From Gemmatimonadaceae bacterium (GTDB lineage Bacteria > Gemmatimonadota > Gemmatimonadetes > Gemmatimonadales > Gemmatimonadaceae): a DNA stretch of 64,000 nt. The translations under genes were made by a program, and so were the position numbers. The notes under the pieces are model-generated. The model was not told the origin of the DNA and searched no databases. It saw only the letters and a list, made by a program, of their open reading frames with translations. This document shows, in pieces, positions 1 through 64,000 of the stretch. Location: NCBI GenBank assembly GCA_035533015.1, contig DATLUQ010000011.1, forward strand, positions 62,001-126,000, read 5' to 3'. Positions within the stretch are counted from its first letter, which is position 1. The number at the start of each line of letters is the position of its first letter.

Positions 1-252
1 GATGATCGCCCCCTCACCGAGCGCATCGCGCAGATGGTAGAGCGTATTCCGGAGCGCTCGCCGGGCCGCGAACTGGTCCAGATCGGGCCAGAACATCGCG
101 GCCAGGGTGTCGCGGCGGTGGTACCCGCCGCCGCCGCTGACCGCAAGGTAAGCCAGCAGCGCGAACCGCTTGGGCTGGGCCGGCAACGACGTGATCTCTC
201 GTCCGTCCGACCCGCGGAGGGCGTGGAGCCCCAGCAGACTGAGCTCGATCAT
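1..252 (-). CDS. BTAD/SARP-type transcriptional regulator, N-terminal fragment
   Basis: This is the first 84 codons of a gene that runs off the left edge of the window. The protein begins MIELSLLGLHALRG and continues with QPKRFALLAYLA, the pattern of the OmpR-like winged helix that starts SARP/BTAD activators. It then shows FWPDL and ARRALRNTLYHLRDALG, where the DNA-binding domain hands over to the helical BTAD domain. Such proteins are DNA-binding activators, usually with TPR or other sensor domains further on, but these lie outside the window, so the target genes are unknown. The ATG at 252 was chosen because family members start two or three residues before this first beta strand, although the frame stays open upstream. 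It is divergent from the exported-protein gene at 375, with a shared intergenic stretch of 122 bases. Confidence 0.8.
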   Translation of the reverse strand, partial: MIELSLLGLHALRGSDGREITSLPAQPKRFALLAYLAVSGGGGYHRRDTLAAMFWPDLDQFAARRALRNTLYHLRDALGEGAII

Positions 253-374
253 GGGCGGTCGAATGTAGGTCTCGCCGCGTCGCCCGGCAACAAACAGCCA
301 CGCCACGGCGGAGCGACGCAGCCACCGTACGTTGCCCGGGAATTCGACCGTTCAACGCCAGCCAGGGGGTAACC

Positions 375-1538
375 ATGTCTATCGTTCGTTCCGGGATCCG
401 GATGGGGTTCGGACTCGCCGTCGTCGGGTGGGCCGGCCTCGTGGGGTGGGGCGGAAGTTCCGGGCCCCTTCATTTAATGGGCCCTGCAATTGCCCGCGGC
501 GCGGTTCTCGCCCCCGGGGATCCGTGCACGCTGCTCTCGGCCAGCGAAGCCGCACCCTTTGTGGGCCCGCTCTCCTCGCCGCCGTACCGGACGAGTGACG
601 GCGTGCCGGACGTGCACGGCGACCAGTGCGTGTATCGCGGCAAGGACGGGCGCGTGGTGACCGTCGAGGCCAGTTGGAGCGGCGGAGCGGCGGCCAGCAA
701 GGTCACCCAGGACGTGCCCAACACGGTGGGCAGCGGAATGGCCAAGTCAGGCGCGACGGGCATGGACACCATGGCCCACCGCGTCATGAAGTCCGAGGCG
801 ACCGGTCCGTGGGATCGCGCGACCTGGATACCCGGCGGCTCGGTGCTCGCCACGAAGGGCGACGCAACCGCCATCATCGACGTGACCGGATCGAGCGGCC
901 AGGAAAGGGACGCGCTGACGCTGGCCAGGATCGCGGTCCCGCGTCTGGCTCATCCGCTCAACTACGATGGCGCCAAGGCCGTGGCGCTCGCGCCGAAGCC
1001 GGTCGCCCATCCCGCGCACGCGTGCGATTTCATTCCGGTTTCCGAGGTCGTGGCCGCCATCGGCCCACTCGATGGCGCGCCGACTTCCGATTCGCCTGAA
1101 ACGACATGCACGTATCGCGTGCACACGACGCAGGGCGAACGCACGTACGCCGTTTCGTACGGGTGGCAGAACGGCCAGAAGGCGTACGCCGCGCAAACGC
1201 ACGGGATGTCGACGATGGGTGGCATAATGGGCATGCCCGTGAGTTCACCGCTCGACACCATGCACCAATCGCCGCAAATGAAGACGATGATGGGCGCCAT
1301 GATGAAGATGGTCGGCGGCTCATCCAGCCCGCATGGCGCCGCAGCGGCGCCGGGCGCGACCGCGACGGTGGGGATGCGGACGGACACCGCACTCGTCGGG
1401 CCGTGGGACCACGCGGCGCTCCTCCACGGCACGCAGCTCATGGCCGTGCGGCGCGACGTTATGGTCGCCATGAGTCTCCAGTCGGCGGACTACAACAAGG
1501 CGAAGGCGCTCCTGGCAGCCATCTGCTCGCGACTGTGA
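375..1538 (+). CDS. Exported protein with two tandem Cys modules and a Met-rich segment
   Basis: This is a 387-residue protein with a hydrophobic N-terminus (residues 10-25) that should direct it through the inner membrane. The rest is an internal duplication. Copy A starts at Cys51 (CTLLSASEAAPFVG), has Cys85 in QCVY, and a GPWDRA motif near 144. Copy B starts at Cys217 (CDFIPVSEVVAAIG), has Cys245 in TCTY, and GPWDHA near 342. Both copies end in an amphipathic helix (LTLARIAV and ALLAAICSRL). The pattern resembles DUF3558-like periplasmic domains, but that is my reading and was not searched. Copy B carries a segment (276-312) with eleven Met and two His. An AGGGGGT ribosome site lies just before the ATG. 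The same module appears once more in the lipoprotein at 4363, so these genes probably act together at the cell envelope. The function is unknown. Confidence 0.8.
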   Translation: MSIVRSGIRMGFGLAVVGWAGLVGWGGSSGPLHLMGPAIARGAVLAPGDPCTLLSASEAAPFVGPLSSPPYRTSDGVPDVHGDQCVYRGKDGRVVTVEASWSGGAAASKVTQDVPNTVGSGMAKSGATGMDTMAHRVMKSEATGPWDRATWIPGGSVLATKGDATAIIDVTGSSGQERDALTLARIAVPRLAHPLNYDGAKAVALAPKPVAHPAHACDFIPVSEVVAAIGPLDGAPTSDSPETTCTYRVHTTQGERTYAVSYGWQNGQKAYAAQTHGMSTMGGIMGMPVSSPLDTMHQSPQMKTMMGAMMKMVGGSSSPHGAAAAPGATATVGMRTDTALVGPWDHAALLHGTQLMAVRRDVMVAMSLQSADYNKAKALLAAICSRL

Positions 1539-1552
1539 GCACAACGTGCATC

Positions 1553-1558
1553 GGAGGG
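1553..1558 (+). promoter_or_regulatory. Ribosome binding site GGAGGG deciding the start at 1567
   Basis: GGAGGG sits 8 bases before ATG 1567. An upstream in-frame GTG at 1546 lies 5' of this site and has no comparable ribosome site, so the ATG is preferred. Confidence 0.6.
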
Positions 1559-1566
1559 ACTTTCAG

Positions 1567-2478
1567 ATGAGCACACGGTCTCGGCGCCTGCTCTGGACCG
1601 CATCAGTCATCCTGGCGTTCATTCTCGGCTACCTGTTGGCGCGCCGGAGATGCGTGCGGGACTCGGCCGGCGCCAGCGGCATGGGCAACACGAGAGTGGT
1701 CGCGAAAGGCGACCCCTCCCAGTCCGCGCGCTCGCACATCAAGCTCGGCACGGGAGAGGGAGCCGCGTCGAGCACGGGCGGGACGTCCGGCAACATCGAC
1801 GGGGGTGTCGACACCGCCAACGGCGGCGGCGCAGCCGGCGGCGGCGGCGGCGCTGATGCCGGTAACGGTGGTGGATCAGGCGTGATGCCCGGCGGTTCCG
1901 GCGTATTCAAGAAGACTCCACGCGAGAGTGATTCCCTGTTCGGTAACTACGTCGCGCGGTTGGCAGAGGATCAGGACAACACCGGCAAGCGCATGTCGGA
2001 CAGCGCGGTGGACCAGAACGTCACGGTGCGCGTCGCGAACGATTTCAGCCTCGACGGGACCGGCTTGCCGCGCTACCCGAACGGGGTGACCCGAGTCATG
2101 AGTAGCATCGCCGTCAGGACCGACGTGCCCGCCGACACCGCCACGGGTTGTGCCCTCGAGACGCACGACTCGTTCCAGACCGTCGCCGCGTGGTATCACC
2201 AGCGCGTGCCCCCGGGATGGCACGAAACGTCTACGGCCAACCTGCAGCAGACCGCGGCCAAGCTCTCTCCGGAGAACATCATGAAGATGCTGATGTCGGG
2301 CGACACGTCCGACACAGCGGCCCAGGCCGACACCGGTGCGGCCGCCGGTTTGGAGTTCGCGGGCTGGTCGGCCCCATACGACAATGCCGACAGTACCCAT
2401 AGCGCGCGATCGGTGATGGTCATCGCCCGGCCGGGGGAACCCACACAAGTTACCATGTCGCGGACGGTGCGCCCATGA
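1567..2478 (+). CDS. Membrane-anchored, Gly-rich periplasmic protein of unknown function
   Basis: The protein has 303 residues. A single hydrophobic helix close to the N-terminus (LLWTASVILAFILGYLLA) is followed by an Arg-rich turn and then a long Gly/Ala/Ser low-complexity linker (about residues 55-115). The C-terminal half is a soluble domain with SLFGNYV, a central YPNGVTRV, and a WYHQRVPPGWHET stretch. That last part resembles domains that assess a small-molecule or stress term in secreted proteins, but I do not recognise the family. The gene follows the duplicated Cys-module gene by 28 bases and overlaps the next gene by four bases (ATGA at 2475-2478), so the three are very probably one transcript and coupled in translation. 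The anchor with a flexible linker suggests a domain held away from the inner membrane. Confidence 0.7.
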   Translation: MSTRSRRLLWTASVILAFILGYLLARRRCVRDSAGASGMGNTRVVAKGDPSQSARSHIKLGTGEGAASSTGGTSGNIDGGVDTANGGGAAGGGGGADAGNGGGSGVMPGGSGVFKKTPRESDSLFGNYVARLAEDQDNTGKRMSDSAVDQNVTVRVANDFSLDGTGLPRYPNGVTRVMSSIAVRTDVPADTATGCALETHDSFQTVAAWYHQRVPPGWHETSTANLQQTAAKLSPENIMKMLMSGDTSDTAAQADTGAAAGLEFAGWSAPYDNADSTHSARSVMVIARPGEPTQVTMSRTVRP

Positions 2479-4313
2479 ACGGAACTTTCAAATTGCAGAT
2501 CGCGCTGTGCCTGTTCGCCAGCCTGCTCGGGGCACCGGCACTGGCGCAGGCGCCGCCACCCAACTCCAACGACCCGACGGTAACGCTGGACGTGTCCCCA
2601 TCTACGACGCCGCCCAACGGTACGATCACCGTGTCGGGCCTCACCTACCCGCAGCCCGGGGTCCAGGTGCTCGTGACGATCACGCCCCCGGGCGGCGCTC
2701 CCACCGTCTTAACCGCGACGCCGGACACCGGCGGCCGTTATCAAGTGAACTTCTCGCGCACCGCGAGCAACGGCATGTACCGGGTGCGCGCGCAGGCCGG
2801 GAAGAAGGGCGTGCCGGCGTACGGGCAGTTCACGGTTATGCAATCGCTCATCGACATCGATGACGACGTCGCCGACAACAAGGCGCTGCTCGACGAGTCG
2901 GCCGGGATCGTGAAGGGAGTCAAGCAGCAGGTGGACAACGTGCCGGACTCGCCGGCCAAGAGCCAGATGGAGACAAAGCTCGACGAGCTGGACGAGGCGA
3001 TCAAGACGGCGACGTCGAACACGGCGCACTTACCCAATGTGCTCCAGCCATACAAGACCCTGGTGCAGCAGCGTCCGGATGCCGAGCCTTCGCTGCAGCC
3101 CTTCTTCGACCACCTGGCGCAGTTGGACATACAGGCCCAGCAGGCCAAGGAGACGTACGCCAAGCAGATCGCCCAGAGCAAGAACGGGGTGAAGACCTGC
3201 GACGCGATCGATCAGGCGACGCAAGCGTTGAGAGCCGTGCCGGACATGATCGAAATCGCCAAGAAGCCGTGGCAGTTCGCGGCGGCCTTCGGCACGAACA
3301 TGGCGCAATCGGAACTACCGGCCTCGGCCGGTCCGGGCGCGCAGGCCGTGGGCAGCCTCGTGAAGAACCTTCCGACCGCCGCCGGCAAGCCGACGGAGAG
3401 CCTGGCCGAGAACGAACTCGAGATGGGATCGGAGAGCGAGATCGCCGAGAAGCTGGTGGAGAACATTCCCGAATCGGTTCGCGCCACGCCGGGGTACGCG
3501 TTCGCCGTCACCGAGACCAAGAAGTTCGTGCCCAGCGTCGTGGAGGGCACCAAGGGTCCGCTCGACCTCCTGGACAAGGCGACGTCGCTGGCGGGAGACC
3601 TCGTGGCGTACGCCAACGAACGGCTGTTCGCGCAGTACTGCGAGAAGTTCCAGGGCAGCTTCACGGCCACCATGCTCGCGCACTTCTACAGTAAACCCAA
3701 CGGCGAAGGGAAGCCAACCGAATGGTGGACCTACTCCACCGCCATCAAGGGCACGCTCGTGCTCCGCTACCCCAAGGAGGCAACGGGCAAGGCGGTCGCG
3801 CTGAGCGGGCAGATCGAGGGCGGGGCGACACGCTTCACTTACAAAGAGAACGTGTTCAGCACCGACCTGTACGGCTCGATGGCCAAGGGCGGAACGGTGT
3901 ACCTGAAGGACGTCGCGCCTGCAGCCACCGATAACGGAGCCGGCGGAATGGTGAACGCCCTCACATCTCCCACTTCGTTCTACATCCCGGTCACGGGCCA
4001 GTACGCCAACGGCCAGATCACGATCGTGATGGGCAATGCGAGGACGGACTTCAGCGAGAGCTATACCAGGGGCCACACTTTCTACGTGGTCATCGCCCCC
4101 ACCACGCTCATGCTCCCCGTACTCGGCCACTTCACGCTCCCCTACACGAACGCGCACTTCATCCTCGACCACGTCGTGAAGGACACCTACACGGTGCATC
4201 GGAGCGGCATGTCCATGCTCATCGTGAAGAACGCCAGCAAGGACTTCCCGGGGAAGGGGAACCTCGCGACCTACACCATCAACCTCAAGGCATGCAATCC
4301 GGCATGCCCGTAG
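2475..4313 (+). CDS. Large secreted protein: Ig-like domain, helical middle, beta-rich C-terminus
   Basis: The protein has 612 residues. A clear signal peptide ends near ALAQA (residues 21-25). It is followed by an Ig-like or carboxypeptidase-regulatory-like fold of about 85 residues (TVTLDVSPST ... PNGTITVSG ... GRYQVNFSRT). The middle (about 125-390) is predicted helical and rich in Glu, Lys and Ala, including a stretch near KALLDESAGIVKGVKQQVDN that could form a coiled coil. The C-terminal 200 residues are beta-rich with many Thr and Tyr and contain EWWTYSTAIKGTLVLRYP. The sequence ends with CNPAC. I do not recognise the whole protein. It is coupled to the upstream gene by a four-base overlap and is followed after 49 bases by a lipoprotein gene. 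The arrangement looks like an envelope complex, but no enzymatic signature is visible. Confidence 0.75.
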   Translation: MNGTFKLQIALCLFASLLGAPALAQAPPPNSNDPTVTLDVSPSTTPPNGTITVSGLTYPQPGVQVLVTITPPGGAPTVLTATPDTGGRYQVNFSRTASNGMYRVRAQAGKKGVPAYGQFTVMQSLIDIDDDVADNKALLDESAGIVKGVKQQVDNVPDSPAKSQMETKLDELDEAIKTATSNTAHLPNVLQPYKTLVQQRPDAEPSLQPFFDHLAQLDIQAQQAKETYAKQIAQSKNGVKTCDAIDQATQALRAVPDMIEIAKKPWQFAAAFGTNMAQSELPASAGPGAQAVGSLVKNLPTAAGKPTESLAENELEMGSESEIAEKLVENIPESVRATPGYAFAVTETKKFVPSVVEGTKGPLDLLDKATSLAGDLVAYANERLFAQYCEKFQGSFTATMLAHFYSKPNGEGKPTEWWTYSTAIKGTLVLRYPKEATGKAVALSGQIEGGATRFTYKENVFSTDLYGSMAKGGTVYLKDVAPAATDNGAGGMVNALTSPTSFYIPVTGQYANGQITIVMGNARTDFSESYTRGHTFYVVIAPTTLMLPVLGHFTLPYTNAHFILDHVVKDTYTVHRSGMSMLIVKNASKDFPGKGNLATYTINLKACNPACP

Positions 4314-4362
4314 CAGCGAACGCCGGCCTGCGCACGGCTCACGTTTCACACAAGGAGCGGTC

Positions 4363-4896
4363 ATGTCTCGTCAATCGGTAGTGGTACTCGCCGCAGCGTG
4401 TCTGGTGGCCGTCGCCGCGGGCTGTTCGAACGGCTCCGCCAAGGGAGCCGCAGTGGCTTCCGGTAGTGCGAAGGCCGGCGCCGCGCAAACCGCCACTGGC
4501 AACGCGTGCGACCGGAAGCTGCTGACGGCGGCCGACGTCGCCGGCATTCTGACCGCGCCGATCGTCGGCACCAAACCCATTCCGGGAGACCCGCAGACCT
4601 GCCAGTTCACCACGGGGAGTTTCCCGTCGATCAGCGTAACGTTGCGGCCCGGGCTGGGTAAGACGACCGTGGACACCTGGACGAGCGGTCGTATGCCGGT
4701 GGCCGCGGCCCCACTGGCCGGCGTCGGTGACGAGGCCGCCTGGGTGGACCCGCTCCATGAGGTGGTCGCGGAGAAGAACAATCTGCTGTGCGACATCCAG
4801 GTCACGGGCACCGGCGGAGACTTCAGCGGTTCCGTGGCCGATCAGCAGCGGAAGATCGGCGCGCTCTGCAACAAGATTTTCGCGGCGGTACAGTGA
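4363..4896 (+). CDS. Lipoprotein carrying a single copy of the Cys module
   Basis: The protein has 177 residues. A lipoprotein signal ends at Cys21 (VAAGC), followed by a flexible Ala/Gly/Ser linker. The folded part starts at Cys49 (CDRKLLTAADVAGIL), with Cys80 in TCQF, GDEAAW near 122 and a terminal helix KIGALCNKIFAAV. This follows the same plan as both halves of the protein encoded at 375: a first Cys with an LL-x(3)-DV/EV helix, a second Cys before a beta strand, a G-D/P-x-A motif and a final helix. It is therefore a third copy of that module, held on a membrane by a lipid. AAGGAGCG lies seven bases before the ATG. It is probably the last intact gene of the 375-4896 exported-protein cluster. 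The function is unknown. Confidence 0.8.
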   Translation: MSRQSVVVLAAACLVAVAAGCSNGSAKGAAVASGSAKAGAAQTATGNACDRKLLTAADVAGILTAPIVGTKPIPGDPQTCQFTTGSFPSISVTLRPGLGKTTVDTWTSGRMPVAAAPLAGVGDEAAWVDPLHEVVAEKNNLLCDIQVTGTGGDFSGSVADQQRKIGALCNKIFAAVQ

Positions 4897-4941
4897 CCGA
4901 CCGAAGCCGCCTACACCCCATCCCACAATCGGAGGAACCCC

Positions 4942-5409
4942 ACGTCACGCCGTCTTCCCATCGCGCCATTCCTGATCGCCGCGTTCACCCTGCTCGTGAT
5001 CCCGGCTGGGTATGGAAGCGAAGCTCGATGACTGCGCAGAACATGCTCGCTCAAGGAGAATCTCGCCACGACCAAGGGTTACTCGTGCCAGCACGTTGGC
5101 GATGAATCCGTCGGTGGTGTATCGGCGGCGATGTACACCGGGCACGCCGAAAGCGATGCGCTCATTGCCGATGCGCGGACCTAGATTGCCAAGAGCACCA
5201 GGCTCGTCCTGCGCATGGGCTACCCCCGAATGGGGGGCGGGATGGCGGCGCGGGTCGCCGCGGGTCGTCACGCAGAACAGTCTAAGCCGGGCATGGGAGC
5301 GAGCCTCACCGGGAGCCTCGCTGCGGCCAGTGCGCCGATACGCAGTAGCGCCCAGTGTGGACGTGTCCCCCGTTTGCATTTGTGCGCTTATGTGCGGGCT
5401 GCCGCATGA
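4942..5409 (+). pseudogene. Remnant of a small exported protein gene (start lost, two in-frame stops)
   Basis: A strong ribosome site, GGAGGA at 4931-4936, is followed five bases later by ACG instead of ATG. Reading on from that ACG gives a convincing signal peptide (SRRLPIAPFLIAAFTLLVIP), then TGA at 5029-5031, then 50 protein-like residues with two Cys (CSLKENLATT ... YSCQHVGDES), then TAG at 5182-5184, and more open frame to about 5407. All pieces are in a single frame, so the picture is point mutations in a former gene rather than a chance frame. This explains most of the roughly 600 bases between the lipoprotein gene and the next gene. Translation from ACG of only the first 29 residues cannot be ruled out. 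The family is not recognised. Confidence 0.45.
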
Positions 5410-5487
5410 ATGTCAGCTCGCAACGACCGCCGCGCCCGAAAGAGCGCCATACTCAGCTACCCTCGAACGGCCGCCGCTCAGGCCAGA

Positions 5488-5495
5488 GGAAGGAG
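5488..5495 (+). promoter_or_regulatory. Ribosome binding site GGAAGGAG deciding a GTG start at 5502
   Basis: GGAAGGAG lies six bases before GTG 5502. The in-frame ATG at 5517 is too far away (21 bases), so GTG is the more likely initiator of the CsgG-like gene. Confidence 0.6.
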
Positions 5496-5501
5496 ACCAT
5501 C

Positions 5502-6254
5502 GTGCGGAAACACATCATGAGCTTCAAGCGCGCAGGTTTGATGGCCGGCGTCCTTGGTCTTATTACCCTGGCCGGCAAGGCCCGTGCACAGCAAGCCGAC
5601 ACGGTATTCAAGATCGGCGTGTTGCCCTTTGTGGACAACACGGGCTCCGGCGGGACGGACCTTGGCGCTGCGCTTTCGCGGGCCGTGCAGGCCGAAATCG
5701 CCCACTCGACTCGACTGCAGGGGCGCGTCATCGCGCTGGACTCCGGCGTGAAAGCTACGGCAGTGGATGCACCCCAAGCAGTGGCCATGGGCCGCGCGGA
5801 CGGGGTGGACGTGGTGATGGTGGGCACGGTACTCGAAGCTTCGTCCAAGGGATCCAATCAGAGCGTCAATGGCCCCACGTTTCACGGTATCACGCTGGGT
5901 GGCTCGGCGCACATTGTAAGCGGTGCGGTGACGCTCCAAGGTGACCTGTATGACGTGACCTCCGGACGGCAGATTGAAAGCATTCGCGTCACGGGCAACG
6001 CCTCCGAAAAGGGGCTGGGCGCCAATGTCAGCACCAGCCTGGGAGACCTTGCGACCGGCGGCAACTCGTTCGACCAATCACTGATCGGCAAAGCCCTGCA
6101 CGACGCCGTCGCCCAGCTGGTCAAGCGAGTCACGAAAGACCAGTCGAAGATGACGCACTACACGGCGAGCCCAGGTTCAGGCACCACCGGCAGCCAGCCG
6201 CGGCCTGCGACGGTGACGATTGATATCGTTCCCGGCCAGAGGACGATCTTCTAG
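5502..6254 (+). CDS. CsgG/TolB-N-like exported protein
   Basis: The protein has 250 residues. The signal peptide (FKRAGLMAGVLGLITLAGKARAQ) ends in a likely signal peptidase I site. The mature protein starts with FKIGVLPFVDNTGSGG and continues through LSRAVQAEIA, VIALDSG, and GRADGVDVVMVGTV. This is the order seen in CsgG/FlgO/TolB-N type periplasmic domains: a first strand with a conserved PF, a helix with a conserved A-x(6)-E, and a strand with DV-V-G. Such domains are found in secretion and outer-membrane assembly proteins, but the fold alone does not give a substrate. The C-terminus is Ser/Gly/Pro-rich. A related protein is encoded at 8757, so the two may be paralogues. The gene is alone on its strand here, and its 3' end overlaps the convergent DUF3800 frame. 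Confidence 0.7.
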   Translation: MRKHIMSFKRAGLMAGVLGLITLAGKARAQQADTVFKIGVLPFVDNTGSGGTDLGAALSRAVQAEIAHSTRLQGRVIALDSGVKATAVDAPQAVAMGRADGVDVVMVGTVLEASSKGSNQSVNGPTFHGITLGGSAHIVSGAVTLQGDLYDVTSGRQIESIRVTGNASEKGLGANVSTSLGDLATGGNSFDQSLIGKALHDAVAQLVKRVTKDQSKMTHYTASPGSGTTGSQPRPATVTIDIVPGQRTIF

Positions 6255-6929
6255 GACGACGTGCAGTCGTTTGGGTTGGCACCTATACTCGTCGGTGCCC
6301 CACGTTGTGGGGCGGTCATCGACGCCCAGCCGGTGCGCCCCGACCCAACCGGACACATCGCGCATGGCATCCCACGGGCGCAACGCTTCTGCCTTTGACT
6401 CCAGTTGCTCGTCAAGAACGAGAATTGGGTCGTCGTCACCAGTGATCTCTAGATGCAAGCTCGCGGCCTGGACAGAGTCTTGAAGCCAGAGAAAATAGGG
6501 GTTGCCCCCGACCGCGATGCGAAATGACTCCGGCAGGGAGTTCCACGTTTCAAGGGAAATGACAGCGGCAGTGATTTGTGGGCACGTCCATCGCATGACC
6601 TCTGCGAGTTCCTCAATGAGCGAGACGCGCCGGTACGGCCTCCAGCGCTCACCGCCGAGCGGATCGTACTCCTCAGATCCCGCGTAGCAGGGGGAGGCGT
6701 GGAATCCGACCTGCGACAGCCCATACTCCTCCAGAATGCACTCCCAGTTGAGAGCGAACTCATGCCAAGCGTCGGCATCGGCCGACAGGCCGCCCGCACC
6801 GACGTGGGACGTGCTCGGGTCCGTGTGCTGACCGCTCTCATCCCAATAGCCGTTAATCACCAGGACAAAGGTATGAGGGGGATTGACGCGGCAGAATGCG
6901 CGCGCAAACGACTGGAACAAAGAGGGCAC
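6177..6929 (-). CDS. DUF3800-family protein, probably truncated at the C-terminus
   Basis: GYWDESGQH near residue 28, followed by VGAGGLSADADAWHEFALNW, matches the start of DUF3800 proteins, in which Asp-Glu-Ser-Gly begins an RNase H-like fold. EEYGLS with FHAS, and a strand with PILVLDEQLESKAEAL, are also as expected. The family normally continues to a C-terminal Asp in a helix of the type QxADLxA. Here the sequence instead turns into Arg-rich residues (NRHRRRPRLAAGG) read backwards through the end of the neighbouring CsgG-like gene, which suggests loss of the true 3' end. The start is uncertain: GTG 6929 gives 22 residues before the domain, and a GTG about 70 bases later would begin directly at it. 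The base composition looks less GC-rich than its neighbours, consistent with acquired DNA. Such genes often sit in mobile or defence regions, but nothing else here supports that. Confidence 0.55.
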   Translation of the reverse strand: MPSLFQSFARAFCRVNPPHTFVLVINGYWDESGQHTDPSTSHVGAGGLSADADAWHEFALNWECILEEYGLSQVGFHASPCYAGSEEYDPLGGERWRPYRRVSLIEELAEVMRWTCPQITAAVISLETWNSLPESFRIAVGGNPYFLWLQDSVQAASLHLEITGDDDPILVLDEQLESKAEALRPWDAMRDVSGWVGAHRLGVDDRPTTWGTDEYRCQPKRLHVVLEDRPLAGNDINRHRRRPRLAAGGA

Positions 6930-7079
6930 TATTCAGCCCATTTGTAACGTCATAAACTGAGCCAGTACCACGGGTTGCCGAATTGACTTCGCTCCGTGAG
7001 CGGCATAACTTCGCGGCCATCCGCCGGGGGCGGCCAGGTCTGCCCTCCCATCCCCTGTCCGCAGCCGGCCCGGTCTCGT

Positions 7080-7760
7080 ATGAACCAGACGACAGCCGAC
7101 TTCCTCGCCACGGTGCCGCTGCTGAGCGGCCTGAACCGCCAAGAACTCGAGCGGTTTGGCGAGTTGACCCGCGAGAAGGCCTATCCACGGGGCAGCGTGA
7201 TCCTGTTCGAGGACGACCCGGGGGACTCGCTTTTCGTGGTCCGCACGGGGCGGGTGAAGGTGGTGCTCATCGGCGAGGACGGCCGGGAGGTGATCCTCGG
7301 CGTGCTCGGCGTGGGCGAGCACTTCGGCGAGCTGGCGCTGATCGACGACCGCCCCCGCTCCGCCCACGTGATCGCCATGGAGGATTCCAAACTGCTCGTG
7401 CTCCGGCGCGACGACTTCCGGGCCCGCGTGGAATCCAGCCCCACCGTGGCCTGGTCGCTCCTCACCGAACTGTCGCGGCGGCTGCGGCGGGCCGACGACA
7501 AGATCGGCGGGCTCGTGCTGCTCGATGTGCCGGGTCGGATTGCCCGCCTCCTGCTCGATCTCGCCGAGGAGAGCGGCAGCGCCGTGATCGAGAAGTCGCT
7601 CACGCACCAGACCATCGCGCAGATGATCGGCGCGAGCCGCGAGACCGTGTCGCGCGCCATGAAGGAATTCCAGGATTCCGGCTGGGTTGCCGTGGAGCGG
7701 CGGCGCATCACCGTGGTCGACCGGGCCGCCCTCGAGCGCCGCGCTCGCGTGCGCATGTGA
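7080..7760 (+). CDS. Crp/Fnr-family transcriptional regulator
   Basis: The protein has 226 residues, the usual size for the family. The N-terminal cyclic-nucleotide-binding fold is visible from LATVPLLSGLNRQEL through YPRGSVILFEDDPGDSLFVVRTGRV to GEHFGELALIDDRPRSA. The FGELAL and RPRSA residues match the phosphate-binding cassette of cNMP-responsive members. No Cys cluster of the FNR type is present, so an iron-sulfur sensor is unlikely. A linker helix follows, then the winged helix with the recognition part TIAQMIGASRETVSRAMKEF. It therefore probably binds a TGTGA-type palindrome in response to a nucleotide, though the ligand is inferred only. The ATG at 7080 matches the family start; an upstream in-frame ATG at 6996 would add an unlikely Pro/Gly-rich leader. 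A matching palindrome lies at the end of the gene. Confidence 0.9.
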   Translation: MNQTTADFLATVPLLSGLNRQELERFGELTREKAYPRGSVILFEDDPGDSLFVVRTGRVKVVLIGEDGREVILGVLGVGEHFGELALIDDRPRSAHVIAMEDSKLLVLRRDDFRARVESSPTVAWSLLTELSRRLRRADDKIGGLVLLDVPGRIARLLLDLAEESGSAVIEKSLTHQTIAQMIGASRETVSRAMKEFQDSGWVAVERRRITVVDRAALERRARVRM

Positions 7761-7771
7761 CCGCCGTCACC
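7756..7771. promoter_or_regulatory. Candidate Crp/Fnr operator TGTGA-N6-TCACC
   Basis: The palindrome TGTGACCGCCGTCACC overlaps the stop codon of the Crp/Fnr gene and lies 78 bases before the metallo-hydrolase gene at 7850. It matches the CRP consensus TGTGA-N6-TCACA at nine of ten fixed positions. It could serve as an operator for the downstream gene, controlled by the adjacent regulator. This is inferred from pattern only. Confidence 0.4.
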
Positions 7772-7849
7772 ATGCGGCAGTGACGACCCGCCTAGCCGCA
7801 ACCGGCGCGCGCAGCCAATTCTTGTCCTGACGCACCGAGACCAGCGGAT

Positions 7850-8722
7850 ATGAGCCTGCGACTTCAGTTCTGGGGCACGCGAGGATCGATTCCGAGCCCT
7901 GGTTTACAGACGGTGCGTTACGGGGGCAACACGCCCTCCGTGGAAGTACGCACGTCCGACGGATGGCTGATCATTCTCGATGCCGGCACGGGACTGCGCG
8001 AACTGGGGCGGTCGCTCATCGCGCGGGCCAACGGGGCGCCGATCATCGGCGACATTTTTCTCACGCACGCGCACTGGGATCACATTCAGGGCATCCCATT
8101 CTTCGCACCGTTGTTCCAGAGAGGAAACCATTTCACGATCTGGGGAGCCAAGACGCTGGAGACGAGCATCGACCGGGTGGTCCGGGATCAGATGTCGCCC
8201 GTGGTGTTCCCCGTGACGTTCGAGGAGATGGAAGCGCAGATCGAATTCTCGGAGATCGCGCAGGAGACGCGGAGGCGGCACGGATACGAAGTTTCGGCAT
8301 ATCCCGTCAGGCATCCCGGCGGGGCCCTCGGGTATCGCTTTCTGGAATCGCGCCCGGGCGCGCATGCCCTGGTGTACATCTCGGACAATGAGTTGGGAGT
8401 GGGAGGCGATTACGACGCCCTCGACGGCTGGCGCGACGGCCTGGTGGCGTTCGCGCGCGGCGCCAGGGTGTTGGTGCACGACACGACCTACACCGCGGGC
8501 GAGTACGAGCAGTACCGCGGCTGGGGACACTCGACGAACGGCGACGCCGTTCTGTTGGCCCTCGAGGCGGGGGTGGAGCAGCTCGTGCTCTTCCATCACC
8601 GGCCGGAGCGCACCGACGACGAGGTGGACCAGCGGGTCGCCGAGTGTCGGGCGATGGTGGAAGAACGGGGGGCGCGACTGGATGTCGTCGCGGCTGCCGA
8701 GGGAATGACGCTGATGGTGTAG
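7850..8722 (+). CDS. Metallo-beta-lactamase-fold hydrolase (PhnP/RNase Z-like subgroup)
   Basis: The protein has 290 residues and no signal peptide, so it is probably cytoplasmic. It opens with LQFWGTRGSIPSPG and YGGNTPSVEV, followed by LDAGTGLRELG. This is the beginning shared by metallo-beta-lactamase proteins of the PhnP, RNase Z and phosphodiesterase-like group. The metal site THAHWDH is intact, with further ligands in VRHPGG, YISDNE and LFHH near 250. The enzyme should use two metal ions to hydrolyse a phosphodiester or related ester; the true substrate cannot be read from the sequence. Similar proteins are often found next to cyclic-nucleotide or regulatory domains. Here the neighbour is a Crp/Fnr-like regulator, so degradation of a cyclic nucleotide signal is an attractive but unproven idea. 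Confidence 0.85.
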   Translation: MSLRLQFWGTRGSIPSPGLQTVRYGGNTPSVEVRTSDGWLIILDAGTGLRELGRSLIARANGAPIIGDIFLTHAHWDHIQGIPFFAPLFQRGNHFTIWGAKTLETSIDRVVRDQMSPVVFPVTFEEMEAQIEFSEIAQETRRRHGYEVSAYPVRHPGGALGYRFLESRPGAHALVYISDNELGVGGDYDALDGWRDGLVAFARGARVLVHDTTYTAGEYEQYRGWGHSTNGDAVLLALEAGVEQLVLFHHRPERTDDEVDQRVAECRAMVEERGARLDVVAAAEGMTLMV

Positions 8723-8756
8723 GCGAGTTCGGATGTGCGTGTCTCGGGAGGAGATC

Positions 8757-9476
8757 ATGAAGCGTTTCGCTCGCACGGCATGGGCGCTGGTTCTGGCTGG
8801 TGCGGCATTCCCGCCGGCGACGGCCGTGGCCCAGGAGGCCAACCGGCCGGTGGTGGCGATATTGGGTTTCGACAACAACTCGATCGGGAAGGACGCGTCC
8901 GACTACAACGGCATCGGCACGGCCATCGCCGAGATGCTGATCACGGAACTCGCGAAGAATCCGAACGTCGTCGTCGTGGACCGCGCACACATTCGGGAGG
9001 TGCTCCGGGAGCAGGACCTGGTGCGCAGCGGGCAGGTCGATCCCGGAACCGCGGTGCGACTCGGCAAGCTGCTCGGCGCCCAGTACATGATCACGGGTGG
9101 GTTCATGAGCGACGGGCGCGGCGACATGGTGCTCACGGCGCGCTCGATCAACGTGCAGACCACGGCCGTAGCGAACCCGCAGCGCGTGCAGGCCAAGACC
9201 GACGACGTGCTGGGCATGATCGCGCAGCTGTCGGCGAAGGTGTCGAACGACATGAAACTGCCGGCCCTGGATCATGGCACCGGCACGCGCGATGGCGGCG
9301 CCAAGCCCGCCAAGATGGATCTGCGGACGGCGATGCTGTTCGCCAAAGGGCTGGACGCCGAGGACACGGGCGATCGGGCACGGGCAGCGGAGTTGTTCCA
9401 CCAGGTACTGGACAAGTTCCCCCACTACCCGCCCGCCGAGCAGCATCTGGCAAGAGTCATCAAGTCCGGCAATTGA
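8757..9476 (+). CDS. CsgG-family exported protein
   Basis: The protein has 239 residues. A signal peptide (ARTAWALVLAGAAFPPATAVAQ) precedes PVVAILGFDNNSIG, then the helix IAEMLITELAKNPNVVVVDRAHIREVLREQDL, and VRLGKLLGAQYMITGGF. This is a clear match to the CsgG/curli-assembly-type fold, including the conserved motif V-x-DR-x(6)-L-x-E. The C-terminal 60 residues contain a helix pair resembling a single TPR (AMLFAKGLDAEDTGDRARAAELFHQVLDKFPHYPPAEQHL). In other bacteria CsgG-like domains act at the outer membrane or as periplasmic partners of secretion systems. The lipobox Cys of CsgG itself is absent, so this one is probably soluble in the periplasm. GGAGGAG lies before ATG 8757, so the upstream ATG at 8733 is not preferred. 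It is a likely relative of the protein at 5502. Confidence 0.8.
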   Translation: MKRFARTAWALVLAGAAFPPATAVAQEANRPVVAILGFDNNSIGKDASDYNGIGTAIAEMLITELAKNPNVVVVDRAHIREVLREQDLVRSGQVDPGTAVRLGKLLGAQYMITGGFMSDGRGDMVLTARSINVQTTAVANPQRVQAKTDDVLGMIAQLSAKVSNDMKLPALDHGTGTRDGGAKPAKMDLRTAMLFAKGLDAEDTGDRARAAELFHQVLDKFPHYPPAEQHLARVIKSGN

Positions 9477-9563
9477 TGGAGTAGATGGTACCCTCGAGCC
9501 ACCGGCGGCCCACGACGAGGCGGCCCGCCGACGACTCCGGGTTTTCCCACGCGAAGGGCCCGC

Positions 9564-11513
9564 ATGAAGCCGCTGTTGATCGTGTCCGAGGTGCCCTGCC
9601 TCGGCGCCGCCTCGCTCGTTGCCGACCGCGCGGTCGAGGTACGCCGCGTGCGGACCCTTCCCGCGGCCGCGACCCTCGACCCCACCCGCCCCACCGTCGT
9701 GCTGCTCGATCGCGCGTTGGCCGCCACGAGCGCCTGCGCGGACGGCGGGCTTTCCGCGATCGGCGCCCGCGCGGTCCTGGTGGCCGTGGGCGAGCCCGGG
9801 CCGGGCGCCGATTTCCCGACGGATCTGGCGACGAGCTTCATTCCCGCCGACGCGCCGTCGGCGATGGTCGCCGCACAGCTGCGCGGAGCGTTCCGGCATG
9901 CCGCGTCGATCGTCGCGGTCAACGGCGCGCGCTATCGCGAGGAGCGGAGTCGGCGCGAACTCACCGACCTTACGCGGGTAGGCGTCGCGCTCAGCACCGA
10001 GCGCAACCTCACCACGTTGCTCGAGATGATCCTCAGCCACGCGCGACGCATCACGTGGAGCGACGCCGCGTCGCTCTACCTCGTGGAACGGCGCGCCGAC
10101 GGCACGCCGAGCACGACCCTGCGCTTCATGCTGTCGCAGAATCATTCGGTGCCCGACATCCCGTTGCGTGAGTTCACGGTCCCCATCGATCACACGAGCC
10201 TGGCCGGCTACTCCGCCGCGACCGGCACGGTGATGGCCATCGAAGACGTGTATCGCCTGCCAGAAGACGCGCCGTATAAGCAGAACCGCAGTTTCGACGA
10301 GAAGTTCGGGTACCGCACCAGATCCATGCTCGTGCTGCCGATGAAGACGCACCGCGAAGAAGTGATCGGGGTGCTGCAACTCATCAACCGCAAGCGGCGG
10401 TTCGACGCCACGCTCACGCAGCCCGAGGTGGGCGAGTGCGAGGTGCTGCCGTACCAGGCGCACGACCTGGAACTGGTCACGGCGCTCGCGGCACAGGCCG
10501 GCGTGGCCATCGAGAACAGCCTGCTCTACGAGGACATCGAGAAGCTGTTCGAGGGGTTCGTCACCGCGGCGGTCACGGCCATCGAGTCGCGCGACCCGAC
10601 CACGTCGGGCCATTCGGGGCGTGTGGCCACGCTCACCGTGGGGCTGGCCGAGGCGGTGGATCGCGGCGGCGAGGGCCGGTACAAGGCCCTGCGGTTCAGC
10701 CCCGAGCAGATTCGCGAGATCCGGTACGCCGGGTTGCTGCACGATTTCGGCAAGGTCGGCGTGCGCGAGCAGGTCCTGGTGAAGCAGAAGAAGCTGTACG
10801 GGGCGGACCTCGGCGTCATCCGTCACCGCTTCGCCTTCTTGCTGCAGCGGGCCGAGCTCCAGTTCGAGCGCGAGCGGGCCGACTACCTGCTGGAGAACGG
10901 CACGGCGATGTACGACCACGCGGTGGGGCGGCTCGACGCGGCGCGGCGGGCCACACGCGCCGAGCTCGAGCGATTCATGGACGCCATTGTCTCGGCCAAC
11001 GAACCGACCATCGTGTCCGAGGGGGCTTTCGAGGAGCTGTACGAGATCAATCGGCGCACCTACCGGGATTTCGACGGCGCCGAGCGGCCGCTTCTGCACG
11101 ACGACGAATTGCAGTTCCTGTTGATCCGCAAAGGCAATCTGGACGAGCGCGAGCGCCGCGAGATCGAATCGCACGTCACGCATACGTACCGCTTCCTGGG
11201 GCAGATCCCGTGGACGCGGGAGCTGGCAGGAATCCCGGCCATCGCCTACGGACACCACGAGAAGCTCGACGGGCGGGGCTATCCGCGGCGGATCAAGGCC
11301 GACGCGATCCCGGTGCAGACGCGGATGATGACGATCGCGGACATCTTCGACGCGCTGACGGCCACCGACCGCCCGTACAAGCGAGCGGTGACGCACGAGC
11401 GGGCACTGGATATCCTCGGCCGGGAGGCCAGCGAGGGGATGCTGGACGGCGAGCTGCTGCAGACGTTCATCGCGGCCGGGGTGTTTCGCAGGGTGGAGAA
11501 GCCGGAAGTCTGA
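9564..11513 (+). CDS. GAF plus HD-GYP domain protein (cyclic-di-GMP phosphodiesterase type)
   Basis: The protein has 649 residues. Residues 1-115 look like a degenerate receiver-like or other alpha/beta domain without a clear phospho-acceptor site (PTVVLLDRALA). A GAF domain covers about 140-320 (RNLTTLLEMIL, DAASLYLVE, VLPMKTHREEVIGVLQLINR, AQAGVAIENSLL). An HD-GYP domain begins about residue 333, with HD at 393-394 in GLLHDFGKVGV and the signature HHEKLDGRGYP near 571. Catalytic features are therefore present for hydrolysis of cyclic di-GMP to pGpG or GMP. Between the HD motif and the next conserved helix (SHVTHTYRFLGQIP) there is an insertion of about 100 residues with many charged helices (QRAELQFERERADYLLENG), which ordinary HD-GYP domains lack. 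The gene stands alone on the plus strand. Confidence 0.88.
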   Translation: MKPLLIVSEVPCLGAASLVADRAVEVRRVRTLPAAATLDPTRPTVVLLDRALAATSACADGGLSAIGARAVLVAVGEPGPGADFPTDLATSFIPADAPSAMVAAQLRGAFRHAASIVAVNGARYREERSRRELTDLTRVGVALSTERNLTTLLEMILSHARRITWSDAASLYLVERRADGTPSTTLRFMLSQNHSVPDIPLREFTVPIDHTSLAGYSAATGTVMAIEDVYRLPEDAPYKQNRSFDEKFGYRTRSMLVLPMKTHREEVIGVLQLINRKRRFDATLTQPEVGECEVLPYQAHDLELVTALAAQAGVAIENSLLYEDIEKLFEGFVTAAVTAIESRDPTTSGHSGRVATLTVGLAEAVDRGGEGRYKALRFSPEQIREIRYAGLLHDFGKVGVREQVLVKQKKLYGADLGVIRHRFAFLLQRAELQFERERADYLLENGTAMYDHAVGRLDAARRATRAELERFMDAIVSANEPTIVSEGAFEELYEINRRTYRDFDGAERPLLHDDELQFLLIRKGNLDERERREIESHVTHTYRFLGQIPWTRELAGIPAIAYGHHEKLDGRGYPRRIKADAIPVQTRMMTIADIFDALTATDRPYKRAVTHERALDILGREASEGMLDGELLQTFIAAGVFRRVEKPEV

Positions 11514-11621
11514 ACGAGCGCCGCCGCGCACCACCGGCGGTGCGCCTGCAGGTCTTGCGGCGATTCACGCCGGGGTCTATCAGTAGTCAGGTATTGGCTG
11601 CCGACTGCCTCATCCTCCGCC

Positions 11622-12620
11622 GTGTATTCCACCTGCCTGCACTGCAACGCCCACCTCGGCACCAACGAAGTGATCGAGGCCTTCCCCGTGGGACGCCGTC
11701 TGGCGTTCGACGGCGCGAAGGGACGGCTGTGGGTCGTGTGCCCCAAGTGCCGCCGGTGGAACCTGAGCCCGATCGAGGAACGGTGGGAGGCGATCGAGCA
11801 GTGCGAGCGCGAGTTCCGGGACACGCGACGGCGGACATCGACCGACAATATCGGGCTGGCGAAGACCCGCGAGGGGTTGGAACTGGTGCGTATCGGCGCG
11901 CCGCAACGTCCCGAGATGGCGGCGTGGCGGTATGCGCGGGAGTTCGGCAAGCGCTGGAAGACGCGGGGGCTGCCGTTGCTGGGCGGCATCGGGACGCTGC
12001 TCGGGCTCAACATCCTGTCCACGGCGCAATTGGTCAGCTCCGCGGTGGCGTTCGGCAGCATGGCAATACTGACCGTTGGTGGCGTCACCGTGATCCGCAG
12101 GAGCGGCCGCGCCCGCGTCGTGATGCCCGACGGCCGGGTGCGGACGCTTACCGCCACGAAGCCCCTGTATGCCGGGCTCGAGGCCGCGGACGAGGGCGGA
12201 TGGGCGCTGCGTTGGAACGATGGCGAACAGGCCGGGATCGCGAACGGCGCCGAGGCCCGACGGGCCCTGCGCGGCCTGCTCACCATACGGAATTTCCAGG
12301 GCGCGCGGCCGGCTGGCATCAGGGACGCGGTCTCGCTCCTGGAACGGAGTCGCTCACCTGATCAGTTCGTCGATCGCGTTGCCCGTGCCACGCGTCCAGC
12401 CGGAGCGACGAGCGTGTTCTGGTATCCGCCAGACGTCTCGCTGGCACTCGAGATGGCGCTGCACGAAGACACCGAGCGCCGGGCTCTTGACGGGGAGCTC
12501 CAGGCACTGGCTGACGAGTGGGAGATGGCGGAGAAAATCGCGGGGATCGCCGACGATATGTTCATCGCTCCGGACGTTCGTCGGGCGCACGATGCACTCA
12601 AGCGGAGCGCCGGGCGATGA
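11622..12620 (+). CDS. Membrane protein with N-terminal zinc-ribbon-like CxxC pairs
   Basis: The protein has 332 residues. The N-terminus has CLHCNAHLG and, 30 residues later, CPKCRRWNLSP, two CxxC pairs typical of a zinc ribbon that binds protein or nucleic acid. Two hydrophobic helices lie about 120-160 (LPLLGGIGTLLGLNILS, LVSSAVAFGSMAILTVGGVTVI). The rest is soluble, beginning with ARVVMPDGRVRTL, then WALRW, and a C-terminal helical part ending in DDMFIAPDVRRAHDALKRS. The GTG at 11622 was chosen because it directly precedes the first CxxC. The ATGA overlap with the gene at 12617 shows that the two are translated together, so a complex is likely. The family is not recognised. Confidence 0.7.
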   Translation: MYSTCLHCNAHLGTNEVIEAFPVGRRLAFDGAKGRLWVVCPKCRRWNLSPIEERWEAIEQCEREFRDTRRRTSTDNIGLAKTREGLELVRIGAPQRPEMAAWRYAREFGKRWKTRGLPLLGGIGTLLGLNILSTAQLVSSAVAFGSMAILTVGGVTVIRRSGRARVVMPDGRVRTLTATKPLYAGLEAADEGGWALRWNDGEQAGIANGAEARRALRGLLTIRNFQGARPAGIRDAVSLLERSRSPDQFVDRVARATRPAGATSVFWYPPDVSLALEMALHEDTERRALDGELQALADEWEMAEKIAGIADDMFIAPDVRRAHDALKRSAGR

Positions 12621-12964
12621 AACTTCGGTTGACGGTGGACTCCACGTTGCAGCCGCTCGAAAACGAACCGACACCGAAGGAGTTGGAGTGGTGGGCCGAC
12701 GCGCGCCGGCCCATTCGCCGAAAGCACGTGCTGCAATTCACCGCGCTCATTTCGGTGCCAATCATGATCGGTCACGTTCTCGAGCGCGGGGTACACTCGT
12801 TGATCTCCTGGTCGGGTTTCGCGCTCATCTGCAGCCAACTTGCGATCGGACTTGGCGGCGGCGCCCTCAACTGGTTGATGCAGCGCAACACCCAGTTCCG
12901 ACGGGCGCTCGTAGCCCGGCGACTGCGCCAGGCACTTACGGAAACGGAAGACGCGAACACCTGA
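12617..12964 (+). CDS. Small membrane protein coupled to the zinc-ribbon protein
   Basis: The protein has 115 residues. The start is fixed by the four-base overlap ATGA with the end of the upstream gene. The N-terminal half is charged and Pro-rich (PLENEPTPKELEWWADARRPIRRKH). Two hydrophobic stretches follow (FTALISVPIMIGHVL and FALICSQLAIGLGGGALNWL). The C-terminus is Arg-rich, probably cytoplasmic. There is no catalytic motif. It is most likely a structural partner of the protein encoded by the preceding gene. The next gene is convergent on the other strand, 95 bases away. Confidence 0.6.
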   Translation: MKLRLTVDSTLQPLENEPTPKELEWWADARRPIRRKHVLQFTALISVPIMIGHVLERGVHSLISWSGFALICSQLAIGLGGGALNWLMQRNTQFRRALVARRLRQALTETEDANT

Positions 12965-13059
12965 GCACAACAGCCGGTGCGTCCCGGCGCGCTTGCTGGA
13001 GGCTGGAAGCGATCAGCCCACGCCTCTCAGCCTGCAGTTGGGCGGCGACTAGCGCGCCG

Positions 13060-14589
13060 CTACTTCCGCCCGTACCCCCCACCCCCCGGGGTTTCGATCG
13101 TCACCAGATCCCCGGGCTCGAGTTCGATCCGGCATTTGGCCGGAATCGTCTCGCCGTTGAGCGCGTTCCACCCGTGCCGCCCGTCGCCCCCGCCCGCCGC
13201 GCCGCGCGGCGCCGTCTTGCGACGCTCGGTGATCAGCGTGACCGTGCACCGCTCCAGCGCCCGGTAGCGCCGCACCACCCCGTGGCCGCCCCGATGGAGG
13301 CCCACGCCCCCGGAGCCCCGCCGCACGGCGTATTCCTCGATCCGCAGGGGATATATATTTTCTAATGCCTCGACCGGCGTGTTGAGCGTATTGCTCATCC
13401 CCACGTGTACGGCGTCCGGCCCGTCGGCGCGCGCGCTCGCCCCCTGCCCGCCCCCCAACGTTTCGTAGAACGTCCAGCCCGCCCCGCCGAAGGTGATGTT
13501 GTTCATCGTTCCCTGGCCCTGGGCCGCCACCGGCACTCCGGCGTTCGCCAGCGCGAGCATCAGCGTGTCCGTGATCCGCTGCGACATCTCCACGTTGCCC
13601 CCCGCCACCGCTGCGGGCCACTGCGCGTTCAACGCGCAGTCGTCGGGCACGCGCAATTCGATGGCCCGCGCGATTCCCTCGTTGGTGGGGACGTCGTCGT
13701 CGAGCAGCGTGCGTAACACGAACACGGCCGCCGCCCGCGTCACGGCGATGGGACAGTTCACGTTGCCCCGCACCACGGGCGAACTCCCCGTGAAATCGAG
13801 CTGCAGCGTATCGCCCACGGTCCGGACGCGCACGACCACCGGCACCGGGTCGTCGCTGATCCCGTCGCCCTCGAGCGCGTCGCGCGCAGAACTGTCGAGC
13901 GCGCCCAGCGCTGCGATCCGGGCGCGCGCGCGCCGCTCGGTGTAGTCCAGCACGGCATCCACGGCCGCCGCTACGCGCGCCGGGCCCTCCCGCGCGAGCA
14001 GCACCCGCCAACCGGATGCCCCGGCGGCACACGCCGCCAACTGCGCCCGCAGATCTCCCCGACGCTCCGACGGCGTACGCACGTTGGCGAGGATGAAGTC
14101 GAGGATCATCTCATCGAGCACGCCGCGGGCCACCAACCGCACCGGCGGAATGATCAGGCCCTCCTGCACCAACTCGGTGGCGCCCTGCGGCATGCTGCCC
14201 GGGCTCATACCACCCACGTCGGCATGGTGGGCGCGCACGGCGGCGAACCCCACGGTCGCACCGTCCTGCGCGATGGCCTCGACCAGGGTGAGGTCGGGCA
14301 GGTGCGACCCGCCGCGATAGGGATCGTTCAGAATGAACACGTCGCCCGGTTGCGGAGCGCACGCCATCACGGCGCGCACCGATTCGGGCATGGCGCCCAG
14401 GTGCACGGGGATGTGCGCCGCCTGCGCCACCATGCGACCGCGCGCGTCGAACAGCGCCGCCGACGCATCGCGCCGCTCCCGTATGTTCGGCGACAGCGCA
14501 CTGCGCACGAGTACGGCGCCCATCTCCTCGGCGATCATCGCGAAGGCGTTGGCCATCACGCTCAATTCGAGGACGTCGAATTCGCTCAT
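13060..14589 (-). CDS. hyuB: Hydantoinase/5-oxoprolinase subunit B
   Basis: The protein has 509 residues, the normal length for HyuB. It opens with FDVLELSVMANAFAMIAEEMG and has RRDASAALFDARGRMVAQAAHIPVH, FILNDPYRGGSHLPDLTL, HHADVGGMSPGSMP, LQLDFTGSSPVVRGNVNCP and a glycine-rich end (GGGGYGRK). These are all hallmarks of the HyuB/OplAH C-terminal subunit. Together with HyuA it catalyses ATP-dependent opening of five-membered cyclic imides or lactams such as hydantoins or 5-oxoproline; the exact substrate is not readable from the sequence. ATGA couples it to hyuA at 14586-14589. The start at 14589 is fixed by that overlap. It is the last gene of the long minus-strand run. Confidence 0.93.
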   Translation of the reverse strand: MSEFDVLELSVMANAFAMIAEEMGAVLVRSALSPNIRERRDASAALFDARGRMVAQAAHIPVHLGAMPESVRAVMACAPQPGDVFILNDPYRGGSHLPDLTLVEAIAQDGATVGFAAVRAHHADVGGMSPGSMPQGATELVQEGLIIPPVRLVARGVLDEMILDFILANVRTPSERRGDLRAQLAACAAGASGWRVLLAREGPARVAAAVDAVLDYTERRARARIAALGALDSSARDALEGDGISDDPVPVVVRVRTVGDTLQLDFTGSSPVVRGNVNCPIAVTRAAAVFVLRTLLDDDVPTNEGIARAIELRVPDDCALNAQWPAAVAGGNVEMSQRITDTLMLALANAGVPVAAQGQGTMNNITFGGAGWTFYETLGGGQGASARADGPDAVHVGMSNTLNTPVEALENIYPLRIEEYAVRRGSGGVGLHRGGHGVVRRYRALERCTVTLITERRKTAPRGAAGGGDGRHGWNALNGETIPAKCRIELEPGDLVTIETPGGGGYGRK

Positions 14590-16508
14590 CGCGCGCGCTC
14601 CAACATCCAGCCGCCCATGGCGAGCGACGTCGCGGTCCACCCCGGCGACACGAGCATCGTGGCATCCGGCAGGATCACCGAACAGGGACCGGCGAGCGTC
14701 ACCTCGCACCGCCCGCCGCTGTCGGTGCGCAAGGCGTCGTCCCAGCCATTCTCCGCGCCGCGCTCCAGCCGCACGGCCCGCGGCGCATCGCTCACCACGC
14801 AGCGCGCGCTCACGATCTCCACGTCCACCGGCAGATCGAAGCCCACGCGGGCGCGGTGCAGGTCGGAGAATCGGTCGCGAATGGCCGCCGGCGCGTCCCC
14901 CGGCGCCGCGGTCACATCCAGTTCGTGCCCCTGTCCCACGAAGCGCGCGCGCAGAAACCAGCGTCGGGTCCATCCAGGCGCTCCCTCGCACCGCGCCTCG
15001 GCATCCCGCATCGCCGCCGCGAGCGCCTCGACCGTGGTCTCGCCGGCGCGCTGCATGACGTTGGCCATCCCCTCGCGCCGCTCGGCGGTCATGGCCAGGC
15101 CCAACGCGCTCAGCACCCCAGCGTGCGGCGGCACCAGCACCCTGGCCGCTCCCACGATGTCCGCCAGCCCGCAGGCGTGGAGCGGTCCCCCGCCGCCGAA
15201 CGCGACGAGCGCGCATTGACGCGGGTCGACCCCGCGTTCGACACTCACGCGGCGCAGGGCGCGGGCCATGGTCGCGTCGGCTGTGGCGACGATCGCCCGC
15301 GCCGTGTCCTCGGCGCTGCGACCAAGTTGCCGGGCAAGCGCCTCGACGCCAGCCCGCGCGCCATTCACGTCCAGCCGCACGCCGCCGCTCATCCGCTCGG
15401 CGCGAATGTTGTCGAGCATCACGTGCGCGTCGGTGACCGTGGGCTGCGTGCCGCCGCGGCCAAACGCGATCGGACCCGGCACGGAGCCCGCGCTCCGCGG
15501 CCCAACCCGCAGCGCGCCTCCGTCGTCGATCCAGGCGATGCTCCCACCGCCCGCCGACACCGTCTCGACGAGCACCCGCGGCAGCGCGATCGGCACTCCT
15601 GCCACCGCGCCGCCCGGCTCGACCAGCGGCTCGCCGTCCAGGATGAGGCCCACGTCGGCGCTGGTCCCGCCGATGTCGATGGTCAGCGCCCGCGACAACC
15701 CGGCCGCGCGGAGGACGGCAGCTGCGCCCACCACGCCGCCGGCCGGCCCGGAGAGGGCGAGTTGGGCCGCGCTCGACCACGCGTCCCGCGCCGTGCGCAT
15801 TCCGCCGCTCGACGTCATGACGCCGAGGGCGGGCAGCGACATCGCGCGCAGCCGGTCGGCGAGGCGGCGGACGTAGCGGGCGACCCCCGGCCGCAGATAC
15901 GCTTCGGCGACCGTGGTGGTGGTGCGCTCGTACTCGCGAATCTCGGGAAAGACGTCGGAGGAGCATACGACGTCCGTGTGGGGCATCCGCTCGCGGATCG
16001 CGGCGGCCAGCGCCCGCTCGTGCGACGGATCGCGATACGCATGGAGCAGCGCCACGGCCACGATGTCGGGCTCGAGCGCCTGCACACGGTCCACCGCCTC
16101 GGTGACGGCCGGTGCGAGCAGGGGTCGGATCACGCCTTCGGGGGCGATCCGCTCGTCCACCGCCACCACGTGCGCGGGGTCGACCAGCGGCTCGGGATGG
16201 TGCCGCGTGAGGTCGTAGAGCGACGCGCGCACCTGGCGGCGCAGTTCGAGAAGATCGGTGAACCCCGCCGTGGCGCAGAGGACGACGCGCGCGCCGGCGC
16301 GTTCGAGCAGCATGTTGGTGGCCACCGTCGTCCCGTGGACCACCCGCGAGAGATCGCGGCGGTCGAGCGAGCGGAGCGACGACTCCACCCCCTCGCTCTG
16401 GTCGGCGGGTGTACTGAGCACCTTGCGTGCCTCCACCGCGCCGTCGGCGTCGATCGATACGAGATCGGTGAACGTCCCGCCGACGTCGATGCCGACGGAT
16501 GCGGTCAT
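14586..16508 (-). CDS. hyuA: Hydantoinase/5-oxoprolinase subunit A
   Basis: The protein has 640 residues. It begins ASVGIDVGGTFTDLV, the phosphate-binding start of the HyuA ASKHA-type fold, followed by VVHGTTVATNMLLERAGA, TAGFTDLLELRRQ, SSGGMRTARDA, LSGPAGGVVGA, TIDIGGTSADVG and FGGGGPLHACGLAD. All nucleotide-binding and family motifs are present. This subunit binds ATP and, with HyuB, phosphorylates and opens a cyclic amide ring in the cytoplasm. It overlaps lnt by four bases at 16505-16508 and hyuB by four at the other end, so all three are translated in series. Joining a ring-opening enzyme to a lipoprotein-maturation enzyme makes no obvious pathway; shared transcription is the only thing shown. 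Confidence 0.93.
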   Translation of the reverse strand: MTASVGIDVGGTFTDLVSIDADGAVEARKVLSTPADQSEGVESSLRSLDRRDLSRVVHGTTVATNMLLERAGARVVLCATAGFTDLLELRRQVRASLYDLTRHHPEPLVDPAHVVAVDERIAPEGVIRPLLAPAVTEAVDRVQALEPDIVAVALLHAYRDPSHERALAAAIRERMPHTDVVCSSDVFPEIREYERTTTTVAEAYLRPGVARYVRRLADRLRAMSLPALGVMTSSGGMRTARDAWSSAAQLALSGPAGGVVGAAAVLRAAGLSRALTIDIGGTSADVGLILDGEPLVEPGGAVAGVPIALPRVLVETVSAGGGSIAWIDDGGALRVGPRSAGSVPGPIAFGRGGTQPTVTDAHVMLDNIRAERMSGGVRLDVNGARAGVEALARQLGRSAEDTARAIVATADATMARALRRVSVERGVDPRQCALVAFGGGGPLHACGLADIVGAARVLVPPHAGVLSALGLAMTAERREGMANVMQRAGETTVEALAAAMRDAEARCEGAPGWTRRWFLRARFVGQGHELDVTAAPGDAPAAIRDRFSDLHRARVGFDLPVDVEIVSARCVVSDAPRAVRLERGAENGWDDALRTDSGGRCEVTLAGPCSVILPDATMLVSPGWTATSLAMGGWMLERAR

Positions 16509-18064
16509 GCCGCGCGGCTCCGCTGGGCGCGCCGGCTCCACCAGTCGCGCCCCACGAGGGCCAGCGTCACCGCCACCGAGAGCAGGCCCACGAAGTCGCC
16601 CAGCGCGTCGTAGGGCGTGCGCGCGTCGCTGGTCTCCAGGGCGTAGGTTTCCGCTTCGGGTACGAAGATCGGCGTCGCCGCCCGGATGCGGCCCAGCGGG
16701 TCGATCCAGCCGGAGATACCGGTGTTCGCGGCGCGGACGATGGCGGTGCGATTCTCGATGGCGCGCAGCACGAGGTGCGAGTAGTGCTGGTACGGCGCCA
16801 GGGTGTGTCCGAACCAGGCGTCGTTGGTGATGTTGACCAGGAAGTCGGCACCGTCGTTGCGGTACTGGCGCGATTCTCCCGGGAAGATCGACTCGTAGCA
16901 GATGAGCACGCCGAACGTTCCGAACGGGACGTGGTAGATCACCGGCCCGTCGCCGATGCCGAACCCCCCGAAGTACTTCCCGGCCCAGTTGAACCACCGG
17001 GGATTGAAGAACGGCACCCGCTCGACGATCGGCACCAGCCGCCGCTTGTGGTACACCGGCTGCGTCTGCCGGCCGTCGCCGTCCACGAGCAGCGCGGCGT
17101 TATAATAGTCGTAGTCCGTTCGCGTGTGCCATACGAGATCGAGCATGCCGGTGAGGAGCGGCGTATCGGACGCGGTGGTGAGGGCACGGATCGAGTCGGA
17201 CCACTCCGGGTGCCGGAACATGAAGTCGGGAAGCGACACCTCGGGCCACACGACCAGCTGCGGGTGGTCCTGGGCGAGCACGTCGCGCGTTCCCCTGGAC
17301 ATGAGGTCGATGATCGAGCCCAGATTGGCCGCCTGCCACTTCTCGTCTTCCGGCACGTTGGGCTGCACGATGCCCACGCGGCCCAGCGGGCGGAGGGCCG
17401 TGGTGCGCATGCGCCACGTACCGTAAGCCGCCACCGCGCACACCATGACGGCGATGGCGACGCCGCGCATCGCGTTGGCACGGCGCTGGCCGCGCGCCAG
17501 CCACATGTCGGCCACGAACCCGTTGGTGAGCGCGATCCAGAAGCTCACCCCGTGCACGCCGCTGATGTCGGCGATCTGGGCGAGCACCGGCGTATGCGTG
17601 ACGGCCAGTCCCAACGGAAGCCAGGGAAAGGCAAGGGCCGACAGATGGTTCATCGCCATCTCCGACGCCACCCACACGAACGGGACCAGCGCGGCCATCG
17701 GCCATCGCGTGATGCGCCGCGCCGCGAACAGCGCCCCACCGGTGGCCGCGACCACCACCGTGAGCACGAACAGGGCTCCGATATAGCCGAGGATCGCGAG
17801 CTTGGTGAAGATCAGCAGCGCCGTGGCAATCCAATAGATGCTCGCCCCGTAGGCGAAGATCCCGAACCACATGCCGAGCCGCACGCCGGTGCGCACGCCG
17901 TCGCCGCGGTCGGCCGCCCGCGCCACGGCGACGGCAAACGGCACCAGGCATACGAACGCCGGTCCCACCAGTCTGAACGGCGGGAAGGCGTAGAAGAACA
18001 GGACCGCCGACGCCACGGTCGCAGCGAGCTCGGCGCGCGAGGGCCGGAACAGGCTCACCGTCAC
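16505..18064 (-). CDS. lnt: Apolipoprotein N-acyltransferase
   Basis: The protein has 519 residues. The first 220 are strongly hydrophobic with several membrane helices (VLFFYAFPPF, GIFAYGASIYWIATALLI, LGYIGALFVLTVVVAATGG). The periplasmic nitrilase-type domain then carries the Glu-Lys-Cys triad: Glu275 in WPEVSLPD, Lys340 in YHKRRLVP, Cys389 in LICYESIFPG. These match E267, K335 and C387 of the E. coli enzyme. Lnt adds the third acyl chain to the N-terminal Cys of outer-membrane lipoproteins, which shows that the host has a diderm lipoprotein pathway. The GTG at 18064 overlaps the TGA of the upstream oxidoreductase gene (GTGA) and was chosen for that reason. Confidence 0.95.
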   Translation of the reverse strand: MTVSLFRPSRAELAATVASAVLFFYAFPPFRLVGPAFVCLVPFAVAVARAADRGDGVRTGVRLGMWFGIFAYGASIYWIATALLIFTKLAILGYIGALFVLTVVVAATGGALFAARRITRWPMAALVPFVWVASEMAMNHLSALAFPWLPLGLAVTHTPVLAQIADISGVHGVSFWIALTNGFVADMWLARGQRRANAMRGVAIAVMVCAVAAYGTWRMRTTALRPLGRVGIVQPNVPEDEKWQAANLGSIIDLMSRGTRDVLAQDHPQLVVWPEVSLPDFMFRHPEWSDSIRALTTASDTPLLTGMLDLVWHTRTDYDYYNAALLVDGDGRQTQPVYHKRRLVPIVERVPFFNPRWFNWAGKYFGGFGIGDGPVIYHVPFGTFGVLICYESIFPGESRQYRNDGADFLVNITNDAWFGHTLAPYQHYSHLVLRAIENRTAIVRAANTGISGWIDPLGRIRAATPIFVPEAETYALETSDARTPYDALGDFVGLLSVAVTLALVGRDWWSRRAQRSRAA

Positions 18065-19065
18065 AGGCGGATCTCGTGGCCCTCGTCCGCCGAACGATAG
18101 ATCGCTTCGACGACCCGGTGAAGCGTGACCTGATCCGTGGGCGGCTCGTACGCCGCCGTTCCGCGCACCACGGCCAGAAAATGTGCGAGTTCGGCGCGGT
18201 ACGACTGGATGAACGCGCTCTCCCGGCTGGCGGCGCCCGCCGGCGAGACATCGAACGGACGGCCGTTGAGCTCCTTCACCACGCGCAGCGGCGCCAGCCG
18301 CGCGCTGCCGCGATCCGCCAGGACCTCGAACCACCAGCGTTCCTCCTCGCCCACATAGGCCCCCGACACGTCGAAGCTGAACACGACGTTGTTCTGGCAT
18401 TCGAGGTGCACGAGCATGGCGTCCTCGACGGCGCCCGGCAGCCCCGACCGGTTCATGTGCGCGGTCACGCGCCGGGGCTCGGGAAAATCGGCCAGCCACA
18501 ACGCGAGATCGAGCAACGGCAATCCATGGTCGAAGAAGGCGCCGCCCCCCGACTCGGCGCGGCGCCGCCGCCAGCCGGCGTCGGGCCGCTTGAAGTGGTA
18601 GGCGCCGGTGCGCACGCCGTTCACCTGCCCCAACTCACCGGCCCGCAGAAACCGGTCCAGCGCCTGCACGTCGGCGCGGAAGCGGTGGTTGTTGGCCACC
18701 ATCAGACGGCACGACGTGTGCGACGCCGCGTCGATCAGCCGCTCGATGCCGCGCGAGGAGAGGGCCAGTGGGCGCTCGCACAGCACGTGCTTGCCCGCCG
18801 CCAGCGCGCTCAGCACGTGCGGCTCGTGGAGATGGTTGGGGGTGGCCACGATGACCGCGCCCAACTCCTTAATCTCGAGCAGGTCCTCGATGTCGGTGAC
18901 CACGTCGTAGATGTCGAACCGCTCCGCCAGGGCCTGCGCCTTGGCACGGTCGTTGTCGCAGATCACGGCAACCTGCACCCCGCGCATCTTGCTCAGCACC
19001 GGCAGATGCGCCAGTTGCGCGATGGCGCCCGTCCCCACCAGCCCGATCCGCACCGTGTCCGTCAT
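18061..19065 (-). CDS. Gfo/Idh/MocA-family NAD(P)-dependent oxidoreductase
   Basis: The protein has 334 residues. The Rossmann start VRIGLVGTGAIAQLAHLP binds NAD(P). VIVATPNHLHEPHVLSALAAGKHVLCERPLAL corresponds to the conserved region around the EKP motif, here ERP, so the usual Lys is Arg. HRFRADVQALDRFLRAGELGQV and a catalytic-region pattern GGGAFFDHGLPLLDLALWLADFP follow. The C-terminal half is the dimerising beta-sheet domain. Members usually oxidise or reduce sugars, inositols or related alcohols; the substrate is unknown here. It lies between spoIID (30 bases) and lnt (four-base overlap) in the minus-strand run. Confidence 0.88.
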   Translation of the reverse strand: MTDTVRIGLVGTGAIAQLAHLPVLSKMRGVQVAVICDNDRAKAQALAERFDIYDVVTDIEDLLEIKELGAVIVATPNHLHEPHVLSALAAGKHVLCERPLALSSRGIERLIDAASHTSCRLMVANNHRFRADVQALDRFLRAGELGQVNGVRTGAYHFKRPDAGWRRRRAESGGGAFFDHGLPLLDLALWLADFPEPRRVTAHMNRSGLPGAVEDAMLVHLECQNNVVFSFDVSGAYVGEEERWWFEVLADRGSARLAPLRVVKELNGRPFDVSPAGAASRESAFIQSYRAELAHFLAVVRGTAAYEPPTDQVTLHRVVEAIYRSADEGHEIRL

Positions 19066-19095
19066 GTCCGTCAGGTCTCCAGTCGTTCCGCGTTC

Positions 19096-20409
19096 TTACT
19101 GCACCACACCGAGCGCCGTGCCAGGATAGTACGTGCGGAGGATGGTGCGAAAATCCTGTCCGGCCCTCGCCCGGCCGATCGCGCCCCACTGGCACATCCC
19201 GACCCCGTGGCCGTAGCCGCGGCCGTCGAGCACGAGGCGGGCCAGCGCTCCGCTCGTGGTGCGCTCGGTGGCGACGGAAAAATACGTGCTGTTGAGGATC
19301 TCGCCACCAACGTTTCGCAGCACGTACCGCATATCATTGCCGCGCAGGATGTACGATCCAAGCGTGGTCTGCACCCGGAGCTGCCCGACCCGCCCCGATG
19401 GCGTGCGGTTGATCACCCAGACGTCGCGCACCAGCCCCGGGTCTCCCCCCGGCACCGAGGCGTACGCCGACAGATAGCGGGCCACCGCCGCGTTGAGATC
19501 GGAGGCCGAAAGGGTCCGCGTCCACTTGAACCGTGGCGCGATGTCGCAGTAGTAGCGGTCGGTCCCCGGAATCCGGTCGCTCACCGGCCGCAGATAGGGT
19601 TCGTCGGGGGAATGCCACACCTCCGACGGCGCCGCGGTCTCGCCTCCGCACGTGGAACTGTACGGCGCGTTGACCACCCGCCCGCCATAGATCACCACGA
19701 TCCCGGCGGTCGCCGTCACCGCGGCATTCCCCACGTCCGTTTCGGCGTCCACGCCGCCGTACACCTGGTCGAGCACGCCGGCGGTGAGGTCGTAGTCACT
19801 GCTGGCGGGCTCTTCCAGGTGGGTGTAGGCGTAGCTACGCGCGGTGACGGCCTGGGCCTGGAGGGCTGCGGAGTCCCCGGGGGCGCGATCGCCGAGTTCC
19901 AGGGGCACGACCCCGCGCAGGTACTCCTCCACGCCGACCGTCTCGATCACCACGAGCCCGGTGTCGCTGCCCTCGAGCCGCAACTCGCCGCGGTAGCGCT
20001 TGCCGTCCACGAGCATGTAGGCGGTGGAGTCGTCCGCCCGCGCCACCAGCGCCCGCGGTTTCCACGCGGTGGGCATCCCGTCGCTCCGCACGGCGCGGAC
20101 GTCTCCGCCGTTGTGCTCCACGCGCCACGGCTCGTTGGCCTGGCCGCGGGCCAGGAACGTCCGGCCGTCGCCTTCGTACCACTGCCAGGGACCGGTGGCC
20201 GACACACGCACCGACGACGCGCCGGTGAACAGCGCGACGTGGATGATGTGTTCGGGATCGGCCACCGGCGACGCAACGCGTGGGAGCCCCGCGCCCAGCC
20301 GGCCCGCGTCGACCCGCGCGTCGTCGGCAGGACTCGGGTTGCGCCCGTAGAGGATCGTGGAACAGCCGACGAGCGTGACGAGCGCGAGCGCCACGGCCCG
20401 CCTAGCCAC
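19096..20409 (-). CDS. SpoIID/LytB-domain lipoprotein, probable peptidoglycan lytic enzyme
   Basis: The protein has 437 residues. The N-terminus MARRAVALALVTLVGC ends in a lipobox, so it is likely a lipid-anchored periplasmic protein. The SpoIID/LytB domain is plain: VEEYLRGVVPLELG, with the glutamate in the position of the catalytic acid of SpoIID, QAQAVTARSYAYTHL, and STCGGETA. The C-terminal DGRGYGHGVGMCQWGAIGRARAGQDFRTILRTYYPG is highly conserved in the family. In spore formers SpoIID cleaves the glycan at sites lacking the peptide stem; in non-sporulating diderms the role is probably cell-wall remodelling. GTG 20409 overlaps the hemL stop by eight bases. It stands between tetrapyrrole and lipoprotein genes with no visible functional link. 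Confidence 0.88.
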   Translation of the reverse strand: MARRAVALALVTLVGCSTILYGRNPSPADDARVDAGRLGAGLPRVASPVADPEHIIHVALFTGASSVRVSATGPWQWYEGDGRTFLARGQANEPWRVEHNGGDVRAVRSDGMPTAWKPRALVARADDSTAYMLVDGKRYRGELRLEGSDTGLVVIETVGVEEYLRGVVPLELGDRAPGDSAALQAQAVTARSYAYTHLEEPASSDYDLTAGVLDQVYGGVDAETDVGNAAVTATAGIVVIYGGRVVNAPYSSTCGGETAAPSEVWHSPDEPYLRPVSDRIPGTDRYYCDIAPRFKWTRTLSASDLNAAVARYLSAYASVPGGDPGLVRDVWVINRTPSGRVGQLRVQTTLGSYILRGNDMRYVLRNVGGEILNSTYFSVATERTTSGALARLVLDGRGYGHGVGMCQWGAIGRARAGQDFRTILRTYYPGTALGVVQ

Positions 20410-21691
20410 GCGCCGCTCCCAGCGCCGCGTCGATCCGTTCGAGCGCCAGGCCGACGTCCTGATCGCCATGCGCCGCCGACATGAACGCGGCCTCGAACGG
20501 CGACGGGGCGAAGTACAGCCCGCGGGCCAGCGCCTCGTGGAAGAAGCGCTTGAACAGCGCGCTATCGGAGCCGCGCGCGTCGGCGAAGTTGCGCACCGGC
20601 TCGGCGCGGAAGAAGAACCCCCACATGGATCCGGCGTGGTCGGCCGTGAACGGCACGCCGCGCCGCGCCGCGATTTCGCGAAAACCCTGGACCAGGGTCG
20701 CCGTGCGCGCCGCGATGCGGTCGTGGAGATCGCGCGTGAGCATACTAATTGTAGCATATCCCGCGGCCATGGCGAGCGGGTTCCCGGACAGCGTCCCCGC
20801 CTGGTACACCGGCCCCGCCGGCGCCACCGCGTCCATCAGATCGGGCCGCCCGCCGTAGGCCGCCACGGGCAGCCCGCCCCCGATCACCTTGCCCAGCGTG
20901 GTCAGATCGGGGTGCACGCCGAACCGTTCGGGCGCACCCGCCGGGGCGATGCGGAACCCGGTCATGACCTCGTCGAAGATCAGCACCGCGCCTGCCGCGT
21001 CGGCCACGCGACGCAATGCCGGCAGGAACGCGGGGTCGGGCGGGATGAACCCCGCGTTGCCCACCACGGGCTCGACGATGATGGCCGCGATCCGGTCGCG
21101 CTGTTCGGCTACCAGCCGCTCCACCGCCGGCACGTCGTTGTAGGGCGCCACGTAGGTCAGCTCGGCCAGCGCGGCCGGCACGCCGGGGGAGTTGGGGAGG
21201 CCCAGGGTGGCCACCCCCGACCCCGCCTTCACGAGAAAGGAATCGCCGTGGCCGTGGTAGCAGCCGTCGAACTTGAGAATTCCGTCGCGGCCGGTGTGGG
21301 CTCGCGCCACCCGCACGGCGCTCATCGTGGCTTCCGTGCCACTGGATACGAACCGCAGCCGTTCCATGTGCGGCATCCGCTCGCGGATCAGCTCACCCAA
21401 CCGCAGTTCGAGTGCGGTGGGCATGCCGAAGCTCGTGCCGCGTTGCATGGCCTCGTCGAGGGCGTCGAGCACCGCCGGCGGCGCGTGGCCGAGCACGAGC
21501 GGGCCCCACGAGAGCACGAAGTCGATGTACTCGTTGCCGTCCACGTCGAACAGGCGGCACCCCTCGCCCCGCTCCGCCACGATGGGGGTTCCGCCCACGC
21601 CCCCAAAGGCACGCACCGGGGAGTTCACGCCCCCCGGAAAGATCTCGCGCGACCGCCGCATGAGTTCCGCCGACCGCGAGTGCCCGCTCAC
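20402..21691 (-). CDS. hemL: Glutamate-1-semialdehyde 2,1-aminomutase
   Basis: The protein has 429 residues, the usual length. It is a class-III aminotransferase with the PLP lysine at 268 in TTLGKVIGGGLP. SREIFPGGVNSPVRAF at the start, SSGTEATMSAVRVARA, FDGCYHGHGDSFLVKAGSG, IFDEVMTGFR and VYQAGTLSGNPLAMAAG are all specific for HemL rather than for other aminotransferases. It converts glutamate-1-semialdehyde to 5-aminolevulinate in the cytoplasm, the C5 route to haem. GTG 21691 lies inside the rimO stop (GTGA), so the two are translationally coupled. The product feeds haem supply, as would be needed for the c-type cytochromes encoded at 37.5-39.4 kb. Confidence 0.95.
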   Translation of the reverse strand: MSGHSRSAELMRRSREIFPGGVNSPVRAFGGVGGTPIVAERGEGCRLFDVDGNEYIDFVLSWGPLVLGHAPPAVLDALDEAMQRGTSFGMPTALELRLGELIRERMPHMERLRFVSSGTEATMSAVRVARAHTGRDGILKFDGCYHGHGDSFLVKAGSGVATLGLPNSPGVPAALAELTYVAPYNDVPAVERLVAEQRDRIAAIIVEPVVGNAGFIPPDPAFLPALRRVADAAGAVLIFDEVMTGFRIAPAGAPERFGVHPDLTTLGKVIGGGLPVAAYGGRPDLMDAVAPAGPVYQAGTLSGNPLAMAAGYATISMLTRDLHDRIAARTATLVQGFREIAARRGVPFTADHAGSMWGFFFRAEPVRNFADARGSDSALFKRFFHEALARGLYFAPSPFEAAFMSAAHGDQDVGLALERIDAALGAARG

Positions 21692-23070
21692 CGCCCGAAG
21701 CTCCCGATCGTCGTGGCGGCCAGCGGCAGGGCGCGCCGCCTGGCGGGCGCGGGCGTCGGCGACGGCCCCACGATGCCGGCGACCCTGGCGCGGAAGTCGT
21801 AGTCGTCCACGTCCTCGATCACCACGTCGACCAGCGTGCCCGGGAGGGCGGCGTCGGCATCCAGCCAGGTCACGCCGTCGATGTCGTCGGCCTGCCAGAT
21901 CGTCCGCGCCTGCACCATGCCGTCGTCCTGCACGCGGTCGACCATGGCGCGCACGGTGCGGCCCACGCGGGCCTCATACCGGTCGGCGGTGACCAGGCGC
22001 TGGAGTTCGTTCAGCCGTTCGAGCCGTTCCTGTTTGAGCGATTCGGGCACGTCGTCGTCCAACTCCGCGGCGCGCGTCCCTTCCTGGGACGAGTAGGTGA
22101 ACACCCCGACGCGGTCGAACTGCACATCTTCCAGAAATGCTAATAGCTGCGCGAAATCGGCATCGGTCTCCCCGGGAAAGCCGACGATGCACGTGGTCCG
22201 GATGGCGACGTCGGGCACGACCTCGCGGATGCGGGCCACGCGCGCACGGACCGTGGCCTGCCGCTCGGGACGGCGCATCCGCGCCAACACGGAGTCGGAC
22301 GCGTGCTGCATGGGCATGTCGAGGTACGGCAGGATGCGGGGCTCGCGCGCCATCAGATCGAGCAGTTCCGGGGTGAGCCCCGCCGAGTAGAGGTAGAGCA
22401 TGCGGATCCAGGGCAGCGAGGTCTCGCGCACGACGGCTTCGAGCAGTCCGGGCAGCGTGATTCCGTCGCGCCGGTCGCGGCCGTAGTGAGCCAGGTCCTG
22501 CGCCACGAGGTTCACCTCGCGCGCGCCCTGGGCTTCGAGCAACTGCGCCTCGCGCACCACGTCGTCGAGGGCGAACGAGCGGTGCCTGCCGCGCATGAGG
22601 GGGATGGCACAGAAGGCGCACCCGTGGTCGCACCCCTCGCTGATCTTGAGGTACCGCACATGGGGAAGCTGGCCGGTGAACAGCCGGACCCCGGGATGGG
22701 GTGCGGGCACGTCGTCGATCAGACCGCGCGCGGCCAGCTCGGGAACCAGCCGGTCCATCTCCGACGATCCCAGAAAGAGGTCGACTTCGGGAAGTTCCGC
22801 GGCCAGTTCGTCTTTGTGGCGCTGCACCATGCAGCCCACGGCCACCACGGCCTGGGCGCGGCCCTCGGTCTTCAGGCGCCCGGCATCGACGATGGCGTCG
22901 ATGGACTCCTTCTTGGCGGCGTCGATGAATCCGCACGTGTTGATGATGATCACGTCGGCATCGGACGCATCGGCGGCGAACTCCGCTCCGCGATCGGCGA
23001 GCTGCGCGAGGTAGCGCTCGGAGTCGACCGTGTTCTTATCGCAGCCGAGGGTGACGAAAGAGACCTTCAC
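21688..23070 (-). CDS. rimO: Ribosomal protein S12 methylthiotransferase RimO
   Basis: The protein has 460 residues. The three domains are in order: MTTase N-domain with Cys10, Cys46 and Cys80 (VTLGC, INTCGF, VGCM), radical-SAM domain with CDHGCAFC (Cys147, 151, 154), and a C-terminal TRAM region (VDRVQDDGMVQARTIWQADDIDGVTWL). The VNLVAQDLAHYGRD and YLDMPMQHASDSVLARMRR stretches point to RimO rather than MiaB. It adds a methylthio group to an Asp of ribosomal protein S12 using two iron-sulfur clusters. The C-terminus has an extra 25-residue Ala/Pro/Arg tail. GTG start at 23070. Confidence 0.95.
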   Translation of the reverse strand: MKVSFVTLGCDKNTVDSERYLAQLADRGAEFAADASDADVIIINTCGFIDAAKKESIDAIVDAGRLKTEGRAQAVVAVGCMVQRHKDELAAELPEVDLFLGSSEMDRLVPELAARGLIDDVPAPHPGVRLFTGQLPHVRYLKISEGCDHGCAFCAIPLMRGRHRSFALDDVVREAQLLEAQGAREVNLVAQDLAHYGRDRRDGITLPGLLEAVVRETSLPWIRMLYLYSAGLTPELLDLMAREPRILPYLDMPMQHASDSVLARMRRPERQATVRARVARIREVVPDVAIRTTCIVGFPGETDADFAQLLAFLEDVQFDRVGVFTYSSQEGTRAAELDDDVPESLKQERLERLNELQRLVTADRYEARVGRTVRAMVDRVQDDGMVQARTIWQADDIDGVTWLDADAALPGTLVDVVIEDVDDYDFRARVAGIVGPSPTPAPARRRALPLAATTIGSFGR

Positions 23071-23158
23071 GGGCCGAAACCTAGCGCCCCGGCCGGGCGC
23101 GGCACAGGCTGACGGTAGGACGGCGGGACGGAGCGGTCACCACAACCGGCGGCCGGCG

Positions 23159-23659
23159 CTAGCGATAATTCCCGAACTGGAGTTCCACGCCGAATTCCTG
23201 CCCGCGCAGGAGGGCCATGACCGTCTGCAGATCGTCCCTGGAGGGCGAACTCACGCGAACCTGGTCGCCCTGGATGGCCGCCTGGACCTTCTTGAACTTC
23301 GCCTCCTTGATCGCCGCCGCGATCTTCTTGGCGGTGTCGCCGTCAAGCGACGTCTTGAGCTTGACCTCGCGGCGCACGGTGTCGCCGCCCGCGGGCTTGA
23401 CCTCGCCCACGTCGAGGTTCTTGACCGAGACGCCGCGCTTGATCAGGCGCGTCTGCACGACGTCAAACAGCGATTTCATCTGGAAGTCGCTGTCGGCCAC
23501 GAGCACGAGCAGGTTCTCGGCGCGTTTGAATTCGATCGTCGCCTTGGAGCCTTTGAAATCGTAGCGCTGGCCGATCTCCTTCTGCGCCTGGTTGATGGCG
23601 TTGTCCACTTCCTGAAGGTCGACGCCGGTGGTGATGTCGAAGGATGCAGTGGCGGGCAT
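23159..23659 (-). CDS. yajQ: YajQ-family (DUF520) nucleotide-binding protein
   Basis: The protein has 166 residues, the normal length. It starts SFDITTGVDLQEVDNAINQAQKEIGQRYDFKGSKATIEF and contains DSDFQMKSLFDVVQTRLIKRGV and KVQAAIQGDQVRVSSPSRDDLQTVMALL, which are diagnostic for the family. YajQ proteins bind nucleotides, in some species cyclic di-GMP, and affect translation or gene expression, but no enzymatic activity is established. It lies between rimO (88 bases downstream) and the sigma factor gene (140 bases upstream); the intergenic side contains a CCTCCTA-type repeat. No clear ribosome site was seen. Confidence 0.92.
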   Translation of the reverse strand: MPATASFDITTGVDLQEVDNAINQAQKEIGQRYDFKGSKATIEFKRAENLLVLVADSDFQMKSLFDVVQTRLIKRGVSVKNLDVGEVKPAGGDTVRREVKLKTSLDGDTAKKIAAAIKEAKFKKVQAAIQGDQVRVSSPSRDDLQTVMALLRGQEFGVELQFGNYR

Positions 23660-23667
23660 GAAGAGAC

Positions 23668-23805
23668 CGAAGGAGAGTAGGAGCGAGAAACGGCGCCCGA
23701 TCAGAATGCACGGATTCGATGGCGACCGCTACCCCGCGGGGCGAACGCAACGGTTCGAGCGACGGGTGTCCGAGCGAGAGGGGTGCCCCTCCTACCCTCC
23801 TACCC
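23668..23805. repeat. Intergenic element with GTAGGA-type left arm and CCTCCTA tandem right arm
   Basis: The region between yajQ and the sigma factor gene has GAAGGAGAGTAGGAG on the left and two tandem copies of CCTACCCTC/CCTACCC on the right, near 23788-23805. The right copy runs into the 3' end of the sigma factor gene and supplies its stop. It belongs to the same loose family as the elements near 30.85, 59.4, 62.0 and 62.85 kb. Confidence 0.35.
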
Positions 23806-24660
23806 AAGATACGACTCGAGCGCCCGCGCCCGACTCACGTGCCGCAGGCGACTCAACGCCTTCTCCTTGATCTGGCGCACCCGCTCGCGCGTGATGCCGA
23901 GCAGCGCGCCGATCTCCTCGAGCGTCATCGGTTCGGCCTGGTCGCCCAGGCCGAAGTAGAGCCGCAGGATCTTGGATTCGCGCTCCTTGAGATGCGAGAG
24001 CGCCTCTTCGATGGACTCGGTGAGCGCCTTCTCGAAGGTCTGCTCGTCGGGCGTGGGGCTGACGTTGTCGGCCAGGTAGTCGAGGAGCTTGTTGTCCTCC
24101 CCCGGGGTGAGCGGGGCATCCAGCGAGAGGTGCGTCTGCGAGATGGACATCGTCTTGGCGACTTCTTCCTCGGTGATGTCCATGCCGTCGGCGATCTCGG
24201 CGTGGGTGGCTTCGCGCCCCAACTCCTGGAGGAGCACGTTGGCCCGCTTGCCGATGCGGTGCAGGGTGCCGGCACGGTTGAGCGGCACGCGGACGATGCG
24301 CGACTGCTCGGCCAGGGCCTGGAGGATCGCCTGGCGGATCCACCACACGGCGTACGAGATGAACTTGATGCCCTTGGTCTCGTCGAATTTGTGCGCAGCG
24401 CGGATGAGGCCAAGGTTGCCCTCGTTGATCAGGTCGGAGAGCGAGACACCCTGGTTCTGGTACTTCTTGGCCACCGAGACGACGAAGCGGAGGTTCGACC
24501 GCACGAGCTTGTCGAGGGCCTCCTGATCCTGCTTACGGATGCGCCGGGCGAGCGCCACCTCATCTTCGCGCGAGATCAGCGGGTAGGCGCTGATGTCGCG
24601 CAAGTACTGATCGAGCGATCCTTCCTCGAACGACGTCTTCTTGGGGCCTGACGAAGGCAT
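23800..24660 (-). CDS. rpoD: RpoD/SigA-type sigma factor (sigma-70 family, short primary type)
   Basis: The protein has 286 residues. Region 1.2 is at the start (SLDQYLRDISAYPLISREDEVALARRI). Region 2 follows with SNLRFVVSVAKKYQNQGVSLSDLINEGNLGLIRAAHKFD and SYAVWWIRQAILQAL, which is typical of primary sigma factors, then region 3 (RVPLNRAGTLHRI). Region 4 carries EIGALLGITRERVRQIKEKALSRLRH. The non-essential N-terminal region 1.1 is missing. It directs RNA polymerase to housekeeping or closely related promoters. A second primary-like factor elsewhere in the genome is possible, so whether this is the main one cannot be decided. AGGAGT lies 11 bases before the ATG. The gene sits upstream of yajQ on the same strand. 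Confidence 0.93.
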   Translation of the reverse strand: MPSSGPKKTSFEEGSLDQYLRDISAYPLISREDEVALARRIRKQDQEALDKLVRSNLRFVVSVAKKYQNQGVSLSDLINEGNLGLIRAAHKFDETKGIKFISYAVWWIRQAILQALAEQSRIVRVPLNRAGTLHRIGKRANVLLQELGREATHAEIADGMDITEEEVAKTMSISQTHLSLDAPLTPGEDNKLLDYLADNVSPTPDEQTFEKALTESIEEALSHLKERESKILRLYFGLGDQAEPMTLEEIGALLGITRERVRQIKEKALSRLRHVSRARALESYLG

Positions 24661-24742
24661 ACGACCAACGACTCCTGGTGGCGACGTGCTCGGCGCTCGG
24701 GTGCGCTACCCGAGCTGGGGCATGGGAGGTGGGACCCGCATG

Positions 24743-25534
24743 TCAGCGCACGAACTCGCCCAGCCGCTTCCAGCGGACGTGGGTGACCCAGGCCAGAGCC
24801 TGGTTCGAGTCCGGCGCGTAACTGTAATAGATCAGGATGGGGCGCCCCGTGACAAGGGAGTCGGGGACGAAACCCCAGTAGCGGCTGTCCAGAGAATTGT
24901 CGCGATTGTCGCCAAGCACGAAGAGGTGTTTGGGCGGTACGACGATGGGCCCCCAGTCGTTGCGCGACGGGTGGTAGCTCTGGGCGGCCCCGGCGCTGCG
25001 CACCAGGTAGTCACGCTGCCAGGCGAATTCGTCGCCCGACGGATCGCCGGGGGTGTCCTCGCGCCGCACGTACTTCTCGCTCACCGTGTGCCCGTTGCGC
25101 ACCAGGATGCCATCGTGCATCGACAGCGTGTCGCCCGGCAGTCCCACCAGCCGCTTCACGAAGTTCTTGGTTGGATCCACCGGCCAGTCGAACACGATCA
25201 CGTCGCCGAATTTGGGATGCTCGAGGGCGGGAAGCCGGTCGTGGGTGAAGGGCACCTCGGCGCCGTACGCCAGCTTGTTGACGAGCAGGAAGTCGCCCAC
25301 CTGGAGGGTGTTCTCCATGCTCCCCGTGGGGATCTTGAACGCCTCGACGAAGAACGTGCGGATCACCAGGAAGAGCGCGACCGAGATCCAGAAGATCTTG
25401 GTCCACTCCCAGAGAAACGCGAGCGGGCGCGACGCGCGGTTCACCTCGCGCAGCGCGTCGACCCGCTGCTCCGGCGTCACGCTCCGCACCGGCGGCGTTG
25501 GCGTGTCAGCGGATTCGGTGTCCATCTCGTGCAT
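24743..25534 (-). CDS. lepB: Signal peptidase I
   Basis: The protein has 263 residues. A single membrane anchor lies about 43-62 (WTKIFWISVALFLVIRTFFV), followed by the catalytic Ser72 in IPTGSMENTL and Lys127 in KRLVGLPGD. FGDVIVFDWP and FVLGDNRDNSLDSRYWGFVP are the other family boxes. It removes signal peptides from exported proteins at the outer face of the inner membrane; many of the secreted proteins encoded here end in sites it would cut. The first ATG (25534) was kept, although ATG 25525 is equally possible. It lies 82 bases upstream of the sigma factor gene. Confidence 0.95.
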   Translation of the reverse strand: MHEMDTESADTPTPPVRSVTPEQRVDALREVNRASRPLAFLWEWTKIFWISVALFLVIRTFFVEAFKIPTGSMENTLQVGDFLLVNKLAYGAEVPFTHDRLPALEHPKFGDVIVFDWPVDPTKNFVKRLVGLPGDTLSMHDGILVRNGHTVSEKYVRREDTPGDPSGDEFAWQRDYLVRSAGAAQSYHPSRNDWGPIVVPPKHLFVLGDNRDNSLDSRYWGFVPDSLVTGRPILIYYSYAPDSNQALAWVTHVRWKRLGEFVR

Positions 25535-25706
25535 TCAGCCTCTCGTCCTGCACCTGCATACGCCACGACCGGGAGTGGGCGCGGCACCGCTCGACGTCGG
25601 CACCGGCGTATTGCCGACCCGGGTCACGGAGGAATTAACGCGGCCCCCGACGGGATGCAAGCAGGGGCGGCGGACCGCGCCGCACCCCCGGCCCACGCGG
25701 ATGCGG

Positions 25707-27194
25707 TCAGTAATTGTCGATCTGCGCCCGCTGCAGCGCCCCCGAGAAGTCCACGTAGCCCACCTTGGTCTCCGAATAAAACTCATATACCTCCCACCCG
25801 CCCTCCCGGTGCCCGTTCCCCGTCTGTTTTACCCCACCGAACGGCAAATGGGCCTCGGCCCCGATCGTCGGCGCGTTCACGTACGTGATCCCGTTGTCCA
25901 GCTCGTTCAACGCGCGGAAGGCCAGGTTCACATCCCGCGTGTAGAGCGACGACGAGAGCCCGTACTTGACGTCGTTGTTGGTCGCGAACGCTTCGTCGGC
26001 CGTATTGACCCGCACCACCGAGAGCACCGGGCCGAAGATCTCCTCCTGCTCGATGCGCATCCCGGCCTGGACGCGGGCAAAGATCGTCGGCTCGAAGTAC
26101 CACCCCTTCTCCAGCCCACGGCCCGTGGCGCGGCGCCCGCCGCACAGCAGATCGGCCCCTTCCGACTGCCCCACGTCCACATAATGCTCCGTCTTTCGGA
26201 TCGCGGCTTCGTTGATCATCGGCCCCACGTCGGTGCCCGCCTGACGCCCATCGCCCAGCTTGAGCTTCTTCACCCGGTCCAGGAGCTGGCCCAGGAAGCG
26301 ATCGTGCACGCCGCTCTGCACGATGAGCCGGCTCGTGGCCGTGCACCGCTGGCCCGTGGTGCCGAACGCGCCCCACAGCACGCCGTCGAGCGCCAGCTCC
26401 AGGTCCGCATCGTCGAGCACGATCTGGGCATTCTTCCCGCCCATCTCGAGCGACAGCCGCTTGTGCATGCGCCCGCACGTCTCGCCCACCAGTTTGCCCG
26501 TCTCCGTGGACCCGGTGAACGACACAACCGGCACGTCAGGGTGTTCCACGATCGCCTTGCCGGCCTGCTCGCCCATCCCGTGCACGAGCTGCAGCACTTC
26601 GGGCGGCACCCCGGCCTCGAGCAGGATCTCGATGAACACGTGCCCGGTGTGCGGCACGTCCTCGGCCGGCTTGAACACGATCGAGTTCCCGCAGAGCAGC
26701 GCCGGGAAGATCTTCCAGGTCGGGATGGCCAACGGAAAATTGAATGGCGTGATGATCCCGCATACGCCGATCGGCCGGCGGAAGCTCATCGCCCACTTGT
26801 TGCGCAGTTCGCTGGGCACGGTATGCCCGAACAGCCGCCGTCCCTCCGTGGCCGCGTAGTAGGCCGTATCGATCCCCTCCTGCACGTCGCCCCTCGTCTC
26901 GGCCAGCGGCTTGCCCATCTCCCGCGTCATCAGGTCGGCGATCTCATCTTTGCGCCGGACCAGGAGGTCGGCGGCGCGCCGCATCGCGTCTCCGCGGGCC
27001 GGCGCCGGCGTGCGCTTCCAGAGCTCGAAGCCGCGCCTGGCCGAGTCCACCGCGTGCTGCACGTCCCGCGCGTCGGAACGTGGAAATCGCCCGATCACAT
27101 CGGCATGGTCGGCCGGGTTCCGGTTCTCGAAGTATTCGCCGCCGGCCGGCTCCACCCACGCCCCACCAATGAAGTTCTTGAACGTTGTCGTCAT
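25707..27194 (-). CDS. NAD(P)-dependent aldehyde dehydrogenase
   Basis: The protein has 495 residues. Catalytic and binding residues are in place: Asn152 in TPFNFPLAI, Glu250 in SLEMGGKN, Cys284 in GQRCTATSR, and FTGSTETG for the nucleotide. The cofactor-pocket Lys is in FKPAEDVPHTG. Together with PMINEAAIRKTEHYV and ITYVNAPTIGAEAHLPFGGVKQTGNGHREGG this resembles the aminoadipate-semialdehyde/1-pyrroline-like branch of the ALDH superfamily, but the true substrate is unknown. It should oxidise an aldehyde to an acid in the cytoplasm. It lies 39 bases downstream of a membrane protein gene. The other aldehyde dehydrogenase here (43823) is only distantly similar. Confidence 0.92.
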   Translation of the reverse strand: MTTTFKNFIGGAWVEPAGGEYFENRNPADHADVIGRFPRSDARDVQHAVDSARRGFELWKRTPAPARGDAMRRAADLLVRRKDEIADLMTREMGKPLAETRGDVQEGIDTAYYAATEGRRLFGHTVPSELRNKWAMSFRRPIGVCGIITPFNFPLAIPTWKIFPALLCGNSIVFKPAEDVPHTGHVFIEILLEAGVPPEVLQLVHGMGEQAGKAIVEHPDVPVVSFTGSTETGKLVGETCGRMHKRLSLEMGGKNAQIVLDDADLELALDGVLWGAFGTTGQRCTATSRLIVQSGVHDRFLGQLLDRVKKLKLGDGRQAGTDVGPMINEAAIRKTEHYVDVGQSEGADLLCGGRRATGRGLEKGWYFEPTIFARVQAGMRIEQEEIFGPVLSVVRVNTADEAFATNNDVKYGLSSSLYTRDVNLAFRALNELDNGITYVNAPTIGAEAHLPFGGVKQTGNGHREGGWEVYEFYSETKVGYVDFSGALQRAQIDNY

Positions 27195-27233
27195 GGTCTC
27201 GAAGTCAGGAGGTTCGCGCCCGCCGTGGCACGA

Positions 27234-27716
27234 TCACTTGCACACCCACCCCGCGGGGTGATTGGCGTCGGGCTTGGCGTAGCCGACGCGGGGCAGTACC
27301 TCCATGGAGCCGAGGACCAACCCCCAAAGGAGGATTAGCAGAGAGAGCACGTGGGCGCGAGCCGCACGATGGCGCCAGGTCCAGATGGCGCTCCATCCGC
27401 CACTCACCACGACGACCACGACGGCGGCCAGATACGCGGCGAGCCCGACTCCGCAGCGAGCTTGATAAGGCCACATGATCATCGCCACCCCGAGCGCCAC
27501 CGACAGCGTGAGCCGGGCAAAAACACCGAAGGACCCGGTGGCCTTGCCCGGCTTGGCAGCCGCTCTCCCGGCCGGGGAGGCGGCGTCGGGCGCCGCCTGG
27601 CGCAGATCACTCGCTCTGCCCGGCGCCACACCCTTTGGCGGCTCCGGTTCGTCGGCCATCGACCCCAGCTGCTTGTCGATCTTGGCGAGTTCCTTGGACC
27701 AGTCTCGTTCGGCCAC
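27234..27716 (-). CDS. Small membrane protein of unknown function
   Basis: The protein has 160 residues. The first 60 are charged and Ala/Pro-rich, probably cytoplasmic (MAERDWSKELAKIDKQLG). Three hydrophobic segments follow (FARLTLSVALGVAMIMW, VGLAAYLAAVVVVVVSG, VLSLLILLWGLVLGS), and the protein ends with VGYAKPDANHPAGWVCK. AAGGAG lies seven bases before GTG 27716, which fixes the start. It follows the NtrC-type regulator gene by 24 bases on the same strand. I do not recognise the family. Confidence 0.7.
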   Translation of the reverse strand: MAERDWSKELAKIDKQLGSMADEPEPPKGVAPGRASDLRQAAPDAASPAGRAAAKPGKATGSFGVFARLTLSVALGVAMIMWPYQARCGVGLAAYLAAVVVVVVSGGWSAIWTWRHRAARAHVLSLLILLWGLVLGSMEVLPRVGYAKPDANHPAGWVCK

Positions 27717-27740
27717 AGTGGCTCCTTGTGCGGAGGTGGG

Positions 27741-29117
27741 TCAGTCCGCGATTTCGCGGCTCAGCCCGTACCGCTCGATCTTCTTGTACAGGTTGGAGCG
27801 CGGCATCTCGAGTGCTCGCGCCGTTTCCGACACGTTCCAGTCGTACGCCCGCAGCTTCGCGAGCAGGAACACCTGCTCCGACGCGCGCTTGAATTCCTCG
27901 TAGGTCCGGCTCTCCATGACGGAGCCCATCGCCGGCCCCGTCGGCGCGCCCCCGTCCGTCCCCACCAACCGCTCGATGTCGCCGGCCGTCACGCGAGGGC
28001 CCGCCGAGAGAATCAGCAGCCGCTCGATCGTGTTGCGCAACTCGCGGACATTGCCCGGCCAGTCGCGGGCGGCCAAGAGGGCCATCCCGGCCGGGTCGAC
28101 GTCGCGAGGCAGCACCCCCTCCCGCTCGGTGAGCACGGAGACGAAGTGCGCCACGAGCAGCGGGATGTCTTCCCGCCGCTCGCGCAGCGCCGGCACGTGC
28201 AGCGGCACGACGTTCAGGCGATAGAACAGGTCCTCGCGGAACCGCCCTTCTGCGATCTCCGCTTCCAGGTGCTTGTTCGTGGCGGCCAGGATGCGCACGT
28301 CCACCGAAATCGGCTTCGCGCCGCCGATCCGCGTGACCATGCCATCCTGGAGCACGCGCAGCACTTTCGCTTGGGCGGCGAGGCTCATGTCGCCGACCTC
28401 GTCCAGAAACAGCGTGCCCCGGTTGGCCTGCTCGAATTTGCCGGCCCGGTCGGCCGTGGCGCCGGTGAACGACCCCTTCATGTGCCCGAACAGTTCGCTC
28501 TCGATCAATTCCCCCGGGATGGCCGCGCAGTTGACCTCGACGAACGGCCCGGACGCCCGCGCCGACCGCCGGTGGATGGCACGGGCCACCAGTTCCTTGC
28601 CGGTGCCATTCTCTCCGGTGATCAGCACCCGCGCCGGCGTGCCGGCCACCCGGTCGATCTTCTCGATCACGGCGCGCACGGCAGCCGACCGCCCGACGAT
28701 CTCGTACCGCGACTCGATCGTCTCGCGCAGCCGCGTGTTCTCCTCGTGCAGCGCGAGGTGCGACAGCGCGTTGCGCAGGGTCACGAGAATGCGGTCGGTA
28801 TCGAGCGGCTTCTCGAGAATGTCGTAGGCGCCGAGCTGCGTGGCCTCGACCGCCGTCTGGATCGTGGCATGCCCGCTGATCATCACGACCACTGCCGCCG
28901 GATCGAGTTCGCGAAGACGCCGCAGCGCTTCGAGCCCGTCCATCCCCGCCATCTTCACGTCGAGGAACACGAGTTGGGGCCGCCACCGCTTGTACTCGGC
29001 GATCCCGTCGCCGGCGTTGCCCACCCCCCGCACCTCGTACCCCTCGAACTCGAGCAGCTGCGCGAGCGCGGCGCGCACGCCCTGCTCGTCATCGACGATG
29101 AGAATGCGCCGGCTCAT
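27741..29117 (-). CDS. NtrC-type sigma-54-dependent response regulator
   Basis: The protein has 458 residues. The receiver domain starts RRILIVDDEQGVRAAL with the phospho-acceptor Asp in LVFLDVKMAGMDG, and has Lys in YDILEKPL. The AAA+ domain has Walker A GENGTGKE and Walker B GTLFLDEVGD. The sigma-54 loop reads GSFTGA instead of the usual GAFTGA, and R-finger region residues REDLFYRLNVV follow. The C-terminal Fis-type helix-turn-helix is in ETARALEMPRSNLYKKIERYGL. It should activate sigma-54 promoters when phosphorylated. No kinase gene is adjacent; the NtrY-like kinase at 45193 is a possible partner. The order and residues resemble NtrX/AtoC more than NtrC itself. Confidence 0.93.
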   Translation of the reverse strand: MSRRILIVDDEQGVRAALAQLLEFEGYEVRGVGNAGDGIAEYKRWRPQLVFLDVKMAGMDGLEALRRLRELDPAAVVVMISGHATIQTAVEATQLGAYDILEKPLDTDRILVTLRNALSHLALHEENTRLRETIESRYEIVGRSAAVRAVIEKIDRVAGTPARVLITGENGTGKELVARAIHRRSARASGPFVEVNCAAIPGELIESELFGHMKGSFTGATADRAGKFEQANRGTLFLDEVGDMSLAAQAKVLRVLQDGMVTRIGGAKPISVDVRILAATNKHLEAEIAEGRFREDLFYRLNVVPLHVPALRERREDIPLLVAHFVSVLTEREGVLPRDVDPAGMALLAARDWPGNVRELRNTIERLLILSAGPRVTAGDIERLVGTDGGAPTGPAMGSVMESRTYEEFKRASEQVFLLAKLRAYDWNVSETARALEMPRSNLYKKIERYGLSREIAD

Positions 29118-29192
29118 GAGACGCGCCGTGCGTTGGGGGTCATGCGGGAAAGCTATCGACCCCGCCTGCCCCCGCCAACGACGGCCGGGAAC

Positions 29193-29843
29193 TCACGGCA
29201 TGCCTTTATACAGCGTGAGATGGCCGTCCGCCACGCGGATGTCCACCAGGTACCTGGGCGTCGCGATCGGCAGTGCGTCGGCGCGCACGCTGTCGAGCCT
29301 CGCGCGCTGCGCGATCCGCCCCAGCAGCTTCGGGATCACCGGCCCTGGCACACTCAACGTGCCGAACTTGATCTGGCGCACCTGGAACTCGGTGAGCCCG
29401 GGGTGCACGACGTGAAAGGTCCCCACCACCAGCATGCGCTCGCGCGCGCCGAGCATGGACGCCAGCGGGCCGAGCACGCCGCCCCCGTCCAGGTCGCGGA
29501 TGCGGACGTTCGCCCGCACGTACAGCTCGTTGCCCACCACCGCGGCTTCGGCGCTGTCGGCCTCGTCGGGAAGCTTGTCGAGCAACGCCTTCATCACGTA
29601 CGCCGACGCATCGCCGGCCGCCACGTTCTGAAACACCGGCCCCTTGACGTGGCTCAGCGTGTCGAGCGCCGCCTGCGCCCGCCGGGCGCCCGCGAGCGTG
29701 AGCGGCTGCCAGTGGATCGGCGCCTCGGCCACCGGGGCGGCCGAGTGACGGAAATGGCCCATCCAGCGATCGCGCGTGAGCCACGCGCCGATTCCGAGCA
29801 ACACGAGCATGACGAGACAGCCGAGCCGTGCGATGCATCCCAT
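29193..29843 (-). CDS. Single-pass membrane protein of unknown function
   Basis: The protein has 216 residues. A hydrophobic N-terminus (IARLGCLVMLVLLGIGAWL) acts as a signal or anchor. The soluble part has ALDTLSHVKGPVFQNVAAGDASAYVMKALLDKLP, then ALASMLGARERMLVVGTFHVVHPGLTEFQVRQIKFG, and ends DIRVADGHLTLYKGMP. It is alpha/beta with no catalytic pattern that I recognise. It starts three bases after the larE stop on the same strand, so it is probably co-transcribed with it. Function unknown. Confidence 0.65.
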   Translation of the reverse strand: MGCIARLGCLVMLVLLGIGAWLTRDRWMGHFRHSAAPVAEAPIHWQPLTLAGARRAQAALDTLSHVKGPVFQNVAAGDASAYVMKALLDKLPDEADSAEAAVVGNELYVRANVRIRDLDGGGVLGPLASMLGARERMLVVGTFHVVHPGLTEFQVRQIKFGTLSVPGPVIPKLLGRIAQRARLDSVRADALPIATPRYLVDIRVADGHLTLYKGMP

Positions 29844-29846
29844 GGG

Positions 29847-30740
29847 TCAGGATTCCCGGGGCGTTGAGGAGTGGGGGTGTTCATCGGTCGGCGTTGCGTC
29901 CGACACGCCGGCCAGGATATTGAGCGAACCCGAGCGGTAGCCGCGCGGATCGATCACGACCTCACGGAACCCCGCGGCCCGCACGGCGAAGCGCACCTCG
30001 GCCTCGCGCTCCGCCACCAGCCAGCGCGGCAGTTCGCGGGCGGCGATCTCCACGCGCGCCGTCTCGCCGTGGTGCCGCACACGCAGATCGCCCACCACGC
30101 CAAGCTGGCGCAGCTGGTCCTCGGCCACCTCCACCTGGCGCAACCGCTCGATCGTGACCGCCGTGCCGTAGGGCAGCCGCGACGACAGGCAGGGCGACGA
30201 CGGTTGCTCCCAGGTGGGGATGCCCCGCGCCCGCGACCGTTCGCGGATGTCGGCCTTGGTCATTCCCGCCTCGGCGAGCGGCGAGTGTACCGCGTGCTCG
30301 CGGCCCGCGCGCGCGCCCGGCCGGTAGTCCCCTCGGTCGTCGGCGTTGGTGCCGTCGGCCACGACGTCGAACCCGCGCTCCTGCGCCGCCGGAATGAGCC
30401 GCGTCCACAGCTCCGTCTTGCAGAAGTAGCAGCGGTCCACCGGATTGGCGGTGTACCGCGGGTCGTGCAGCTCATCGGTGTCGATCTCGAGCACCGGCAC
30501 CCCGAAATCGTCGGCCACGCGTCGCGCCGTGACCCATTGCGCGGCGGGGTAGGACGCACTGCGGCCGATCACGGCGAGCACCGACTTGGCACCCAGCGTC
30601 TCCACGGCCACGCACGCCAGGTACGCCGAATCCACTCCCCCGCTGAATCCGATGGCCAAGCGCCCCGTGTTGCGGAGCCAGGCCAGGAGGGTCAGCTCGC
30701 GGTCCACGGCGGCGGCCCTACTCGCTGCGTGTTCGGTCAT
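29847..30740 (-). CDS. larE: ATP-dependent sacrificial sulfur transferase LarE-like protein
   Basis: The protein has 297 residues. It is a PP-loop ATPase with SGGVDSAYLACV at the start, RCYFCKTELW, DGTNADDRGDYRPGARAGREH, and SPCLSSRLPYGTAV, all typical of LarE. The Cys in SPCLSSR is in the position of the sulfur-donating residue of the Lactobacillus enzyme. LarE donates sulfur, by sacrificing its own Cys or through a cluster, for the nickel-pincer cofactor of lactate racemase and related epimerases. The partner genes larB and larC are not in this window. The start was placed at ATG 30740 rather than 30761 because a TANNNT box lies six bases before it and no ribosome site is visible. Confidence 0.88.
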   Translation of the reverse strand: MTEHAASRAAAVDRELTLLAWLRNTGRLAIGFSGGVDSAYLACVAVETLGAKSVLAVIGRSASYPAAQWVTARRVADDFGVPVLEIDTDELHDPRYTANPVDRCYFCKTELWTRLIPAAQERGFDVVADGTNADDRGDYRPGARAGREHAVHSPLAEAGMTKADIRERSRARGIPTWEQPSSPCLSSRLPYGTAVTIERLRQVEVAEDQLRQLGVVGDLRVRHHGETARVEIAARELPRWLVAEREAEVRFAVRAAGFREVVIDPRGYRSGSLNILAGVSDATPTDEHPHSSTPRES

Positions 30741-30746
30741 GCCCGA

Positions 30747-30752
30747 ATGGTA
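30747..30752 (-). promoter_or_regulatory. TANNNT box (TACCAT) six bases before the larE start
   Basis: On the minus strand TACCAT is followed by six bases and then the ATG at 30740. This is the spacing of a -10 box for a leaderless transcript. The same arrangement occurs at four plus-strand genes in this window. Confidence 0.45.
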
Positions 30753-30850
30753 GTTTCGCAACCCGCGCCCCGGCAGGGCGCCGGCCCGTCAATCGCTCTC
30801 CCCGTCCGCGCCCTTGCGCGGTTCCGACCCTGTTTCGCCCTCCTTCGCTC

Positions 30851-30874
30851 CTACTGTCCTACTGTTCTACTGTC
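30851..30874. repeat. Three tandem copies of the octamer CTACTGTC
   Basis: CTACTGTC, CTACTGTT and CTACTGTC lie head to tail in the divergent intergenic region between larE and the Ig-repeat gene. The same octamer repeats at 59401-59420, and related arms occur near 61974-62060. The other 200 bases of this intergenic stretch hold nothing that I can name. Confidence 0.6.
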
Positions 30875-31013
30875 TTGCCGATATGTGACCTACGCGCTTG
30901 ACAAATCCTCCGGATGCGCAGGACGTTGTGCCGTCCTGGTGGGGCACGCCAGGTGCACCACCGCGCCGCCGCTTTTCCGGTGGCCGTGCCTCTCGTCTTC
31001 CTGATCCCTTTAG

Positions 31014-32717
31014 ATGCTGGCCACTCATCCGCCACGCCTGCTGCGACTCGGCGTTCTCTGCGGTCTCCTCGCGCTCGGCGGGGTGACGTGCACGGAATCG
31101 CCCGCGAGCCCCGGCCTCGCGCACGGGGAAACCGCCGTGCTGCGGTTCGCCCCGAGCTTCTCGGCGGCCACGGCGGCGCTCTACGCGGGGCTGGGCAGCT
31201 TCGGGCTGACGGTGAACAACGTGCACGTGCACATCGACCATCCTCCCGCGCCGGCGTTCGACACGGTGGTGGTGGTCCCGGCGGGCGCCGACTCACTACC
31301 GCTCGCCCTTCCGGTGGTGCTCAACGGGCCCAGTGAAGTCCTCACGGTGCAGGTCGAACTGCGCGACGGCGCCCAGGTGCTGTTTTCGGGCACCCAGACC
31401 GTGTTGGCGACGGCAGGATTGACCTCGGGCCCGCCGCCCGCGGTCGTGATCGCCTACGTCGGCCCTGGCGCCGACGCCACGCAGCTCACGATCGCGCCGC
31501 GTGATACGGCAATTGGTATAACCGGCGGCGTCCAGTACCGGTTCGACGCGCGGAACGCCCAGAACGTGCCGGACCCGGGCGTGACCGTGGCCTGGAGCGT
31601 GGCCGACGGCACGGTCGGAACGATCGCGTCGGGCGGAGCGTTCACCCCCACCGGCAAGGAAGGGCGCACGTTCGTGGTGGGCGCCACGATCAACGGGCTG
31701 CGAGACTCGACCACGATCACCGTCACCGCTCCGCCTACCCAATTGATGGTGATCAGCGGCGGCGGCCAGAGCGCGGCAGCGGGAGCCCCGTTGGCCCTGC
31801 CGCTCGTCGTCGAAGCGCGTACGGCCGCAGGTACGCCGGTTCCCGGCGTCGCGGTGACGTTCACGCCCCCGGCGAGCGGCGCCGTGGATCCGGCCACCAT
31901 GGTCACCGACCTCACGGGCCGGGCGCAGACCGTCATGACGTTGGGCCACAGCGCCGGCACGCAGACCTTCGGGGCAACCGCGCCCGGACTCACCGGCGCC
32001 AGCGCGACCGAGACGGCCACCGCGGGGGCCGCCACCATGTTGGTCAAAGTCTCGGGCGACGCGCAAACCGACACGGCAAACGCCGCGCTCCCCGTGCCTT
32101 TCGTCGTGCGGATCACCGACACGTTCGGCAATCCCGTGGGCGGCGCCATGGTGGATTGGGCACGGATAGCCGGTGGTGGCACCCTGTCGGCGGCGAGTTC
32201 CTCGTCCGACAGCACCGGGATGGCGCGGGTGAGCTATACCCTTGGCGCGACCGCGGGCACGGACACGATCACAGCCACCATTCACGGGGTGCCGGCGTCC
32301 GCGGCGCTGTTCACGGCCACGGTCGGCGCGCGCGCGGTGTCGATCGCGATCGTATCGGGTGACGGGCAATCCGCGGCGGCCGCCTCGGCCCTCGCCAACC
32401 CGCTGGTCGTCCGCGTGCTCGACAGCCACGGCAACGGGGTGGCCGGCGTGACGGTGGGGTGGACCGTGGCCGCCGGCGGGGGCGCGGTCTCGCCCGCCTC
32501 GTCCACCACGGACAGCACGGGCGCCGCGCAGGCCACACTCGTGCTCGGGCCCGCGCCCGGCCTCAACACCGTTACGGCACAGGTGGACCCGTCGATCAGC
32601 GTGACGTTCTCCGCGACGGGCACCGCCCCGAGCCTCACGCTGGTCCCCGGCTTCATGGAGCCGGGTGCGTTCGGGCCAAGCGCTCGGCCGGCCCGCAGTG
32701 GTCGGCCTATCTTATAA
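31014..32717 (+). CDS. Exported protein with repeated bacterial Ig-like domains
   Basis: The protein has 567 residues. The hydrophobic N-terminus (RLLRLGVLCGLLALGGVTC) has an imperfect lipobox. A first domain of about 110 residues (AVLRFAPSFSAATAALY ... VEVLTVQVELRDGA-like) is followed by a Big-2-like region (LTIAPRDTAIGITGGVQYRFDARNAQN). Then come at least three Ig-like repeats of the invasin/Big-1 type, each with V-SGDGQ-x(3)-A-x-L-x-x-P-V-V or a close variant, then A-V-TFT or GWTVA, a D-S-TG-A or DLTGRA turn, and a final T-x-TAT. The C-terminus stops abruptly at GPSARPARSGRPIL, so a longer ancestor is possible. Such proteins are surface-exposed or adhesive, but no ligand can be named. Confidence 0.8.
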   Translation: MLATHPPRLLRLGVLCGLLALGGVTCTESPASPGLAHGETAVLRFAPSFSAATAALYAGLGSFGLTVNNVHVHIDHPPAPAFDTVVVVPAGADSLPLALPVVLNGPSEVLTVQVELRDGAQVLFSGTQTVLATAGLTSGPPPAVVIAYVGPGADATQLTIAPRDTAIGITGGVQYRFDARNAQNVPDPGVTVAWSVADGTVGTIASGGAFTPTGKEGRTFVVGATINGLRDSTTITVTAPPTQLMVISGGGQSAAAGAPLALPLVVEARTAAGTPVPGVAVTFTPPASGAVDPATMVTDLTGRAQTVMTLGHSAGTQTFGATAPGLTGASATETATAGAATMLVKVSGDAQTDTANAALPVPFVVRITDTFGNPVGGAMVDWARIAGGGTLSAASSSSDSTGMARVSYTLGATAGTDTITATIHGVPASAALFTATVGARAVSIAIVSGDGQSAAAASALANPLVVRVLDSHGNGVAGVTVGWTVAAGGGAVSPASSTTDSTGAAQATLVLGPAPGLNTVTAQVDPSISVTFSATGTAPSLTLVPGFMEPGAFGPSARPARSGRPIL

Positions 32718-32925
32718 CGCAAATACTCGCCGAGCGGATGCGGCCGTCGATCGCCGCACAGATGACGCGAAGCTTGCACGCGAACGAGCATAAGCTGACG
32801 CCGGGCTGACATTTTTCGCGCGCGTCGCATCGTGGCTACCGCGCGCCGTGCACGGGGCTTATACATCGCACAACCGCTGCGCACCAACGCACGGTCCCCC
32901 CGCATCGCACGATCGAGGCCCTGTC

Positions 32926-33855
32926 ATGACCGGATCCAACACCGCGCCGCGCGCATTGCGGTGGATGGCGATCGTCCCGCTCGTTCTGGTGGTGTGGGGC
33001 GCGACCACCGCCGCCGGCCGGAACGCGCGCCGCGCATTCTTCGCATCGCTGCGCATCGCGCGCCCGCAGAGCGTCACGGTGAACGTCCCCGCGTTCTCGG
33101 GACCCACCGGGTCGCACCGCCTCCAGGACGCGGTGGCCGACATGCTCGCCGACAGCGTGCACGTGGCCCGAGAGGCCCCTGACACGACGGTGCACGACGT
33201 CGCCGCGGCCGCGCGACTCGCCGGATTCGTCCCCGCGCTCATCACGGCTCGCGCCGACACGCCCCTGGTGTCGGTGCTCGGTGCGCGGTCGATCACGATG
33301 AGGGTGAACCACGCCCAGCTGGTCGCCGTGCTGGCGGAAGCCGGCCTCTCGAGCGCCGCGGCACCGGCGACCGTCGACGGCACCACGCTCACCATCGATA
33401 CGCCGGCGGGCATCGGCATGCAGTACGGCCACTGCCCCGTGGTCGAAGGCCAGACGCTCACCAACCAGATCGCCCAACGGCCGCCCGCGTCCACCGACAC
33501 GGGTGACTGCGTCGTGGTCGAACAGCGGCCCGTGGTCGCCGCGCAGGTGCCGCCCGGGCTCGACATGCAGCTCCTTGCCGGCGTGGCCGTCGAGGTGGCC
33601 GGCATGAGCCCCAACCAGGAGCGCGATTTCCAGTCGGCGTTCCCATGGGCTGCGTCGCTCGCTCTCACGATGCCGCGGTTCATCCGATCGTACGAGATGA
33701 CGCGGGTGAACGGCGCGCCGGCCATGCTGCTCAACACCGCCGGCCGGCGTGGCCCCAACTACGAACTGCTGTGGACCGCGGGCGGCCGCGCCTTCACGCT
33801 CACCGGCTACGGCAATTCGGCCGACGCCGCGCGACTCGCCGCCTCGATTCGCTGA
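32926..33855 (+). CDS. Membrane-anchored protein, possibly DUF4367-like (anti-sigma-type) C-terminus
   Basis: The protein has 309 residues. A hydrophobic segment lies near 15-33 (WMAIVPLVLVVWGATTA). The rest is periplasmic, with a middle region SITMRVNHAQLVAVLAEAGLSS and TIDTPAGIGMQYGHCPVVEGQ. The end, RVNGAPAMLLNTAGRRGPNYELLWTAGGRAFTLTGYGNSADAARLAASI, has the Y-x-L-x-W-x(4)-AFTLTGYG pattern of DUF4367-type domains that sit behind anti-sigma factors. No zinc anti-sigma N-terminus is present. ATG 32926 was chosen because it precedes the first residues of the anchor. The gene ends 15 bases before the ABC ATPase gene on the same strand and may be part of that operon. Confidence 0.55.
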   Translation: MTGSNTAPRALRWMAIVPLVLVVWGATTAAGRNARRAFFASLRIARPQSVTVNVPAFSGPTGSHRLQDAVADMLADSVHVAREAPDTTVHDVAAAARLAGFVPALITARADTPLVSVLGARSITMRVNHAQLVAVLAEAGLSSAAAPATVDGTTLTIDTPAGIGMQYGHCPVVEGQTLTNQIAQRPPASTDTGDCVVVEQRPVVAAQVPPGLDMQLLAGVAVEVAGMSPNQERDFQSAFPWAASLALTMPRFIRSYEMTRVNGAPAMLLNTAGRRGPNYELLWTAGGRAFTLTGYGNSADAARLAASIR

Positions 33856-33870
33856 CGCGAGGACCTGCCC

Positions 33871-34794
33871 GTGACCACCACCACCCCCGCCATCGAGACG
33901 CGCGAACTCCGCAAGGTGTTCGGCTCGCAGGTGGCCGTGCGCAGCCTCTCGCTCCATGTGCCGCGCGGACAGATCTTCGGATTCCTCGGCCCCAACGGCG
34001 CCGGCAAGAGTACCTCGATCAAGATGCTCCTCGGCCTCGTGCGCCCCACTGCCGGAACGGCGTTCGTGCTCGGCGCGCCGGTGGGCGACGTGGACATTCG
34101 TCGCCGGATCGGCTTCCTGCCCGAAGACTTTCGCTTCTATGAATGGCTCACCGCCACCGAGCTGGTGCGGCTGCACGGGCGCTTGTGCGGCATGAGCGCC
34201 GCGCGCCTGCGCACCAGGGTCGGCGAGGTGCTCGACATGGTGGGCCTCGCCCCGCACCGCCACCGGACGCTGCGCGGGTTCTCCAAGGGCATGCTCCAGC
34301 GCATCGGGCTGGCCCAGGCGCTGGTCCACGAGCCGGACCTCATCTTTCTCGACGAACCGACGTCGGGACTCGATCCGATGGGCCGGCGCATGGTGCGCGA
34401 TCTGCTGCGCGCCGAGCGGGAGCGCGGCGCGACGGTGTTTCTCAATTCGCACCTACTGAGCGAGATCGAGGTCACCTGCGACCACGTCGCGTTCATCAAG
34501 GATGGCGAGGTCGTCGCCAATCGCGACCTCGCCACGGCCTGGCAGGACGAGGTCCGCGTGGTCGTCCACGCGCACCACGTCTCCGACGGCGCGATGGCCG
34601 GCCTGGTCCAGTGGGCGTCGGCGCCGCGGCTGGAGGGCGATCAACTCCAATTCAGCGTGGCGACGGAGGACGTCCTGCCCGACGTCGTGCGACATCTCGT
34701 GGGGGCCGGCGCGGACGTTTTCCGCGTGACGCCCGAACACATCTCGCTCGAAGAGGTGTTCGTGACGCTGGTCGGGGAGGATCGGGGACTATGA
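33871..34794 (+). CDS. ABC transporter ATP-binding protein (ABC-2 type)
   Basis: The protein has 307 residues. Walker A is GPNGAGKST, the signature is GFSKGMLQRIGLAQAL (SKGMLQR for LSGGQ), and Walker B is LIFLDEPTSGLDP, followed by the H-loop in LNSHLLSE. FGFLGPNGAGKSTSIKMLLGLVRPTAGTAFVLG and the C-terminal extension with EVFVTLVGED identify the CcmA/DrrA-type, ABC-2 family. It powers the permease encoded by the next gene, whose start overlaps its stop (ATGA at 34791). GTG start. The substrate is unknown; possible roles are drug export or polysaccharide/lipid movement. Confidence 0.93.
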   Translation: MTTTTPAIETRELRKVFGSQVAVRSLSLHVPRGQIFGFLGPNGAGKSTSIKMLLGLVRPTAGTAFVLGAPVGDVDIRRRIGFLPEDFRFYEWLTATELVRLHGRLCGMSAARLRTRVGEVLDMVGLAPHRHRTLRGFSKGMLQRIGLAQALVHEPDLIFLDEPTSGLDPMGRRMVRDLLRAERERGATVFLNSHLLSEIEVTCDHVAFIKDGEVVANRDLATAWQDEVRVVVHAHHVSDGAMAGLVQWASAPRLEGDQLQFSVATEDVLPDVVRHLVGAGADVFRVTPEHISLEEVFVTLVGEDRGL

Positions 34795-35624
34795 ACGGGA
34801 TATGGATCATGGCTGGCGTCACGCTGCGCGAGGCGGTGCGCCGGAAGATTCTGTGGACGGCGCTCATCGCGGGGGCCTTGCTGCTCGCCGTGTTCGCGGT
34901 GGCCATGCATCTGCAGGTGGTGGAATTCCAGGGCCGCGCGATGTCGCCCTTCGTGCGCTATCAGGTCGAGGCCGGCATGCTCATGATCGGCCTCTACACC
35001 TGCGATCTCTTGGCCGTCGTGCTCACGATCCTCACCTCGATCGACACGCTGGCCGGCGAGATCAGCTCGGGCACCATTCAGGCCATCGCCACCAAGCCCA
35101 TCGCGCGGTGGCAGATCCTCGTCGGCAAGTACCTCGGGTTCGTGGGCATGATCGTGGCGTACGTCGCGGTCACATTCGGCGCCACGATCTGGGTGGCCCA
35201 CGCCACGACCGGCATGCTGCCGCTGCACCCAGTGCGCGGCTTGGTCCTCATCGTATTCGAGTGCGTGTTGGCCCTGGCCCTCACCTTTCTGTTCGGCACC
35301 TGGTTCTCCACGCTCACCAACGGCGTGCTCGTGCTGGGCCTGCAGGGGGTGGCCTTCATGGGCGGCTGGCTCGAACAGGTGAGCGGATTTTCGCAGAGCG
35401 TGCACATCGTGACGCTCGGCATCGCGTCGAGTCTCGTCATGCCGGGCGAATCGCTCTGGCGCCGGGCGGCGTACGAGATGCAGACCCCGCTGGCCGGGTC
35501 GCTCTCGTTCTCGCCGTTCGCCAACGTGTCCATACCGAGCCTGGTAGCCGTGGCCTACGCGGGCATCTACCTGGCCGTCGCGCTCGGAATCGCGATATAC
35601 CATTTCCAGCGGCGCGACCTGTGA
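34791..35624 (+). CDS. ABC-2-type transporter permease
   Basis: The protein has 277 residues and about six membrane helices: LWTALIAGALLLAVFAVAM, LLAVVLTILTSIDTLAGEI, FVGMIVAYVAVTFGATIWV, LVLIVFECVLALALTFLFG, GVLVLGLQGVAFMGG, and VAVAYAGIYLAVALGIAIY at the end. TLREAVRRKILW at the start and EISSGTIQAIATKPIARWQILVGKYLG are typical of ABC-2 permeases that pair with a separate ATPase. The four-base overlap shows that it is translated with the ATPase. Two copies of each would form the transporter. No substrate can be assigned. Confidence 0.88.
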   Translation: MNGIWIMAGVTLREAVRRKILWTALIAGALLLAVFAVAMHLQVVEFQGRAMSPFVRYQVEAGMLMIGLYTCDLLAVVLTILTSIDTLAGEISSGTIQAIATKPIARWQILVGKYLGFVGMIVAYVAVTFGATIWVAHATTGMLPLHPVRGLVLIVFECVLALALTFLFGTWFSTLTNGVLVLGLQGVAFMGGWLEQVSGFSQSVHIVTLGIASSLVMPGESLWRRAAYEMQTPLAGSLSFSPFANVSIPSLVAVAYAGIYLAVALGIAIYHFQRRDL

Positions 35625-35682
35625 GCCCAGGCGATCGGTAGTCGCCGCTCACGTTCGTCCGTTGCTCCTACAGGAGGGTGTC

Positions 35683-36732
35683 ATGCGTCGGTCTGTGGCA
35701 GTTGCGGTGCTCGGCCTCGCGGTGTTCGCCGCAGCCGGTTCAGCCCAGGAAGCGTCCACGGGTCCATACAAGGTCCTGCGGGCGGTCAAGGCCGGTGGCG
35801 AGGGTGGGTTCGACTACGTGTATGCCGACCCGGCCGGCCAGCGGCTCTACATCCCGCGATCGGGCCCCGATGGCCGGATCACGGTGTTCGACCTGCCGTC
35901 ACTAACGTCGGCCGGGGAGATCGCCGGCGTGAACGCCCACGGAGTGGCCGTCGACCTGGCATCCCACCACGCCTTCGCGAGCAGCAAGCCGGTGGCCGAG
36001 TGGGATACGCGAACGTTGAAAATGATCAAGACCATCGACGTCGAGGGTGGACCCGACGGAATTCTCCTTGACCCATTCAATCACCGCGTGTGGGTCTTCA
36101 GCCACCGGGCGCCCAACGCCACGGTCATCGACGCCGCCACGGGCACCGTGGTCGATACCGTGGATCTCGGCGGCGCGCCGGAACAGGCCGTGACCGACGG
36201 CGCGGGGCATCTGTACGTCGATCTCGAGAACAAGGACAAGATTGCGGTGGTCGACGCGCGCACGTTGAGGGTGACGGCCGATTACGACCTGGCGGGCAAG
36301 GGGGGCGGGCCCGGGGGGCTCGCGTTCGACGTCAAGCACCACGTGCTGTTCGCCGCCTGCCACAATCCGGCCACGATGGTCATCCTGGACTCCGACAACG
36401 GCCACGTCCTGGCCACCCTCCCGATCGGTGAAGGCACCGACGGCGCGACGTTCAACCCGGTCACCGACGAGGCCTTCAGTTCGAACCGCGACGGAACGCT
36501 CACCGTCATCAAGGAGAGCAGCCCCACGAGCTTCTCCGTCGAGCAGAACCTCAAGACGATGTCATGGGCCAAGACGCTGACGTTCGACGTGAAGTCGGGG
36601 ACGATCTATCTCATCGCCGCCGACATCACGATCACGCCTCCACCGGCCGGGCAGGCGGCGCGGGGGCGCGGCGGGCGCGGCCGGTTCGAGATGGCCCCCG
36701 GGTCATTTACCATCCTCGAAGTGGGGCGGTAG
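35683..36732 (+). CDS. Exported YncE-like beta-propeller protein
   Basis: The protein has 349 residues. The signal peptide (RRSVAVAVLGLAVFAAAGSAQ) is followed by repeated blade motifs: FDYVYADPAGQRLYIPR, ITVFDLPSLT, AEWDTRTLKMIKTIDVEGGPDGI, TVIDAATGTVVDTVDLGG, IAVVDARTLRVTADYDL and VFAACHNPATMVILDSDNGHVL-like units. These YVTN/YncE repeats build a seven-bladed propeller in the periplasm or outside the cell. The C-terminus contains an insert rich in Gly/Arg (GQAARGRGGRGRFEM). The real start is ATG 35683, preceded by AGGAGG at 35672-35677; an upstream ATG at 35662 lies before that site. Such proteins often bind proteins or DNA; no activity is known. Confidence 0.82.
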   Translation: MRRSVAVAVLGLAVFAAAGSAQEASTGPYKVLRAVKAGGEGGFDYVYADPAGQRLYIPRSGPDGRITVFDLPSLTSAGEIAGVNAHGVAVDLASHHAFASSKPVAEWDTRTLKMIKTIDVEGGPDGILLDPFNHRVWVFSHRAPNATVIDAATGTVVDTVDLGGAPEQAVTDGAGHLYVDLENKDKIAVVDARTLRVTADYDLAGKGGGPGGLAFDVKHHVLFAACHNPATMVILDSDNGHVLATLPIGEGTDGATFNPVTDEAFSSNRDGTLTVIKESSPTSFSVEQNLKTMSWAKTLTFDVKSGTIYLIAADITITPPPAGQAARGRGGRGRFEMAPGSFTILEVGR

Positions 36733-36876
36733 GGACGGCGGGGGAGTACCGCCCCCGGGAATCGATGGCCATTCACGTCCCGCTAAGATCGGCGCCGCTT
36801 TCTTGCGGTGCCGGTCTCGCGGCGGCATATGATCGCCCCCAACGACGTCTGGCTTTCCTTTTCCGAGGGTGCTGAC

Positions 36877-37329
36877 ATGGACACCAAGCGTGCCGCCGCC
36901 GCGGGCCTCATCGCAACCGGTGCGATGACGGCTCTCCTGATGGTCGAACCCTCCATCGGGCTCCCGCAGATCGCGATGGGAGAGACGCTGAGCAGCACGA
37001 TGACCGCGATCTCCTCGCACACCGCGGTCGGTCCGGCCGGGGGATGGCTGGTGGACTTCGTGGTGGGCATCCTGTTCGCGATGTTCTACGCCGCCTATCT
37101 GGAACACCGGCTCCCAGGCACGCCGTTTCTGCGCGGGCTGCTCTTCGGGTGCGTCGTGTTCGTGCTGGCTCAACTGATATTCGCACCGCTCTCGGGGAAC
37201 GGCCTGTTCTCCCACGGCGACGTCGAAATGCTGGTGGGCGGACTGCTCGGACACCTCGTATACGGCGGCGTGGTCGGCTATGTCTACGGCGGTGCCGGGG
37301 CGCTCCCGGAGACCGCAAGCGGCCGATAA
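36877..37329 (+). CDS. Small polytopic membrane protein
   Basis: The protein has 150 residues and four hydrophobic segments: AAAAGLIATGAMTALLMV, GGWLVDFVVGILFAMFYAAYL, FLRGLLFGCVVFVLAQLIFAPL and LLGHLVYGGVVGYVYGG. Gly is frequent in the helices, as in small channel-like or assembly proteins. GAGGG lies seven bases before ATG 36877; the ATG at 36829 is less well placed. It lies between the beta-propeller gene and the cytochrome pair on the same strand, so a role at the same membrane is possible. I do not assign a function. Confidence 0.65.
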   Translation: MDTKRAAAAGLIATGAMTALLMVEPSIGLPQIAMGETLSSTMTAISSHTAVGPAGGWLVDFVVGILFAMFYAAYLEHRLPGTPFLRGLLFGCVVFVLAQLIFAPLSGNGLFSHGDVEMLVGGLLGHLVYGGVVGYVYGGAGALPETASGR

Positions 37330-37493
37330 CGGCCGCCCCCCGGGGCTTCCGGAAATCCTTGGGGCTTTGTCAGGGGCTTCTCCACACGACGGCGGCGATT
37401 CTCCGACGGCGCGGAATGAGTTGAAAAGGCAAGTTCCCGTCGCATGACGAATCAACTAATTGACTCACGTCGCCTTCGGGAGGACTGAAGCTT

Positions 37494-37958
37494 ATGGGAC
37501 TGTTCACCGTGCTTCCCCGACTTGCGCTCGCCGCCGCCATGGCGGCCGGCGGTGGGAAGCACCCTGCGGCCGCGTTGCCGGGGCCGGCCGCCCTGCCTGA
37601 CACGGGAGCGATGGTTGCGCACCCCCTACCGGCGGCCACCGCACTGTCTGACCCTGACGACGCGAAAGTGACGGCGGCCATGGTGGATGCGGGACGTGGT
37701 ATCTTTCACGGACAGGGCGGCTGCTTCGCCTGCCACGGAGCAAGCCTCCAGGGATCGGCCGTTGCGCCGCCTCTCGACAAGCACGGCAAGCCCTGGCTTG
37801 CGGCCAAGGGAGGGAGCTTCGCCGCCATCCTGCAAGTCGTCACGCACGGTGTTCCGGGTACGATCATGGTCGCACACCCCAACGGCATCAGCGACGCCAT
37901 CGCCGCTGAGGTCGCTGCGTACGTGTGGGCCGTCAACCATAAAGGAGCCAAACCATGA
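37494..37958 (+). CDS. Monohaem c-type cytochrome, exported
   Basis: The protein has 154 residues. The N-terminus has a moderately hydrophobic signal-like stretch (VLPRLALAAAMAAG). The haem motif is CFACH (Cys77, Cys80, His81) with GRGIFHGQGGCFACHG as the usual class-I context. A candidate sixth ligand is Met125 in PGTIMVAHPNG, and the C-terminal helix IAAEVAAYVWAVN is as expected. It is probably a periplasmic electron carrier. GGAGG precedes the ATG. It overlaps the next gene by four bases (ATGA), and that gene encodes a cytochrome-porin fusion, so electron transfer between the two is the simplest model. Haem would come from the C5 route, to which hemL at 20402 belongs. Confidence 0.85.
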   Translation: MGLFTVLPRLALAAAMAAGGGKHPAAALPGPAALPDTGAMVAHPLPAATALSDPDDAKVTAAMVDAGRGIFHGQGGCFACHGASLQGSAVAPPLDKHGKPWLAAKGGSFAAILQVVTHGVPGTIMVAHPNGISDAIAAEVAAYVWAVNHKGAKP

Positions 37959-39445
37959 CCGCCGCATTCCAGAGTTCCAGTGTCCGGCTGCCGCGCCGCA
38001 TGACCGCCGGACCTTCGCGACTGATGCTGGCCCTGGCGATCCTCGCCTGGCCTGCCGCCGCCCGCGCGGACGGCTCGGCCCGTGACGCCGGCGCGCCGGC
38101 CGCCGCTGTGGGCGCGCGCGCCGACCGGGCGGTGCTCGGCAGCCGTTTGCTCTCGGCCCTCGCCAACGTGCACGCCAACATTCCGGCGTTCTCCCGGCAG
38201 ACCGGCCTGGCCTGCAGCGTGTGCCACTATCAGTTCCCGGCTCTCACACCGTTCGGCCGCATGTTCAAGCTCAACGGCTACACGATGACCGGATTGGCGA
38301 CGATCGTCGCCCAGAAGGACTCGACGAGTGAGCCCAGCCTCAAGCTGCTCACGGTTCCGCCTATGGCGGCGATGTTCGTGGGCTCGGTGAGCAATACCGC
38401 GAAGGCCGCGCCCGGTACGCAGAACGGCACGGTCCAGTTCCCCGACCAGGCGAGCCTGTTCATCGGCGGCGCGATCACGCCCACCGTCGGGATCTTCTCG
38501 CAGTTCACGTATGCGGCCGCCGACGGGACGTTCGGCGTGGACAACATCGACCTCCGCTACGCCGCTCACCACGACATCAGCGGACACGACCTGCTGTTCG
38601 GCCTGACGCTCAACAACAACCCGACGGTGCAGGACGTCTGGAATACCGTGCCCGCCTGGAGCGCGCCGTATATGAGTTCCGAAGTCGCACCCGGCGCCAT
38701 TGCCAGCACGGTCATCGATGGCACCCTGGGCCAGGCCGTGGTCGGGCTCGGCGCGTATTCGCTGCTGGACAACCACCTGTACACGGAGCTGACCCTGTAT
38801 CGTTCCGCGCCGCAGGGCGCCGCGCTGCCGCTCGACTCCTCGGCCGTGAACACCACGGACGGTGTCGCACCGTACTGGCGCATCGCCTGGCAGCAGCAGA
38901 TGAGCCAGGACTACCTGATGCTCGGCACGTTCGGCCTGCACACGCAGCTCTATCCGGCCGGCGTGAGCGGAGCCACCAATCAGTTCACCGATTATGGGTT
39001 CGACGCGCAATACGAACATCCCTCGGGGGACGGCGCAATCATCGGCCACGCGACGTACATCCATGAGACCCAGAATCGCGTTGCCGACGTGACCGCCAGC
39101 AGTCCCGCCGCCGAGTTCCAGAGCGGCAACCTCTCCACGTTCAAGGCGAACGTGGCGCTCGCCACGTCGCTCACGTACGGCGCATCGCTCGGATACTTCC
39201 AGACCACCGGCAGCAACGACGCGATTCTCTACCAGCCCGGCGCCGTGAGCGGCAGCGCTACCGGCAGCCCCAACACGCAGGGCATGGTCGGGGAACTGAG
39301 CTACAACGTCTGGCAGAACGTCCGCCTCGCCGTGCAGTACGTGGCGTACACGAAGTTCAACGGATCGAGCACCGGCTACGATGGATTCGGCCGCTCGGCC
39401 TCGGACAACAACACGCTGTACACGTACCTGTGGTTGGCGTTCTAG
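37955..39445 (+). CDS. Cyc2-like cytochrome-porin fusion, outer membrane
   Basis: The protein has 496 residues. After an N-terminal export signal (about 22-38) a short cytochrome domain reads IPAFSRQTGLACSVCHYQFPALTPFGRMFKLNGYTMTG; within it the single haem motif is CSVCH (87-91). The PAFxRQTG, FPxLxxFGRxFKLNGYT frame around it is that of the fused cytochrome-porins of the Cyc2 group. The remaining 380 residues are beta-strand-rich with alternating aromatic residues and short Asn/Gly/Asp turns (GLTLNNNPTV, HATYIHETQNRV, VQYVAYTKFNG) and end YLWLAF, a typical outer-membrane barrel end. Cyc2 proteins oxidise Fe(II) at the cell surface, but relatives occur in many bacteria not known to do so. 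It is coupled to the monohaem cytochrome gene by an ATGA overlap. Confidence 0.82.
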   Translation: MTAAFQSSSVRLPRRMTAGPSRLMLALAILAWPAAARADGSARDAGAPAAAVGARADRAVLGSRLLSALANVHANIPAFSRQTGLACSVCHYQFPALTPFGRMFKLNGYTMTGLATIVAQKDSTSEPSLKLLTVPPMAAMFVGSVSNTAKAAPGTQNGTVQFPDQASLFIGGAITPTVGIFSQFTYAAADGTFGVDNIDLRYAAHHDISGHDLLFGLTLNNNPTVQDVWNTVPAWSAPYMSSEVAPGAIASTVIDGTLGQAVVGLGAYSLLDNHLYTELTLYRSAPQGAALPLDSSAVNTTDGVAPYWRIAWQQQMSQDYLMLGTFGLHTQLYPAGVSGATNQFTDYGFDAQYEHPSGDGAIIGHATYIHETQNRVADVTASSPAAEFQSGNLSTFKANVALATSLTYGASLGYFQTTGSNDAILYQPGAVSGSATGSPNTQGMVGELSYNVWQNVRLAVQYVAYTKFNGSSTGYDGFGRSASDNNTLYTYLWLAF

Positions 39446-39500
39446 CGTCGCACCGAACCCGTCCATGCACGGTTCGTGACGGCTGATACACGCCACGGTT

Positions 39501-39536
39501 GAACGCCCCGGTAAGCCTCGGCTTCCCGGGGCGTTC
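39501..39536. terminator. Strong hairpin between convergent genes
   Basis: GAACGCCCCGG and CCGGGGCGTTC pair perfectly over 11 bases, and an inner AAGCC/GGCTT stem closes the loop. It lies between the 3' ends of the cytochrome-porin gene and comM, so it could stop transcription from both sides. No long T run follows. Confidence 0.6.
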
Positions 39537-39549
39537 GCTCGTTGGCGGA

Positions 39550-41076
39550 CTACTGCAGGCGCGGCCGGTACCGTAGCGCTTCGGCCACGTGCGGGGGCGC
39601 CACCGCCTCGTCGCCCGCCAGATCGGCGATCGTACGCGCCACTTTGATCACGCGGTGGTACGCGCGGGCCGACAACCGCAGCGCGTCGGCCGCACTCGTC
39701 AGGACCTGGCGCGCCTCGCGCCCGAGTCCACCACGGCGATCCAGCCAGCCCCCGGCCGCGTGCGCGTTGCATTGCCAGTGATCGGTATCCTGGTAGCGTC
39801 GGCGCTGGCGGATTCGGGCACCATCCACGCGGGCACGGATCGCTGCCGACGCGTCGCCGCCCCGGCTCACATCCTCCCCCAACAGGTGCATCGGCACCGG
39901 GCCGACGGTCACGTGCATGTCGATGCGGTCGAGCAGCGGCCCGGACAACCGCCCCCGGTACCGCTGCACCTCGCTCTCCGCGCACACGCAAGGCTGCGGG
40001 CCGGTGGACCCGTGGTGGCCGCAGGGACAGGGGTTCATCGCACCGACCAGCGTGAATCGGGCCGGGAACGACACCGCCTGCATGGCTCGGGCGATCACCA
40101 CGCGCCCGTCCTCCATGGGCTGTCGCAGCGCCTCGAGCACGTAGCGGGGAAATTCCGGCATCTCGTCCAGGAATAGCACGCCGTGGTGCGCCAGGCTGAC
40201 CTCGCCGGGACGCGGCGTGCTTCCGCCGCCGACGAGTCCGGCCGTGGAAATCGTGTGATGCGGTGCGCGGAAGGGCCGAACGCCGCACCACGCGCCGTTG
40301 CCGTTGGTCAGCCCGGCCACGGAGTGGATGGCCGTGACCTGGAGTGCCTCTTCGTTCGTGAGCGCTGGCAGGATGGTGGGCAAGCGGCGGGCGAGCATGG
40401 TCTTGCCCGCGCCGGGCGGGCCGACGAGCAGCACGTTGTGCCCGCCCGCCGCGGCAATTTCCAGCGCGCGCTTGGCGCTCTCCTGCCCAACGACGTCGCT
40501 GAAATCAGCCGGCTCGATGCCCACGGGCGCGACGAGCGCGGGCACCGCCGGCGCCGGCAGGGCGCCGGCGCGCAGCCATTCCACGAGCTGCGGCAGCGAC
40601 TCGGGGGCGCACAGCGGCACGCCGCCGGCCAGCGCCGCCTCGGCGACATTGTCGCGCGGCAGGACGAGCGTGCGCCCTGCGCCGTGGGATGCCAACCGGC
40701 GCGCCACCGGCAGGAGCCCCCGCACCGCGCGCACACTCCCGTCCAGTCCCAATTCGCCGAGGACGACGAGCCGCTGCGCGATCGTATCGGGCACGACGCC
40801 GAGCGCGGAGAGTAGCCCGATGGCGATCGGGAGGTCGAATGCTGCGCCCGTCTTGTGAACGTCGGCCGGCGAGAGCCCCACCGTCACGCGCCGCGGCGGG
40901 AGCGCAAGTCCCGAATTGGCCACCGCCGCGATCACCCGTTCGCGACTCTCCTTGACCGAGCTGGACGCGAGGCCAACGATGCTCCATTGCGGCAACCCGG
41001 GCGATACGTCCACCTCGACGGTGACGTCATAGGCGTCGATGCCGAGTACGGCGGCCGAGCGAATGGCGGCAAGCAT
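39550..41076 (-). CDS. comM: ComM/YifB-family Mg-chelatase-like AAA+ ATPase
   Basis: The protein has 508 residues. It begins with AAVLGIDAYDVTVEVDVSPGLPQWSIVGLASSSVKESRERVIAAVANSG, the ComM-type N-domain (Lon-like fold). The AAA+ part has Walker A GPPGAGKTML, FRAPHHTIS, GEVSLAHHGVLFLDEMPEF (Walker B) and LVGAMNPCPCGHHG with a Cys cluster. The C-terminal helical part contains RLSARAYHRVIKVARTIADLAG. In Haemophilus and Vibrio ComM is a hexameric helicase that extends branch migration in natural transformation. Its presence here suggests, but does not prove, competence. It stands alone on the minus strand. Confidence 0.93.
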   Translation of the reverse strand: MLAAIRSAAVLGIDAYDVTVEVDVSPGLPQWSIVGLASSSVKESRERVIAAVANSGLALPPRRVTVGLSPADVHKTGAAFDLPIAIGLLSALGVVPDTIAQRLVVLGELGLDGSVRAVRGLLPVARRLASHGAGRTLVLPRDNVAEAALAGGVPLCAPESLPQLVEWLRAGALPAPAVPALVAPVGIEPADFSDVVGQESAKRALEIAAAGGHNVLLVGPPGAGKTMLARRLPTILPALTNEEALQVTAIHSVAGLTNGNGAWCGVRPFRAPHHTISTAGLVGGGSTPRPGEVSLAHHGVLFLDEMPEFPRYVLEALRQPMEDGRVVIARAMQAVSFPARFTLVGAMNPCPCGHHGSTGPQPCVCAESEVQRYRGRLSGPLLDRIDMHVTVGPVPMHLLGEDVSRGGDASAAIRARVDGARIRQRRRYQDTDHWQCNAHAAGGWLDRRGGLGREARQVLTSAADALRLSARAYHRVIKVARTIADLAGDEAVAPPHVAEALRYRPRLQ

Positions 41077-41154
41077 TGGCGTAAGGTCGGATCGCGCCCC
41101 GCAGGACCGTCATCGCTTTCTCGCGACCGGCGTCGATCCCATGCGGCCATGCAA

Positions 41155-41178
41155 AAGGGCGCCCGTGAGGACGCCCTT
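41155..41178 (-). terminator. Rho-independent terminator for the minus-strand small membrane gene
   Basis: AAGGGCG and CGCCCTT form a stem with a ten-base loop; on the minus strand it continues with TT, giving a short T run after the stem. It sits 40 bases after the stop of the gene ending at 41219. Confidence 0.6.
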
Positions 41179-41218
41179 CCCCGTTCCTCCATCCGACCGT
41201 CGGGCCGCCGCGAACGTG

Positions 41219-41557
41219 TTACCCGGAGGTCAACCGCCTACGGATTTCGCGGGAGCCGTTCGCTACCCCGAACGCAACGCCGGCGCCGAACAGGATGGCC
41301 GTTCCGCCACCCACCACCGGCAGCAGCCAGACGATCGGTGCGGCGACGAGCCCTGCGACCACGCCGGCGATGATCGGCGCTTTCAGCGTGTGGACGCCGT
41401 CCACGTAGCGCAACTTCTCTTCGACGAACCGTCGCGCGGTGAGATATCCGAAGATGGTAGCTGCCGCCGTAGCGACAATTCCGATGAGGTGGATCACGCG
41501 ATCTCCCAGTAGCGGTCTCTGCGCCATCGTACGCGGTTCCGGGGCACCGGGTTTCAT
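41219..41557 (-). CDS. Small two-helix membrane protein
   Basis: The protein has up to 112 residues. Two hydrophobic regions are visible (VIHLIGIVATAAATIFGYL and a long one, IIAGVVAGLVAAPIVWLLPVVGGGTAILFGAGVAFGV, with Gly-rich loops). The region between them (RRFVEEKLRYVDGVHTLK) is charged. It ends in SREIRRRLTSG. The start is uncertain: ATG 41557 gives 112 residues, ATG 41527 gives 102, and neither has a clear ribosome site. It is followed by a terminator-like hairpin, so it is probably transcribed alone. No family was recognised. Confidence 0.55.
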   Translation of the reverse strand: MKPGAPEPRTMAQRPLLGDRVIHLIGIVATAAATIFGYLTARRFVEEKLRYVDGVHTLKAPIIAGVVAGLVAAPIVWLLPVVGGGTAILFGAGVAFGVANGSREIRRRLTSG

Positions 41558-41704
41558 CGCGACGCGACCGTGACGCGGCGCCCTAGTGTCCCTTCTCGCA
41601 GTCCGATAGTTTCTCACGGCAACGGTGCGGCAGCCGCCCGGTCCGCGTCCCGCTCTGGGTACCGACCCGCCGACCCCGACTTTCGCCACCTCCGGAGACG
41701 CTCG

Positions 41705-42019
41705 ATGTTCACGTTGCGCGTGGTCCGACACGACCGGCCAGAGCAGGTGCTCGCGGAATGCCTGAGTGCCGTGGCTCCGGCGGCGGGTGAAACGCTGCAA
41801 CTCGATCCGCTCGACGCCAGCGGCGAACTGGCCGGTCCCAGTACGTGCTGGCGAGTGGTCGCCGTCACCCTGCACGTGCCGTCGGCCAAGTCCGCCCGCC
41901 CGCGCGACGGGCGGCCGCTCGAGGTGAAGCTGGTGGACGTCACCGTGCGGCCCGACGTCGTCGAGATCCCCGAGTTGGCCCGCGCGGCCGAGCACATCCT
42001 CTCCGAATCCCGGTTGTAA
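41705..42019 (+). CDS. Small soluble protein preceding the kinase gene
   Basis: The protein has 104 residues: FTLRVVRHDRPEQVLAECLSAVAP, then a beta-rich middle ending in WRVVAVTLHVPSAKSARPRDGRPLEVKLVDVTVRPDVVEIPELARAAEHIL. It is probably an alpha/beta cytoplasmic protein. GGAG lies seven bases before ATG 41705. It ends 12 bases before the tandem kinase gene on the same strand, so it is likely co-transcribed and may be a partner or substrate. The family is not recognised. Confidence 0.6.
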   Translation: MFTLRVVRHDRPEQVLAECLSAVAPAAGETLQLDPLDASGELAGPSTCWRVVAVTLHVPSAKSARPRDGRPLEVKLVDVTVRPDVVEIPELARAAEHILSESRL

Positions 42020-42031
42020 GGTGAGCCCAGC

Positions 42032-43804
<1,773 letters not shown>

Positions 43805-43822
43805 CCCGCCAGGGGGCGTAGC

Positions 43823-45190
43823 ATGCCGATCGAGACCATCAACCCGGCCACCGGTGCACGCGTACAAGCGTTCGCCCCCCACGCGGCGGCCGACATCGAA
43901 ACGCGGCTCGCCCGCGCCGCCTCCGCGGCGATTGCCTGGCGCCAGCGGCCGGTGGCAGACCGGGCGCGCATCGTCGCCCGAGCGGGCGTCCTGCTCGACC
44001 GTGACCGCGACCGGTACGCGGCCCTCATGACGCTCGAGATGGGGAAGCTGCTCGGAGAGGCGCGTGGCGAGGCCGCCAAGTGCGCGGCCACCTGCCGCTA
44101 CTATGCCGAGCACGCGCACGCCATGCTGGCCGCCAAGCATGTGCCGGCCGAGGGCGAAGACGCGCGCGTCGAATTCCATCCGCTGGGCGTGGTGCTGGCC
44201 GTCATGCCGTGGAATTTCCCCTTCTGGCAGGTGATCCGGTTCGCGGCGCCGGCGCTCGTGGCCGGCAACGTGGCGCTGCTCAAGCACGCCAGCAACGTGC
44301 CGCAGTGCGCCCTGGCACTCGAAGCGCTGTTTGCCGAAGCGGGCGCGCCGTCCGGCGTCTTTCAGACTCTGCTAATACCCGCGGCGGCGGTGGATGCGGT
44401 GATCGCCGACCAGCGCGTGGCGGCCGTGACCCTCACCGGCAGCGAGGCCGCCGGTGCGCACGTGGCGATGACGGCCGGCCGGCACCTCAAGAAGACCGTC
44501 CTCGAACTGGGCGGCAGCGATCCGTTCCTCGTCATGCCGAGCGCCGACCTCGAGCGTGCGGTGGAGGTGGCCGTGCGGGCCCGCACGATCAACAACGGCC
44601 AGTCGTGCATCGCCGCCAAGCGGTTCATCGTGCACCGCGACGTGGCCGACGCCTTCACCGCGCGGTTCGTGCGCGCCATGCAGGGGCTGATCGTGGGCGA
44701 CCCGACGGACGACCGTACGCAGGTGGGGCCGCTGGCCGGCGCCCAGGCGCTGATGGAACTGGAAGCGCAGGTGAACCGCTCGGTGGCGCTCGGGGCGCGG
44801 GCGCTCACGGGCGGCGCGCGGATCGACGGCCCCGGGTTCTTCTTCCAGCCCACGGTGCTGACCGACGTCCCCCCCAACGCGCCGGCATACGGCGACGAGC
44901 TGTTCGGCCCCGTGGCCGCGCTGTTCGCGGCTCGCGACATCGACGACGCGATCCGCATCGCCAACGACACGCGCTACGGTCTGGGCGCCAGCGCCTGGAC
45001 GCGCGACCCCGCCGAGGCCAGACGGTTCGCCCGCGAACTGGAAGTGGGAAGCGTGTTCGTGAACGCCATGGTGGCGTCCGACCCCCGGTTCCCGTTCGGC
45101 GGAGTCAAACGTTCGGGCCACGGCCGCGAACTCAGCGCGTTCGGGCTGCGCGAATTCGTCAATGTGAAGACGGTCCGCGTGCGCCTCTAG
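43823..45190 (+). CDS. NAD(P)-dependent aldehyde dehydrogenase (succinate-semialdehyde type)
   Basis: The protein has 455 residues. Catalytic residues are Asn131 in MPWNFPFWQ, Glu228 in LELGGSDP and Cys262 in NNGQSCIAAKRF. INPATGARV at the start, EARGEAAKCAATCRYYAEHA, and PFGGVKRSGHGRELSAFGLREFVNVKTV at the end are typical of the succinate-semialdehyde dehydrogenase/GabD group. It should oxidise a small aldehyde to an acid; the substrate is a guess from the family. It is only distantly like the ALDH at 25707. It starts 18 bases after the tandem kinase gene and ends two bases before the convergent histidine kinase gene. Confidence 0.9.
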   Translation: MPIETINPATGARVQAFAPHAAADIETRLARAASAAIAWRQRPVADRARIVARAGVLLDRDRDRYAALMTLEMGKLLGEARGEAAKCAATCRYYAEHAHAMLAAKHVPAEGEDARVEFHPLGVVLAVMPWNFPFWQVIRFAAPALVAGNVALLKHASNVPQCALALEALFAEAGAPSGVFQTLLIPAAAVDAVIADQRVAAVTLTGSEAAGAHVAMTAGRHLKKTVLELGGSDPFLVMPSADLERAVEVAVRARTINNGQSCIAAKRFIVHRDVADAFTARFVRAMQGLIVGDPTDDRTQVGPLAGAQALMELEAQVNRSVALGARALTGGARIDGPGFFFQPTVLTDVPPNAPAYGDELFGPVAALFAARDIDDAIRIANDTRYGLGASAWTRDPAEARRFARELEVGSVFVNAMVASDPRFPFGGVKRSGHGRELSAFGLREFVNVKTVRVRL

Positions 45191-45192
45191 CG

Positions 45193-48100
45193 CTACGCCG
45201 CTACCAGGACGATGCGGACCACCGTGCCCACCCCCGGTTCGCTCTCCAGTTCCACGGTCCCGCGCCACCCCTCGATCAACCGGCGGCTGATCGCCAGCCC
45301 CAATCCGCTGCCGCTCGTGCGAGTCGAGAACCGTGGCTCGAATACGCGTGGCATCACGTCGGCCGGGATGCCTTGGCCGTCGTCACGCACCTCGATCACG
45401 ACGGTGCCGTTACCGCTCAGTGTCGTGGCCACGGTGCGGGCGCCGGCCAGGCGGGCGTTCTCGAACACATTGAGCAGTACCTCACGCAGTTCGTCTCGCT
45501 GCGCGAGCGCCAGGCGGCGCCCCTCGGCGCCGTCGAGGCCCCACTGGATGCTGCCTTCGCCCATGCGTTCCAGGCCGATCAGATCGCGCAGCACTGCGGC
45601 GACGTCGGTCGGCTCGGCCCCTGACCGCTCGCTCGGCGCCGAGCCGTATCGACTGAACGCCCGCGCGATCTGATCGAGGTGATCGATCTCGGCCAGAATC
45701 CGGGCCACGTTTTCGTCGAGCACCCGGTCGAAGTCCACGCGTTTGTCGGCCCGGGCCCGCTGCAGGTGCTGGACGCCGAGCCTGATGGGCGTGAGCGGAT
45801 TCTTGATCTCGTGCGCCACCTGCTGCGCCATCTCGCCCCAGGCCAGCACCCGTTCGGCGTGCGCCGTCGCGGCGCGGCTCGCTTCGAGGTCGTTGGCCAT
45901 GCGCCGGAAGGCCGCGAACACGGGTCGGAACTCCACCGTCGGATTGTCCTCGAACACCGGAGCCCGCCCGCCGGCGGCCAGTGTCAGGGCTGCCTGGCGC
46001 AGAGCGCTGATCGGACCGGCGAGCATCCGGGCGGCGAATCCGCTCAGCCAGAAGGCGGCCAGCGCGCCCACCGCGGTGACGAACAGAACGAGAATCCCCA
46101 GATCGCGGCGGCGACGCTCGAGTGTGAGATCGTCGGCGCGCGCCGGTGCGCCCAGCACCAGCGCCTGGGCGGAATCCTCCACCGCACGGTAGCCGAACAG
46201 GGTATGCGTCTCGCCGAACTGCTGGTCGCGGCTCTCCGATACTTCGTCGTTCACCGCGAGCAACAGCTGCATTTTCGGGGAGAGAAACCGGCCCGTCGGC
46301 GCGAGCGCCGCCAGCAGCGGATCGCTGGCCGCGGCCAATTCGCCGTCACGATAAAGAAAAAGGGGGGTCGCCAGCCGGCGGCCCTCCTGCGCCACCCATT
46401 GCGAGTCGCCCGGCACAGGGGCCACCGCGCGCAGCGTCTCCCCCACCAATAACTCGCGGCTCTGCGCCGCGTCCGAGGCGAGCTGCTGGTACGACCAGGC
46501 GGCGAAGGCCGCGGCGGGAATCATGAAGAACGCGAACAGCGCCACGGTGAGTTGCGTGCGATAGCTGCGCCGCCACCGCCGCTGTCGGTCGCGCAGCCAG
46601 CGGCCCACGGCGCCGTCGGCGAGCACGCTCACGAGCCAGAGCACGCCCACGATGGCCAGGTCGAACAAGACGATGAGCGCTCCGCGCTGGACCAGCGCGT
46701 TCACCGACAGCAGTTCCACCTCGACGTGCACGCGAGGGGGGCCAAGACCCCGCGGGGACACCCAGTCGCCGTGCAGCGCCGTGCCCTCCCGCCGCCAGTC
46801 GATGCCGGGTGGACCCGATGGCGGATGAACCAACGGGTCGGCTAACTGGAGCACGTATGGCGGCTCCGCTTCGGGCGGCTGATCGATGCCCAGCAACTTG
46901 GCGAACGGATCGGCGGCGATGAGCCGGGTGTGGGAGGTCGCGACCACCACGACCGCGCCGGCCCGGGTCGGGATGCCGACCGCGAACTCGACCGCGGGCT
47001 GGGCGATGATCGGGTACTCCACGGTGCTGTCCGCCGCCAGCACCTGTCGGGCGATGTCCCGGAGCTGGTTGATGGGGACTGTGAACGCCGCCGCGGATAG
47101 GGTGGCAGTGGGCACCGAGTCGTCCTTCCATACCGACAGCCACACGGGGAATCCAGCCGGCGCCAACGGCGACGTGGCATACGCCCGCAGCAGCCATTCG
47201 CGCGTGGCCGCGGGGTTCGGATCGGCCCGCACCGCGGTCGCGAACCGCTCGACGAGCGACAGCACCGTGGGATCGTTCTGGCCCAGGCCACGTACGTCGC
47301 GTTCGGCGAGCGCCATGCGCCCCCGCGTGGCGGCCCCCCACACGAGGGTCGTCGCCCCGAGCGCGGCCACCGTGGCTGCGCTCGAGACGAGTGCGCGCGA
47401 GCGGCGCGCGAGGCCCAGCGCCCCGATGGCGAGGATCCACGGAATCGGGTACCACCCGGGCCACCGCCCCGCCGCCTGCCACGTGGCCGGAGCGAGGATC
47501 GCCGCGCCCGCGGCCAGCGCGGGACCCACCCACGGCGGCACGCCGCGCCGGGGTCCCAGCGCCGCACTTCCCGCCGCGGTGCCGGCCAGCAGCACCGCGC
47601 ACCCGGCCAGGAAGATGGCCACCTCCCAGACCAGCCAGAGCGAGGGATTCACGCCGTATATGGGAATTGTTATTCCGCGGGCCAGGTCGCGGAGCAGGAA
47701 CGGGCCCAGCCCGGCGATCGCCAGCACGACCAGTCCCCACCAGGCGTGCGGGGCGCCGCGAGCCAACCGGCGCACCGCCGCCAGCAGGGCGAGCAGGGTG
47801 AGCGCGCCGGTGATGATCAGCGCCCCCGCGTTCGCCGTCAGCGCGCCCCCGATCGGCGTGTAGTAGAGCGACGCATCGAACAGCCGGGAATCGTTCGAGA
47901 AGGCTCCCAGCGGCACCAGCGACGTACAGGCCAGCGCCACCGCCACCGAGGCCAGACGCCAGGCGAACCGGCGCTCGATGCGCCACGCCGCCACGAGAAA
48001 ACCGGCCAGCGCCAGCACGACCGCGAGCCCCACGATCAGCCGGGCGCCGTGCAGCGCCTCGAATCGCACCGCCGCCCGCGCCACCGGCGATAGCCGGGCA

Positions 48101-48870
48101 TAGAGCAGCACCTGCGTGTGAGCCCAGAGTGCCTGCCACTCCGCCGCCTGGCCGGGCGGGGCGACGGCGGCGAACTGGAACCCGGAGATGCCAATCGTCC
48201 GCGCGAGCTCGCCGGCGATCGGCCGGGTGAGCCGGTCGGCCGGGGGCGTCGCGTCGAGCAACACGGTGACCACGGCACGCCGCGTCCCCCGGCTGGCCGT
48301 CGCGTACAGGCTCGTGTAGAAGCTCGACCGCACCACCCCGATCGAATCGCTCAGCGAATCGGTGGGCACGTGCACGCGCCCGGCCCATGCCAGAGGCTCC
48401 CCACCCTGGTACAGCACGACGCCGCCCTCCCCCACGCTTCCCGACGGAACCAGCGACGCGAGCGACGCGAAGGCCGACACGGTGTCCCCGGGCGCGTCGA
48501 GCGCCCGGGATGCCGCCGACCGCATGGTCTGCACGGCTTGGTCCACCCGGCGGTCGAGCGCCGCGAGGGCGTCGGTCTCGAGGCCTGCGCGGACCTCGGG
48601 CCAGTGGGCGTCGATGCGATGGAGGCGCTGTTGCGCATAACCGGCAAGCACGACGAGCACGCCCAGGGCCAGAGTGGATCCGGCGGCCCACCGGCGACCC
48701 CGGAGGGGCACGTGACGCAGCCCGGCCGCCGCCACCACGGTGGCGAGGGCGGCGGCGGCGAGATACTCTACGCTCGTTATGTTCAGCCACTGGCACGCGG
48801 CGAGCAGGGCCAGCGCCGCGGCCACCGGCCACCACGCGGTACGCAGCCGTTCAGCGCGCCGGCCGGACAT
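45193..48870 (-). CDS. Very large NtrY-like sensor histidine kinase
   Basis: The protein has 1225 residues. The N-terminal 800 hold many hydrophobic helices in groups (for example WWPVAAALALLAACQWL, STLALGVLVVLAGY, LIVGLAVVLALAGFLVAAW, IITGALTLLALLAAV, VAIFLAGCAVLLAGTAAG, and a further pair near 745 and 800), with extracytoplasmic stretches between them. Then come a HAMP-like region (LSGFAARMLAGPISALRQAALTLAAGGRAPV), the H box VAHEIKNPLTPIRLG, N box NVFENARLAGA, G1 DDGQGIP and G2 GSGLGLAISRRL. Most family members are about 700 residues or fewer. It should phosphorylate a response regulator, possibly the NtrC-type one at 27741. Start at 48870; the creatininase-like gene is divergent, with 16 bases between. 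Confidence 0.9.
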   Translation of the reverse strand: MSGRRAERLRTAWWPVAAALALLAACQWLNITSVEYLAAAALATVVAAAGLRHVPLRGRRWAAGSTLALGVLVVLAGYAQQRLHRIDAHWPEVRAGLETDALAALDRRVDQAVQTMRSAASRALDAPGDTVSAFASLASLVPSGSVGEGGVVLYQGGEPLAWAGRVHVPTDSLSDSIGVVRSSFYTSLYATASRGTRRAVVTVLLDATPPADRLTRPIAGELARTIGISGFQFAAVAPPGQAAEWQALWAHTQVLLYARLSPVARAAVRFEALHGARLIVGLAVVLALAGFLVAAWRIERRFAWRLASVAVALACTSLVPLGAFSNDSRLFDASLYYTPIGGALTANAGALIITGALTLLALLAAVRRLARGAPHAWWGLVVLAIAGLGPFLLRDLARGITIPIYGVNPSLWLVWEVAIFLAGCAVLLAGTAAGSAALGPRRGVPPWVGPALAAGAAILAPATWQAAGRWPGWYPIPWILAIGALGLARRSRALVSSAATVAALGATTLVWGAATRGRMALAERDVRGLGQNDPTVLSLVERFATAVRADPNPAATREWLLRAYATSPLAPAGFPVWLSVWKDDSVPTATLSAAAFTVPINQLRDIARQVLAADSTVEYPIIAQPAVEFAVGIPTRAGAVVVVATSHTRLIAADPFAKLLGIDQPPEAEPPYVLQLADPLVHPPSGPPGIDWRREGTALHGDWVSPRGLGPPRVHVEVELLSVNALVQRGALIVLFDLAIVGVLWLVSVLADGAVGRWLRDRQRRWRRSYRTQLTVALFAFFMIPAAAFAAWSYQQLASDAAQSRELLVGETLRAVAPVPGDSQWVAQEGRRLATPLFLYRDGELAAASDPLLAALAPTGRFLSPKMQLLLAVNDEVSESRDQQFGETHTLFGYRAVEDSAQALVLGAPARADDLTLERRRRDLGILVLFVTAVGALAAFWLSGFAARMLAGPISALRQAALTLAAGGRAPVFEDNPTVEFRPVFAAFRRMANDLEASRAATAHAERVLAWGEMAQQVAHEIKNPLTPIRLGVQHLQRARADKRVDFDRVLDENVARILAEIDHLDQIARAFSRYGSAPSERSGAEPTDVAAVLRDLIGLERMGEGSIQWGLDGAEGRRLALAQRDELREVLLNVFENARLAGARTVATTLSGNGTVVIEVRDDGQGIPADVMPRVFEPRFSTRTSGSGLGLAISRRLIEGWRGTVELESEPGVGTVVRIVLVAA

Positions 48871-48886
48871 CGCTCACTCGGTCGCC

Positions 48887-49630
48887 ATGAGTTCCGCTCA
48901 CGCCGGCGCGCCCCGCCCGCGACGCCTCAAGGAAATGCGCCCCGCCGAGGTCGCGGCCACGCTGGCCGCAGACCCGCGTCTCATCCTCCCCATCGGGACG
49001 TGCGAACAGCACGGCCCCCACCTGCCGCTGGGCGCCGACACGCTCATCGTCGAGCGGTTGGCCGACGATCTGTCGGCCGAATTCCACGTGCTGCGCGCTC
49101 CCACCGTTGAATACGGCGTCAACGTCATCACCGAACGGGAGTTCGCGGGCAACGCATCGGTGAGGCGCAAGACGCTCCACCGCGCCCTCAACGACCTCGT
49201 GGACTCGTGGGAGGCCGGCGGGGTGCGGGAGTTCATTCTCCTCACCGCACACGAGCATGATCCGCACCTCGAGGCGCTGGAAACGGTCATCACGTCGAGC
49301 GCGCGGCTCCGCGTGGTGAACATCTTCGGGCTCGCGTTCGCAGACCTGCTCGAGGGACAGTTGGAACCCATGCACGGTGACGAGGTGGATACGTCGCTCC
49401 TGCTGTACATTGCGCCGGAACTCGTGCAAATGCCGTTGGCGCAGGATTATATGATGTCAGCCGACGAGCTGCGACGGTACCGCCGCGGCTGGTTGCGGGT
49501 GCCCGGCCGGAGCCCCGGCTCAATCGGCCGGCCGACCCTGGCATCGGCGGACAAGGGAAAACGCCTATATGATCGCATCCGTGGACGGTTGCGGTCCCAT
49601 ATCTTTCTCGCCGACGAGCCGGCGGCCTGA
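48887..49630 (+). CDS. Creatininase-family protein with an altered metal motif
   Basis: The protein has 247 residues. PIGTCEQHGPHLPLGADT (Glu40, His42, Asp51) and LEPMHGDEVDTSLLLYIAPELV (His163) match the creatininase/MftE fold. The conserved NGHGGN motif is replaced by TAHEHD (120-125), so His122 remains but the next positions carry Glu, His and Asp. Family members are metal-dependent amidohydrolases that open cyclic amides or remove residues from peptides. This protein may use a different metal arrangement or have another substrate. ATG 48887 begins the recognisable fold; frames upstream of it run through the neighbouring gene and are not convincing. It is divergent from the NtrY-like kinase. 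Confidence 0.8.
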   Translation: MSSAHAGAPRPRRLKEMRPAEVAATLAADPRLILPIGTCEQHGPHLPLGADTLIVERLADDLSAEFHVLRAPTVEYGVNVITEREFAGNASVRRKTLHRALNDLVDSWEAGGVREFILLTAHEHDPHLEALETVITSSARLRVVNIFGLAFADLLEGQLEPMHGDEVDTSLLLYIAPELVQMPLAQDYMMSADELRRYRRGWLRVPGRSPGSIGRPTLASADKGKRLYDRIRGRLRSHIFLADEPAA

Positions 49631-49650
49631 ACACACGCTCGCTTATTGGG

Positions 49651-49656
49651 TACCCT
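49651..49656 (+). promoter_or_regulatory. TANNNT box (TACCCT) six bases before the gene at 49663
   Basis: TACCCT, then six bases, then ATG 49663, with no Shine-Dalgarno sequence. This is the layout of a leaderless -10 box. Confidence 0.45.
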
Positions 49657-49662
49657 TATCAT

Positions 49663-50352
49663 ATGAGACCGGTTTCGTTTGCGCTGGCCGTGATGCTCTT
49701 GGCCCATAGCACCCCCGCCCCCATTTCCGCGCAGGAGACCGTCGTGGACGAGGGGACGCTCGTGATCACGCAGAACGGCGCGCCGATCGGGCGCGAAGCC
49801 TATCGTATCGTGCGCGCGGCGGCGGGGGGCGGGCAGGCCTTCCGCGCCACGGCCACGATCTCGTTCAACGCCGACCGGATCAGTCTGCGCCTCACCACCG
49901 ATTCAGTGGGCGGGCCGCTCACCTACGAGGCCGAGGTACGGGAGAACGGGCAGGTTACGTCGCGCGTGGAAGGCAACGGGCGCCCCGGACGGTTCAGCAC
50001 CCTGATCCACACGCCCCATGGCGAATCTGCCCGGGATTATGTGATGGGGGCCAATCCGCTGGCGCTCGATGCCAATGCCTTCGACCCGTACTACTTCGCG
50101 ACCCTCCTCCCCCGGCGCACCCGCTTCTCGGTGATCGATCCCAGGGCCGGTACACAGGCTACGTTCCGATTCGAGGAACGTGGCCAGGAACCGATCCGGT
50201 TGGGGCGTGGCACGGTGCTGGCAAAGCACTATGCGCTGATTACTGCCGACGGCGCCACGCGGGACATCTGGATGGATGCGCAGGGGCATCTCCTGCGCGT
50301 CGCAGTTCCGGCCAAGGGCCTCGTGGCACAGCGGGACGAGTTGCCGCGATAA
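49663..50352 (+). CDS. Secreted protein of unknown function
   Basis: The protein has 229 residues. The signal peptide (RPVSFALAVMLLAHSTPAPISAQ) is followed by a beta-rich domain: EGTLVITQNGAPIGREAYRIVR, FRATATISFNADRISLRL, YEAEVRENGQVTSRVEG, and a later part FDPYYFATLLPRRTRFSVIDPR. VLAKHYALITADGATRDIWMDAQGHLLRVAVP near the end looks like a second beta unit in which thioester- or lipid-binding-type secreted domains end, but I cannot name it. No ribosome site is present; a TANNNT box precedes the ATG. A hairpin follows the stop. The next gene is tolC-like. Confidence 0.7.
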   Translation: MRPVSFALAVMLLAHSTPAPISAQETVVDEGTLVITQNGAPIGREAYRIVRAAAGGGQAFRATATISFNADRISLRLTTDSVGGPLTYEAEVRENGQVTSRVEGNGRPGRFSTLIHTPHGESARDYVMGANPLALDANAFDPYYFATLLPRRTRFSVIDPRAGTQATFRFEERGQEPIRLGRGTVLAKHYALITADGATRDIWMDAQGHLLRVAVPAKGLVAQRDELPR

Positions 50353-50353
50353 C

Positions 50354-50388
50354 CGCGGCTCGGGGCACGCATCTGAGCCCGGGCCGCG
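50354..50388. terminator. Hairpin behind the secreted protein gene
   Basis: CGCGGCTCGGG and CCCGGGCCGCG pair with one wobble over 11 bases around a 13-base loop, starting two bases after the stop of the gene ending at 50352. There is no T run. It would separate that gene from the TolC operon. Confidence 0.4.
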
Positions 50389-50482
50389 TCCGACGTCGAG
50401 ATACCCCGCCGCGCCGCCTTGAAACCGGGTCCGGCCACCCACCGTACGGGGGGCTGACCCCTTACCATAGGACCTTGCCTCG

Positions 50483-51955
50483 ATGCGTCTTTCGCTGTCT
50501 GCGGCCCTTGTCGCGTTCGTCGGTCAGGTGGCGCTCGCCCAGGGCGGCACGCCGCCGTCGGTCCAGGACCTCACCCTCGACCAGGCCATTGCGCTCGCCC
50601 GGCAGAACAACCCCACATACCTCCAGACCACCACAGGTCTGCGCACCGCCAACGCCGCGGTGCGCACGGCGTACGGGGCCTTCTTGCCGACCGTCAATTC
50701 GTCATTCGGCGCCGGATACCAGCAGGCCGGCAGCCAGGTGTTCCAGGGGCTCACGTTCAAGGGCTCCTCGGACGCGGTGACGTCGAACTACAGCCTCGGC
50801 ATCAGCTACCGGCTGAACGCGGCATCGTTCATCCAGCCCAAACTCCAGGTCGCCAACCGGGACGCCACCGAGGCCAACATCACCGGCCAGGCGGAGGCGA
50901 TCCGGGCCAACGTCACGTCGGCCTATCTCACGGCGCTCGCCGACCAGGCGAGCGCCGCTCTGCAAGACACGCTGGTGATCACGGCGCAGGGGCAGCTCGA
51001 CCTCGCCAACGCCAAGATGTCGGTGGGCCAGGCGACGATCCTCGACGTTCGCAGCGCGCAGGTGGCCCTGGGCCAGGCCGAGATTGCCGCGCTGACGGCT
51101 CACAACACGGCCGAAGTGGACCAGGTCGCCCTGTATCAGCAGATCGGCCTGCCCAAGCCCGACAGCGTTCGTCTCACGACGACGTTCGCCATCGAGACCC
51201 CGACCTTCGCACTCGACTCGCTGCTCGACCTGGCGCGCAGCCGCAATCCGGCCATCGTGGCGCTCCGGTCGCAGGAGCACGCGGCGGCGCTCGGCGTGAG
51301 GACGGCCAAGGCGAGTTACACGCCCACGCTGTCGCTGAGCACCGGGTGGGGCGGGTACGCGTATCAATACACGAACTCGGATTACCCGGCCAACCTCGCG
51401 CAGGCGGGCGCCGCCAGCACGTTCGCCAGTTGCACGCAGTTGGATTCCCTGCGCACCGGCGTCGGACTCCTCCCCTACGGGTGCGGGTCCCCGACCCTGA
51501 CGCCGGCGCAGATCCAGAGCATCCGGTCGTCCAACAACGTCTTCCCGTTCAAATTCACCCGCTCCCCGCTCTCCATCTCGGCCGGCCTCTCACTGCCCAT
51601 CTTCGACGGGTTCAGCCGCGAGCAGAACGTGCAGCAGGCCATCGCGCAGCAGCAGTCGGCCGAGTACGGCGTGAGGGCCCAGGAACTGCAGACGCGTACC
51701 AACGTCACGCAGGCCTTCCTCAATCTGAAGCTGGCCGCCAGCACGATCGCCCTGCGGCAGCAGAACGCGGACCAGGCGCAGGATCAGTACCAGTACGCCG
51801 AGGCGCGGTATCGCGCGGGCCAGGCAACCTACCTGGACGTCACCAGCGCCCGTGGCACGTACGTGCAGGCAGAGGTCGATCGCGTCAACTCCATCTATAA
51901 TTACCACAAGGCCTTTGCCGCGTTGGAAAACGCGGTCGGACGCCCCCTTCGATAG
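50483..51955 (+). CDS. TolC-like outer-membrane efflux protein
   Basis: The protein has 490 residues. The signal peptide ends near ALAQ. Two repeated coiled-coil units follow the TolC plan: LDQAIALARQNNPTYLQ ... NVTSAYLTALADQASAALQDTLV ... QLDLANAKMSVGQATILDVRSAQVALGQAEIAAL, and the second unit SLLDLARSRNPAIVALRSQEHAAALGVRTAKASYTPTLSL ... RTNVTQAFLNLKLAASTIALRQQNADQAQDQYQYAEARYRAGQATYLDV. An insert near 310-350 has Cys residues (STFASCTQLDS and PYGCGS) that probably form a loop. It should form the trimeric exit duct of the export system encoded downstream. It is separated by 16 bases from the membrane fusion protein gene. Confidence 0.9.
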   Translation: MRLSLSAALVAFVGQVALAQGGTPPSVQDLTLDQAIALARQNNPTYLQTTTGLRTANAAVRTAYGAFLPTVNSSFGAGYQQAGSQVFQGLTFKGSSDAVTSNYSLGISYRLNAASFIQPKLQVANRDATEANITGQAEAIRANVTSAYLTALADQASAALQDTLVITAQGQLDLANAKMSVGQATILDVRSAQVALGQAEIAALTAHNTAEVDQVALYQQIGLPKPDSVRLTTTFAIETPTFALDSLLDLARSRNPAIVALRSQEHAAALGVRTAKASYTPTLSLSTGWGGYAYQYTNSDYPANLAQAGAASTFASCTQLDSLRTGVGLLPYGCGSPTLTPAQIQSIRSSNNVFPFKFTRSPLSISAGLSLPIFDGFSREQNVQQAIAQQQSAEYGVRAQELQTRTNVTQAFLNLKLAASTIALRQQNADQAQDQYQYAEARYRAGQATYLDVTSARGTYVQAEVDRVNSIYNYHKAFAALENAVGRPLR

Positions 51956-51971
51956 TCCCTGAGGATCGTAC

Positions 51972-53257
51972 ATGACCAAGCGCGTGAAATTCACCATTGC
52001 CGGCATCGTGATCGTGGCGATCGCGGCCGTCGTCGCCACCGCGGCCGCCCGCAAGTCCAACGCCGCCGTGGATGTGCGCATCGAGCCCGTGAGCCGGGCC
52101 AATCTCGTGGCGTCGGTGACGGCCAGCGGGCAGGTGAGCCCACACACCAAGGTGGACATCAGCTCCGATGTCTCGGGCAAGATCACCAAGCTCGCCGTGA
52201 AGGAGGGCGACATGGTGAAGAAGGGGCAATTCCTCCTGCAGATCGACCCGGCGATCGCCGAGGCCACGGTCAAGCAGTGGGAGGCCAACGTCGCCTCGGC
52301 CAAGGCCCAGGAGGAGCAGGCCAGGGCCAATCTGATGCAGGCCCAGAGCGAGTACGCCCGGTCCCTGGACTTGCAGAAGGCCAATGCGAAGTTCGTGACC
52401 GCCGAGTCGCTCCAGCAGCTCAAGACGGCGGTGGACGTGAACCAGGCCCTGCTCTCCTCGGCCGTCCACCAGGTGGCGCAGGCCCAGGCGTCCCTCGAGA
52501 ACGCCCAATCGTCGCTCGACAAGACCACGATCTACTCGCCGATGGCGGGACGCGTCACGCGCCTCAACGTCGAAGCGGGCGAGACCGCCATTCAGGGAAC
52601 GCTCAACAAGGACGCCGCCACCCTGCTCACGGTGAGCGACATGTCGGAACTGGAAACCAAAGTCGACGTGGACGAGACCGACGTCGCCCACATCGCGGTC
52701 GGCGACTCGGCCGTGGTGCAGATCGACGCCTTTCCCGATACGACGTTCCTGGGCCAGGTCACCGAGATCGCGAACAGCTCGGTGACCGGGGCATCGACGA
52801 CCACCACCAGCAGCACCGACCAGGCGGTAGATTACCAGGTCACGATTCGCCTGCTCAACGTGCCCAAGGACACGCGGCCCGACTTCTCCGCAACCGCCAA
52901 GATCATCACCGACACGCGGAAGAACGTGCTGGCCATTCCCATCATCGCGCTCACGGTGCGTGAGAATCAGGATGTCCAGAACGCCGATACGGCGGTGGGG
53001 CTGGGACGGCCGAAACCAAAGGTGGACGTGGGCAAGAAGGACGTCGAGGGGGTGTTCGTGGTCGGGCCCGACAACAAAGTGACCTTCCGGCCCGTAAAAG
53101 TAGGAATAGCCGGCGAGAAGGACTTCGAGGTCCTGGATGGGCTCAAGGAAGGTGAGCGCATCGTGACCGGCACCTACCAGGCCATCCGCGATCTGAAGGA
53201 CGGCATGGTGGTCCGCGAGACGAAGGCCGACACCAAGAAACCTCAGGCAGGGTCCCA

Positions 53258-53261
<4 letters not shown>
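51972..53261 (+). CDS. Membrane fusion protein (MacA/HlyD-type)
   Basis: The protein has 429 residues. A single N-terminal anchor ([20 protein letters not shown]) is followed by the lipoyl-like half [35 protein letters not shown] helical hairpin follows ([29 protein letters not shown] ... [20 protein letters not shown]), then [25 protein letters not shown], the other half of the lipoyl domain. The rest is the beta-barrel and membrane-proximal domains ([61 protein letters not shown]). It bridges inner-membrane permeases and the TolC duct. It overlaps the ATPase gene by four bases. Confidence 0.92.
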
Positions 53262-54052
<791 letters not shown>

Positions 54053-54078
54053 CCCGCCTCAGGCGCCCGCAACCACGA

Positions 54079-54104
54079 AGGCGGCGGGGACTTCTCCGCC
54101 GCCT
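54079..54104. terminator. GC-rich hairpin between the ATPase and the first permease
   Basis: AGGCGGCGG and CCGCCGCCT pair perfectly over nine bases around an eight-base loop, 27 bases after the ATPase stop and 36 before the next start. It may weaken transcription from the ATPase into the permeases. No T run follows. Confidence 0.4.
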
Positions 54105-54139
54105 CGCTAGCTTCCGGATCGTCCCTCTCCCTCCCGGCA

Positions 54140-55381
54140 TTGCCCTTCTTCGAAGCCATCCGTCTCGCGTTCGCCCAGATCCGCGTGCAGAAGCTCAAGA
54201 GCTTCTTCACGCTGCTCGGCGTGATGATCGGCGTCATGTTCCTCATCGCCGTGGTCTCCATCGTGAGCGGCATGGGCAACTACATGAAGGACGAGCTGGT
54301 GGGCAAGCTCATCGCGCTCAATTCCTTCGAGTTGCGGCAGCGGCCCAACCTGAATATCGGCGATGTGAACGACGCCGAGCGCCGTTCGTGGCGCACCCGT
54401 CCACGAATCTACGAGTACGACGTCCCCCCGGTGGTCGCGGCGCTCGCCGCCGGCACGGGCTGGGCCGAGTACAGCGAGAACGGCGTGAACGTCGAGGCCC
54501 CGTACGCGTCGCCGCGTCGCGTCACCGCTTACGGCGTGAGCGATCAGTATTTCACCATCAAGCGCATGGACGTCGCCCTTGGGCGCCTGCCCACGGCGCA
54601 GGAATACCTGCTCGGCTCTTCGGTGATCGTGATCGGCAAGGACGTCCAGGATCACTTCTTCCCGTCCCTGAATCCGCTGGGCCGCGAGCTGCGGGTGGGC
54701 GGGGTGCCCTACACGGTCATCGGCGTCGCCGAGCCGCAGGGCAGCGCGTTCGGCATCTCGTTCGATGGCTTCCTCGTGGCCCCGGCCCGATCACCCATCC
54801 GGCGGTATCTCAATCCGCACGGCGTCGTGGACGCGGTGATCATCCAGTCGCCCACCGAGGCCGGCATCGCCGACAACGAAGAACGGGTGCGCGAGGTGAT
54901 GCGGGCCCGCCACCAACTGCACCCGGAGCAGCCCGACGACTTCACCATGGAGACGTCGGACTCGGCGCTCGCCTTCTGGAAGAAGATCCAGGGCTACCTC
55001 GTGCTCGCCGGCATCGCGCTGCCGGCGATCGGACTTGTGGTGGGCGCCATCGTGATCATGAATATCATGCTCGTGGCCGTCGCCGAGCGGACGCGCGAGA
55101 TCGGCATTCGCAAGGCGCTCGGGGCCCGCCGGCGGGACATCCTGCGGCAGTTCCTGGTGGAGAGCACCACGCTCGCCACCCTCGGGGCCGCGATCGGCGT
55201 AGGCATGGGCTTCGCCTTCGCCAAGCTCATCTCGATGTTCAGCCCACTCCCCGCGGCGGTGGAACTCTGGTCGGTGGTCCTCGGGGTGTCGGTGGGAGCT
55301 GGCGTCGGCATCATTGCCGGCGTCTATCCGGCCAGCCGCGCCGCGCTGCTCGACCCCATCGCTGCGCTGCGCCAGGAGTAG
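54140..55381 (+). CDS. MacB-type permease, pair 1 subunit A
   Basis: The protein has 413 residues. The first helix (FTLLGVMIGVMFLIAVVSIVSG) lies after the conserved AIRLAFAQIRVQKLKSFF. It is followed by a large periplasmic MacB-PCD domain and three helices at the C-terminus (LAGIALPAIGLVVGAIVIMNIMLVAVAERTREIGIRKALGARRRDILRQFLVE, and the two after it). VYPASRAALLDPIAALRQE ends the protein in the usual way. It belongs to the same subgroup as the permeases at 56804 and 59436. TTG start at 54140 is inferred because it directly precedes PFFEAIRLA; no ribosome site is evident. It ends two bases before the next gene. Confidence 0.88.
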   Translation: MPFFEAIRLAFAQIRVQKLKSFFTLLGVMIGVMFLIAVVSIVSGMGNYMKDELVGKLIALNSFELRQRPNLNIGDVNDAERRSWRTRPRIYEYDVPPVVAALAAGTGWAEYSENGVNVEAPYASPRRVTAYGVSDQYFTIKRMDVALGRLPTAQEYLLGSSVIVIGKDVQDHFFPSLNPLGRELRVGGVPYTVIGVAEPQGSAFGISFDGFLVAPARSPIRRYLNPHGVVDAVIIQSPTEAGIADNEERVREVMRARHQLHPEQPDDFTMETSDSALAFWKKIQGYLVLAGIALPAIGLVVGAIVIMNIMLVAVAERTREIGIRKALGARRRDILRQFLVESTTLATLGAAIGVGMGFAFAKLISMFSPLPAAVELWSVVLGVSVGAGVGIIAGVYPASRAALLDPIAALRQE

Positions 55382-55383
55382 CC

Positions 55384-56643
55384 GTGCACGCACTCTTCGA
55401 AGCCTGGATCTTCAACCTCACCGAGGGTGTGGGGATCGCCGTCGAGTCGATTCGCGGCAACAAGGTGCGCGCCGGCCTCACGATCCTTGGCATCGCGGTG
55501 GGCGTGTTCGTGGTGGTCGTCATCTCGGCAGCCGTGCACGGCATCAACGCGAGCGTGGCCAAGGACCTCGAGTCGGCCGGGCCCAAGACGTTCTTCGTGT
55601 CCCGGTATCCGATCAGCTTCGAGGCCTGCGACGGCACCGACGCCACCTGCAAGTGGCGGCACAATCCGCCGCTCACGATGGCCGATCAGCGCGCCATGGA
55701 TGCGCTGCCCGGCGTGCGGGCTGCCGGTGCCCGGATCGACCTCGGGCTCCCCGTGAAGTATGCCGACCGGTCACTCAGCGCCGCACAGATCAGCGCCCTT
55801 ACCTCCAACTGGATCATCATCGACGGTGGCGGCGACCTCTACCCCGGCCGGAGTTGGACCCCCAACGAAGCCAACGCCGGCCAGCGCGTCGCCGTGATCA
55901 ACGACGTCATGGCCACGCAGCTGTTCGGCGAATCCGACCCGCTCGACAAGGTCATCGCGATCCGCGGCGAACCGTTCACCGTGATCGGCGTGTACCACGA
56001 GGCGGCCAGCTTCCTCTCCGGGGGCGATCGCTCGCGCGCGATCATCCCCATCGAGACCGCGTTCCGCGTGCTCAACGCCGGCCGCCGCCAGATCTCGATC
56101 ACGGTGGTGCCGCGTACCGCCGTCTCCCGCGACGACGCCATCGACGCCGTGACGTCCGTGCTGCGCCAGCACCACGGGCTGCGCCCAGAAGTGGACAACG
56201 ACTTCGCGATCATCACGCAGGACAAGATCTTCGACACCTACAACAAGGTGGTCGGCATGTTCTTCCTGGTGATGATCGTGCTGTCGGCCATTGGGCTCAT
56301 GGTCGGAGGCGTGGGGGTGGTGGCGATCATGATGATCAGCGTCACCGAACGGACCCGCGAGATCGGCGTGCGAAAGGCTCTGGGGGCCACGAGGGCCACC
56401 ATCCTATGGCAGTTCCTTGTGGAGGCCGTGACCCTCACCGGAATCGGCGCGACGATCGGCCTCGTGGCTGGGGTCCTCGTGGCGCTGATCGTCCGTTCTG
56501 CCACGCCGATTCCCGCGTCCGTCCCCCCACTGGCCATCGCGGCCGCGCTCGGAACGAGCGCCATCACCGGGGTGCTGTTCGGGCTACTGCCGGCCGCCAA
56601 GGCGTCACGCCTCGATCCGGTGGACGCGCTGCGGTACGAATAG
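55384..56643 (+). CDS. MacB-type permease, pair 1 subunit B
   Basis: The protein has 419 residues. It has the second permease pattern: GVGIAVESIRGNKVRAGLTILGIAVGVFVVVVISAAVHGINASV, then a periplasmic domain with CDGTDATCKWRHNP, and three C-terminal helices around MFFLVMIVLSAIGLMVGGVGVVAIMMISVTERTREIGVRKALGATRATILWQFLVEA. The end is KASRLDPVDALRYE. It pairs with the preceding permease, with only two bases between (GTG start at 55384). The Cys-x6-Cys-x-W-R-x-N-P loop is shared with the permease at 58050 but not with the one at 60688. Confidence 0.88.
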   Translation: MHALFEAWIFNLTEGVGIAVESIRGNKVRAGLTILGIAVGVFVVVVISAAVHGINASVAKDLESAGPKTFFVSRYPISFEACDGTDATCKWRHNPPLTMADQRAMDALPGVRAAGARIDLGLPVKYADRSLSAAQISALTSNWIIIDGGGDLYPGRSWTPNEANAGQRVAVINDVMATQLFGESDPLDKVIAIRGEPFTVIGVYHEAASFLSGGDRSRAIIPIETAFRVLNAGRRQISITVVPRTAVSRDDAIDAVTSVLRQHHGLRPEVDNDFAIITQDKIFDTYNKVVGMFFLVMIVLSAIGLMVGGVGVVAIMMISVTERTREIGVRKALGATRATILWQFLVEAVTLTGIGATIGLVAGVLVALIVRSATPIPASVPPLAIAAALGTSAITGVLFGLLPAAKASRLDPVDALRYE

Positions 56644-56671
56644 GGCCCCCATAGCAAGCCCTGCAGCCGAT

Positions 56672-56696
56672 CGCTCCGAACCCTGCTGTCGGAGCG
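56672..56696. terminator. Hairpin after permease pair 1
   Basis: CGCTCCGA and TCGGAGCG pair perfectly over eight bases around a nine-base loop, 28 bases after the stop of the permease gene. The 107 bases that follow, up to the next gene, hold nothing else that I can name. Confidence 0.4.
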
Positions 56697-56803
56697 CGGG
56701 TCCAACTGGTGACACTTCCCGCCCCCCTCATCCGTACGGTCTGTCGTTCGGCCCGGCCATCGACCGCCGGTTACGCGTACCATCGACTCCAGACCGCGCC
56801 ACC

Positions 56804-58048
56804 GTGCAGCTATTCGAAGCCATTCGTCTCGCGCTCTCACAGATCCGGGTACAGAAGCTGAAGAGCTTCTTCACCCTGCTCGGCGTGATGATCAGCGTGA
56901 TGTTCCTGATCGCCGTCGTATCCATCGTGCAGGGAATGAGCGTGTACGTGGAGCAGGACTTTGCCGGCAAGTTCCTGGGCATCAACACGTTCAGTCTGCG
57001 TCCGTTTCCCGATATCAACACGGGCAACGTCACCGACGCCGAGTGGAAGGAATGGCAGCGCCGGCCCAAGATCACCGTCGATGATGCGCTGGCCGTGAAG
57101 GCGGCGTTGCCCGACGATGCGCGGTGGGCCATTCAAGACGTGCGATGGCTGAACGTCAGTTCGGATTACGCCAGTGGTGGCGCGCAGGTGCTGGCCATGG
57201 CGGTGACCCCTCAATACTTCAAGATCAAGGACCTGGGCATTACTCAGGGGCGCGCGTTCGGGGATCAGGAGGACGCGCTGGGGTCCGACGTGGTCGTGAT
57301 CGGCGACGCCATCGCGTCGCAGTATTTCGCGAACCTCGACCCCATCGGCCGGGTGCTCAGGGTTGGACGGTTTCCATTCACGGTGATCGGCGTGCTGGAC
57401 CACCAGGGCACCGTGTTCGGCCTCAATCTGGATCAGCAGGTGATCGCGCCGTTCCATTCCGAGATGTCGCGGCTCACGGGCGCCCGCCAGAGCCTGTACG
57501 GCGTGGTGGTACAGGCGCCCACGCCGGCGCAGTTCCAACCGCTCGAGGAGGTGGTGCGCGAGGTGATGCGCAATCGCCATCAACTGCACCCCGCTGAGCA
57601 GGACAACTTCGTGATGGAGAGTTCGGCGTCCGCGCTCACGCAATGGGAGACGATCAAGAAGTACCTCGTGCTCGCCGGCATCGTGCTGCCGGCCATCGGG
57701 CTCGTGGTGGGCGCCATCGTGATCATGAACATCATGCTCGTGGCGGTGGCCGAGCGGACGCGCGAGATCGGCATCCGCAAGTCGCTGGGGGCGCGCCGCC
57801 GGGACATCCTGGCGCAGTTCCTGGTGGAGAGCGCCACGCTGAGCAGCGTGGGCGCACTGTTCGGCGTGGGCCTCGGGATATCGATGGCCAAGGTGGTGGC
57901 CCTGGTCTCGCCGCTGCCGGCGGCGGTGGCGCCCTGGTCGATCGTCGTGGCGGTGGCGGTCGGCGCCGGCGTGGGGATCATCGCCGGCGCCTACCCCGCC
58001 AGCCGCGCGTCGCGGCTCGACCCCATCCTTGCCATCCGGGCCGAATGA
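56804..58048 (+). CDS. MacB-type permease, pair 2 subunit A
   Basis: The protein has 414 residues. It is very close to the permease at 54140: MQLFEAIRLALSQIRVQKLKSFFTLLGVMISVMFLIAVVSIVQG, and C-terminal VLAGIVLPAIGLVVGAIVIMNIMLVAVAERTREIGIRKSLGARRRDILAQFLVES. The periplasmic domain is more different (FSLRPFPDINTGNVTDAEWKEWQRRP, VLDHQGTVFGLNLDQQVIAPF). The pair-1 and pair-2 A-subunits probably arose from a recent tandem duplication. GTG at 56804. It ends one base before the next gene. Confidence 0.88.
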   Translation: MQLFEAIRLALSQIRVQKLKSFFTLLGVMISVMFLIAVVSIVQGMSVYVEQDFAGKFLGINTFSLRPFPDINTGNVTDAEWKEWQRRPKITVDDALAVKAALPDDARWAIQDVRWLNVSSDYASGGAQVLAMAVTPQYFKIKDLGITQGRAFGDQEDALGSDVVVIGDAIASQYFANLDPIGRVLRVGRFPFTVIGVLDHQGTVFGLNLDQQVIAPFHSEMSRLTGARQSLYGVVVQAPTPAQFQPLEEVVREVMRNRHQLHPAEQDNFVMESSASALTQWETIKKYLVLAGIVLPAIGLVVGAIVIMNIMLVAVAERTREIGIRKSLGARRRDILAQFLVESATLSSVGALFGVGLGISMAKVVALVSPLPAAVAPWSIVVAVAVGAGVGIIAGAYPASRASRLDPILAIRAE

Positions 58049-58049
58049 T

Positions 58050-59303
58050 ATGAAGAACGTAATAGCTCGCGTCTCGGCCATGGTCGAGGGCGTGTTGATG
58101 GCCCTCGACTCCATCCGGGCCAATCGCGTGAGGGCGGGCCTCACCATCCTCGGCATTGCCGTGGGCGTGTTCGTCGTGACGGTGATGTCGGCCGCCGTAC
58201 ACGGCATCAACGCCGGCGTGTCGGCCAGTATCTCGGCGGCGGGGCCCACGACCTTCTTCATCACCCGGTGGCCGGCGCAGATCAACAGTTGCAACGGTTC
58301 GGCCGATTCCTGCCCCTGGCGCCGCAATCCGTCGCTCACGCTGGATCAGGCCCGACAGATCGGCAATCTGGCCGACGTGCAGGCGGTCACGGCGCACATA
58401 AGCAGCAACGCCTCCATCAAATTCGCCGACCGAGAACTGGGCGCCGTATCGGTGGACGGGTATACGCCGGATTGGTTCGACGTTTCGGGTGGGGAGATCT
58501 CCAAAGGACGCAACTTCACGCCGCAGGAGAACGACGCCGGCGACCCGGTGGCGCTGGTCAATTCCAAGATCGTCGACAATCTCTTCATGGGCGCCGATCC
58601 GGTGGGCAAGGTGGTGCGGCTCAACGGGAACGCGTTCACGATCATCGGTGTGTACGACCCCATCGCGAACGCCTTCGACAGCGGCGACAACGGCAAGGTC
58701 GTGGTCCCCATCCTCACGGCCTACCGGCGGCTCAACTTCAGCCTGCGCTGGCTCGATCTCACCGTGAAGCCAGTGCCCGGCGTCAACCGCGACGCCGCGA
58801 TGGACGAGACGATCGCCCTCCTGCGGTCGACTCGGCATCTGCGGCCGGCCACCCAGAACGACTTCTTCGTTTCGACGCCGGAGAAGATCCTCGAGCTGTA
58901 CAACAAGATCGTCGGCGTGTTCTTCCTGGTCATGATCACGCTGTCGGCCGTCGGGCTGCTCGTGGGCGGCGTGGGGGTGATCGCGATCATGATGATCAGC
59001 GTCACGGAACGCACCCGCGAGATCGGCGTCCGCAAAGCACTGGGCGCCACCCGGGCGACCATTCTCTGGCAGTTCCTGGTCGAGGCCGCCACGCTCACCA
59101 CTCTCGGGGCGCTGGTCGGGCTCGCCGTGGGCGGCGCGCTTACCTATGTGGTGCGCCATGCCACGCCGATCGACGCCAGCACGCCACCCGTGGCGATCAT
59201 GATCGCCCTGCTGGGCAGCGCGTTCGCCGGTATCGTATTCGGCCTTCTGCCCGCCGTGCGAGCGGCGAGTCTCGACCCGGTGGAAGCGCTCAGGTACGAG
59301 TGA
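58050..59303 (+). CDS. MacB-type permease, pair 2 subunit B
   Basis: The protein has 417 residues. It is close to the permease at 55384: SIRANRVRAGLTILGIAVGVFVVTVMSAAVHGINAG and FFLVMITLSAVGLLVGGVGVIAIMMISVTERTREIGVRKALGATRATILWQFLVEAATL. The periplasmic loop CNGSADSCPWRRNPS repeats the Cys-x6-Cys-x-W-R-x-N-P pattern seen in pair 1. The end ASLDPVEALRYE is as in the other B-type permeases. ATG 58050 follows the upstream stop by one base; an upstream in-frame TTG at 58029 would overlap that gene and is less likely. Confidence 0.88.
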   Translation: MKNVIARVSAMVEGVLMALDSIRANRVRAGLTILGIAVGVFVVTVMSAAVHGINAGVSASISAAGPTTFFITRWPAQINSCNGSADSCPWRRNPSLTLDQARQIGNLADVQAVTAHISSNASIKFADRELGAVSVDGYTPDWFDVSGGEISKGRNFTPQENDAGDPVALVNSKIVDNLFMGADPVGKVVRLNGNAFTIIGVYDPIANAFDSGDNGKVVVPILTAYRRLNFSLRWLDLTVKPVPGVNRDAAMDETIALLRSTRHLRPATQNDFFVSTPEKILELYNKIVGVFFLVMITLSAVGLLVGGVGVIAIMMISVTERTREIGVRKALGATRATILWQFLVEAATLTTLGALVGLAVGGALTYVVRHATPIDASTPPVAIMIALLGSAFAGIVFGLLPAVRAASLDPVEALRYE

Positions 59304-59358
59304 GGCCGTGGCGCCGGTGATGTCCTTACCGGGGGTAAGGGAAGAGCCCCCGTCGTGA

Positions 59359-59420
59359 GTAGGACGGTAGTGGGTGAACGGCGTTGCGCAGGCGTCCGTC
59401 CTACTGTCCTACTGTCCTAC
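59359..59420. repeat. Intergenic inverted element with CTACTGTC octamers
   Basis: GTAGGACGGTAG at 59359-59370 faces GTCCTACTGTCCTACTGTCC-type repeats at 59398-59420, where CTACTGTC occurs twice in tandem. The two sides can pair with one mismatch over 12 bases. It lies between permease pairs 2 and 3. Confidence 0.55.
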
Positions 59421-59423
59421 GTG

Positions 59424-59429
59424 TAGTTT
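59424..59429 (+). promoter_or_regulatory. TANNNT box (TAGTTT) six bases before the permease gene at 59436
   Basis: TAGTTT, then six bases, then ATG 59436, with no ribosome site between. This fits a leaderless -10 box. Confidence 0.45.
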
Positions 59430-59435
59430 TCCCCC

Positions 59436-60677
59436 ATGCGCTTCGCCGACGTCCTCCTGACGGCGTTCACGCAGATCCGCGTGAGCAAGCTGCGGTCGTT
59501 CTTCACACTCCTCGGCATCGTCGTGAGCGTGGCGTTCCTGGTCGCCGTGGTGGCGATCATCCAGGGCATGAACGCCTACGTGAAGGAGAACATCGCCGAC
59601 AACATGGTCGGTGCGAATTCGTTCATGGTGCGCCGCGACCCCATCCAGATCGGGCTCATTTCCGACGAGGACATGGAACGCGCGCGCCGCCGCCCGCCGA
59701 TCACCGTGGCCGATGCCTCGGTGGTGGAGCAGGCCCTCCCGACCGCCCTGGCCGTCGGGCTCACGTCGGGGTGGCCCACCCCGCGCTCCGACGTCGTCTG
59801 GCGCGACCGGACGCTGGGCAGCGTGCTCATGTTCGGCATCACGCCCCCCTACCAGACCGTCCAGGACTATCGCTACACGGCCGGCCAGCCGATCAGCGAC
59901 ATCGACGTCCGCGAACGTCGCTACGTGGTGGCCATCGGCGCCGACGTCGCCACCCAACTGTTCGGCGGTGTGTCGCCGATCGGCCAGGCAGTGCGCATCC
60001 GGGGCCAGCAGTTCACGGTGGTCGGCACGATTGCGCCCAAGGGCCGCGTGCTCGGTCAGTCGTTCGACGGCTTCGCCCTCATGCCGATCAGCACCTTCGA
60101 ATCCGTGTTCGGCCGCCGCCTGACCACGCAGATCTCGGTGAAGATGGCCACGGCGGCGGAGATCGCGCCGGCCATGGCCACTGCCGAGGAAGCGATGCGC
60201 GTGGCGCACCACCTGCGGCCAGGACAGCCTGACAATTTCTCCGTGGAGACCTCCGACGCCTTCCTGTCGTTCTGGAAGCGGCTCACGGCCGTCCTGTTCG
60301 CCGTCGTGCCTGCCGTGGTCGCCATCGGCATCGTCGTCGGCGGCATCGTGATCATGAACATCATGTTGATGGCGGTGCGCGAGCGTACGCACGAGATCGG
60401 CATTCGAAAATCCGTGGGCGCCACGCAGGACGATATCCGTCGACAGTTCCTGGCCGAGGCGATCATGCTCGCCACGCTCGGAGGCGCGCTCGGCGCGGGC
60501 GCGGGGTTTCTGTTCGCGCAGGCGATCACGGTGCTCTCGCCGCTCCCGGCGCGGGTGACGCTCTGGTCGGTGGTGCTCGCCCTCACGCTCGGCGCGGGCG
60601 TGGGGGTCATCTTCGGGGTGTATCCAGCGGCGCGCGCAGCGCGCCTCGACCCCGTAGCCGCTCTCCACGCCGAGTGA
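59436..60677 (+). CDS. MacB-type permease, pair 3 subunit A
   Basis: The protein has 413 residues. It has the A-type opening (RFADVLLTAFTQIRVSKLRSFFTLLGIVVSVAFLVAVVAIIQGMNAYV) and end (AVRERTHEIGIRKSVGATQDDIRRQFLAEAIMLATLGG), but is clearly more different from pairs 1 and 2 (for example TQDDIRRQ for ARRRDIL). Periplasmic part: MVRRDPIQIGLISDEDMERARRRPPITVADAS. It starts on its own with a TANNNT box six bases before the ATG, so pair 3 may be transcribed separately. It ends ten bases before the next gene. Confidence 0.88.
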   Translation: MRFADVLLTAFTQIRVSKLRSFFTLLGIVVSVAFLVAVVAIIQGMNAYVKENIADNMVGANSFMVRRDPIQIGLISDEDMERARRRPPITVADASVVEQALPTALAVGLTSGWPTPRSDVVWRDRTLGSVLMFGITPPYQTVQDYRYTAGQPISDIDVRERRYVVAIGADVATQLFGGVSPIGQAVRIRGQQFTVVGTIAPKGRVLGQSFDGFALMPISTFESVFGRRLTTQISVKMATAAEIAPAMATAEEAMRVAHHLRPGQPDNFSVETSDAFLSFWKRLTAVLFAVVPAVVAIGIVVGGIVIMNIMLMAVRERTHEIGIRKSVGATQDDIRRQFLAEAIMLATLGGALGAGAGFLFAQAITVLSPLPARVTLWSVVLALTLGAGVGVIFGVYPAARAARLDPVAALHAE

Positions 60678-60687
60678 GACACCCCCG

Positions 60688-61944
60688 GTGACCGTCTGGC
60701 GCCGATTCGTCGACAGCTTCCAGGAGAACGTCGCCGTGGCGTTCGAGTCCCTGCGCGTGAGCAAGATGCGCTCGGCGCTCACCATCCTCGGCGTGGTCAT
60801 CGGCGTGTCGACCGTCATGGCCATGGCGTCCATCGTCCAGGGCATCCAGCAACAGATCGTCGAGACCATCGAGCTGGCCGGCCCCACCACGTTCTACGTG
60901 ATGAAGGTCTTCTCGCAGACGCCGCTGAACCCGCAGGATCTGCCCAAATGGGTCCGCGACCGTCCAGACCTCACCCCGCAGGAGGCGGATCGCATCGACG
61001 CCCTGCCCGAGATCGCCTACGCCGGCATGTGGGGCCAATACGTGGCGCGCGTCGAGTACGCCGGCGTGCGCACGCAGCCGCAAGTGATCATGGGCGCCGA
61101 TTCGCATTATACGGAAATCGAGGGCGGCACGCTCACCGAAGGGCGGTGGTTCACGCATGCCGAAGAGGTGAACGGCAGGGCGGTGGCCGTGATCGACGTG
61201 GATGTGGCGCAGAAACTGTTCGGCAGCATCGATCCGATCGGCAAGTTGGTGCATATCGGCGCCCGCCCGGCGCAGGTGATCGGACTCTATCAGCCGGCGG
61301 CGAACATCTTCAGCCCACCCGGTCAGGAGATCGTGGCCATCGTGCCATACCTCATGCTCGATCACCAGTTCACGCTCGACAAGACGAACATGGTGTTCAT
61401 TCCGGTGAAGCCGCGACCGGGCGTGACGGTGGACGACGCCGAGAGCGCCGTGATCGTGGCGATGCGCGAGGCGCGGCGGCTTCATCCGGGCGATCACAAC
61501 ACCTTCGACCTGATCACGCAGGACCAGATTCTCGACGTGTTCAACAAGCTCACGGGGGTCTTCTTTCTGGTGATGATCGTGCTGAGCGCCGTGGCGTTAC
61601 TGGTGGGGGGGATCGGCGTGATGGCCGTGATGATGATCAGCGTCACCGAGCGCACCCATGAGATCGGCCTCCGCAAGGCGGTGGGCGCCACGCGCCGAGA
61701 CATTCTGCAGCAGTTCCTCGTGGAGGCCGCCACGCTCACCGGAATCGGCGGGGTCATCGGGATCATCGTCGGACTGGGGCTGGGACGCATCGCCACGGCA
61801 GCCATGAACATCAATGCCGGCGCGCCCGTGGTGCTCACGCTCGCCGCCGTCGTGGTCTCGGTGGGCATCGGCCTCGTGTTCGGCGTACTGCCGGCAAGGC
61901 GGGCGGCGAGACTGGACCCCGTGGAGGCTCTGCGATACGAGTGA
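60688..61944 (+). CDS. MacB-type permease, pair 3 subunit B
   Basis: The protein has 418 residues. B-type opening: FQENVAVAFESLRVSKMRSALTILGVVIGVSTVMAMASIVQGIQQQIV; B-type C-terminus: FFLVMIVLSAVALLVGGIGVMAVMMISVTERTHEIGLRKAVGATRRDILQQFLVEA. The periplasmic part lacks the paired Cys of pairs 1 and 2 and instead has FSQTPLNPQDLPKWVRDRPDLTPQEADRID. The end ARLDPVEALRYE is as in the other B-type permeases. GTG start. This pair is the most diverged of the three. Confidence 0.88.
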   Translation: MTVWRRFVDSFQENVAVAFESLRVSKMRSALTILGVVIGVSTVMAMASIVQGIQQQIVETIELAGPTTFYVMKVFSQTPLNPQDLPKWVRDRPDLTPQEADRIDALPEIAYAGMWGQYVARVEYAGVRTQPQVIMGADSHYTEIEGGTLTEGRWFTHAEEVNGRAVAVIDVDVAQKLFGSIDPIGKLVHIGARPAQVIGLYQPAANIFSPPGQEIVAIVPYLMLDHQFTLDKTNMVFIPVKPRPGVTVDDAESAVIVAMREARRLHPGDHNTFDLITQDQILDVFNKLTGVFFLVMIVLSAVALLVGGIGVMAVMMISVTERTHEIGLRKAVGATRRDILQQFLVEAATLTGIGGVIGIIVGLGLGRIATAAMNINAGAPVVLTLAAVVVSVGIGLVFGVLPARRAARLDPVEALRYE

Positions 61945-61973
61945 GGCTCGATGCGCTCGTCGGCTGCAGGAGC

Positions 61974-62060
61974 GTAGGACAGTAGGACGGTCGTGGGTAG
62001 ATGACGTGGTGCCGTCATCCGTCCAACCCTCCTGCCCTCCTACCCTCCTACCCTCCTAAT
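61974..62060. repeat. Intergenic inverted element with CCTCCTA tandem repeats
   Basis: GTAGGACAGTAGGACGG at 61974-61990 lies before GATGACG/CGTCATC (a hairpin with a six-base loop at 62000-62019) and then CCTCCTACCCTCCTACCCTCC-type repeats up to 62060. The unit repeated on the right is seven bases, CCTCCTA. Confidence 0.55.
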
Positions 62061-62063
62061 CTG

Positions 62064-62069
62064 TACTTT
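62064..62069 (+). promoter_or_regulatory. TANNNT box (TACTTT) five bases before the bshB1-like gene
   Basis: TACTTT, then GCCGC, then ATG 62075, with no ribosome site. This fits a leaderless -10 box. Confidence 0.45.
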
Positions 62070-62074
62070 GCCGC

Positions 62075-62791
62075 ATGCCACTCGATCTGCTGGCCATCGC
62101 CGCCCACCGCGACGACGTCGAACTCATCTGCGGCGGCACGCTGCTCGTGGCCGCGGCCCGCGGGCGCAGCACCGGTATTCTCGACCTGACGATGGGGGAG
62201 GCCGGCACGAGGGGATCGGCGGAACTTCGCGCGCGCGAAGCCGACGAGGCCGCCAAGATCCTCGGCGTATCCGTGCGGCGCAACCTCGGCCTTCCCGACG
62301 CCGGCGTCGTGAACACGCCGGAGACGCGGCTTCTGCTGGCGGAGGAGATCCGGCGTCTCCAGCCGCGCGTGGTCATCGCACCGGCGCTCAACGGCCGGCA
62401 CCCCGACCACATCGCCGCTGGGCAACTGGTGCGCGATGCGTGCTTCGTGGCCGGCCTGGCCAAGGTCGCCCCCGGGCTCGCCAAGTATCGACCGCACAAG
62501 GTCATCCACGCCGTCGCCTACCGGCAGGACTTCGACCGGCCCACGTTCGTGGTGGACGTGTCCGAGGTGTTCGAGCGGAAGATGGACGCCGTGCGATGCT
62601 ACGCATCGCAGTTCGACGGCGTGACGCAGGCCGGCGAGGTGTACCCCAACGGCGAACCCCTGTACGACGCCGTGCGGCACTATGCGGCCTATTATGGATC
62701 GCTTATACGCTGCCGCTACGGCGAACCGTTCTACACCACCGAGACGATGCGCGTGGACGATGTCGCGGCGCTCGACGTGTCGACTTTTTGA
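62075..62791 (+). CDS. bshB1: BshB1-like N-acetyl-hexosaminyl-malate deacetylase (bacillithiol-type)
   Basis: The protein has 238 residues. It is a PIG-L/LmbE family deacetylase: DLLAIAAHRDDVELICGGTLL at the start, GEAGTRGSAELRAREADEAAKILG, and RHPDHIAAG with metal ligands near 109-112. The GTRG and YRQDFDRPTFVVDVSEVFERKMDAVRCYASQF stretches are typical of BshB1, which removes acetyl from GlcNAc-malate in bacillithiol synthesis. The AHPDD motif reads AHRDD here, so the conserved Pro is Arg12. Bacillithiol would protect cells against oxidants. The adjacent cysteine desulfurase gene does not add a step of that pathway. A TANNNT box precedes the ATG. Confidence 0.8.
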   Translation: MPLDLLAIAAHRDDVELICGGTLLVAAARGRSTGILDLTMGEAGTRGSAELRAREADEAAKILGVSVRRNLGLPDAGVVNTPETRLLLAEEIRRLQPRVVIAPALNGRHPDHIAAGQLVRDACFVAGLAKVAPGLAKYRPHKVIHAVAYRQDFDRPTFVVDVSEVFERKMDAVRCYASQFDGVTQAGEVYPNGEPLYDAVRHYAAYYGSLIRCRYGEPFYTTETMRVDDVAALDVSTF

Positions 62792-62814
62792 CGGCGGCCG
62801 GACGGTTGGAGCGT

Positions 62815-62879
62815 GAAAGCGTAGAACGAATGGCGGCGCAACGCAGTCTACCCCCTACCGTGCTACTTGCCTACGCTTC
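62815..62879. repeat. Intergenic inverted element between the deacetylase and desulfurase genes
   Basis: GAAAGCGTAG on the left faces CTACGCTTC on the right, with TCTACCCCCTACCGTGCTACT-like pyrimidine-rich repeats between. The element has the same arm type as those at 59.4 and 62.0 kb, but without a regular octamer. Confidence 0.4.
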
Positions 62880-62916
62880 TCCTGCCTCGACCTCGCCAGT
62901 CTCGACGACCCAGTAG

Positions 62917-62922
62917 TATATT
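62917..62922 (+). promoter_or_regulatory. TANNNT box (TATATT) six bases before the desulfurase gene
   Basis: TATATT, then TTCCCC, then ATG 62929, with no ribosome site. This fits a leaderless -10 box. Confidence 0.5.
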
Positions 62923-62928
62923 TTCCCC

Positions 62929-64000
62929 ATGCCAGCTCCCATCTACCTCGACCATTCCGCCACCACCCCGGTGCGCCCGGAGGTGCTCGAAGCGATGCAG
63001 CCGTTCTTCGGCCCGCGCTTCGGGAACCCGTCGAGCATTCACCGGTGGGGCCGCGACGCGCGCGTGGCGCTGGATGAGGCGCGCGAGCGGGTGGCCCGGT
63101 GTGTCGGCGCGCATGCCGACGAGATCTGCTTCACCTCCGGCGGTACCGAGGCCGATAATCTCGCCGTGCTCGGCGCCTGGCGCGCCGCCCGGGCCGCGGG
63201 CAGGACCGCCGTGGTCTCGACGCCCATCGAGCACAAGGCCGTGCTGGAGGCGGTGCACACCGCGGCCCAAGAGGGCGCCGAGGAGCGGTTGCTGCGCATG
63301 ACCGGCGACGGCGTCGTCGATCGCGCGTCGTTCGAGGAACAGGTGACCACCGACGTCGCCGTGGCTTCCGTGATGTGGGTGAACAACGAGATGGGAGCCA
63401 TCCAACCGGTGCCCGAGCTGGGCGAGCTGGCGCGCGCGCGCGGTGTCGTCTTTCACACCGACGCCGTGCAGGCATTCTCGAAGCTGGAGATCGACGCGTC
63501 TCGAATGCCCTTCGACATCCTGTCCATCTCGGGACACAAGATCGGCGCGCCCAAGGGGTGCGGCGCGCTCTTCATCCGGCGCGGCACCCGCATCGAACCG
63601 CTCTTCCACGGCGGGTCGCAGGACCGTGGACGCCGTCCCGGCACCGAGAATGTCGCGTTCGCCGTGGCCCTGGCCACCGCGGCCGAACTGGCCGTGCGCG
63701 AGCATGCGGTGGAGTCCGTTCGTCTGCGCACGTTGCGCGACCGGCTGCAGGCGCTGCTCGAGGAGCGCATTCCCGACGTCGTGGTACACGCGCGCAATGC
63801 GCCGCGCGCCCCGCACATCCTCAACGTGTCCGTTCCCGGCACCGAGAGCGAGTCGCTGCTCATGGCGCTCGACCTCCAGGGCATCGCCTGTTCGGGTGGT
63901 TCGGCGTGCCAGAGCGGCACCAGTTCACCGTCGTACGTGCTCTCGGCCATCGGGGTCAAGCCGCAACTCGCCAGCGCGGCCATCCGCATGAGTCTGGGCG
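62929..64000 (+). CDS. Cysteine desulfurase (NifS/IscS type), cut at the window end
   Basis: The 357 codons visible are most of a gene of about 390-400 codons. IYLDHSATTPVRPEVLEAM at the start, TSGGTEADNLAV, and Lys204 in SISGHKIGAPKG for PLP are present. The active Cys327 lies in the loop GGSACQSGTSSPS, which is the short-loop arrangement of IscS/NifS-like rather than SufS. It removes sulfur from cysteine for tRNA thiolation or Fe-S assembly; neither partner is visible in this window. The TANNNT box before ATG 62929 supports this start. It follows the bshB1-like gene by 137 bases. Confidence 0.92.
   Translation, partial: MPAPIYLDHSATTPVRPEVLEAMQPFFGPRFGNPSSIHRWGRDARVALDEARERVARCVGAHADEICFTSGGTEADNLAVLGAWRAARAAGRTAVVSTPIEHKAVLEAVHTAAQEGAEERLLRMTGDGVVDRASFEEQVTTDVAVASVMWVNNEMGAIQPVPELGELARARGVVFHTDAVQAFSKLEIDASRMPFDILSISGHKIGAPKGCGALFIRRGTRIEPLFHGGSQDRGRRPGTENVAFAVALATAAELAVREHAVESVRLRTLRDRLQALLEERIPDVVVHARNAPRAPHILNVSVPGTESESLLMALDLQGIACSGGSACQSGTSSPSYVLSAIGVKPQLASAAIRMSLG

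Follow-up and report, generated by a model that had tools for sequence, protein, structure and literature searches.

The window analysed here, a 64,000-nt stretch of a Gemmatimonadaceae genome, contains overlapping genes for a monohaem c-type cytochrome (P0001) and a Cyc2-type cytochrome-porin fusion (P0002). We think it probable that this pair constitutes a surface electron-uptake unit of the Cluster-2 kind, as found in the rus operon of Acidithiobacillus, with dissolved Fe(II) as its most likely donor. The components of this reading that can be taken directly from the sequences are the fusion, the overlap, the predicted barrel, the homology to rus-operon Cyc2 and the linkage to carrier genes that have been exchanged among relatives.

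The gene pair and its predicted haem-porin

Both ORFs reported in the initial annotation are present and share an ATGA overlap (Table 1). A Shine-Dalgarno-like AAAGGAG is positioned 7–8 nt ahead of the P0002 start, which together with the overlap makes translational coupling plausible. Within the window, the pair is preceded by a gene for a DUF6789 small membrane protein and a beta-propeller gene and followed by a convergent ComM-like gene. The host genome is a 3.03-Mb draft (95 % complete) and belongs to the Gemmatimonadota, as had been proposed from the letters of the window.

Table 1. Positions of the gene pair and associated features in the window
Feature	Position	Strand	Details or basis
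DUF6789 small membrane protein gene, probable accessory of the pair	36877–37329	+	Pfam PF20587, 1.1e-11
Shine-Dalgarno-like GGGAGGA ahead of the P0001 gene	37479–37485	+	Sequence
P0001, monohaem c-type cytochrome gene	37494–37958	+	154 aa, ATG start, haem motif CFACH at residues 77–81
Shine-Dalgarno-like AAAGGAG of the P0002 gene, inside the P0001 gene	37941–37947	+	Sequence
ATGA overlap of the P0001 and P0002 genes, 4 nt	37955–37958	+	Sequence
P0002, Cyc2-type (Cluster-2-like) cytochrome-porin gene	37955–39445	+	496 aa, ATG start
P0002 haem segment, residues 77–109, PAFSRQTGLACSVCHYQFPALTPFGRMFKLNGY	38183–38281	+	Sequence and family alignment A2
Predicted 16-strand outer-membrane barrel of P0002, residues 137–496, C-terminal Phe	38363–39442	+	AlphaFold, structure match

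P0001 possesses exactly one CxxCH, at residue 77, and scores above the cut-offs for Pfam PF00034 (Cytochrom_C) and PF13442 (Cytochrome_CBB3); it is presumed to be a periplasmic electron carrier. A hit to the cytochrome 579 model (NF033864; 4e-5) reached 23 bits, below the cut-off of 280, and was rejected as a generic cytochrome match.

P0002 returned no sequence match in Pfam, NCBIfam or the PDB. By eye, its N-terminus has an Arg-rich start followed by LMLALAILAWPAAARA, which we read as a possible signal peptide. The haem segment (NIPAFSRQTGLACSVCHYQFPALTPFGRMFKLNGYT) includes a single CxxCH at residue 87, whose two cysteines are the only ones in the protein, and a PXL shortly after it, in the form CHYQFPAL. 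Eight residues of the segment are invariant in family alignment A2 (Q82, C90, H91, L97, G101, F104, K105 and Y109); Met140, beyond the segment, is almost invariant and is a candidate second haem ligand. The length of the protein lies above the minimum of 365 aa used for Cyc2. The AlphaFold model (75 aligned sequences; pLDDT 83.9, pTM 0.81) displays an N-terminal helical haem segment at about residues 78–106 and 16 strands, each of at least nine residues, between residues 137 and 495, with pLDDT mostly around 90 or above. The solved structure that best matched this model was OprP (2O4V; E value 1.9e-8, TM 0.45/0.53), followed by general porins and OprO, and OprP and OprO are the porins that Keffer et al. 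name as resembling the Cyc2 barrel (PMC8406198). The fusion of a single haem segment to a barrel, as first described from the ORF translations, is thus borne out by the one CxxCH and by a predicted barrel with the 16 strands that had been anticipated. The TM-scores are moderate and, in our weighing, count against the preferred reading. P0002 would be located in the outer membrane and would be occupied by haem.

A predicted 16-strand barrel fused to one haem distinguishes P0002 from the MtrAB, MtoAB and PioAB systems, in which electrons likewise pass across the outer membrane but by way of a 26-strand barrel and a decahaem protein (PMC8406198).

Placement among Cyc2 proteins

To place P0002 we used surrogate cluster HMMs built here, in place of the FeGenie models and the chromosomal Acidithiobacillus ferrooxidans Cyc2: a P0002-type model made from sequences of other phyla, without Gemmatimonadota; a Cluster-1-like model from a Burkholderiales set recognised by motif and order; and a model of a separate Gemmatimonadota group, ARKY, made from Gemmatimonadota sequences. 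A functionally anchored reference came from a rusticyanin search, which led to an operon in genome G627 that begins with a Cyc2-like gene and also encodes COX2, COX1, CtaA, CtaB and rusticyanin. This operon matches the one published as the rus operon (PMC10654088), and its first gene is called rus-operon Cyc2 here. It is the sole such reference gained, since a second genome (G572) returned a rusticyanin above the cut-off and no P0002-type match.

Against these surrogates, P0002 scored 508 bits (P0002-type), 82 bits (Cluster-1-like) and 61 bits (ARKY), and the rus-operon Cyc2 scored 403, 63 and 57 bits, respectively. The family profile A2 detects the rus-operon protein over its full length (E value 9.7e-125), and the tree joins it to the P0002 family (SH-aLRT 81) on a long branch. 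The support for this join is moderate, and we count it against the preferred reading. By full-length profile, P0002 groups with homologues from Acidiphilium and Burkholderiales as well as with rus-operon Cyc2. Taken together, the surrogate scores, the profile match and the tree make the assignment of P0002 as a Cluster-2-type Cyc2 well supported, and the Cyc2-type identity given in the initial annotation holds, as profile and tree put P0002 in a clade with an electron-transfer member.

The resemblance to the rus-operon protein extends to the haem segment, the barrel and an adjacent periplasmic cytochrome gene; in A. ferrooxidans, cyc1 encodes the periplasmic cytochrome and adjoins cyc2 (PMC10654088). 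However, the cytochrome of the rus operon is a diheme c4 encoded downstream, whereas P0001 is monohaem and encoded upstream, and the P0002 locus lacks adjacent rusticyanin or oxidase genes, has a DUF6789 gene and carries the haem motif FSRQT. Cluster 1 Cyc2 proteins (Gallionellaceae, Zetaproteobacteria and Chlorobium) share the plan of haem segment plus porin, but their similarity to P0002 is much weaker and is strongest in the haem segment, and the spacing between CxxCH and PxL is one residue longer in Cluster 1 (CHxQHFP against CHYQFP). Membership of P0002 in Cluster 1 was rejected on profile and tree. Cyt572/Cluster 3 Cyc2 of Gemmatimonadota (PMC9671151) is likewise a cytochrome-porin fusion from the same phylum; equating the ARKY group, from which P0002 is distinct, with Cluster 3 is a guess.

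Two other members of the host's family (G008, L048:6653-8002; G014, L047:6762-8156) encode a Cluster-1-like Cyc2, the form typical of neutrophilic iron oxidisers, scoring 402–422 bits with the Burkholderiales Cluster-1-like model. Their CHFQKYP proteins led us to the Cluster-1-like set itself, for which 300 genomes from the order that includes Nitrosospira multiformis yielded 15 carriers, mostly reading CHxQHFP. In G008, the gene adjoins an operon that encodes 16- and 18-haem cytochromes, a small cytochrome and a protein that may form a barrel.

P0002 departs from the published motif preceding the Cyc2 haem site, AXPXFAR[Q/K][T/Y] (PMC8406198). It reads NIPAFSRQT, agreeing at five of the seven fixed positions, a shortfall that weighs against the preferred reading; we consequently file it as a Cyc2 homologue by full-length profile and not by the motif definition. 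The shorter screen used for the published tree, PXFAR[Q/K][T/Y], is passed by eight of the 49 Gemmatimonadota relatives and failed by 41, with FSRQT present in 33. Rus-operon Cyc2 itself (AVPAFARQL) also fails this screen, and the published motif is therefore too narrow for the P0002 clade.

Cyc2 is already on record in the Gemmatimonadota (PMC9769843; PMC9671151, as Cluster 3; PMC10367259; PMC13055281), ruling out a description of P0002 as the first from this phylum. What appears to be new relative to these accounts is the Cluster-2-type lineage, the motif departure, the exchangeable carrier and the copy of the DUF6789 and cytochrome genes at an alternative complex III (ACIII) operon.

Distribution and linked carriers

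Full-length orthologues of P0002, sharing 45–72 % identity, are encoded by 16 of the 60 related genomes when the window's own is counted, and P0002-type genes are patchily distributed across the phylum (49/395 genomes, 28/138 genera), indicating that the ORF has not arisen by chance. The whole genome collection contains at least 596 relatives, with Paraburkholderia, Trinickia, Methylocapsa, Acidiphilium, Acidocella and Gemmatimonadota among the carriers. P0001 was detected in seven of the 60 related genomes, and each of these seven also encodes P0002 (p = 3e-5, without correction for kinship).

Linkage of the P0002-type porin to a putative periplasmic one-electron carrier is strong on the evidence of gene neighbourhoods. 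In Gemmatimonadota, the 106 kb of flank that extends 1.2 kb from P0002-type genes holds 25 P0001-type cytochromes and nine cupredoxins, whereas the 306 kb further out has none of the former and one of the latter; the sampled cupredoxins match PF00127. The carrier gene may precede or follow the porin gene, be divergent from it or stand between two porin genes in tandem, and this variation in order and strand indicates that the linkage has been rebuilt and not only inherited. On the tree, cytochrome and cupredoxin have replaced each other at least three times. Among 66 full-flank loci of other phyla, a c-type cytochrome, most often diheme c4-like or monohaem, is encoded on the same strand within 700 nt at 44, and four have a cupredoxin alone; the cytochromes there number 50 in the near flank on the same strand, none in the near flank on the opposite strand and 13 in 541 kb of distant flank. 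Weighing against the preferred reading are 13 of the 49 Gemmatimonadota copies, which have a readable flank and no carrier nearby that is recognised by the signature used, although one of them (L212) does have a cytochrome with a variant signature.

These data bear on whether P0002 transfers electrons at all. It could instead be a common solute porin whose haem segment is vestigial, as its porin fold, its single haem and a clade known only from sequence would allow. We regard this as very improbable given the high conservation of the haem segment, in which C90 and H91 are invariant, the co-occurrence of P0001 with P0002 and a linkage that is both strong and repeatedly rebuilt, with one-electron carriers of two unrelated folds.

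Two further neighbours had been suggested as possible members of the unit. The DUF6789 protein belongs to the set, being supported by its Pfam match and adjoining the cytochrome and Cyc2-like genes in L037, L212, L224 and L236. The beta-propeller gene is real, but the neighbourhoods of 18 relatives contain no homologue of it, and we place it outside the unit.

Several loci display other arrangements. At L034 and L035, a small membrane protein that is DoxX-like by sequence character lies between the porin and cytochrome genes, in the place of DUF6789. Genomes of genus g19 (L233, L234, L235, L237 and L231) have tandem P0002-type genes and, either between these or next to them, a P0001-type cytochrome; in the second porin copy the haem segment is shifted (for example, PTFARQTRLNCAVCHLGGFPQL). 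A plasmid of A. ferrooxidans YQ-N3 (L050, CP084173.1) has, beside a transposase, a P0002-type gene nearly identical to Acidiphilium plasmid and genome copies, which points to horizontal transfer between acidophiles. In genome G040, a P0002-type gene is closely followed, on the other strand, by a multihaem operon (L044:9804-16398) whose products have 16, 19 and 8 haems and include a possible barrel.

Proposed electron flow and respiratory link

The scheme we propose is drawn by analogy with A. ferrooxidans (PMC10654088, PMC8790237) and from the Fe(II) oxidation proven for the Cyc2 clusters, having been demonstrated for one member in each of three (PMC8406198). P0002 would be exported and fold as a 16-strand outer-membrane barrel whose N-terminal segment holds one haem c. 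A small soluble reductant outside the cell, most likely dissolved Fe(II), would donate one electron to this haem, which would pass it to the co-translated P0001 in the periplasm; relatives would use a diheme cytochrome or a cupredoxin in place of P0001. From P0001, the electron would enter the respiratory chain, made up of terminal haem-copper oxidases and an alternative complex III whose operon includes a P0001 paralogue. Without RuBisCO, electrons from iron would supplement the energy of a heterotroph. Fe(II) as donor, the inward direction of flow and the gain in energy are thus what this scheme would imply.

The respiratory step draws on a second DUF6789–P0001 pair in the host genome (contig C25, L243:10617-11578), located at the end of an ACIII-like operon that encodes a pentahaem cytochrome, a large subunit with molybdopterin-type and Fe-S domains, and a monohaem cytochrome. 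The two pairs are 72 % (DUF6789) and 58–61 % (cytochrome) identical, and the ACIII-linked copy was seen in the host species only. Contamination was considered for C25. In tetranucleotide composition, C25 lies at a distance of 0.158 from the window and a second host contig at 0.162, which gives no sign of foreign origin but is no proof. The simplest reading is that the P0001 carrier may also be a substrate of the complex III/oxidase chain, and the genome encodes two haem-copper oxidases.

The direction of flow might be reversed, with the carrier delivering respiratory electrons to the outer-membrane haem and the haem passing them to external Fe(III) or a different soluble oxidant. One haem can serve either direction, a ferric reductase role has been suggested for Cyc2 with rusticyanin in A. 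ferrooxidans, and the family has members in Acidocella and in Acidiphilium, species of which reduce Fe(III) (PMC8790237); the presence of relatives in a genus with iron reducers counts against the preferred reading. We nonetheless judge outward flow decidedly unlikely because the activity demonstrated for Cyc2, with one member in each of three clusters, is Fe(II) oxidation (PMC8406198), oxygen reductase genes accompany the rus-operon member and the host itself has haem-copper oxidases.

Uptake could also be real but draw mainly on a donor other than iron (Mn(II), Cu(I) and reduced organic matter are examples), or the role could be protective, for example Fe(II) removal at the surface with no energy gain. 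Most relatives of P0002 occur in heterotrophs without an established iron metabolism, which again counts against the preferred reading, and the soil heterotrophs among them (Paraburkholderia, Trinickia, Methylocapsa and Gemmatimonadota) have no known iron oxidation. RuBisCO was not detected in the 95 %-complete host draft, some neighbours in Polymorphobacter are stress or metal-transport genes, and a part in Mn(II) lithotrophy has been suggested for Cyc2 homologues (PMC9040806). On the other hand, the sole functionally anchored member of the P0002 profile is rus-operon Cyc2, and no conserved neighbour indicates another donor; we view such a role as a minor alternative, less improbable than outward flow.

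Returning to uptake of electrons from Fe(II), we offer tentatively, and with some doubt, a broader proposal: that Gemmatimonadota and many heterotrophs possess a modular Cluster-2-type haem-porin with a swappable cytochrome c or cupredoxin carrier, and that here the copy of the carrier and DUF6789 genes at the ACIII operon connects complex III with the oxidation of iron at the cell surface, in what would be a lithoheterotroph. Such a unit would be under-reported because FSRQT fails the published screen. If this is correct, Cyc2-type surface electron uptake would be a recurrent accessory of soil and sediment heterotrophs, extending beyond specialist iron oxidisers, and surveys that apply the published motif filter would miss most of it in Gemmatimonadota. 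The tightly linked, exchangeable carrier would provide a concrete candidate for the periplasmic partner, a gap in most Cyc2 pathways.

Finally, a single stretch of another host contig (C36, L242:1512-12439) encodes a [NiFe] hydrogenase large subunit, two 8-haem cytochromes and HypC, suggesting hydrogen use tied to multihaem cytochromes.
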